Virus record (IMG/VR): IMGVR_UViG_3300020141_000376
Span: 1-29,918 of that record
DNA length: 29,918 bases
Direction: 5' to 3' (one strand)
Source of the DNA: a virus
Of the stretch, positions 1 to 29,918 are shown piece by piece. Every line of letters starts with the position of its first letter. The first letter of the stretch is position 1. The position numbers and the translations under genes are program-made. Below the pieces are notes generated by a model that was not told where the DNA came from, did no database searches, and saw nothing but the letters and a program-made list of their open reading frames with translations.

Positions 1-72
1 GGTTTTGAGCATGCTTATAACGATGCGATGAAGGCCAAGAATGCAATGAAGGGACCATCCTATGATCACTAA
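1..72 (+). CDS. 3' end of an unidentified gene (partial)
   Basis: An open frame runs in from the left edge and stops with TAA at 70-72. The 23 visible residues end in KGPSYDH and are too few to identify a family. The next gene starts at 62 inside this frame, an 11-nt overlap that matches the tight packing of the rest of the plus-strand block. A GAAGGG purine run (48-53) inside the reading frame can serve as the ribosome binding site of the next gene. The fragment could also be chance open sequence, but the overlap and upstream SD support a real gene end. Confidence 0.55.
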   Translation, partial: GFEHAYNDAMKAKNAMKGPSYDH

Positions 73-307
73 TGCAAACGATTTTATTTCTGTCAATCGG
101 ATTAATCAGCGCTTGACTCCGTTTAACACGGGGAAGGTGCAGATTGGTTTGTTGTACCAACCACCGCCTCCTGAGATGACGTATTCCGAGGAGATCATTC
201 AGGCAGCGTTGTTGGGTACGGGATCGATTCACCAACCGGCACCTGCGTGGCCCGTGATCCTTGGTTCTGCCTTGTTGGCAATTCTTTTAATAACTTTGAT
301 CGGATAA
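62..307 (+). CDS. small protein with C-terminal transmembrane segment
   Basis: This 81-residue protein of unknown function has a polar N-terminal half, a run of four prolines near residue 34, and a hydrophobic C-terminus (about residues 62-81, LGSALLAILLITLIG) that reads as one membrane-spanning helix ending at the stop codon. This is a tail-anchored layout. The SD-like GAAGGG lies 8 nt before the ATG. It is the first complete gene of the plus-strand small-gene block. A longer antisense frame (229-630) is a shadow. I do not recognise the family; tail-anchored small phage proteins may modify the host envelope, but that is only a guess. Confidence 0.65.
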   Translation: MITNANDFISVNRINQRLTPFNTGKVQIGLLYQPPPPEMTYSEEIIQAALLGTGSIHQPAPAWPVILGSALLAILLITLIG

Positions 308-354
308 CAAATGCACGTTACAGAAACTATTTTTACGATATTGAAAGGATAACC

Positions 355-615
355 ATGTACGAATTCTTGTATGAATGTGACGAGCTTGGATTGGCGCTTA
401 AGTGCTTCTTTGAGTATGAGCCGGCAGAGGTTGGCTCTGTGGAGCCTATGTCCGGTTTGAAGTTGGAGCCGGACTATCCGGAGGTGTGGACATTGGTTTC
501 TGTGTTCTTGCCTAACAGTTCTGTTGACTTGAGCGGGGTTTTGCATCCGGATGTGATTTTTCGGATTGAGCAGGATGCGCCTATTTATTTTGAAGAGATG
601 AGGAACGTTGTATGA
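355..615 (+). CDS. small acidic hypothetical phage protein
   Basis: This 86-residue acidic protein starts MYEFLYECDELGLALK. The frame is open further upstream (to 247), but the ATG at 355 is chosen because a GAAAGGA SD sits 5-8 nt before it and the upstream part overlaps the previous gene. The composition is rich in Glu, Asp, Val and Leu, with a possible beta-rich middle (VWTLVSVFLP). No catalytic motif or membrane segment is visible. The stop TGA overlaps the next start (ATGA at 612-615), so translation is probably coupled. Function is unknown. Confidence 0.75.
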   Translation: MYEFLYECDELGLALKCFFEYEPAEVGSVEPMSGLKLEPDYPEVWTLVSVFLPNSSVDLSGVLHPDVIFRIEQDAPIYFEEMRNVV

Positions 616-857
616 AAAATAACCGGACATTTGTAAATGAGCCCGCGTTTCCGAATGAAGGGTTTAACGGATGGGGCGAACCATTCCAAGGGATGGATTT
701 GCGCGATTACTTTGCTGCAGCCGCTATGCCTGTATTGGTGGCTAATTTTTTGGCGAAGGATTTGGACGCTACTGATCCTCACGGGTGGATGGAAGGTTTG
801 TCGATGGATGCATATTCCATGGCCGATGCCATGATTAAACAAAGGAGCGAGAAATGA
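612..857 (+). CDS. conserved small phage protein, GMDLRDYFAA type
   Basis: This 81-residue protein contains GMDLRDYFAAAAMP (about residues 27-40) and ends with YSMADAMIKQRSEK. The pairing of a (G)xxLRDYFAA box with a C-terminal AxxxADAMxxxR box is common in small proteins from many tailed phages and prophages, where no function is established. It starts with ATGA overlapping the upstream stop, and its own end encodes AAAGGAG in the last codons, placed as the SD of the next gene. A role in early host takeover is possible but not shown by the sequence. Confidence 0.8.
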   Translation: MKNNRTFVNEPAFPNEGFNGWGEPFQGMDLRDYFAAAAMPVLVANFLAKDLDATDPHGWMEGLSMDAYSMADAMIKQRSEK

Positions 858-1048
858 CTGAACAAAGAGAACTGGAACTGCTGCGGCCATATGTTGCCGC
901 TTGCGGGGAGTTTGTTACTAAGAATGCTGCATTGGAAAAGCAATTGAAAGCAATAGACCGGCTGCTGCTTGATGTGCTGATGGGTGACATTGATCCCATG
1001 CAGGCCATGATCAATCGTCAGAAGATAAAGGACGAGCATGAGGCGTGA
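854..1048 (+). CDS. small helical hypothetical protein
   Basis: This 64-residue protein is almost entirely helix-forming (TEQRELELLRPYVAACGEFV, then ALEKQLKAIDRLLLDVLMGD). A heptad-like Leu pattern over about residues 26-42 suggests a short coiled coil or a helical dimer. The start is ATGA-coupled to the previous gene, with AAAGGAG 9 nt upstream. It overlaps the next gene by 11 nt. No family is recognised; the charged Lys/Glu tail is typical of the small genes in this block. Confidence 0.75.
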   Translation: MTEQRELELLRPYVAACGEFVTKNAALEKQLKAIDRLLLDVLMGDIDPMQAMINRQKIKDEHEA

Positions 1049-1274
1049 ACACACACCAGAGGACGTTCAAAAGATTGTGGACGGGTTTCGGCCTGATTGC
1101 CACAAATGCGTGAACCGCGATCCTTTGCCCATGACGCATCACATTCAATGCTTGGAGCCCAAGGCTTTGATCTCTGGTAATGCACGTGCTGCACAGAAGG
1201 GTTGGTTCCATTGGCCGTGGAACTTTGACCCTATTTGGTTGGAAGAGTGCAATAAGTATGAGGAGAAGGCATGA
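1038..1274 (+). CDS. small Cys/His-containing protein, possible metal binding
   Basis: This 78-residue protein has CHKC at residues 21-24 followed by HH at 34-35 and a Cys at 38, a spacing that could bind zinc, although only three cysteines are present. The C-terminal half is rich in Trp and aromatic residues (GWFHWPWNFDPIW, about residues 56-68). The start ATG lies inside the preceding gene, preceded by AAAGGAC. The 3' end encodes GAGGAGAAGG, the SD for the next gene. I do not know a function; small zinc-binding phage proteins often bind nucleic acid or host polymerase, but this is inference. Confidence 0.75.
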   Translation: MRREHTPEDVQKIVDGFRPDCHKCVNRDPLPMTHHIQCLEPKALISGNARAAQKGWFHWPWNFDPIWLEECNKYEEKA

Positions 1275-1495
1275 AACCAATAGCATGGTACGACCCAACT
1301 AACGGCATGGTCAGCACAGACAAAGACAGCCCTTTGTTTACACCGCTTGGTCAGGTGTGGCCTTTGTATACAAATCAAGAGCAAAAGCCTGTTCAAGTAT
1401 CACCGCTTGAGTTTGTTGAGATGGTGATGGAGAAAGAACATTTAGTTGGCAAACCAATCTTTTGGGCTGAGTGGCCTAACAAGGAGAAGAAATGA
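1271..1495 (+). CDS. small hypothetical phage protein
   Basis: This 74-residue protein begins MKPIAWYDPTNGMVSTDK, a type of N-terminus found in small phage proteins that describe no known domain. The middle is mildly hydrophobic (EFVEMVMEKEH) and the C-terminus is a Lys/Glu tail (PNKEKK) whose codons contain AAGGAG, the SD for the gene starting at 1492. It is ATGA-coupled at both ends. There are no cysteines, membrane segments or catalytic motifs. Function is unknown. Confidence 0.75.
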   Translation: MKPIAWYDPTNGMVSTDKDSPLFTPLGQVWPLYTNQEQKPVQVSPLEFVEMVMEKEHLVGKPIFWAEWPNKEKK

Positions 1496-1893
1496 AAAGA
1501 ACCACTTGCCCCAATGGAATGGTCGATACTTGTTGTGAAAATTACGACGATTGCACCCTTAGTTATTACGACAAGGATGCTGAAATTAAACGCCTCAACG
1601 AAAAGATTGAGTTTCTTGCTAGAACCAATATGCTGTACAGCGATTGGGAGCACCGCGAAACACAAGTCACAAGCGATTTAATCCGCAAAGGTATTGAGGA
1701 ACACAAAATCAATGCTGAGTTACGAGCAGAGATTGAACGTCTTAAAAAGCGCACATGGACTGGGCTGACGGATGGTGAAGTAGACAAGATGATTCTTCTC
1801 ATGGGTTTTCCACCTGATTGGATAACAGAAAACGCCATCGTTAAAAATATTGTTCGTAATTTGGAAGCCAAACTCAAGGAGAAGAACGGATGA
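1492..1893 (+). CDS. Cys-rich N-terminus plus coiled-coil protein
   Basis: This 133-residue protein has four cysteines in its first 21 residues (C6, C14, C15, C21), then a long heptad-bearing helix (about residues 28-90, including AEIKRLNEKIEFLA and LRAEIERLKKR), and a C-terminal WTGLTDGEVDKMI segment. Phage proteins ending in an (L)T.DEI-type box after a coiled coil are common and uncharacterised. The last codons (KLKEKNG) carry CAAGGAGAAG, the SD for the next gene, and closely match the end of the next gene (see repeat entry). It probably oligomerises through the coiled coil; the role is unknown. Confidence 0.8.
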   Translation: MKRTTCPNGMVDTCCENYDDCTLSYYDKDAEIKRLNEKIEFLARTNMLYSDWEHRETQVTSDLIRKGIEEHKINAELRAEIERLKKRTWTGLTDGEVDKMILLMGFPPDWITENAIVKNIVRNLEAKLKEKNG

Positions 1894-2048
1894 CCACATA
1901 CAAAGAACTAGGTGAGTTGATGCGCAATTTGCCCACGGATGAAACATGGCTGCCACTGTTTTTGGGGCGGCTTAAAGAGAAGGATCCCGAGATCTATCGA
2001 TTGATGATGGAACAGGCAAAAGACAAGCTCAAGGAGAAAGACGGATGA
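1868..2048 (+). repeat. duplicated gene-end/SD/start junction
   Basis: The segment around 1868-1893 (AAACTCAAGGAGAAGAACGG then ATGA) is repeated with few changes at 2023-2048 (AAGCTCAAGGAGAAAGACGG then ATGA). Each copy encodes the C-terminal LKEK(N/D)G of one gene, the ribosome binding site of the next gene and the overlapping stop/start. The two copies are 155 nt apart. They look like a small duplication that carried a complete translational-coupling junction, which would allow a gene to be inserted without breaking coupling; convergence is the alternative. Confidence 0.6.
1890..2048 (+). CDS. short acidic/helical hypothetical protein
   Basis: This 52-residue protein starts MTTYKELGELMRNLP and ends DKLKEKDG. 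The ATG overlaps the previous stop (ATGA, 1890-1893) and has AAGGAGAAG about 9 nt upstream, so the start is well supported despite the small size. It is rich in Leu, Glu and Lys and probably all helical. The 3' end is nearly identical in sequence to the end of the preceding gene, including the embedded SD. It has no recognised family. Confidence 0.7.
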   Translation: MTTYKELGELMRNLPTDETWLPLFLGRLKEKDPEIYRLMMEQAKDKLKEKDG

Positions 2049-2221
2049 GAGTCAGAAAGGTAAGGAATGAGAACAGGGTAGGCAAGATGACTTTGTCGGC
2101 CACGGAAGTGGCGCTTGCAAAGAAGATTGGCATATCGGTCGAGAAGTATGCCAAGAACTGCCTTGTTTTGATTGCCAAGAAACGCAGATGGAAATGGTTT
2201 TTTAACAGGGAGAACAAATGA
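2045..2221 (+). CDS. short basic hypothetical protein
   Basis: This 58-residue, strongly basic protein begins MRVRKVRNENRVGK and ends KKRRWKWFFNRENK. The centre (TLSATEVALAKKIGISVEKYAKN) reads as two helices resembling a small helix-turn-helix or ribbon-helix-helix-like unit with a KKIGIS turn. The start is ATGA-coupled with AAGGAG upstream. The basic, aromatic C-terminus could bind nucleic acid or membrane. An assignment as a small DNA-binding protein is plausible but unproven. Confidence 0.7.
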   Translation: MRVRKVRNENRVGKMTLSATEVALAKKIGISVEKYAKNCLVLIAKKRRWKWFFNRENK

Positions 2222-2850
2222 GTTACATCGTGGCATCACTGCCGCCCATGAAGTGTTTTGTGAAGCGTGAGTTTCTGTACAACGATCACAAGGGCCACGG
2301 TGAGTTGGAGCCGGCCATTTGGGTCAGTCTTAAGGCGCTGCGCGGTCAGGTATTCAGGATTGAATCCCTGCTGCCTAACTACGGGGCGCTGTATGACAAG
2401 CTGCCGATCCATGCATATGTGTGGCTCGCGGACCATGGTAATTTGCCCATTGACACTTTGCAGTTATGGGATTGCATGGGCTATCAATTCACCATTGTTG
2501 AAAAGATTGGCCTGCGCAATCTTGGCGTGAAGTTTTTGGGTAAGGACAAGGAATGGCATTTTGGCAGGTACTTATTCACTGTGGACTTTTGTGCTGACGG
2601 GATGGAGTTGGACACGGGGTTTACGGAGCAGGCCGAGGAGCACAAGAGCTTTAACTTTATGGCCTTGGACAACGGTCAGTTTGCCTGTCAGCCCAACAAT
2701 CGGTGCCTCTGGTATGACCAGAGTTTGATACCTGCTGAGACGAAGTTTCCTGACTTCCAAGCTGCGCAGAGGTTGTGGACAGTGGACGGCACGCGCAAAT
2801 GGTCCGCGGGCGACGATTGGTTTTACAACATAGAGGAGAAGAAATCATGA
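2218..2850 (+). CDS. conserved phage protein of unknown function
   Basis: At 210 residues this is the largest gene of the plus-strand block. It starts MSYIVASLPPMKCFVKREFL and continues with ELEPAIWVSLKALRGQVFRIE and LLPNYGALYDKLPIHAYVW. From memory this combination of boxes recurs in small proteins of phages from aquatic and enteric hosts, without a known function. It is Trp- and Asp-rich with no signal peptide, and the C-terminal quarter (KWSAGDDWFYNIEEKKS) encodes the GAGGAGAAG SD of the next gene. The start is ATGA-coupled. Single-domain soluble early protein is the best description. Confidence 0.8.
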   Translation: MSYIVASLPPMKCFVKREFLYNDHKGHGELEPAIWVSLKALRGQVFRIESLLPNYGALYDKLPIHAYVWLADHGNLPIDTLQLWDCMGYQFTIVEKIGLRNLGVKFLGKDKEWHFGRYLFTVDFCADGMELDTGFTEQAEEHKSFNFMALDNGQFACQPNNRCLWYDQSLIPAETKFPDFQAAQRLWTVDGTRKWSAGDDWFYNIEEKKS

Positions 2851-3086
2851 CCGACTGGACAAGTGAGGAGGACGAAGCTTTCAACGCTGTTGAAAAGCAC
2901 AGCAACCTTGGCAAGCAAATCCTGCGGGACATCGAGGGGCAGCCGTACTACTACGATATTTTTGTATCGGTATCGCAGCGCAACGCGGTCCTTGAAGAGG
3001 TGGCCAAGGAAATTGAGAAGATGAAAGCTTTTGGCCCAGATACCATAGGCAGTTTTACTGTACACATCAGGAATATGAAAAAGTGA
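2847..3086 (+). CDS. small acidic hypothetical protein
   Basis: This 79-residue protein starts MTDWTSEEDEAFNAVEKHSN. The frame extends upstream to 2775, but the ATG at 2847 is chosen because it overlaps the previous stop (ATGA) and has GAGGAGAAG about 7 nt before it. The sequence is acidic at the N-terminus, with an amphipathic helix near the middle (RNAVLEEVAKEIEKMKAF). The W.S.EDEAF opening is seen in other small phage proteins with no assigned role. Its TGA overlaps a GTG start at 3083. Confidence 0.75.
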   Translation: MTDWTSEEDEAFNAVEKHSNLGKQILRDIEGQPYYYDIFVSVSQRNAVLEEVAKEIEKMKAFGPDTIGSFTVHIRNMKK

Positions 3087-3316
3087 GTTTTACAACCAAA
3101 CACTTGCAATTGGGGAGCAAACAGCATTTGCATAAATATCAACTTTGTAATAAATGTGAAGAGATGAGGCCACCGGAAGGTGGAATTCAAATGAGTGCAG
3201 CAAGATGGATATGCGCTTGCTGTTGGACCAAACGAGTAACAACGAGGAACCTTGTACAACATGCCAAGACCAAAACCACCAGAACCACTGAGAGGAAGAC
3301 AGGTGAGGATGTCTGA
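3083..3316 (+). CDS. small zinc-ribbon-like protein, GTG start
   Basis: This 77-residue protein uses a GTG start overlapping the upstream TGA (GTGA). It has two cysteine pairs, LCNKCEE at residues 22-25 and WICACCWTKR at 44-47, each with a CxxC spacing, which is the pattern of a zinc ribbon. The C-terminus is very basic and Thr/Lys/Arg-rich (KTKTTRTTERKTGEDV) and is overlapped by the next gene. Zinc-ribbon mini-proteins of phages often bind nucleic acid; that role is inferred here from the fold pattern only. Confidence 0.7.
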   Translation: MSFTTKHLQLGSKQHLHKYQLCNKCEEMRPPEGGIQMSAARWICACCWTKRVTTRNLVQHAKTKTTRTTERKTGEDV

Positions 3317-3509
3317 TAGACATTGGATGATTCTCAACCAATTAGGCGGAGCGGAATGGCTCCGGAATTTGTTAGATAAGAAGGCACCGATGCCTAAGAA
3401 ATATTATGAAGTCTTTAAAACATCACAAGAAGCTGCAACCCCAAGAGCAGCCCCAAAAACCTTTGAGTCAAGAACAACTGATGGCGTGGTGGCCTTTCAC
3501 AAGACTTGA
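3252..3509 (+). CDS. small hypothetical protein, possible DNA-binding
   Basis: This 85-residue protein overlaps the previous gene by 65 nt. Two starts are possible: TTG at 3252, 5-6 nt after CGAGGAA, or ATG at 3261, which begins MPRPKPPEPLRGRQVRMSDR but is about 14 nt from that SD. Spacing favours TTG. The section RQVRMSDRHWMILNQLGGAEWLRNLLDK resembles a strand followed by two helices, as in ribbon-helix-helix proteins, so it may be a small regulator. The C-terminal 35 residues overlap another open frame (3406-3573), and either may be partly non-coding. Confidence 0.6.
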   Translation: MYNMPRPKPPEPLRGRQVRMSDRHWMILNQLGGAEWLRNLLDKKAPMPKKYYEVFKTSQEAATPRAAPKTFESRTTDGVVAFHKT

Positions 3510-3573
3510 CCCAAAGTTATTTCCAAAACCCAACCAACGCGATTTATCGCAATATGAGGAGAGTCTGATATGA
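3406..3573 (+). CDS. short Gln/Pro-rich hypothetical protein overlapping its neighbour
   Basis: This 55-residue frame starts MKSLKHHKKLQPQEQPQKPL and ends DLSQYEESLI. It overlaps the previous gene by 104 nt in another frame. It is supported by its end, which carries TATGAGGAGAG (SD) and an ATGATA-like junction giving ATGA coupling to the gene at 3570, as at every other junction here. An internal ATG at 3481 (MAWWPFTRLDPKLF) would give a 30-residue protein with a smaller overlap. Its own SD is weak. Without this gene there would be a 60-nt gap, rare in this block. Confidence 0.5.
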   Translation: MKSLKHHKKLQPQEQPQKPLSQEQLMAWWPFTRLDPKLFPKPNQRDLSQYEESLI

Positions 3574-4100
3574 AAGCAACTAAACGTAAAGTCCCATCAA
3601 GATCCAAACGTGCGAGGGCGTTTATGGAGAGTAATCCTGCCGCCTCGGTCAATGAGATATCGAACCGATTTGGTTTAATGAAACAAGCCGTCTACGGATT
3701 GCGCTGCACGATGAGGAAGGAAGGGTTTAACTTCCCCAAAAGGTCTGAGCAATTGGCCACCCTTGCCCCTGCACAGCAGGGCGCTGCCGGCAGCGCACCA
3801 CTGGAAATCGAGATGTTTGACTTCCCTGACGAGGTAGATGTGACCCTTGACGCTCGGGCCGTGGAGTATGGCAAATTCATCGAGGGCGCTGAAGTGATGC
3901 AGATGTTGAAACGTGTTGTACTGAATGCGCTGAACAATCGTGACAAGACGTTGGCACATGATCAGGCCGAGGCCATGGACATGATCATCCACAAGATTGG
4001 CCGCATTGTGAACGGCAATCCTGATGTGGTTGATCACTGGCTAGATATTGCCGGTTATGCCAAGTTGGTGGCTGATCGCTTGGAAGGAAGAATTAGATGA
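3570..4100 (+). CDS. HTH plus DUF6378-type protein
   Basis: This 176-residue protein has two parts. Residues 1-55 are basic and read as a winged/ordinary helix-turn-helix (SVNEISNRFGLMKQAVYGLR, about residues 27-46). Residues 95-176 match my recollection of the DUF6378 pattern found in phage and bacterial proteins: AVEYGKFIEGAEVMQMLKRV, then an acidic helix AEAMDMIIHKIGRIVNG and the ending DHWLDIAGYAKLVADRL. The conserved His/Lys/Arg and DIAGY boxes are intact. DUF6378 domains are often found beside nucleotide-metabolism enzymes, but the activity is not established. The HTH suggests a link to DNA or regulation. It is ATGA-coupled on both sides. Confidence 0.75.
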   Translation: MKATKRKVPSRSKRARAFMESNPAASVNEISNRFGLMKQAVYGLRCTMRKEGFNFPKRSEQLATLAPAQQGAAGSAPLEIEMFDFPDEVDVTLDARAVEYGKFIEGAEVMQMLKRVVLNALNNRDKTLAHDQAEAMDMIIHKIGRIVNGNPDVVDHWLDIAGYAKLVADRLEGRIR

Positions 4101-4273
4101 CCCCGCTGGAAACAAAAGCATTTAATCTGGTTAGTTCTTTGCACACTGAAGCCCTGTTGGAGAACGCTCGGCTGCAGCAGCAGATAGATGATCTGGCCAG
4201 TGATTGGCGAAAAGCTTTTTGGTATTGGCTGAAAAGCAAACTGGGTATCAATCGAGATAGATACCGCTTGTAA
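4097..4273 (+). CDS. short helical protein, last gene of plus-strand block
   Basis: This 58-residue protein starts MTPLETKAFNLVSSLHTEAL and ends RKAFWYWLKSKLGINRDRYRL. It is ATGA-coupled to the previous gene and has GGAAGGAAG upstream. The Leu/Glu-rich first half (ENARLQQQIDDLAS) reads as a short coiled coil, followed by an aromatic, basic tail that may touch membrane. Its TAA lies at the very start of the terminator hairpin, confirming that it is the last gene of the operon. No family is recognised. Confidence 0.7.
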   Translation: MTPLETKAFNLVSSLHTEALLENARLQQQIDDLASDWRKAFWYWLKSKLGINRDRYRL

Positions 4274-4300
4274 AAAAGGCCCCTAGGGGCCTTTTATTTT
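4272..4300. terminator. bidirectional rho-independent terminator between convergent operons
   Basis: A perfect palindrome spans 4274-4295: AAAAGGCCCC, TA, then GGGGCCTTTT. The GC-rich stem is flanked by TTTTATTTT on the plus strand (4292-4300) and by AAAAAA (4272-4277), giving a U-run on the minus strand. It therefore can end the plus-strand small-gene operon and the minus-strand replication operon. The TAA of the last plus gene (4271-4273) touches it and the TAA of the DNA polymerase (4294-4296 on the complement) lies inside the stem's 3' edge. Confidence 0.9.
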
Positions 4301-6159
4301 GCCTCTCCCCAGTTGGGTCCGATTTCCACATCGCACCGACTGGGGACTTGTAGGTTCACGCACGTTGCCATAATTTCTGCTGCACGCTGCGCTTCTTCCC
4401 TTGTCTTGACGCTCAAAGCCAGTTCATCATGAACTTGCAGCATGGGCATGATTCCCTCGCGAGCAAGGGCCACCATGGCAGCCTTTGTCTGGTCAGCAGC
4501 AGACCCTTGGATCAATCTGTTCAAGCCCTTGTAGGTGCCTGCGCGCTTGATCCGTTGGCCGTATTCAATGATGGCTTGCTCACGGGGCAGCGCTTTATTG
4601 ACACCCCATTCCATCGGCTCCCAAAGTGGGAACCGGCACTTGCGTCCAAGCAGGGTGCGGATGGATCCGCCTGATGCGGGATGCTCGATCCGTTTCATCA
4701 CGGCATTGACTGTGCCTTTCAGGAACGGGACATTCCTGTGGAATTGGTCGATGAGCTCGGAAGCTTCATCAAGGTTCAGGTCAAGCTGCGCTGCCAGTTT
4801 GTTCTTGCCCATGCCGTACATCAAGCCAAGGCCAATCGTCTTGGCAGCTTTCCTTTTGATGCCGGCCATGTCGGCAACCATCTGGTGAAAGTCCGTGTTG
4901 GGATCGTTCTGATAGGCGTCCACCATCTTCTCGGCTCCGGGTAAATCGAGCAGATTGGCGTAGTGCACGAGCAGGCGCGGCTCCTGTGAAGAGAAGTCGT
5001 TTGATGCCCACATCTCGCCCTCTTCTGGCAAAAATAAGCTGCGGACCATCGGGCCGATGATCTCGTGGCGGGCAGGGACTTGCTGCAAGTTCGGGTTGGC
5101 CATGGACAAACGTCCTGTAACGGTGCCGCCATCATCTGAGCGCATCTGGTTGACGTGCGGATGAATACGGCCGGTCTTAGCGCTGAAGTTCAGGTACGGC
5201 TGCAGGAAGGTGCTGTGCGTTTTGTTGGTCTCGCGCGCCTCCACAATCATCTTGGCAATCGGGTGCTCACAGCCATCCAAGAAACCTTTTGTAAAGCTCG
5301 GTTGGCCGTTCTCGGTCTTGGCATAGGGAAGGTGCAGCTTGTCAAACGCTAAGGCGATGCTTTGTGCGGCCCAGATATCGACGTTGGATCCGACAAGTGA
5401 CTTGAGGTCCTTGTGGATTTGTTTCTCGCGGGCAATCAGTTGAGTGATCAGTTGCTCGCATTTAGTCCGGTCAAAGCGGATGCCTCGGCTTGTCATGTTA
5501 TGCAGGACAGGGAAGGCCTCTGTTTCGAGGTTGAAGATGGATTCCACTTCATCCTGACGCATGCGGATCTTGAAGGCTTGCCACAGTTTCAGTGTGAGCG
5601 CTGCATCCTGTTCAGCGTACTCTCCCACATACATGGCGGGTAGTTTCCAAAGTTCCTTTTTTGGATGAACTCCGAAGTCCGCAGCGGCTTGTTTGAGACC
5701 TTGTTCTGACTTGACTTCCTGTAAGTAGTCGAATCCCAAGGAGTTGAGAGCATAGCTGAAGCGGTTCTCGTCAAGAATAGGGGCCGCGAGCATGGTATCA
5801 ACGATCCGTCCGTTGACCTTAAAACCACTTGCTTGTAACCACCCCAAGTCATAAGCGGCGTTATGCATAACCTTATCGGAAGAGTAAGCCAATACGTCCG
5901 CGATCCATCTCTCCACTCTTCGTCTGTCCAGATTTCCACCACCCTGATGCGCCACCGGAAAATATCCAGACCATCCATCGACGGCAATGGCGTAGCCGAC
6001 AACGAAACCGTCGTTCCGAGGCCATCCCGGGCCCATGGATTCCAAATTGGGGTCGCAAGTTTCGAGATCAATTGCTATTTCTTTCGCTGTTGAGAGATTC
6101 GGAAACACTTCCGGAGCCACCCATTCTGTCAGAGTGGGGAAAAGTGGGATTGTTTTCAT
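4294..6159 (-). CDS. family A DNA polymerase with 3'-5' exonuclease domain
   Basis: This 621-residue replicative polymerase has an N-terminal DnaQ-like proofreading domain: Exo I AIDLET (D31, E33), Exo II HNAAYD (N100, D104) and Exo III YAEQD (Y181, D185). The palm/fingers motifs follow: motif A NDFSSQEPR (D388, E393), motif B KRKAAKTIGLGLMYG (K436, K440, Y448, G449) and motif C VHDE (H577, D578, E579). All catalytic residues are present; there is no 5'-3' exonuclease domain. It is shorter than T7 DNA polymerase (704 aa). Motif A differs from E. coli SQIELR by SQEPR, a form I recall from other phage PolA proteins. It is the last gene of the leftward operon, ATGA-coupled to the helicase, and its stop lies in the terminator. 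Confidence 0.96.
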   Translation of the reverse strand: MKTIPLFPTLTEWVAPEVFPNLSTAKEIAIDLETCDPNLESMGPGWPRNDGFVVGYAIAVDGWSGYFPVAHQGGGNLDRRRVERWIADVLAYSSDKVMHNAAYDLGWLQASGFKVNGRIVDTMLAAPILDENRFSYALNSLGFDYLQEVKSEQGLKQAAADFGVHPKKELWKLPAMYVGEYAEQDAALTLKLWQAFKIRMRQDEVESIFNLETEAFPVLHNMTSRGIRFDRTKCEQLITQLIAREKQIHKDLKSLVGSNVDIWAAQSIALAFDKLHLPYAKTENGQPSFTKGFLDGCEHPIAKMIVEARETNKTHSTFLQPYLNFSAKTGRIHPHVNQMRSDDGGTVTGRLSMANPNLQQVPARHEIIGPMVRSLFLPEEGEMWASNDFSSQEPRLLVHYANLLDLPGAEKMVDAYQNDPNTDFHQMVADMAGIKRKAAKTIGLGLMYGMGKNKLAAQLDLNLDEASELIDQFHRNVPFLKGTVNAVMKRIEHPASGGSIRTLLGRKCRFPLWEPMEWGVNKALPREQAIIEYGQRIKRAGTYKGLNRLIQGSAADQTKAAMVALAREGIMPMLQVHDELALSVKTREEAQRAAEIMATCVNLQVPSRCDVEIGPNWGEAK

Positions 6160-7655
6160 ATTTTGAAGCCTTTTTCGATATGTTTTGGCAGAACTAAGTG
6201 AAGTGTCTGCTTGGCGCGGGTGATTCCCACGTAAAAGAGTCGGTGAACATTGTCCCCGTTACTTGCGTACTCTTTTGCAAATTTGGGGCTGAGGTCCATG
6301 AGCAGCAGGACGTTGTCCGCCTCGCCTCCCTTGGCTCCGTGGATCGTGGACAGTTTAATCCGGCCCATGGTTGAGAGTTTGGTTCCACGGCGTAGGACTG
6401 CAGTGAGGTAATCACGCTTGTCTTCGCTGATGCGGGACAGGGCTTGGTGCCAGATGGCATCGGTCTGCAATCCAAAACTATTCTGCAGGTCCTTGATGCT
6501 GTATTCAACCAACGGGTCGCCCTTGAACGTGCGGTAGCCCTTGGTTATATATTCAGCGCCAATGTACTTGTAGACGTTTTTGATCTCATCGCCATACAGG
6601 AACTCCCCTTTGCGCAGCTTTTCCCATGCCTGTACGGCTTTTAAAAGGGTCAGGCTAAGGCTTGGTACCCCTGAGCGCTCAAAAAGGATTCCAGAGGCCC
6701 TGAGCCATTCATGCACAGGGTTCAAAAGATAGTTGGTGCTGCCCATGATGAGCCATTGGCCGTCATCAATAGGCACATCTTCAAAGCGGTAGTACGTTTT
6801 GACTGCGCCCTCATAGTCGCGGGGCTTCCATTCTTTCTCTTGGCGCTCTTTGATCTGCTGCACAACTTTGTTGGCGAGCTTGTGGACTATTGATGGGACG
6901 CGGTAGGACTGATCAAGGACTGTGATCTGACCCTCAAATGACAAGAAGCTCTTGACATCTGCGCCCGCCCAAGTGAACACTGCCTGATCGTCGTCGCCGG
7001 CGAGGAATACCCGTTTGGATTTTTTAGCGAGGGATTCAACAAGCTGCCACTGCAGGCGGGACAAATCCTGTGCTTCATCAACAATCAGCACTTCCAAAGA
7101 TGGAAGGCGCTCGGGCTGCACCACAATCATCTCCAGCAGGTCGGTGAAGTCAAGTAGTTCTTTACTACGTTTGTAGTGCCGGTAGGATCTTTCGACAAAT
7201 TCAAAGTGGTGCCATTCAATGTCGAGGCCGCACTGGTTGTAGTGTTCGCGAAGGTCAGAGCCGCGGATGCGGGCTAAGTTGATTTCGTTCAGGATGGGGT
7301 TATCGGCCTTGGCCATGTCCACATCATCTTCTTGGACCACGTTCAATTGGATGCCGGCCTGCGCTGCAAACTCTCGGTAGTCCTCTGGCTTCATCATGAA
7401 GTCCACCTTAACGGCAAGGCAGTGGAAAGCCAAGCTGTGCAGGGTTCTGAAGTACGGGAAGTCGGTGCGCGCATTCAGGGCGGGGAACTTCGCAATCGCT
7501 CGGTCCTTGGCCTCTGTTGCGGCTTTCTTGGTGAAAGAAAAATAGCCGATCTGCATTGAAGACAGATCGGCTGCCAACTCGCGGTCAACCACGTTCAGAA
7601 GGTACGTGGTCTTGCCGGAGCCCGGAGGTCCGAAGACCTTGCGGATTTCACTCAT
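6156..7655 (-). CDS. superfamily 1 (UvrD/PcrA-like) DNA helicase
   Basis: A 499-residue protein with ordered SF1A motifs: Walker A GPPGSGKTT (residues 9-17), Ia FSFTKKAA, Ib FRTLHSLA, II IVDEAQD (191-197), III FLAGDDDQAVFTWAGAD (218-233), IV DQSYRVP (248-254), V LSTIHGAKGGEADNV (about 435) and VI RLFYVGITRAKQTL (about 472). It should unwind duplex DNA 3'-5' using ATP. It is smaller than UvrD (about 720 aa), so the 1B/2B inserts are reduced. The frame is open to 7745, but the ATG at 7655 is chosen: Walker A follows at once, GGGAAGA lies upstream, and the overlap with the previous gene is only 8 nt. Confidence 0.93.
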   Translation of the reverse strand: MSEIRKVFGPPGSGKTTYLLNVVDRELAADLSSMQIGYFSFTKKAATEAKDRAIAKFPALNARTDFPYFRTLHSLAFHCLAVKVDFMMKPEDYREFAAQAGIQLNVVQEDDVDMAKADNPILNEINLARIRGSDLREHYNQCGLDIEWHHFEFVERSYRHYKRSKELLDFTDLLEMIVVQPERLPSLEVLIVDEAQDLSRLQWQLVESLAKKSKRVFLAGDDDQAVFTWAGADVKSFLSFEGQITVLDQSYRVPSIVHKLANKVVQQIKERQEKEWKPRDYEGAVKTYYRFEDVPIDDGQWLIMGSTNYLLNPVHEWLRASGILFERSGVPSLSLTLLKAVQAWEKLRKGEFLYGDEIKNVYKYIGAEYITKGYRTFKGDPLVEYSIKDLQNSFGLQTDAIWHQALSRISEDKRDYLTAVLRRGTKLSTMGRIKLSTIHGAKGGEADNVLLLMDLSPKFAKEYASNGDNVHRLFYVGITRAKQTLHLVLPKHIEKGFKI

Positions 7656-7899
7656 CGTAGTCTTCCCAACAGTCATCGGGCCAAACAAGGATCGGTGTGT
7701 CGGGGCCCATGTAAGCACCCTCGATGTTGAACTCGATGTATTCACGGGCTTCTTCAGCAGTCATGCCATCACGTGTCATAAGCGTTGCGCGAATGAGGTC
7801 TGCGTCGTATACCAAAACGCTCAGGCGCGTCCCGCCCTCACCCCAAATGAAAGCAGGGCCAAGAACAGCATCGTCATGTCCGTCAATTTTCAGCATCAT
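7648..7899 (-). CDS. conserved small phage protein (acidic)
   Basis: This 83-residue acidic protein starts MMLKIDGHDDAVLGPAFIWG and includes VLVYDADLIRATLMTRDGM and TAEEAREYIEFNIEGAYMG. The combination of a DDAVLG opening, an LVYD box and an EFN(I)xGAY(V/M)G box recurs in small proteins of many phages, in my recollection, without known function. Two adjacent ATGs (7899 and 7896) are possible starts; the first overlaps the upstream TGA. It lies between primase-side genes and the helicase in one transcriptional unit, so a replication-accessory role is possible. Confidence 0.8.
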   Translation of the reverse strand: MMLKIDGHDDAVLGPAFIWGEGGTRLSVLVYDADLIRATLMTRDGMTAEEAREYIEFNIEGAYMGPDTPILVWPDDCWEDYDE

Positions 7900-8096
7900 T
7901 TATCCTTTTGCATATCGGCTGCGCGCCAACGGAGTTCTTCACTCAACGCGTAAAACTCCTCAATCGGCACACTATCCATTTCCATGCGTCCACCAGCCAC
8001 GAGAGTGAGCTTGACAATGCCTACACCACAGACAAGCGCATCTATGTATGCGTTACCTATAACAAGGTCTACTTTGCTTAATTCATCTTTTTTCAA
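7896..8096 (-). CDS. small hypothetical protein in replication operon
   Basis: This 66-residue protein starts MKKDELSKVDLVIGNAYIDA and ends LSEELRWRAADMQKDK. The first half is beta-like (VKLTLVAGGRMEMDSVPIEE) and the last part is a helix. It overlaps the primase stop by 4 nt (ATGA) and the next gene by a stop/start overlap, so it is embedded in the operon with no gap. The AAAAAAGATGA context leaves a weak SD. It has no recognised motif or membrane segment. Confidence 0.7.
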   Translation of the reverse strand: MKKDELSKVDLVIGNAYIDALVCGVGIVKLTLVAGGRMEMDSVPIEEFYALSEELRWRAADMQKDK

Positions 8097-9625
8097 AACG
8101 GGCTCCCTGTAGTTCGTTTGGTTTGTGATTCAAAAGGTGCGTCCTGTTTCTGGAAGCGCGGAATACGCCAACAGCGCACAGTCCGGCCTTTAAGGAACAG
8201 CGGTATCGGCTCGCCACCCATATCGCGAAGGCGCTGAGCCATCTTCGGAGCCGTGAGGCCAATGAAGTTGTTGCGCTTAAGGTGTGCTTCGAGGTCCTTG
8301 ATCCGGAAGTAAGTTTTCGCTTCATCGACATCCGTCCATGGGCGGCCCATGAGCATCTCTTCGCGGTCCATTGCTTCTTGCATGTGGGTTGTGAATTCTT
8401 CAAGCAGATCCATGAATCGGCCAGTGATGCTTGTGTCCTCTGGCGCGTCGGTGATTTGCTCTGTCTCCACCATCTCTTTGAGAAGGGCGTTGAGCATCTG
8501 TTCCCAATCTTGCTTGCGCAAGGTGGGCGGCAGCACGTTGAGCTTTTCTAAGCATGCCTTTTGAAAAGCCACTTGTGTGAAAAGACTCTCGGTGTCGAGT
8601 TCAACTCGGCGGCCATTGACATCCAAAAACCACAGGGGCGGCTCACTGGCGTACTTGGAGAGAGCCGCTATCTGAGGCGCATCAGGACCATTGGTTCCGA
8701 TGCCATATTTGCGTGATCGACATAAGCCCGAGTTGCAAAAGCTATTGAGCGGCGCGTCTTTGCACTTATAAAGGTATTCTTTCTTGCCAACTTGTTTAAC
8801 AAGAATTTGGACTTCATTGTTAGGCAGGGGCGGGGAAACATATTTGAAGTTGTACTCAACCATTTTGTCTTCCCAAGCAGCGGGGAATGCGCGCTTAAGA
8901 AAGACTCCAATGTTAAAAAGTCCATTATTACGGGTGCCCTCGGGAAATCCTTGGGCGCACAAAGCCTGTAGGCAAGGCGGACCATCTTTGACGGGACTCT
9001 CCGCCTGCTTCGGCGCTTCTGGAACAATGAGCGGCAACTCTTGGACGCACGCTTCGTATAGACCATAGAACTCTTCAAGCGTGGCTGCGGACCCGTCGGC
9101 ATTGAATGCATACCGCGTCCCGTTATCGCCCCCGAAGTACGGTAGGTTGAGGAAGTTTCCGGTGTCGCCTCGCTCAACCAAGATCTCGGATTGCTTAGGA
9201 AAAATCTCACGGCCCGCCTCACCGAGGAGCGCTGCCGCATTTTTGAGATACTCTTGGAATTCCCGAGCCGGAGCCGGCTCCCTAGAAAATAAGAAGACAT
9301 GTGCTCCTCCAGATTTACTGCGGCAGACAACCATTGGCAGCTTTAGCTGCGCAACTTTGTCCACCAAGCCTTTATGGTCCAAAGGGTACTGATCAATATC
9401 GATACAGCCCCAAATACAAGTATTGTCAGCACGGATAGGAATAATCCCAAGGGAAGGGTCAACACCATCAAGATGTTGTACCCAGAGGTCATCTGTTGGT
9501 GGCTTCCTAACAACCGTAGCTTGCCCCGCCTGCTTCCCATCACCGCGCTCCTTTTTAATACGGTAGGTTCCGTAAGCTATATCCAGACCGCTGAATATCG
9601 CTTTGAATTTTGTTATGTCGGTCAT
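8093..9625 (-). CDS. archaeo-eukaryotic (AEP) type DNA primase
   Basis: This 510-residue protein has an AEP catalytic core. It shows CIWGCIDIDQY (D76, D78, the metal-binding DxD), then VCRSKSGGAHVFLFS (S103 to H109, the nucleotide-binding sxGGxH strand) and ILVERGDTGNFLNLPYFGG. A second region has PPCLQALC (C218), then RNNGLFNIGVFLKRAF and cysteines at 288, 297 and 302 (CKDAPLNSFC, C), the pattern of a PriCT/iron-sulphur-type domain known from TOTE-like primases. The C-terminal 150 residues are helical and unknown. It synthesises primers for the polymerase, at the fork. No helicase domain is fused, unlike T7 gp4; the separate SF1 protein may supply that. Confidence 0.85.
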   Translation of the reverse strand: MTDITKFKAIFSGLDIAYGTYRIKKERGDGKQAGQATVVRKPPTDDLWVQHLDGVDPSLGIIPIRADNTCIWGCIDIDQYPLDHKGLVDKVAQLKLPMVVCRSKSGGAHVFLFSREPAPAREFQEYLKNAAALLGEAGREIFPKQSEILVERGDTGNFLNLPYFGGDNGTRYAFNADGSAATLEEFYGLYEACVQELPLIVPEAPKQAESPVKDGPPCLQALCAQGFPEGTRNNGLFNIGVFLKRAFPAAWEDKMVEYNFKYVSPPLPNNEVQILVKQVGKKEYLYKCKDAPLNSFCNSGLCRSRKYGIGTNGPDAPQIAALSKYASEPPLWFLDVNGRRVELDTESLFTQVAFQKACLEKLNVLPPTLRKQDWEQMLNALLKEMVETEQITDAPEDTSITGRFMDLLEEFTTHMQEAMDREEMLMGRPWTDVDEAKTYFRIKDLEAHLKRNNFIGLTAPKMAQRLRDMGGEPIPLFLKGRTVRCWRIPRFQKQDAPFESQTKRTTGSPF

Positions 9626-9762
9626 GCTTCACTCTATAAAGGTGGGGGTACCGGTTAGTGACTATTTGCTACGCTCAACGGAATTGCTAGCTAGACGTAC
9701 CGTTTATATACGCAGTTACTCAGGCTTGCGGCCCATGGCTTCACCAACTTTCCCCCCGATAA
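9626..9762. other. 137-nt intergenic gap inside the replication operon
   Basis: This is the largest gap in the leftward operon, between the SSB-like gene and the primase gene. On the minus strand it contains an SD-like GGGGGGAAAG, then ATGGGCCGCAAG and a TAA after six codons (9716-9736), which could be a leader peptide or the remnant of a gene. A CTAGCTAG palindrome lies at about 9687-9694. No convincing -35/-10 pair, terminator or tRNA is seen. It may carry a secondary promoter or processing site, but the sequence does not decide this. Confidence 0.4.
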
Positions 9763-10530
9763 TCAGAACGGCACGTCGTTGGCGTTTGGTGCGCCTTCGT
9801 GCTCGTGCTTGACCTTGACTTCGCCAGTGCCAACTTGCGTGGCAAAAGACTTAGCCGCCTTGTAAGCGTTCATGTCTTCAACAGGACCAATCTTCTCGAC
9901 TTCCCAGCCGAACCATTTACCTTTGTCGTTGGACTCAGCTTGTGTAGTCAGACGATACACCTGTGAGTACATCGGTGGAGTGAAAGGGCCGTTGGCTCCC
10001 ATCATCTTTGTGGACATCATCATGCTGTTCCACTTGCGCGACTTCTTCAGTTGCGTTGACTTCATGGTAATCAATGCCGGCTCAGGGATGCCTGATTCGT
10101 TGATGATCATCACGTAGTGATTCGCGGTGTTCTCGATGTAGTTGCCGTTATCGAGATAGTCCTTGTTGTCGCCCGGTTCGCGGTGCGTGCGGCTTAAAAT
10201 ATCTGACGTTGCCGGATAGATATTCATCGGGGCACCAGAGCCAGAACCACGTGGAGCCCACTCAATGTACTGACGTACATAAGCGACTGGCAGCACTGTG
10301 ATGCCTTTTTTGCCGTCATACAACTGTCCCGTGACGCTGTTGAGGACCATGCCGGGCAATGCGCCGTCCACTTCACCTACTTCAGGGCTTGTGTTGGTCA
10401 AGAGCTTTAAGAATGGCAGGGCAAAGTCGTCCTGATTCATGTTCTCAAAACCACTCTGAGCGTCCTGCTCAAAGTCACCTGCCAATGCAATTGCGTTGGT
10501 CTCTTTTACTGCTACTTCTGTCTTAGCCAT
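9763..10530 (-). CDS. single-stranded DNA-binding protein (gp2.5-like/SSB-like), putative
   Basis: A 255-residue acidic protein whose last residues, GAPNANDVPF, resemble the acidic, Phe-terminated tail of SSB proteins (DDIPF) and T7 gp2.5 that recruits polymerase and helicase. The middle (residues 35-220) is beta-rich, with GKKGITVLPVAYVRQYIEWAPRG and KWFGWEVEKIG, consistent with an OB-like core. It lies next to the primase, polymerase and helicase genes. No canonical bacterial SSB fold signature is seen, so the call rests on the tail, size and context. A strong SD (AAGGAAA) precedes ATG 10530. It would coat ssDNA during replication and recombination. Confidence 0.65.
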   Translation of the reverse strand: MAKTEVAVKETNAIALAGDFEQDAQSGFENMNQDDFALPFLKLLTNTSPEVGEVDGALPGMVLNSVTGQLYDGKKGITVLPVAYVRQYIEWAPRGSGSGAPMNIYPATSDILSRTHREPGDNKDYLDNGNYIENTANHYVMIINESGIPEPALITMKSTQLKKSRKWNSMMMSTKMMGANGPFTPPMYSQVYRLTTQAESNDKGKWFGWEVEKIGPVEDMNAYKAAKSFATQVGTGEVKVKHEHEGAPNANDVPF

Positions 10531-10545
10531 TTTAATTTCCTTAGA

Positions 10546-11100
10546 TCATGCTGATTTGATGGTTGCTTTTTGGCCCACGTATGCGCCGAAAAGCTCTGTG
10601 GGGAACTCGCTACCGCGTTCCACCATTTCGCGAACCCAAGCTTTCAAGGTCTGGGGTTCGATCTTCTGTGCTTGCTCAACTGGATAGTTTTGCTCGCGCA
10701 GTAGATTCAGGAGTGCTTCGCACAGTTGGTCTTCACCACGACCAAACCGCACTGACACTGTGTTTTTGATAATGTCGTCAAAGCCCTTTTCGCGCAGCCA
10801 CTCGTAGGCTTGTGCGCGCTTTTCTTCCTTGATGCTTGCGCTGTAGAAAGGCTTGATGTCAATCTGGCTGCCATCAGCCATCTTGAAGGACTTCATGCCA
10901 AGCTCAGAGAGCATGCCGGGGATGGTGTCTTCGAGCAACTTGCGTTGTTGTTCCTTGCGCTCTTTAAGCACATCTTCGATGTCGTCGATTTCCTTTTCCA
11001 ACTCCTTGGCTCGTTTAGCCAAAGCGCCAACGGAAGACAGGTCTTCGTTCTTGACTTGCAGTGCGCCTGCATCTTCTTCAAATATATTGACGTTAGTCAT
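10546..11100 (-). CDS. conserved phage protein, coiled-coil, replication operon
   Basis: This 184-residue protein starts MTNVNIFEEDAGALQVKNED. The open frame extends to 11154, but ATG 11100 is chosen because GGAGAAAG lies just upstream and the overlap with the previous gene is then 8 nt. Residues 28-58 (AKELEKEIDDIEDVLKERKEQ) form a charged coiled coil, followed by a conserved-looking segment (TIPGMLSELGMKSFKMADGS). The layout is seen in phage proteins placed beside SSB genes and called hypothetical. It may be an accessory to the SSB or a nuclease inhibitor; I cannot choose. It lies immediately upstream of the SSB-like gene. Confidence 0.75.
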   Translation of the reverse strand: MTNVNIFEEDAGALQVKNEDLSSVGALAKRAKELEKEIDDIEDVLKERKEQQRKLLEDTIPGMLSELGMKSFKMADGSQIDIKPFYSASIKEEKRAQAYEWLREKGFDDIIKNTVSVRFGRGEDQLCEALLNLLREQNYPVEQAQKIEPQTLKAWVREMVERGSEFPTELFGAYVGQKATIKSA

Positions 11101-11437
11101 CTCTTTCTCCATTCTCGGTAATATCAAGTTTAACTGGGATATACATCTGCTCACGACGATCCCACTTCAGTACATTCACACGGCCAGAGTTGTATGCTGC
11201 AGCAATTGCACAGCACAAACCGATGGCCACGGGGTCTCCGGTCAAAAGCAAAAAGTCCCGATCAGAGAAGTTGCGAAGCTTGCGCTTGAGCAACCTCATT
11301 GTTGGCACTGTAGAAAATGCAATTTGGACATTTGACGGCAGTAGTACCGTTGGGTCTCCAAACTTCATTGCTCCTGCAATGTCATGATTGGGCATCTCTT
11401 GTACGACGTACACCAGAGGGTATTGTTCAGTTGCCAT
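11093..11437 (-). CDS. conserved hypothetical phage protein, first gene of leftward operon
   Basis: This 114-residue protein starts MATEQYPLVYVVQEMPNHDI and has the box LTGDPVAIGLCCAIAAAYNSGRVNVLKWDRREQ (about residues 65-97), which I recall as a recurrent feature of a family found with phage replication genes but without a known activity. The hydrophobic stretch is short and looks like a buried helix, not a membrane segment. It is the first gene after the promoter at 11471-11498, so it is expressed earliest in this operon. It overlaps the next gene by 8 nt. Confidence 0.75.
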   Translation of the reverse strand: MATEQYPLVYVVQEMPNHDIAGAMKFGDPTVLLPSNVQIAFSTVPTMRLLKRKLRNFSDRDFLLLTGDPVAIGLCCAIAAAYNSGRVNVLKWDRREQMYIPVKLDITENGERDD

Positions 11438-11469
11438 GTTTTACGCTATCCTTTCTTTAAACGTGCATT

Positions 11470-11481
11470 TAGTGTACACTA
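11470..11481. promoter_or_regulatory. 12-bp palindrome over the -10, candidate operator
   Basis: TAGTGTACACTA is a perfect 12-bp palindrome that contains the whole -10 hexamer of the leftward promoter. A second inverted repeat, GGTGT-GTCA-ACACC at 11489-11502, covers the -35. Repressors commonly bind such symmetric sites over a promoter. The divergent SNF2-helicase gene starts 45 nt to the right, so one site could control both directions. No repressor gene is recognised in the window; the regulator could be one of the small HTH-like proteins. Confidence 0.5.
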
Positions 11482-11498
11482 TCTTTTCGGTGTGTCAA
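11471..11498 (-). promoter_or_regulatory. sigma70-like promoter for the replication operon
   Basis: Reading the minus strand, TTGACA (complement of 11493-11498) is followed by a 16-nt spacer and TACACT (complement of 11471-11476). The -35 matches the consensus fully and the -10 matches four of six. It lies 34 nt upstream of the first leftward gene (ATG 11437). A host sigma70-type polymerase should read it, which fits a phage whose early/replication genes use the host enzyme. Confidence 0.75.
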
Positions 11499-11526
11499 CA
11501 CCTTTTTAAAAGAAAGTTAGAAAGAT

Positions 11527-12978
11527 ATGGATTATTTTTTAAATCAATACCCGTTCAAGAACCAACCGTTCGTCCATCAAGCTGCATTTCTGCAGCGTTT
11601 CTGGGAGGACAAGGAAGTTGCACTGTTTGCAGAGATGGGTACGGGCAAGAGCTTTATGCTCATCAACAACGCAGCCATGCTATACGACAAGGGCAAGATC
11701 AACTCTATGCTCATCGTAGCGCCAAAGGGCGTTTACCGCAACTGGTATACATCCGAATTGCCAAAGCATATGCCTGATCACGTTCCGACGACTGTGGCTT
11801 GTTGGTCGCCTACACCGCGCAAAGCGGAGCGGGAGCAGATGGACAAGATGATGAATGCTGTGGACACCATGCGCATTCTGATCATGAACATTGAAGCGTT
11901 CAGCACAGAGAAAGGTGTAGCGCATGCGCGCACATTCTTGAGAGTGACAAATGCATTCATGGCGGTAGACGAAAGCACCACCATCAAGACCCCAACAGCC
12001 AAGCGCACCAAGAGCATTATCAAGGTGGCCCGTGATGCGCGGTACAGGCGTATTGCCACAGGCTCCCCTGTGACTAAGTCACCTCTTGATCTGTACAGCC
12101 AGTGTGAGTTCTTGGGGCCTGAGTGCTTGAACAGCTACAGCTACTACGCGTTCCAAGCACGCTACGCCATTCTGGTTGAGCGCAAGATGCCGACACACAC
12201 GTTCAAGCAGATCGTCGGCTACAGACATCTGGATGAGTTGCAGCAAAAGCTCAATCGCTTCTCGTTTCGCGTGACCAAGGATGAATGCTTGGACCTGCCT
12301 GACAAGGTGTTCGTCAGACGTGAAATTGAATTGACCAAGGAGCAAACAACGTACTATAACCAGATGAAGTTGATGGCCCTTGCCATGGTTGAGGGCAACT
12401 TGATGTCCACCAACAATGCGCTGACTCAGATCATGCGGCTGCATCAAATTTGCTGTGGCCACGTGAAGCTTGATGATGGGCAGCAGATTGATATCCCAAG
12501 TAATCGTGTGAACGAACTGCTTGCAACGCTTGAAGAATGTAGTGGGAAAGTAATCATTTGGGCCAACTACCGCCGGGACATTGAGAACATCCGGTTGGCT
12601 ATTCAAAAGGAGTACGGCATGACCTCTGTTGCTACGTACTACGGCGACACAGAAGCCGAGGAGCGCCAAGAGATCGTCACACAATTCCAAGATCCAAACT
12701 CAGATTTGCGTTTCTTTGTTGGCAATCCAAGCACTGGCGGCTACGGCATTACTTTGACAGAAGCCAAGACTGTGATTTACTACAGCAACAGCTTTGACTT
12801 GGAAAAGCGCCTGCAGTCAGAGGACAGGGCGCACCGTATCGGGCAGACAGACAAGGTAACCTACATCGACTTTGTATCGCCCAATACCGTGGATGAACAC
12901 ATTGTCAAGGCGCTGCGTAACAAAATCAATATCGCAAGCGCGGTGCTTGGCGAAGAAATCAAGGAGTGGATCAAATGA
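11527..12978 (+). CDS. SNF2-family (SF2) DNA-dependent ATPase/helicase
   Basis: A 483-residue protein with SWI2/SNF2-type motifs: Q/I region FAEMGTGKS (Walker A, residues 35-42), II AVDESTTIK (147-153, DEST in place of DEAH), III ATGSPV (177-182), and in the second RecA lobe KVIIWANYRRDIENI, GYGITLTEA and VI LQSEDRAHRIGQ (about 429-440). It should use ATP to translocate on duplex DNA and remodel protein-DNA complexes or move branches. Phage relatives are common in replication regions. It begins a separate plus-strand unit divergent from the replication operon, with GAAAG before the ATG, and it overlaps the next gene. Confidence 0.92.
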   Translation: MDYFLNQYPFKNQPFVHQAAFLQRFWEDKEVALFAEMGTGKSFMLINNAAMLYDKGKINSMLIVAPKGVYRNWYTSELPKHMPDHVPTTVACWSPTPRKAEREQMDKMMNAVDTMRILIMNIEAFSTEKGVAHARTFLRVTNAFMAVDESTTIKTPTAKRTKSIIKVARDARYRRIATGSPVTKSPLDLYSQCEFLGPECLNSYSYYAFQARYAILVERKMPTHTFKQIVGYRHLDELQQKLNRFSFRVTKDECLDLPDKVFVRREIELTKEQTTYYNQMKLMALAMVEGNLMSTNNALTQIMRLHQICCGHVKLDDGQQIDIPSNRVNELLATLEECSGKVIIWANYRRDIENIRLAIQKEYGMTSVATYYGDTEAEERQEIVTQFQDPNSDLRFFVGNPSTGGYGITLTEAKTVIYYSNSFDLEKRLQSEDRAHRIGQTDKVTYIDFVSPNTVDEHIVKALRNKINIASAVLGEEIKEWIK

Positions 12979-13196
12979 TGCCGCAAGAGACTCTAACGTG
13001 CGATAAAGAATGCCAAATCCAATTTGGTCACAGCATGACAACGTGTATGTATTACCCTCCTGTTTATGACAAAAATGGTATGAATATAAATCCTGATGCG
13101 AACATCACATCGGGAGACTGCAAATGCAACACTTGTGGCAAAACGTGGGCTTATTCAACGCGGTTAGGCGAAACAACATATAAGGAAATTGTTTAA
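12975..13196 (+). CDS. Cys-rich mini-protein, zinc-binding-like
   Basis: This 73-residue protein starts MMPQETLTCDKECQIQFGHS at 12975, overlapping the SNF2 stop and preceded by AAGGAG at 12961-12966; a longer GTG start at 12966 is less likely. It has six cysteines: C9, C13, C24, C49, C51 and C54, the last two forming CxxC in DCKCNTCGKTW. YDKNGMNINPDAN precedes this and gives a pattern known from small phage proteins with a CxxCG knuckle. It sits between the helicase and the nuclease, so an accessory role to either is possible. Confidence 0.75.
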   Translation: MMPQETLTCDKECQIQFGHSMTTCMYYPPVYDKNGMNINPDANITSGDCKCNTCGKTWAYSTRLGETTYKEIV

Positions 13197-13885
13197 TGCA
13201 ACTCGTACCAATCCGCAAGAAATACGTCTACCCCAAGTTGGTTCGCATCGACTCCGAACAGGGGCGCACCTACACGCTTGAGGGTCAGCCGGCCGTGCCA
13301 AGCGTGACAACAATCCTATCTGGCACAAAAGATAAATCGCATCTCGATGCGTGGGCCGCGAGGGTTGGGTTGGACGAAGCGGAGAAGATCAGAAACGATG
13401 CAGCAACTGTGGGCACGCACATGCACAGTGTTGTGGAACGCCTGCTGCTGAACAGGCCGCTGGAGACACCGCGCACGTGGCTCGCGGTCAAGGGTTATTG
13501 GATGGGCTACAAGCTGATTGAAACGTTCATGCCACACGTGAACGAAGTGTGGGGCACAGAGATACCGCTGTACTACCCCGAGAAGTATGCCGGCACGTCA
13601 GATTGCATCGGTGTCTACAAAGATCACTCTGCAATTATTGACTTCAAGCAGACTAACAAAATGAAGCAGCGCAAGTGGATTGAAGACTACTTTGTGCAGC
13701 TTGCAGCATATGCCTTGGCGCACGATGTATCACATGGAACCAAGATTGAGCAAGGGGTGATCATGATGGTTGCTCAAAACGGCGAGACGCAGGAATTTGT
13801 GACCTGCGGCCGTGAGTTTGACAACTACAAGGACATGTGGATGCGCAGGGTTGAAAGCTTCCTAAAAAATAGCCCCGAAGCGTGA
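13196..13885 (+). CDS. PD-(D/E)XK exonuclease, Cas4/RecB-like
   Basis: A 229-residue nuclease with the RecB-type core: GTHMHSVVER (H77 helix), YAGTSDCIGVY (D136), IIDFKQ (D149, K151: the D-(D/E)xK catalytic pair in DFK form) and QLAAYALA (motif Q168 to Y172). It lacks the four Cys of Cas4 iron-sulphur clusters, so it is closer to RecB/lambda-Exo-like phage nucleases. Likely role: resection of DNA ends for recombination, packaging or host-DNA breakdown. It ends the plus-strand unit behind the SNF2 gene, with a 1-nt overlap (TAATG) with the Cys-rich gene. Its last codons overlap a leftward terminator. Confidence 0.88.
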   Translation: MQLVPIRKKYVYPKLVRIDSEQGRTYTLEGQPAVPSVTTILSGTKDKSHLDAWAARVGLDEAEKIRNDAATVGTHMHSVVERLLLNRPLETPRTWLAVKGYWMGYKLIETFMPHVNEVWGTEIPLYYPEKYAGTSDCIGVYKDHSAIIDFKQTNKMKQRKWIEDYFVQLAAYALAHDVSHGTKIEQGVIMMVAQNGETQEFVTCGREFDNYKDMWMRRVESFLKNSPEA

Positions 13886-13896
13886 GCCTCGGGGCT
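13864..13896 (-). terminator. terminator for leftward transcription, inside nuclease gene end
   Basis: The inverted repeat AGCCCCGA (13871-13878) and TCGGGGCT (13889-13896) encloses a 10-nt loop. On the minus strand the hairpin is followed by ATTTTTTAGG, a T-run, so it is a terminator for the structural operon that runs leftwards. On the plus strand no T-run follows, so it should not stop the nuclease mRNA efficiently. The stop codon of the nuclease (13883-13885) lies in its loop. Confidence 0.8.
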
Positions 13897-13946
13897 TAAG
13901 GATTGTCAAAGGAGGAGAGCCTTAGACAACTGCAGAAAATCCCGTG
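13897..13946. other. 50-nt spacer between convergent genes
   Basis: This short gap separates the nuclease/terminator from the end of the small basic gene. It contains AAAGGAGGAGAG (13909-13920), an SD-like run with no start codon in register on the plus strand within 15 nt. No other feature is visible. Confidence 0.4.
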
Positions 13947-14105
13947 TCATTTTGCGCGTGCTGCGCGCATGTTGTCAACTAAATTTGGGTAGGGTCTGCC
14001 CGCTTTTTTTGCAGCAGCTTTAGCCGATGCTTTTTTGGCAGGAGTTAATGCTTTTGGTTTGCCCAGACCTTTTGGCCTTGCCTTATCCCAGACTTCTTTT
14101 TTCAT
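13947..14105 (-). CDS. small basic Lys/Ala-rich phage protein
   Basis: This 52-residue protein, missed by a 60-residue cut-off, begins MKKEVWDKARPKGLGKPKAL and continues through an AKKASAKAAAKKAGRP run to the ending PYPNLVDNMRAARAK. It is strongly basic, like histone H1 or HU tails. The GRPYPN(L)VDN(M)AA ending is, in my recollection, common among small phage proteins of aquatic phages. It overlaps the upstream gene by 4 nt (ATGA, 14102-14105) and ends 51 nt before the leftward terminator, making it the last gene of the structural operon. DNA compaction or a virion-associated role is possible. Confidence 0.7.
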   Translation of the reverse strand: MKKEVWDKARPKGLGKPKALTPAKKASAKAAAKKAGRPYPNLVDNMRAARAK

Positions 14106-14464
14106 CGTAGGTGCCTCAGTTTGTAAAGGGTACTTAGGTACGTTGCAAGTGCATCGTCAATCAGATTTTGAATGGTTGTGTCCGATTTGTCCACCGCGTT
14201 GTAACGCAGCTTTTCAATGTCGTCCATGTACTTCTCCAAGCACTTGATGATGTCGCCCTCGTCGTCGTATTTTAGGTAGGGGATTTCAATGATGCCGTGG
14301 CGGCCTTGGTAGGCTTCGGTGATGGTGTCGCCGTGATCACCCACCGCAGGATAGAACTCACCCAAAGCGCTGTGCTTGGAAAAACTGCCGGTAGATAAGT
14401 GCGCACGATGCGCTACCTCCCGGCTCAAAAACATCGTGGCAACCAATCGTCCAATCATTTCCAT
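14102..14464 (-). CDS. DUF5856-like helical protein
   Basis: This 120-residue protein has FLSREVAHRAHLSTGSFSKH followed by ALGEFYPAVGDHGDTITEAYQGRHG, a pattern I recall from DUF5856 proteins of phages (two paired helices with Glu, His and Asp that look like a ferritin/Dps-like four-helix bundle). The second half is acidic and helical (DIIKCLEKYMDDIEKLRYNAV). The function of the family is unknown. GGAG lies 8 nt upstream of ATG 14464. It lies among virion genes; a DNA-protecting or virion accessory role is speculative. Confidence 0.7.
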   Translation of the reverse strand: MEMIGRLVATMFLSREVAHRAHLSTGSFSKHSALGEFYPAVGDHGDTITEAYQGRHGIIEIPYLKYDDEGDIIKCLEKYMDDIEKLRYNAVDKSDTTIQNLIDDALATYLSTLYKLRHLR

Positions 14465-14476
14465 GTCGTAACTCCG

Positions 14477-17400
14477 TTATTGTCTTGGGGCCTGAACCTG
14501 AGCTTGGCGCTGCTGCAGCAATCCACTGATCGGGTCGTTCGGGAACATCGCAGGATACATCAGTTGAATGTTGGGCGCGCCACCGGGAGCCGCAGCAGGC
14601 GCTGTTGGCAGACGTGGGTTGAAGTTCGTTCCACGTGTAGGCGGAGCAGGCGGCATGGCTTTGAGCATCTTCTGGGCGCTTGTTCCGGGAACCACGGGCA
14701 GGTTACCCAGATTGCCGACATCTTCTGGCTGATCACCCATTGCTGCTTGCGCAGTTGTTTGCACCGCTGCACGGGTAATATTTTCAGGAAGATACGCGGA
14801 CTTTGGAATACCAATCTTCTCTAACTCCGCGGCAAGTTTCTTGGCTTCAGCAGGTGTGCCTACATGCGTAATCCGTTTGGCAAATTCTGCGTCTTCCAGC
14901 GCTCTTGTGAAGATGCGCTGATAAATCTGGTTCTCCAGACCACCAGCCATACGCAGCATGACCGCCAAAGCACCCGTGGAGGGGTTAATTCGGCCCACAG
15001 CGGCCTCGCGGGCCGTGGTTGTGAGGAACTGGATACCCGCGCCAAATAAACGCTTCATGGCTTGATCTGTCGATTCAAACGCAGGGATCTGTCCGGTCAC
15101 GTCGGCAAATGCATTAACACGGCGCTGCAAATCAGCCAAGGTTTTGAGGTCGTCCAAGTGCGCTGTATTTTTGAACAGGACCTTAAGGGATGCTTCGTTG
15201 TTGTCGATGAACGACTTAAGCGCGCCACCTTTTTGGGCACCACCAGTTGCCACATCAAACACAGAGCGGCGCAGAGCAGCCAACATCTCTGGATCTTTTT
15301 CGATTCCGCGAACCAAAGTGCTCATGGTTGCAGGATCACGCAGGGCAGTTTGCAGTGTTTGTGAGGGATCAGCACCGGGACGGGTAGCCTTGGCTAACAA
15401 GCTGTCAAGCTCTTGGTCCTTAGCGTTGACTCGGCGGGTGTCAAGCTCACCCATACGCTTTACGTAATCGTCGGCAAACTTCACTTCGTCTTGCAGCTTC
15501 ATCTGCACGTTGGCAGGCAACGCATCAACAATGTTTTTGTTCTTGTCCAGAACTTGGCGGATTTTCTTGGGGTCAACCAAGCCATTAGCATCAACAACGT
15601 TTTTGCTACGCAGCCAATCGATAGTTCCGCGCTCTAAAAGTGAGTTAGCTTGTGGGGAACCGCTTAAGCCCAGTTGCAACTGTTTTAAATTGTCAGCAGT
15701 AGAAAATGCAGTCTGGAGCAAGCGCTCGTTGGGCAAGAGGAACTCATCTCCGCCACGGGTCTTCTGTGTGAGCAGCAGTGGCAAGTTCTTTTCGTAGGCA
15801 GCAGCATAGTCCTCTAAGACCATTTTCATGCCGTCATACTCCTGCTTGATCCTTGGCACGTTATTCAGCACAAGGCCTTCAATATCCTTGTAGACGGCGT
15901 TGCCTGTGTCGATGTAACGCTGTGCATCTTGAATGCGGCTACTGCCGCGCTTCATGGAGCCGTTGTAGTTGATTACAGACTGATTGCGGAAGCGCATAGC
16001 AGACTGCAAGTAGTCAAGCGCCTCGGGTAAGTTCAAATCAACAGCCGTGTTGGCCTCAGCAATACGTGCTGCATCTGCACGAAGTTGTGTAGGATTAATC
16101 GTAATATTGCGTCCGGGACCACCCAGATTACGAATCGTAATATTTCCTTTGGCATCTGGAGGAGGAAGCAGTTCTCCAAAGCCTGCTTGTTTTTTCCCAG
16201 CTTTTGCCTGCCCTTGAACCGCTTTTATCAAATCCTCACTGATTGTTGACAAGGTTTTTGGATCAATTAATTTACCTAAACTTTGAAGCTGGTCATTAAG
16301 CGTCTGTTCTGTCAACTGAGCTAGGGTGTCCGCCTCTAATTTTTGCCGTGCAATTTCTTGTGTGCGCACAAACTTTTGCAGCAAACGAATAGGCTCAGGC
16401 ACTTGAAGACTTGCAGAGGGACGCTCAGGCGTGTATTTGGCAATTAGTTCCTTGGCTGCTTCTTCAATGTCACGTGCGGGGAACAGGGATTTACCTTGGT
16501 CACGTGTAGGCATCGGCAGACCTTCTGGCGACACAGCTTGCTTCAAACCCATACGGCGCAGAATATCACCGCGTGCCTTGGAGTCCATCTCCATGCGGGC
16601 CATCAGCGTGCCGCGCAATTCATCGTTGAGCAAGTCAATGTTCTGTGGTCCGAGGCGCTCGGAGATTGACATTACTTCCGCGTCTGTCAGGTCCTTTTGG
16701 CTTTTGAGCAAGCTCTCAAAGAACTGCTGACGATCTGCTTGGGCCGCGGTGAACGCTTCTTGAATCGGCTTGCGTGCTTCTGGAGAGAAGCTTGCAAACA
16801 AACTGTCCAGCGCTTGCTGGTTTTTGTTGATGCGCTCTTTAGTGATCTCAAGTTCCTTGGGGCCAAGCTGCTGCAAGAGTTCTGCTTTGCGCTGCACCAA
16901 GGGGGAATACATTGTCTTCTCAGCAGCATCAAACATGAAACCCGCATTTGCGACGCGGGGATCAGCCAGAGCAGCTTCAAGTTGCTTTAATGCTTGCTGT
17001 GCTTCGGGGCTCTCGGAGATTGGGCCAAACACCTGTGCCAACTTGCTCTCAGCACGCTTCATCAGCATGTTTGGAATCACGTTGATGATAGGCAGCTTGT
17101 ACATGCCGGGCAAGCCCTCAAGCGTTTCTCTTTCAATCTCACCAAGGCCGCTAGATACGCCCTTGATTTTGTCAGACATAAACTTGAAACCTCGTACAGA
17201 GGGCAAGTTTGCAGCAGCTACAGGAAGACCGATAAATGCGGCTGCAGGCAGCAACTCTTCATAAATCTTCTTGTAGGGGTTGCTGTCGTCTACTGTTTCT
17301 TTAACCGTTTGACGAAGTCCTTCGTACCCTGCACCAAACGCGATGTCCAGTGCTGCAGCCGTTCTCGGACTTTGTTGAACATATTTGATAGCATCATTTG

Positions 17401-17851
17401 CAATTCCTTTAAGTATGCCTGTCGCGGGCGCAGCCGCAGAGACAAGCGGTCTAACAGACCCTGCATAGGCAAGAATGCCAGTGAAGGGCATGGTTCCACC
17501 AACGCCTTCGCCTACAGCGCGGGCGTAGCGCTCTTCAACGTTCCTTGGGGCTTGTGCGCCTTTGTTAAAGAGATTGGTGAATTGGAATACTTGTTTCTCA
17601 TCCATTCCCATGCCCTTGCCGATAAGGCGCTGAGCAGCATCAGGAATAGCAAAGAGGGCCGAGTTGAAGCCCCATGAAAGATTGTTCAGCAGGCCCGATA
17701 CGCGGTCCCCGCCTTGTGTTTGAACATCCGGTGCAGCCGGGCCACCGGCTCGGGGGTCGGTGGTTGCAGTAGGAACGCCCTCAGCACGACCAACAACCTC
17801 ACCGGTTGCAAAGTCAACCATCTCACCACGGGAATTCATCAAGGTTGGCAT
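14477..17851 (-). CDS. large virion protein, candidate internal/ejection protein (1124 aa)
   Basis: A very long protein starting MPTLMNSRGEMVDFATGEVV. Residues 60-215 hold several small hydrophobic/Ala-rich helices (TMPFTGILAYAGSVRPLVSA and LLPAAAFIGLPVAAANLPSV), then a long stretch of coiled-coil helices rich in Lys, Glu, Gln, Ala and Leu (about 240-1000), and a Pro-rich tail ending NDPISGLLQQRQAQVQAPRQ. No lysozyme or transglycosylase motif is visible. Long helical proteins with membrane-like segments in the tail region of podoviruses act as internal virion (ejection) proteins that form the DNA channel; this is the most likely role. It overlaps the upstream gene by 1 nt (TAATG). Confidence 0.65.
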   Translation of the reverse strand: MPTLMNSRGEMVDFATGEVVGRAEGVPTATTDPRAGGPAAPDVQTQGGDRVSGLLNNLSWGFNSALFAIPDAAQRLIGKGMGMDEKQVFQFTNLFNKGAQAPRNVEERYARAVGEGVGGTMPFTGILAYAGSVRPLVSAAAPATGILKGIANDAIKYVQQSPRTAAALDIAFGAGYEGLRQTVKETVDDSNPYKKIYEELLPAAAFIGLPVAAANLPSVRGFKFMSDKIKGVSSGLGEIERETLEGLPGMYKLPIINVIPNMLMKRAESKLAQVFGPISESPEAQQALKQLEAALADPRVANAGFMFDAAEKTMYSPLVQRKAELLQQLGPKELEITKERINKNQQALDSLFASFSPEARKPIQEAFTAAQADRQQFFESLLKSQKDLTDAEVMSISERLGPQNIDLLNDELRGTLMARMEMDSKARGDILRRMGLKQAVSPEGLPMPTRDQGKSLFPARDIEEAAKELIAKYTPERPSASLQVPEPIRLLQKFVRTQEIARQKLEADTLAQLTEQTLNDQLQSLGKLIDPKTLSTISEDLIKAVQGQAKAGKKQAGFGELLPPPDAKGNITIRNLGGPGRNITINPTQLRADAARIAEANTAVDLNLPEALDYLQSAMRFRNQSVINYNGSMKRGSSRIQDAQRYIDTGNAVYKDIEGLVLNNVPRIKQEYDGMKMVLEDYAAAYEKNLPLLLTQKTRGGDEFLLPNERLLQTAFSTADNLKQLQLGLSGSPQANSLLERGTIDWLRSKNVVDANGLVDPKKIRQVLDKNKNIVDALPANVQMKLQDEVKFADDYVKRMGELDTRRVNAKDQELDSLLAKATRPGADPSQTLQTALRDPATMSTLVRGIEKDPEMLAALRRSVFDVATGGAQKGGALKSFIDNNEASLKVLFKNTAHLDDLKTLADLQRRVNAFADVTGQIPAFESTDQAMKRLFGAGIQFLTTTAREAAVGRINPSTGALAVMLRMAGGLENQIYQRIFTRALEDAEFAKRITHVGTPAEAKKLAAELEKIGIPKSAYLPENITRAAVQTTAQAAMGDQPEDVGNLGNLPVVPGTSAQKMLKAMPPAPPTRGTNFNPRLPTAPAAAPGGAPNIQLMYPAMFPNDPISGLLQQRQAQVQAPRQ

Positions 17852-20214
17852 TATTGGTTTCCTATCAGGCCACGCAGTTGAGTAGGATTAAATTGTTGAA
17901 CGCTGTTGTTTGGCATTCGGACAAACACCGTCGCTTTTGGATCTTGCAACTTACCAATGGTACTACCAAGGAAGTTAAACATCACGCGTTGGCTGTCTTT
18001 ATCTGCAGGAATCACAAACGGGTCGTTCTGTGTGCCGGTATTGGGCGTGCGCATTGCGTAATCGTTGCTCTCGTATCCCAATTGGGTCAACACCTGCTGA
18101 CGTGCGTTACGCAACATTGCTTCGGTACTTGCAAACCCCTTTGCCGCAAGTTCCTTGTTCTGGAAGAAGGCAGTCGGGTTAGAAATACCCTTGGCATTGT
18201 CACGAACCCACTCTTGCTCTTGCACAGCAACGCGGCCGCCATCGTTGGCAGAAGCGATGTTCTTCAAAATAGAGTTTAGACCTGTCTGTATGCGGGTGGC
18301 AGCATCCGCCTGATTCACGTCAGGACGTACCAGCCCTGTTGGATCAATAGGAACAATCAGGTTGTTAACCTTGTCTTGGAACCATGTGCCGGGGCTGTAC
18401 AGGCTTGTATATGTACCTTTAAGGTTGTCTAAGGTAGACAAGCTGTTATCTAAGGAACGCAAAGTGTTTGTAAGCTTGACGCGCTCACCCTTGTCTGTTT
18501 CCACAGATGTTGGCGCTTGTCCGCGGTTCTCGACATAAGGGTTGTCGGTATCACGTAATGTAAAGCGGCTCTGTAGAGCACTCTGCACTGTTGGATCTTT
18601 TGGATCAATTGACACGCCAAGGAAGCTGCCGTCCTTGGTTTTAGCAATTCGCAAACCGCCACCGCCGTCTTCGACAATAGGTGTGCCGGAGCCCTTCTTA
18701 ATTTGCTCCAACAACAAGCGGAAGTCGCCATCGAGCACTTTCATCTTGATCTGCTGAGCATACTTGTCTTGCTCTTGAACATCGCTGAATGCTTGCGACA
18801 AGGCAGTAGACTTGATCTTGAGATCGCGGTCCTTGGCCTGTGCTACGAGAGCAGCAAATCCTTTTGGAATGCCTGCGGAAGCTTCACCAACAGCCATCGC
18901 AAATGTAGGCTGACGGCTAGACGCTAATTTGAAGCCAGCATCTGCCAGCAACAAAAGTGCATTCGTCTTCATGTCTTCTTTGTTGTCGCCCAAAATCTCA
19001 GAGAACAAAGGAGCCAACTCAGCGTAGCCTTCCTTGACCCGTTCGCCACGGGTCTTTTCCTTGATTGCCGCTTTGATAAATTCCTGTGTTGATTTAACAG
19101 GTGCTTGCGCGTCAAGTTCTGCTTGCGTTGCAAACTCAGTAGGACTGACAGGGGCCATGTCCATGGGCTTGAATGCAGGCTTTTCTGCAACAGGTGCTGC
19201 AGGAGGAGGTGCCGCTTGTTGGGCACTAGAAGGCATTCTGTCAATTGCAGACAGTTGTGCCATCTTGTCGTCGTAAGAGGCTTGCTGCTCAGGAGACATC
19301 GGCGTGCTGGAATCCTTCATAAAAGGAAGTGCCGATAAAGCACCAGTGCCAAGAGCTAAGGCAGGAGACATGCGAGACAAAGCTTCTGCCACACGTGGGT
19401 ATTCTTGTGCCGTCCGCTGCACACCCATTTTGATGCCTTCAGTAAACGTAGGGCTCATCAAAGGACCCATCGTTGTATACGGAGCCAGTTGTGTGCCTGC
19501 ACCTTGAACAATCGTGCCGGCAGGCCCTTGGACCAAGGTCTCTCGTCCTTGCACCGACAAAGGCATAGGAGGGCTACCGCCTGTAACGCGCTGCACAGTA
19601 GGCTGAGCGCGCATGGTCAGGTTGCCCAAGTATTGATTCATCGCAGGGCCGTATTGAGCGGCCTTGTCACCCATGAATTGGGCAGCACGTGTGAACGGTG
19701 TAATGAACGCGCCTGCAGCCGCCGTAATTGGGGGCATGCCATCAGGGGTAGGCGGAGCCTGCTCAGCCCCGCCCTGCGGAAAAGGGCCAGCGCCCTCCAT
19801 TCCGGGAGGCATTCCTTGTGGTGGCATACCGCCCTGATCACCTTGAGGAGGCATCATGGGAGGCGGAGCCATCTGTTGGCCCTGTGGCAGTGCACCGATA
19901 CCGCCTTGTGGCGCGGCCAGTTGTGCTTGCAACAAAGCTAAAACTTCTGGGGGTGTTTCCATGGCGGCTTCTTCGCCAACCATTTGCGCTAACTCTTGTA
20001 CACGTGCATTGGTAGAACGCATGTCCCCGCGCAAAGTATTCATCAAGATTTCAGGATTCTGAGGCGTGCGCGCCATCTGAGGCATGTCTGTCTCTGGCTC
20101 CTCTGGCATCTCTTCGGGCATTTCATCTTCAAACCCAGCCATGATGCCGCTGTTACGTGACTCTTTTGACAGAGGCATCGCAAACATGGCACGCTTCAAA
20201 ATCTCATTCTTCAT
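17851..20214 (-). CDS. virion protein, Met/Pro/Gln-rich N-terminus (787 aa)
   Basis: This 787-residue protein has an acidic, Pro/Met-rich start (residues 25-50), a PPPMMPPQGDQGGMPP-type low-complexity stretch (about residues 110-170), an Ala/Gly-rich region, and then a mainly helical body rich in Lys, Glu and Ala to the C-terminal LRGLIGNQ. A run near residue 320 (SSAQQAAPPPAAPVAEKPA) forms a flexible linker. No enzyme motif is seen. Low-complexity, Met-rich proteins of this size in tail gene clusters are commonly internal virion or scaffold-like components; ejection protein is the best inference. It is separated from the upstream gene by only 9 nt. Confidence 0.6.
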   Translation of the reverse strand: MKNEILKRAMFAMPLSKESRNSGIMAGFEDEMPEEMPEEPETDMPQMARTPQNPEILMNTLRGDMRSTNARVQELAQMVGEEAAMETPPEVLALLQAQLAAPQGGIGALPQGQQMAPPPMMPPQGDQGGMPPQGMPPGMEGAGPFPQGGAEQAPPTPDGMPPITAAAGAFITPFTRAAQFMGDKAAQYGPAMNQYLGNLTMRAQPTVQRVTGGSPPMPLSVQGRETLVQGPAGTIVQGAGTQLAPYTTMGPLMSPTFTEGIKMGVQRTAQEYPRVAEALSRMSPALALGTGALSALPFMKDSSTPMSPEQQASYDDKMAQLSAIDRMPSSAQQAAPPPAAPVAEKPAFKPMDMAPVSPTEFATQAELDAQAPVKSTQEFIKAAIKEKTRGERVKEGYAELAPLFSEILGDNKEDMKTNALLLLADAGFKLASSRQPTFAMAVGEASAGIPKGFAALVAQAKDRDLKIKSTALSQAFSDVQEQDKYAQQIKMKVLDGDFRLLLEQIKKGSGTPIVEDGGGGLRIAKTKDGSFLGVSIDPKDPTVQSALQSRFTLRDTDNPYVENRGQAPTSVETDKGERVKLTNTLRSLDNSLSTLDNLKGTYTSLYSPGTWFQDKVNNLIVPIDPTGLVRPDVNQADAATRIQTGLNSILKNIASANDGGRVAVQEQEWVRDNAKGISNPTAFFQNKELAAKGFASTEAMLRNARQQVLTQLGYESNDYAMRTPNTGTQNDPFVIPADKDSQRVMFNFLGSTIGKLQDPKATVFVRMPNNSVQQFNPTQLRGLIGNQ

Positions 20215-20223
20215 GATGCGTCC

Positions 20224-21327
20224 TTAAAACAGTCCACCAGCGGTCTTTGCTGCCGCTGCTGTAGACAAAATACCTGTGCCTAAACCAGCAATTTGCTGGA
20301 AGGGGCTTGGAGTTGCTTGTGAGGAAGTCGTAACTCCCATCTGAGTAGACGGCGCGCCCTTATAGATGTCAGACAAGAAGCCCAACTGCTGATACGGCTG
20401 CATGTTTTGCTGCAACTGATTTTGGCGCTGTGCATCCAACTCGGCTTGCTGTTGTTTCTGCTGAGTAGAACCAAGGTTGAACAAGAAGTTGACGTCTTGC
20501 TGGCCCATGCCTTGTGCAGCTTGACCCAAAGCAGCGCTTTGTGAACCAAGACCTGCTTGTTGCATGCCCAGAGAGCCCAAACCTTGTGCAAGCTGTGAGC
20601 CCACACCAAACTGCTGCGCGGCCAACGAGCCAATACCTTGACCAAGGTTACCCAATTGGTTGTAACCGGCCATTTGTGCTTGCTGTTGCTGCTGTGCAGT
20701 AGACAAAGCTTGACCGTAGCCCTGTTGCATGGCGTTTGCAATCGCTTGGTTTTGTGTTTGAGCCAAGTTGCGGCCCAACTCAGCACGCTGAATGCCTTCA
20801 CGGGAACCACCAAAAGCACCTGATTTAACAGCCTGTGCTTGTAAGCCCTGACCTTGGATCTGGGCTTGACGATTCATCTCACTCAACTGACCTTGCAATG
20901 CCAAGTTCATGAACGGATTCATGTACTGGGAGATCTGCTGCTGACCAATAGGTTGTGTTGCGCCTAAAGTGCCTTGAGCCGCGATTCCTTGCAAACCTTG
21001 CGCAGCATCGTATTGATTGCGTGTGTCCGCACCGCGAAGTACATCAACGCCAGTGGCTACGGCCTGCTGACCTTGGCCTAACTGGCCATAAGCATTGGTC
21101 ATGTAAGGCTGATAAGCACCAATACCTTCTTGACCCCCGCGAATGGCGTTGAGTTGGTTTCCCGACATCCCCGCAATTTGGTAATTGGGGGTCAGGAAGT
21201 TGCCTTGGCTGGCTGCAAGGTTGGTTGCATCTACTTGTGCTTTCGCACTTTCTAACAACCCAAGTTTTTGCGCCTCAATCTCGGGCGCTTCGCGAATAAA
21301 CTGTGATTGGGATAGGACGTCTGCCAT
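20224..21327 (-). CDS. Gln/Gly/Ala-rich virion protein (367 aa)
   Basis: This 367-residue protein is dominated by Gln, Ala, Gly and Leu, with segments such as QGYGQALSTAQQQQQAQMAG, and Q-rich repeats over most of residues 90-310. The motif AVKSGAFGGSREG (about residue 165) precedes a Gln-rich helix and is one I recall from internal core proteins of phages resembling the HTVC010P group. The ending is ILSTAAAAKTAGG. The codon use is uneven because of the Gln runs. It is probably an elongated structural or ejection protein. The open frame on the complement is a shadow. Confidence 0.65.
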   Translation of the reverse strand: MADVLSQSQFIREAPEIEAQKLGLLESAKAQVDATNLAASQGNFLTPNYQIAGMSGNQLNAIRGGQEGIGAYQPYMTNAYGQLGQGQQAVATGVDVLRGADTRNQYDAAQGLQGIAAQGTLGATQPIGQQQISQYMNPFMNLALQGQLSEMNRQAQIQGQGLQAQAVKSGAFGGSREGIQRAELGRNLAQTQNQAIANAMQQGYGQALSTAQQQQQAQMAGYNQLGNLGQGIGSLAAQQFGVGSQLAQGLGSLGMQQAGLGSQSAALGQAAQGMGQQDVNFLFNLGSTQQKQQQAELDAQRQNQLQQNMQPYQQLGFLSDIYKGAPSTQMGVTTSSQATPSPFQQIAGLGTGILSTAAAAKTAGGLF

Positions 21328-21330
21328 GTT

Positions 21331-24300
21331 TTAACCTCGTGCTGCGTTCTTTTCAAGTTGATTCATTAGCGCATACATGCGTTTTGCACCTGCGCGTCTG
21401 TCGCCTTTGCCCGCACCGCGAACGGCTTTGGCAGTCATTACGAATTCGCCGTCAGACAGCATTGCAGGGATTGAATCAGAGGTCGCGGTCCCCGGGCCAT
21501 CAATTTGACCGGTACGTCTAGGATAACCGCCCTGAGCCAAACCTGCAATACCGCCCATGTTCATATTTGAAGGCGTTGCCACAGGCATGCGTTGCATCTG
21601 GCTGGGCACTTGTGGAGGGATAGCCATTTTAGGCATCAATCCAGTGATCCCGCCAGTATACGGAGACATTGTTCTGCTAAGCGGCCCTGTTGGGAACGTA
21701 GGGGTGTTGCGCGTAAAGAGATACTCGCCTCCGGGTACTCCGGCGACCCTTGGATCAATATTAGCGGTGCCGGGAGTACGGACCGTAATGGGAGTCACCT
21801 TAGGCGGTACATATGGAGGCTCTGCCACCTCCCGCGGAATAGGAGGTGTGACCACTGGTGGCAAAGTTACAGGTGGAATCACAGGTGGAGGAGTTACCAC
21901 GGGCGGTGTGACCACAGGAGGAGTCACCACCGGCGGAGTCACCACAGGAGGAGTTACGGGTGGTGTAACTACGGGCGGTGTGACCACAGGAGGAGTAACA
22001 GGAGGAGTAACAGGTGGAGTCACCACAGGAGGAGTAACCACAGGAGGAGTTACTGGAGGAGTTACTGGAGGAGTCACCACAGGAGGAGTCACCACAGGAG
22101 GAGTCACCACAGGAGGAGTGACATCAGGTGGCGTGACATCAGGAGGAGTCACCACAGGCGGAGTTACCGCAGGAGGAGTTACCGCAGGAGGAGTAACTAC
22201 AGGAGGAGTTACCGCAGGAGTCACCACAGGAGGAGTGACATCAGGTGTCGTAACCTCAGGAGGTGTAACCACAGAAGGACCTACAACAACAGGGCCTGTT
22301 ATTCCTCCGGTAGTTGTTACCGTTGGAGTTGTTGTTACCGTTGGAGTTGTTACCGTTGGCGTAGTTGATGCGGGAGTTAAAGGGGTAACCAAAGAAGCAA
22401 TTCCACCATCAGCAGGCGTAGGCGATACAGTTAATGTATCCGCGGCCCCTGCCACTTGATCAGGCGTAAGTGTCGCTCCATTAACCGTTAATGTATCTGC
22501 GGCTCCCGCCACTTGATCAGGCGTAAGCGTTTGACCGCCAACGGTCAATGGCGTGTAGGGTGCATTGACTACGGTGCTAGTATCAGTACCAGATATAGTA
22601 GCTAGATCATCAGCAGTAAAGGGTGTAATGCCAATAGTATTTCCAGCAGGACCCGCATCTAAACTCCCCGCCACGGGTGCGCCAACTTCCCAAGCGTTTG
22701 CAGCAGGATTCCATGTGGCTTGTCCTGCATCTACTTGATCTACCGTAGCTAAAACTGTGTCGGGAGTTGAGTAAAAAGGATTGACCACATCTGGGTTTTC
22801 AGCAAACCCGGGAGTCCCACTTACATCTACCCCAAAGCCACCCCCGCCGCCGCCAATATCAAAATCAGAATTGAAATCACCGCCGTAGTCTTGGCTGACC
22901 ACCGAGAAGTCGTCATCACGGAAAGCAAACTCAGGTAACCCTGTATTAGGATTAATCGTGCCACGGCCACCCATGCGTTTTAGCATTTGTGCTTCTGCAG
23001 GATTAATGTGCGCCAACATCGTATCGCCGTCACGGCCCATCTTAGCCAAATCAGCAAGGCCCCCTTGAGCCATGCCCGTAGGCTTAAGAACAGAGCCACC
23101 GTAGTAATTGACACCGGGCAGGTTTTGAACATAGAAACGGTTGGGGTTCTTGCTCATCAAATCACGTGCTGATCCGGGGCCCCCGGTCAACATGTCTTGG
23201 AAAGGCGAAGGAGGCACGCTCTTAGGGCTAAAGCCACCGAACGCACCAATTGCACCAATACCAACCGCGGTCATCGGACCGTAAGTAGATAACAGTCCGG
23301 GCATCGCTGCTTTGTATGCGTTTTGATACGCTGCCTCGCGCATGGCAGGCGTTGCATCAGGAATACGTGCTGCCAAATCTGTAACAGCTTTTGCCGCTGC
23401 ATCTTGAGCCGCGCCCATACCCTGCTGTTGAATGCCAGAAGGAGAGATATTCCTGCTGTAAAAATCCTTAGCACTGTCAAAAAAGCCGGGCTGCTGATTG
23501 GACATAATTCCCGTCTTGTCAAAAGAACCGGGGAACTGCGTAGCATCTGCTGCGTTACCAATAGCGGGGGCAATTACATTTCCTGTTGCAGCAGTTGGCA
23601 TAGCAGGAGCTTGAGCGCTAATAGGGGGAGCAACAGTGTTACCAACGGAGGCGGTTGTAGCGCTCGCATTGCCCATAGCAGTGTTGGTCAAAGGCGATTC
23701 ACCAAAAGCACCATATTGTGTGGCGGTTGGGGCAAAAGCATCTGCTGTAGGAACAGATAAGGGGGCCGCAGAAGGGGCAGTCAAAGGAGCCGCAGTGGGC
23801 GCTTGCACAGGTGCCGATGCTTGAGGCATCTTGGCAAACTCAGCAGTACGAGCAGCATCGCGAGCAGTGTTTGTCGTAACATCTGCCATAGGAGCAGGTG
23901 TGCCCGAAATAGCAGTTGTGAATTTGTCTACTTGGCCCTGCAATGCTTGCGAAGGAGTTAAACCCGCGCCAGAGTAACTACCCGCCTCAAAAGCACCAGC
24001 ACCGCCAGTAAAGCCTGCTGTTGCACCAGCAGTCAAACCACCCATCGCACCAGCTTTCAAAGCTTGGCTTAAGTTTCCGCCAGCAAGGAGCGTAGAACCT
24101 GCGCTGCCCACAAAACCACTGACCGCGGCTACCGCAGCAGTGGAGGTAGCACCCATGAAAGACGCTGCAGCGGGGCCTAAAAAGAAACCAAGGGCCACCG
24201 TGGTAACAATACGGCCCACGGTGCTGCTTGCAAACTTCTTGACAGCATTACCAACAGCCTTAAAGGCCTTTCCAATAAAGCCCAGAAAAAACTCAGGTAA

Positions 24301-24861
24301 ACCTGTGACAGGGTTAATTGTTCCGCTACCGCCCTTGCGGCGAAGCATGCGTGCTTCGGCAGGAGTAATGTGGGCCAACATGGTGTCGCCGTTGCGGCCA
24401 TAGCTTGCAATAGCCTTAGCCACTGGTGTCAACTCAGCAATACCGCCTTTGGCAAACGACTGCACGCCCGTAGGCGCACCAATCATCTGGTCCACGGCCA
24501 TGTTCAACGCAGCAAAGAACTGTGCATCAAACTGCTCTGGCAAGATTTCGTCAGGCGCGCCCATCTCCTTGTACTTAGCGCGAATCTCGGCGTACTTCTC
24601 TGGGTTAGCCAGAATCTCATCAACCATGTTGTTGAGCAAATCAAGCGCCTCAGGAGGCATTTCAATTTGTTCTAGCGCAGACCTAAACGCAGCTACCTCT
24701 TCAGGAGCCGCCTGCTCCGCACCCGCCAACATCTGGTCGCCAAACTCCTTTGGAGATACGGTCTGACGCATCTGCTCATACACCGCCATCGTGTTTGGAT
24801 CGGCAAAGGGATTTGCGCCTTGTTGTGGCATTTCCATTGCGGCTTGAGGTGCTGTGGCCAT
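21331..24861 (-). CDS. giant low-complexity virion protein with TPPVV repeats (1176 aa)
   Basis: This 1176-residue protein shows five zones: an acidic helical N-terminus (1-135); a first KGGIAEL plus GDTMLAHITPAEA module (about 138-190); Ala/Gly-rich membrane-like helices and Ala/Pro/Thr linkers (about 195-560); a second module of the same kind (about 595-645); and then Asp/Thr/Val-rich sequence, a Thr/Pro/Val minisatellite (about 860-1005) and a conserved-looking C-terminus DSIPAMLSDGEFVMTAKAVRG (about 1125). The C-terminal box and the GGIA boxes recur in other phage virion proteins in my recollection. A structural or ejection role with a long flexible Thr/Pro stalk is most likely; enzymatic function is not indicated. 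The gene lies between fibre and Q-rich genes. Confidence 0.7.
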   Translation of the reverse strand: MATAPQAAMEMPQQGANPFADPNTMAVYEQMRQTVSPKEFGDQMLAGAEQAAPEEVAAFRSALEQIEMPPEALDLLNNMVDEILANPEKYAEIRAKYKEMGAPDEILPEQFDAQFFAALNMAVDQMIGAPTGVQSFAKGGIAELTPVAKAIASYGRNGDTMLAHITPAEARMLRRKGGSGTINPVTGLPEFFLGFIGKAFKAVGNAVKKFASSTVGRIVTTVALGFFLGPAAASFMGATSTAAVAAVSGFVGSAGSTLLAGGNLSQALKAGAMGGLTAGATAGFTGGAGAFEAGSYSGAGLTPSQALQGQVDKFTTAISGTPAPMADVTTNTARDAARTAEFAKMPQASAPVQAPTAAPLTAPSAAPLSVPTADAFAPTATQYGAFGESPLTNTAMGNASATTASVGNTVAPPISAQAPAMPTAATGNVIAPAIGNAADATQFPGSFDKTGIMSNQQPGFFDSAKDFYSRNISPSGIQQQGMGAAQDAAAKAVTDLAARIPDATPAMREAAYQNAYKAAMPGLLSTYGPMTAVGIGAIGAFGGFSPKSVPPSPFQDMLTGGPGSARDLMSKNPNRFYVQNLPGVNYYGGSVLKPTGMAQGGLADLAKMGRDGDTMLAHINPAEAQMLKRMGGRGTINPNTGLPEFAFRDDDFSVVSQDYGGDFNSDFDIGGGGGGFGVDVSGTPGFAENPDVVNPFYSTPDTVLATVDQVDAGQATWNPAANAWEVGAPVAGSLDAGPAGNTIGITPFTADDLATISGTDTSTVVNAPYTPLTVGGQTLTPDQVAGAADTLTVNGATLTPDQVAGAADTLTVSPTPADGGIASLVTPLTPASTTPTVTTPTVTTTPTVTTTGGITGPVVVGPSVVTPPEVTTPDVTPPVVTPAVTPPVVTPPAVTPPAVTPPVVTPPDVTPPDVTPPVVTPPVVTPPVVTPPVTPPVTPPVVTPPVVTPPVTPPVTPPVVTPPVVTPPVTPPVVTPPVVTPPVVTPPVVTPPPVIPPVTLPPVVTPPIPREVAEPPYVPPKVTPITVRTPGTANIDPRVAGVPGGEYLFTRNTPTFPTGPLSRTMSPYTGGITGLMPKMAIPPQVPSQMQRMPVATPSNMNMGGIAGLAQGGYPRRTGQIDGPGTATSDSIPAMLSDGEFVMTAKAVRGAGKGDRRAGAKRMYALMNQLEKNAARG
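21841..22290. repeat. TPPVV minisatellite (15-bp and 12-bp units)
   Basis: Within the 1176-aa virion gene about 25 units of TPPVV (15 bp) or TPPV (12 bp) follow one another. On the plus strand the core unit reads GGAGTCACCACAGGA. Units differ mainly at third codon positions and by TPPDV/TPPAV variants, and the TPPV units occur in pairs, suggesting slipped-strand gain and loss. All lengths keep the reading frame. The repeat also makes a long open frame on the opposite strand, an artefact. Confidence 0.9.
22309..22375. repeat. short Thr/Val tandem repeat
   Basis: Three tandem copies of an about 15-18-bp unit centred on TTACCGTTGGAGTTGTT encode TTTPTVTT-like residues in the 1176-aa protein, just N-terminal to the main TPPVV repeat. 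Copies differ by short in-frame indels. Confidence 0.7.
22431..22550. repeat. 57-bp tandem repeat
   Basis: A 57-bp unit occurs twice in tandem (22431-22487 and 22488-22544) with a fragment of a third. It encodes the 19-residue unit TLTPDQVAGAADTLTVNGA. The period is a multiple of three, so protein length can vary without frameshift. Point differences between the copies are few and mostly synonymous. Confidence 0.85.
22928..23037. repeat. copy B of a 110-bp diverged duplication
   Basis: This segment encodes DGDTMLAHINPAEAQMLK and GTINPNTGLPEF, matching copy A at 24290-24399 (NGDTMLAHITPAEARMLR and GTINPVTGLPEF). Both have the same length and frame. Both are preceded in the protein by a GG(I/L)A(E/D)L box. 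The nucleotide match is clear but diverged, so the duplication is old or maintained by selection. Confidence 0.85.
24290..24399. repeat. copy A of a 110-bp diverged duplication
   Basis: This is the N-terminal copy of the module also found at 22928-23037. It encodes NGDTMLAHITPAEARMLRRK and then GTINPVTGLPEFF. It is separated from copy B by about 1.25 kb of Ala/Pro/Thr-rich coding sequence inside the same gene. Confidence 0.85.
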
Positions 24862-24897
24862 GTTAATTCCTTGGGGGAAAATGTTTGTTTGATTGTA
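24862..24897. other. 36-nt gap with ribosome binding site
   Basis: The gap between the fibre-like gene and the 1176-aa gene has, on the minus strand, TCCCCCAAGGAATTAAC before ATG 24861, an AAGGAA SD. No terminator hairpin or promoter is visible. Confidence 0.5.
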
Positions 24898-25545
24898 TTA
24901 TGTTGGGAGTGCCGACACAAATGAAAGTGTGGCTACAACAGAAGCCGTTGATGGTTTTGTGGGCGTACCCGATGCCGCATATGTTTGAATTGTCACATCA
25001 ACATTGGTTGTAGACCAGTAAATTTGAACGTAATCCCCGGCATTCATTGACAAATAGTAGTTCCAGCCCTTGATGTCGTGAAAAGGAACGCCAGCACTTT
25101 TTCTTGCCGGCATTCCAACCAAACCTGTCGAGCCAACAATATCTGTACCGTTTTGCTTTAGCCAAATAAACACATCTTGTGGGGCGTTATCTAAGTTTTG
25201 AAGCTGCGCGCTAAACTGCAAGTTGTATATGCCCGCATTAGCTACCGTTATTTTTGAGCCAGTATCTAACGTCACTTCATTGGAAAAGTCCGTTACAGAC
25301 AGTGCCATCAACGTTGCGGTATTAATGGTTGTCGATTGGTCGGTAAAGTCTGAAAACGCGCCATACGGAAACGCAATGTATCTGCCGCCTGTGTTGCTCA
25401 ATAGCTCCGCCAACGAGTTACGCAATTGATTGAAATACAAACGCAAGACGTTTGTAAATTGATCCTGATATCGGCGCTCATACTCTTGCGTGCCCAACGG
25501 TAAGTTAGGAACAGCGGGATTAATGATCCGGTTAGACGTAGCCAT
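24898..25545 (-). CDS. tail/fibre-like protein with C-terminal jelly-roll domain
   Basis: This 215-residue protein has an N-terminal helical part (residues 1-55: YERRYQDQFTNVLRLYFNQLRN) and a C-terminal beta-rich domain (about 70-215) with AGIYNLQFSAQLQN, VFIWLKQNGTDIVGS and MNAGDYVQIYWSTTNV. This order of strands resembles the C1q/TNF-like jelly rolls at the tips of phage fibres and receptor-binding proteins. The N-terminal box recurs in phages of aquatic hosts and may anchor to the tail hub. It probably helps bind the host surface. The start overlaps the upstream stop by 1 nt (TAATG-type). Confidence 0.7.
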   Translation of the reverse strand: MATSNRIINPAVPNLPLGTQEYERRYQDQFTNVLRLYFNQLRNSLAELLSNTGGRYIAFPYGAFSDFTDQSTTINTATLMALSVTDFSNEVTLDTGSKITVANAGIYNLQFSAQLQNLDNAPQDVFIWLKQNGTDIVGSTGLVGMPARKSAGVPFHDIKGWNYYLSMNAGDYVQIYWSTTNVDVTIQTYAASGTPTKPSTASVVATLSFVSALPT

Positions 25546-27638
25546 CAGCGCCTGCCGTCCTGACGAATATCAATACGAGGCGCGCCAAGTTGCCAAGCCG
25601 TTCCGACTTGATTGGAACCAATCTTGAAGATCATTTGCCGGCCGCGCATGCGCGTATAAATCTGACCCGTAAATTCTTCCGTGATCACATAGGTAGAGCT
25701 ACTCGCCACAGGAGCACCTGCGCTGCTTGTAGAACCCGATCCAGAATTGGTCAAGCCATACAAAGTCATGTCCACCGTGGGCACCGTACCAGTAGGCGAA
25801 TTTACGGAATCACCGAACGTTAAATCGGGAAGCACTCGCCACACAAACCCAAAGTTATGGCCATCTCCAATGTCAAACTCTGACGATGAAATATAAGCAT
25901 TCAGAGCAACAGCGGTCCCTGTTTCGTTGTCATTGAGCCCTTGTTCATGGCTCACCAAATTGTAAGAATACGTTGCAGCCAAAGGAGAAGGCTGCAGGCC
26001 AGAATCTAACCACGCAGTGCGGCCCATCGTGCCGTAGTACCACACGTTTTCAAGGTAGTTGTAAATGATATATCGGCCCACTGCTGTTGCACCTTCTGCG
26101 CAGTAGAACCACCACACCTCGTTAAAACCTTCGTTGGCTCCTGCAAACACCTGCAACGATTGCACCAAGTTAATGTCTTGGAACACGTACCTGCGCAGGT
26201 CGCAATTGAGCGTCTGAATGCGGCCATCGTACATGTAGAACTTGTCCACGCCCATCCAGTACACGATGCCCGATGCTTGGACCACGGCATTTGGACCAAT
26301 AATCGATGTGCTGTCGCCAAGCAACTGGGAACCCCATACATATGGAGGGCCAAGGTACTGCAGCGAATACACGCTTGAGTCTGTGAACACCACAATCTCT
26401 TGACGCGTCTGAATTGTTGTAACAATCTCAGAACCATGCGACAAGCGAACGCTTCCCGCTTGATTAGTTGCCGTAGGTGTCCAGTTAAACGGATCATCCT
26501 GATTGGACCAACGAATTAACATTGGATCAAGCACCGCACTTCCGTAGTCATTTGTGCCAAAGACAATGATGAAACGAGAGACATCAGAAACTGTCAAAGC
26601 ATTCTGATATACCGGCACATCCACAAGGTCAGAAATGTAGACACCTGTTCCGGTAGAAGTTGTATTAACAATGTTGCCTGCGCTGTCCAACAAATTACAG
26701 GTCAACCCCGAAACTTGATAAGCATAGTATGTCGTTGCAGCAGAAATGCCCGTTGGAAGGGACGTGGTCGCTGCAAATTGAACCGCAGCACCCTCTGTCA
26801 AAGGCACTGTCAAAGTCACGACAGTGGGACTTGCGTTTGTAAACGTTACCGTTCCGCCCAAGGTATTTAAAGCAACACCGCGTGTGGTCAAACCGTTTGT
26901 GGCATCCCAGTAATACAGGCCCGCGCCCCGCGGGCCGAAGACAAGATCTTCACCGTAGTTGATTTGATTCCACAATTGCAGCGGGACAGTTGTAGCACTG
27001 CCCACGCCCCAAGCACCGCTGCCCCAGCCGCCTGCGCCCCATCCTGTTAAAGGAATAACGGTTGCAGGACCCACATTAAGTTGATATGCAGCTACAACCG
27101 ATGCTCCACCGCCGGCAGCAGCAGCATCTGTTGCATTGGCAGTAGCCGAAGCCGTGATGGTGTATGTGTTTACAGAAAGGACAGTTACTTGGTACTGAGC
27201 ATTCAACACCGCTGCAGTAATGTTGCCGCCAAGACCTACCGCTCCGCTAAACGTCACAAAATCACCGGTTACGCAGCCATGCGCAGTATCTGTGACTGTG
27301 ATGGTAGCTGAGCCATTAGTGGCTACAAACGGGTTATTGTTAATGGTTACCGTTGCGCGGATCGGGGTTACATCGTAATAAGCACCGCCAAGTTCAATGT
27401 AAAACTTTAAGTTTGTGCCAACACCAATCAGGTTGTAATTGATTAACGTCACCCAGTTCCACAGGGAACGGCACACACCCGTGAATGTTGTAGACGAAAT
27501 ACGTTGCCAGCCGCCAATACTTTCTGGGTTGCCTTGACGAAAACGGATCTTGTCGCACTCGTACCAACCACCCTCGGTGGTGTACCGTGTGTTCTCCCGG
27601 TTGACGCCCGGCTTTAACAGTATTTTTTGTAATGGCAT
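25545..27638 (-). CDS. virion tail/hub protein with Ig-like insertion (697 aa)
   Basis: This 697-residue, beta-rich protein starts MPLQKILLKPGVNRENTRYT and has EGGWYECDKIRFRQGNPESI, a box I recall from tail/hub or head-stabilising proteins of podovirus-like phages (P22 gp10 or tail-tube-like). Residues 96-183 form an inserted Ig-like or FCCH-like domain (ATITVTDTAHGCVTGDFVTF, then TYTITAS). The rest has repeated WSNQDDPFNWTP and IVVFTDSSVYSLQY elements typical of a beta-propeller-like body, ending PRIDIRQDGRR. Probable role: connector or tail nozzle component to which fibres attach. It lies directly upstream of the fibre gene. Confidence 0.75.
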   Translation of the reverse strand: MPLQKILLKPGVNRENTRYTTEGGWYECDKIRFRQGNPESIGGWQRISSTTFTGVCRSLWNWVTLINYNLIGVGTNLKFYIELGGAYYDVTPIRATVTINNNPFVATNGSATITVTDTAHGCVTGDFVTFSGAVGLGGNITAAVLNAQYQVTVLSVNTYTITASATANATDAAAAGGGASVVAAYQLNVGPATVIPLTGWGAGGWGSGAWGVGSATTVPLQLWNQINYGEDLVFGPRGAGLYYWDATNGLTTRGVALNTLGGTVTFTNASPTVVTLTVPLTEGAAVQFAATTSLPTGISAATTYYAYQVSGLTCNLLDSAGNIVNTTSTGTGVYISDLVDVPVYQNALTVSDVSRFIIVFGTNDYGSAVLDPMLIRWSNQDDPFNWTPTATNQAGSVRLSHGSEIVTTIQTRQEIVVFTDSSVYSLQYLGPPYVWGSQLLGDSTSIIGPNAVVQASGIVYWMGVDKFYMYDGRIQTLNCDLRRYVFQDINLVQSLQVFAGANEGFNEVWWFYCAEGATAVGRYIIYNYLENVWYYGTMGRTAWLDSGLQPSPLAATYSYNLVSHEQGLNDNETGTAVALNAYISSSEFDIGDGHNFGFVWRVLPDLTFGDSVNSPTGTVPTVDMTLYGLTNSGSGSTSSAGAPVASSSTYVITEEFTGQIYTRMRGRQMIFKIGSNQVGTAWQLGAPRIDIRQDGRR

Positions 27639-27646
27639 CGGCAGTC

Positions 27647-28153
27647 CTAGGATAGAAACAGTGCTTTTTCAGCGTCCCTGCGCTTTTTTAGCCCTAGCAG
27701 TATTTTGCCACCAGCCATGCAATACAGCAAGAGCGCATCTGCTGCGCCTTCCCAATCACCACGGTTTATTTTCATCCGAATAGAAGAACGCTGAAAAGCC
27801 CCCACTCCGGCGTTGAAGGCAAAGCTGACACACGCGTCGAAAGCGCCTTGACGACCAGATAAAGCGGGAGCAAGTCGTAGAACACCGCGTTCAGTAGGGC
27901 CGACATCATCCTCGAATAGTTTCTCGATCTCTTCTTTAGTCCAGACACGGTTGTCCTCCGGTTTCAGTGGCATCTCTTTGCGGATCATTGGAGTGTCTTT
28001 ACCTTCTACCCGGACTACAGGCAGGCGGATTTGATCTTGGTACAAAACGTGCCCATAACCAATCGTCCAAATGTGGGCTGGGCATAGGTACGGTTTAGTC
28101 CTGTACCCTTCCCACTGGTGCATTAACTTAGCGCCAGCTTCTCCCAGTTTCAT
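27647..28153 (-). CDS. endolysin, GH24 muramidase (T4 lysozyme-like)
   Basis: This 168-residue lysozyme cleaves the MurNAc-GlcNAc bond of peptidoglycan. The catalytic segment is QWEGYRTKPYLCPAHIWTIG YGH: E15, C24 and T30 align with T4 lysozyme E11, D20 and T26. Cys in place of Asp is known in the E-8-C-5-T type of phage lysozymes such as P1 Lyz, so it should be active. The ending NAGVGAFQRSSIRMKINRGD and WEGAADALLLYCMAGGK.LLGLKKRRDAE matches the GH24 C-terminal lobe. No signal peptide or SAR helix is seen, so it needs a canonical holin. The holin genes lie directly upstream with a 4-nt overlap. Confidence 0.93.
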   Translation of the reverse strand: MKLGEAGAKLMHQWEGYRTKPYLCPAHIWTIGYGHVLYQDQIRLPVVRVEGKDTPMIRKEMPLKPEDNRVWTKEEIEKLFEDDVGPTERGVLRLAPALSGRQGAFDACVSFAFNAGVGAFQRSSIRMKINRGDWEGAADALLLYCMAGGKILLGLKKRRDAEKALFLS

Positions 28154-28653
28154 TTCTTGCTCCAGCTTCTTGACCCGAACCAGAATCCAATGATGCCTCC
28201 AAGCATTGCCATCTCGTCAGTGCTAAACAGAATATCTGTCAAACGCACCAAGTCTTCCATGTTTGTAACCAAACTAGGACGAGTGTAGATGTAGTAAGCC
28301 ATCCAAGCATTGATAGCACATAACTCCAGCACAAAGATGTAAGTGACCATTGGGCGCACAGTACCGACAAAGTTCACCACCCATGTGCTGGCGTTGTCCA
28401 TAATCTTCTTGTCGTGGTCATAGGCGGCTACAGTCATCTGAGCATCTGTTTCCATAGCAATCTGGTCTGTGCGAATCTCTTCCATGCGCTCTTGAGCGGC
28501 AAAGCCTTGCGCCATCATCTGAAGTTGCAACTCCATCTGAACACGGGCAAGGGCTAACTCATGCTTCTGGTCAGCCTTGTTTTGGAAGAAGTCCAGTAGT
28601 TTAGGCAAGCCCGATATAAGCAAACCGCCAAGTGTTGAGAATAGTGAAAGCAT
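28150..28653 (-). CDS. holin, 3TM (gene transfer agent holin-like) family
   Basis: This 167-residue protein has an N-terminal amphipathic/membrane helix (MLSLFSTLGGLLISGLPKLL), a long charged coiled coil (about residues 25-80), then a hydrophobic pair around FVGTVRPMVTYIFVLELCAI (about 93-120), and a final LGGIIGFWFGSRSWSKK tail. The RPxxTY and GFWFGSRS boxes are those of the GTA_holin_3TM family. It should form inner-membrane lesions that let the endolysin out. It overlaps the endolysin gene by 4 nt, supporting a holin-endolysin cassette. Confidence 0.88.
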   Translation of the reverse strand: MLSLFSTLGGLLISGLPKLLDFFQNKADQKHELALARVQMELQLQMMAQGFAAQERMEEIRTDQIAMETDAQMTVAAYDHDKKIMDNASTWVVNFVGTVRPMVTYIFVLELCAINAWMAYYIYTRPSLVTNMEDLVRLTDILFSTDEMAMLGGIIGFWFGSRSWSKK

Positions 28654-28655
28654 CG

Positions 28656-28934
28656 TTAGTCCTTACATTTAGATTTGTCTTCATTTTGCATGAGTTTAAT
28701 ACCAGACAGGAACCCAATCATGCCGCCGATAAGAGTAGAAAAAGCGGGTGAAATCATCTTGAATATCTCTGCGTTGTCCACCTCTTTTGCCCACAGACCC
28801 AACATAAAGCTGATTACCATAGCCAATACGGAGAGACACAGGGTGGTGCTTACCATCAGCGTTACCCACAGCGTTAGCTTGTCCCTTGTATCCGGCGCAG
28901 GCTTCTTGGGTCTGGGTATCGGTTTTCTGGTCAT
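28656..28934 (-). CDS. small two-TM membrane protein, lysis region
   Basis: This 92-residue protein has a basic, Pro/Lys-rich start (MTRKPIPRPKKPAPDTRDK), two hydrophobic segments (about residues 21-48 and 61-80: SPAFSTLIGGMIGFLSGIKL) and a charged tail. The layout resembles a second holin or antiholin. It lies immediately upstream of the 3TM holin, separated by 2 nt. It could regulate hole timing; this is inferred from position and topology. A positively charged N-terminus in the cytoplasm suits an N-in, C-in hairpin. Confidence 0.75.
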   Translation of the reverse strand: MTRKPIPRPKKPAPDTRDKLTLWVTLMVSTTLCLSVLAMVISFMLGLWAKEVDNAEIFKMISPAFSTLIGGMIGFLSGIKLMQNEDKSKCKD

Positions 28935-29170
28935 ACATAAATATCCAGCTTACGGTTGGTAAAAATCTCAAGGCTAAGTTGGTTGCGCTGCGCCTTCTTC
29001 ACATACAACTCAAACTCAAGGGCTTCAATTTTTATATCCATCTTCTTCATCTTCAACGCCTGCTTGTAGTCTTCAGTTAGACGTTCAGCCCTGCGCTCAA
29101 GCGCATCTGTTTTAGTTGGCTCGCCCCCCGGTTGAACCATTGGATACCACTTGTATAGGGGCGGAATCAT
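28931..29170 (-). CDS. coiled-coil protein, lysis region
   Basis: This 79-residue protein starts MIPPLYKWYPMVQPGGEPTK and then is helical with strong heptads (LERRAERLTEDYKQALKMKK, about residues 24-44, and KIEALEFELYVKKAQRN). It ends at ATGA, overlapping the next gene. The size and coiled coil recall spanins without a membrane anchor; an upstream overlapping ORF (29112-29243) supplies a membrane helix in another frame. It may be an adaptor for the lysis group, or the periplasmic arm of a split spanin. The SD is weak (GGATCTTT). Confidence 0.65.
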   Translation of the reverse strand: MIPPLYKWYPMVQPGGEPTKTDALERRAERLTEDYKQALKMKKMDIKIEALEFELYVKKAQRNQLSLEIFTNRKLDIYV

Positions 29171-29243
29171 TGTGAATAAAGATCCAATAGATGTAATTTA
29201 TGGGCACGGCTAACCAAAGCAGTATTTCCAATACATCAATCAT
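29112..29243 (-). CDS. short membrane protein overlapping the coiled-coil gene
   Basis: This 43-residue frame starts at ATG 29243, overlapping the previous stop (ATGA), with GCGGGAAAAG as SD. It begins MIDVLEILLWLAVPINYIYW and continues IFI, one transmembrane helix, then a short polar tail. It overlaps the downstream gene by 59 nt in the +1-related frame. It may be a small lysis or membrane protein, or the N-terminal anchor of a product made by frameshifting into the coiled-coil frame. It is missed by a 60-residue cut-off. Confidence 0.55.
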   Translation of the reverse strand: MIDVLEILLWLAVPINYIYWIFIHNDSAPIQVVSNGSTGGRAN

Positions 29244-29527
29244 TTCTTTTCCCGCTCAAGTGCATCTTTATATCCATGTACAACTTTGTTACGTAGCCAT
29301 GTGGAATCTGCCGTACCCGCCCACTCGGACAAGTTGTTCCAGATGACTAAATATTCTGTTGATTTGCAACGGCCTGCGTTTTGATCCAGCCAAGCCATCA
29401 TTTCTCTGTGCCGCAGTGTAGGGTCGTGAACGGTGTAAGCTATGCCATAGAACTCGCGCACATGACAGCCATTCTTGGCTACGGCCCCCACTAGCCCTAA
29501 CAGCAGTAACAGAATGAGCCAACGCAT
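29240..29527 (-). CDS. small exported/membrane-anchored protein
   Basis: This 95-residue protein starts MRWLILLLLLGLVGAVAKNG, a signal peptide or uncleaved N-terminal anchor, and continues CHVREFYGIAYTVHDPTLRH, WLDQNAGRCKSTEYLVIWNN and LSEWAGTADSTW. Two cysteines (C21, C54) could form a disulphide in the periplasm. The first Cys lies right after the hydrophobic segment, but no clean lipobox is seen. It is in the lysis region and may be spanin-like or a superinfection protein; I do not recognise it. Its end encodes the SD of the next gene. Confidence 0.75.
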   Translation of the reverse strand: MRWLILLLLLGLVGAVAKNGCHVREFYGIAYTVHDPTLRHREMMAWLDQNAGRCKSTEYLVIWNNLSEWAGTADSTWLRNKVVHGYKDALEREKK

Positions 29528-29530
29528 TTA

Positions 29531-29623
29531 TCACACCAAACTCCATGCAATGATGTATGTGCCAAAGATCACGAAGGCCACAAGAAGGGCCGCCGCAATA
29601 AATGCTTCAGCCCAGTCCCACAT
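29531..29623 (-). CDS. 30-residue single-TM protein
   Basis: The frame MWDWAEAFIAAALLVAFVIF, then GTYIIAWSLV, is one hydrophobic helix with a WDW start. It fits exactly between the DUF6447-like gene (29626) and the exported protein (29527). No SD is clear, so the call rests on the fit in the gap and on the composition. Mini-membrane proteins with a W.W start are frequent in phage lysis regions. Confidence 0.5.
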   Translation of the reverse strand: MWDWAEAFIAAALLVAFVIFGTYIIAWSLV

Positions 29624-29625
29624 AA

Positions 29626-29862
29626 TCAGTTAACGGTTACGTCAGTCACGGCCTCTTCAGGCTTGGCTTCTAACGCGGCTTTTAACATTGTGAAGAAGGC
29701 ATCTCTGCCCACGGATAGCTGATCCAACTGAAATTTAGTTGAACCAATCTTGCGCTCAAGGTCTGCAACGTGATTCAGCAGTATGGTCTGTTGCTCCGTC
29801 ATGTCTTCCACTTTGAACTCAACGCCGTCTATAGTTACGATTTGGGATTGTTGGTTTGCCAT
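29626..29862 (-). CDS. DUF6447-like small phage protein
   Basis: This 78-residue protein starts MANQQSQIVTIDGVEFKVED and continues with ILLNHVADLERKIGSTKFQL and LDQLSVGRDAFFTMLKAALE. The ITIDGxEF/Y opening followed by a coiled coil (LERKIGSTKFQLDQL) and an ARDAF-like box is the pattern of the DUF6447 family of small proteins near structural genes in phages. Function is unknown; a helical dimer is likely. A good SD (AAAGGAAA) is present. Confidence 0.75.
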   Translation of the reverse strand: MANQQSQIVTIDGVEFKVEDMTEQQTILLNHVADLERKIGSTKFQLDQLSVGRDAFFTMLKAALEAKPEEAVTDVTVN

Positions 29863-29882
29863 TTCGTATTTCCTTTTAAAGT

Positions 29883-29904
29883 GCCACCAAGATCGGGTGG
29901 TGGC
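29883..29904 (-). terminator. inverted repeat, possible terminator/attenuator upstream of DUF6447-like gene
   Basis: GCCACC (29883-29888) and GGTGGC (29899-29904) form a 6-bp stem with a 10-nt loop. On the minus strand CACTTTAAAAGG follows, a weak T-run, so the hairpin may partly stop transcription coming from genes beyond the right edge or stabilise the mRNA 5' end. The adjoining 14 nt to the window end hold no recognisable gene. Confidence 0.45.
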
Positions 29905-29918
29905 TTCCCGTTAACTTA

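Follow-up and report, generated by a model that had tools for sequence, protein, structure and literature searches.

A TPPVV tandem array in a hypervariable, predicted disordered linker of a probable phage ejection-type protein

The window analysed here is the entire IMG/VR record IMGVR_UViG_3300020141_000376, a stretch of 29,918 bases that is probably a fragment, since its relatives lie on contigs of ~60 kb. Its minus strand includes a gene for a repeat-bearing protein of 1176 aa (21331..24861), an open reading frame with same-frame homologues in viral contigs, which is placed among DNA-delivery genes of the short-tailed-phage type. The gene upstream encodes a P22-type stabilization or particle protein (25545..27638, minus strand, phrog_3287), a short-tailed-phage marker with relatives in Pseudomonas, Pelagibacter, Roseobacter and other phages; downstream are a DNA ejection protein-like gene (20224..21327, minus strand, phrog_4287) and two further genes of the cassette that encode proteins of 787 aa (17851..20214, minus strand) and 1124 aa (14477..17851, minus strand). 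The gene order matches that of DSL-LC04 (OR003939.1), which consists of the stabilization protein, a 'tail tape measure protein', two hypothetical proteins and a 'DNA transfer protein'. Similarity to DSL-LC04 is direct for the stabilization, repeat and ejection-like proteins and for the start of the 787-aa protein, the N-terminus of which is homologous to WJZ48113.1; no direct similarity to DSL-LC04 was found for the 1124-aa protein, which is matched to the 'DNA transfer protein' by synteny only. The closest annotated homologue of the repeat protein is WJZ48115.1 of the same DSL-LC04 cassette (~50% identical at the N-terminus and 79% identical at the C-terminus), which differs in being 759 aa long and in having a GMDLSSAQGTLGGPSYA array in place of TPPVV. 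A near-identity search of named phages gave no match. The 787-aa neighbour has a poorly conserved Pro/Met/Gly-rich stretch of its own (~aa 92-146), which is unalignable to the relatives L008 and L009.

The repeat protein consists of conserved and hypervariable segments in alternation. A conserved, helical N-terminus of ~290 aa (23992..24861, minus strand), with a small-residue-rich hydrophobic helical stretch at aa 214-285, is followed by the hypervariable linker V1 (aa 300-457; 23491..23964, minus strand), a helical island (aa 458-541; 23239..23490, minus strand) that separates V1 from V2, the hypervariable linker V2 (aa 651-1100; 21562..22911, minus strand), and a conserved C-terminus of 76 aa (21334..21561, minus strand) bearing the SDSIPAMLSDGEFVMTAKAV motif known from tape measure proteins. 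The module GRNGDTMLAHITPAEARML..GTINPVTGLPEF occurs in two copies (24289..24423 and 22927..23052, both minus strand), the second 76% identical to the first, and is duplicated in the close clade only. Conservation of V2 is low in a profile of identity and occupancy, and V2 is predicted to be disordered: AlphaFold2 modelled the N-terminus and the island as confident helices, and gave pLDDT values of ~32-41 and no secondary structure across the repeat array within V2.

The array itself (21841..22266, minus strand; aa 866-1007) was parsed in frame into 19 units of 15 bp and seven of 12 bp with irregular ends, which agrees with the initial annotation of an in-frame minisatellite of about 25 such units. 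The lower end of the span proposed there (21841-22290) was confirmed, but its upper end lies ~24 bp beyond the last TPP unit. Tandem Repeats Finder (TRF) reported a period of 15, 27.4 copies and a span of 21887-22279. The units comprise 14 TPPVV, five TPPV, two TPPAV, two TPPDV, and one each of TPPEV, TPDV and TPAV. Self-match of the array at lag 15 is 0.70, compared with a best-lag mean of 0.46 and a maximum of 0.53 among 500 codon shuffles. The suggested signs of slippage are also evident: TPPV units are paired (units 15-16 and units 19-20), and a 54-bp block of TPPVV-TPPVV-TPPV-TPPV is present in two successive copies (units 13-16 and 17-20). Because the longest exact repeat within the array is only 38 bp, short reads should resolve it, and the copy number is unlikely to result from assembly collapse.

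The 19 five-codon units comprise 12 distinct DNA sequences, with variation confined to third positions and to one Val codon (changed to Ala, Asp or Glu). The number of variants and the predominance of third-position differences indicate that the array is old enough for silent sites to have diverged, and the dN/dS of 0.09 among units compared pairwise indicates that amino acids have been kept, so that the sequence of the array is not wholly free. Adjoining the main array are a VTTPTV(T) mini-array (VTTPTVTT; 22309..22367, minus strand) identified by TRF, and a 57-bp tandem duplication of a DQVAGAADTLTV-type unit (22427..22540, minus strand), with copies 79% identical; the 57-bp unit is single-copy in homologues L002 and L003.

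An open reading frame of 300 aa, rich in Gly, Val and Thr, lies opposite the array (21557-22459, plus strand). The codons ACN CCN CCN GTN GTN read as ACN ACN GGN GGN GTN on the opposite strand, and both strands are therefore open with coinciding third positions, so that the codon-position pattern alone is no proof of the coding strand. The antisense frame was set aside as a gene because the conserved flanks indicate that the minus strand codes; it probably arises incidentally from the repeat, the opposite-strand codons of which are fourfold degenerate and stop-free.

Relatives were gathered by scanning IMG/VR with the protein, an N-terminal alignment and a C-terminal alignment, and 47 distinct full-length homologous genes were extracted, the relatives compared being metagenome assemblies. 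In a conservation profile of 38 sequences, conservation is strong over the first ~290 aa and over the 76-aa C-terminus, which is near-invariant; it is moderate in the island (~aa 458-545) and almost absent from both linkers. Homologues range in full length from 643 to 1216 aa, and V2, taken as the stretch between a fixed pair of anchors, spans 21-533 aa, which bears out the expectation of the initial annotation that length would vary among relatives. Distant homologues (L254-L259, 29-39% identity) occur on contigs binned to genomes of Verrucomicrobia, Armatimonadetes, Nitrosomonadales, Gammaproteobacteria and Methylomonas, which would be phage contigs or prophages. No report on this linker was found in the literature, of which coverage was incomplete.

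Tandem arrays at the DNA level, with 60 bp as the minimum, occur in 19 of the 47 homologues, compared with 5 of the 182 remaining ORFs (200 aa or longer) in the same loci, and arrays cover 3.1% of the DNA of repeat-protein genes versus 0.37% of that of other ORFs. The enrichment (Fisher p ~6e-11; p 5e-6 when the comparison is restricted to ORFs of 600 aa or more) is given by p-values that are only indicative, because related sequences are not independent. None of the 38 TRF rows from homologues (overlapping rows counted) falls in the conserved ends, and the period is divisible by 3 in 38 of 38. On/off phase variation is thereby rejected: every unit of the TPPVV array is 15 or 12 bp, a multiple of 3 bp that leaves the frame unshifted, and the analogy drawn earlier to phase-variable tail proteins fails in this respect.

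Chemically different repeats occupy the same site in different homologues: TTPPPVV (L002), TPPPVV (L004), ATDGTT (L003), GNESVFDPGTTFNT (L016), a 22-aa unit ITARDAYVPPMDTYQP (YVPPMDTYQP) in L012, PVVP (L142), SPAPAP (L170), and others in addition to the GMDLSSAQGTLGGPSYA unit of DSL-LC04. A Pro/Val/Thr-rich character recurs in the close clade (the window, L002, L003, L004 and L016), and could reflect a preferred chemistry. Tandem repeats, mostly Gln/Ala/Gly-rich, are also found in genes just after the repeat protein in some relatives (L014 9288-11148, L129 9107-10796, L139 7189-9898, L143 7651-9571, L170 5742-8376).

Pro-rich repeats favour extended conformations, and this, together with the wide variation in linker length, is consistent with the main rival to the interpretation reached below, a possible but unlikely one: that repeat number sets the reach of an ejected protein, for example across the periplasm, and is adjusted by selection to the host envelope. 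The ejection proteins of T7 do form a tube that spans the periplasm (PMC8954989). The same linker, however, is just 21-80 aa long in several homologues, and the Ser/Thr, Asp/Gly or mixed repeats found elsewhere would not form the same rod.

Comparison of close relatives points to two ways in which the linker changes. The DNA of L003 and L016 is 96% identical up to V2 and 89% identical after it, and the repeats between are unrelated; synonymous divergence reaches 0.52 within V2, against 0.02-0.19 in the rest of the gene. Similarly, the N-termini of L129 and L132 are 98% identical and their V1 linkers are almost completely different. Both patterns look like segment replacement. The genes of L007 and L008 differ in V2 alone, by 18 substitutions and by a 12-bp indel within a Gly run and a 6-bp indel within a Ser-Thr run, both of them in-frame repeat changes. 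Copy number thus differs between these near-identical genes, and it also differs between L002 and L004. On the other hand, some genes with arrays recur without any difference in separate metagenomes (L143, L144 and L145; L113 and L115), which indicates that arrays can be stable and that copy number is not everywhere in flux.

Such changes might be taken as diversifying selection on a linker attacked by host defence or involved in a host interaction, with repeat birth and recombination as the sources of diversity. Unrelated linkers in proteins of 96-98% N-terminal identity (L003/L016, L129/L132) and local recombination-like tracts would fit this reading, which is nevertheless rather improbable: dN/dS is below 1 in every linker where it could be computed (0.5 or less), and recombination-like tracts are also present elsewhere in the same loci, as in L007 and L008 beyond 6.6 kb. 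Positive selection on the linkers was not seen by dN/dS, a measure for which the divergent linkers are saturated or poorly alignable. The tract beyond 6.6 kb (L007 6600-7650 versus L008) is a divergent one that follows several kb of near identity, lies in the downstream gene of the 787-aa type, and looks like recombination.

As to the identity of the protein, its C-terminus (aa 1103-1153) matches tape measure families in PHROGs (the best being phrog_23013, E 4.6e-8) and solved tape measure proteins (8zdo, E 1.2e-7; 8rk3, E 2.3e-5). A Pfam search of the repeat protein returned no family match, and the N-terminus had no meaningful match among PDB sequences. Fold searches of N-terminal and full models against PDB and BFVD gave no significant match, the hits being weak resemblances to helical or membrane proteins; this result excludes nothing, because the models are of modest confidence.

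The ~40-aa motif GPGTxTSDSIPAMLSDGEFVM is shared with tail tape measure proteins (phrog_23013, phrog_5448 and others; 8zdo, 8rk3), and could be read as a sign that the protein is itself the tape measure of a long tail, the length of which is set by repeat number. The motif is common to tape measure proteins and the DSL-LC04 homologue is annotated as one, but tape measure proteins are largely helical and the array is predicted to be disordered. Repeat units are gained and lost in both groups, duplication and loss of 11-aa units having been described in tape measure proteins (PMC3271669). In the window family, unlike tape measure proteins, the motif is the sole match, the linker is 21-533 aa long and predicted disordered, and the context is that of a short-tailed phage, with a P22-type stabilization protein adjoining. 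The Venkman isolate, which shares a stabilization protein and a module with the window phage, showed a short tail by TEM, although the authors who described it admit possible loss of the tail (PMC8163748). Altogether, a long-tail tape measure is hardly to be expected here. The shared module, GDTMLAHITPAEA..GTINPVTGLPEF, which is present in two copies in the window protein, is found near the start of Venkman gp46. The latter (L263 5968-6876) starts with this GDTxLAHV..GTINPVTGL module and continues with ejection-type-like sequence, as if the two were fused.

In its setting, a DNA-delivery cassette of several genes next to a stabilization protein of P22 type, and in its helical N-terminus with a hydrophobic stretch, the system resembles the ejection proteins of T7 (gp14-gp16) and P22 (gp7/gp20/gp16); it differs from them in the large disordered repeat linkers and the tape-measure-type C-terminal motif of the window protein. 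No sequence or fold match between these proteins and the window protein was found, the fold comparison being made with modest models. The repeat protein is probably an ejection-type internal virion protein of a short-tailed phage, as judged from its context and motif, which would give it a place in the virion and a role in ejection. To this extent its initial description as a virion protein probably holds.

The further proposal that the TPPVV units form a rigid or semi-rigid stalk, whether of an exposed fibre or of a head decoration, fares less well. Pro/Thr-rich stalks are known in surface proteins, and the Thr/Pro/Val repeat is in frame; on the other side, the position of the gene and its neighbours are of the ejection type, the gene has no recognisable tail-fibre identity, and the protein ends in a tape-measure-type motif rather than a receptor-binding domain. 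The region is predicted to be disordered, and homologues have different repeats and, in some, linkers of only 21-80 aa. An exposed rigid stalk is accordingly very unlikely.

On balance, the array is best explained, with a fair degree of confidence, as the form taken in one lineage by a hypervariable, disordered linker whose repeats are remade by slippage and segment exchange, the protein around it being probably of the ejection type. The work would fall to the two conserved ends, helical at the N-terminus and tape-measure-like at the C-terminus, and to the helical island between the linkers; the linkers themselves would be required only to remain soluble, disordered and in frame. Short repeats may arise and expand by replication slippage from seeds rich in Pro, Thr, Ser or Gly, repeatedly so because most in-frame insertions would be tolerated in the linker, and recombination between related phages may exchange entire linker segments. 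On this view TPPVV would be incidental, retained as an extended spacer, and neither a length ruler nor a switch. We infer slippage as the source of the repeats and tolerance as their cause. Coding-sequence minisatellites (variable tandem repeats; PMC3899988) are similar in their in-frame units, slippage and changes of copy number; the present family is unlike them in that an orthologous site holds unrelated repeats in different lineages.

A more ambitious conclusion, that this phage group keeps a dedicated site of variation in a DNA-delivery protein, with repeat birth and linker exchange selected for fit of the injected protein to different host envelopes or for escape from envelope defences, seems quite unlikely. 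In this gene family, both ends are almost frozen and the middle has been refilled repeatedly with unrelated in-frame repeats. The family thus offers a natural experiment on the latitude allowed to a DNA-delivery protein, and it warns against taking every repeat in a phage structural gene for a stalk, a ruler or a switch.
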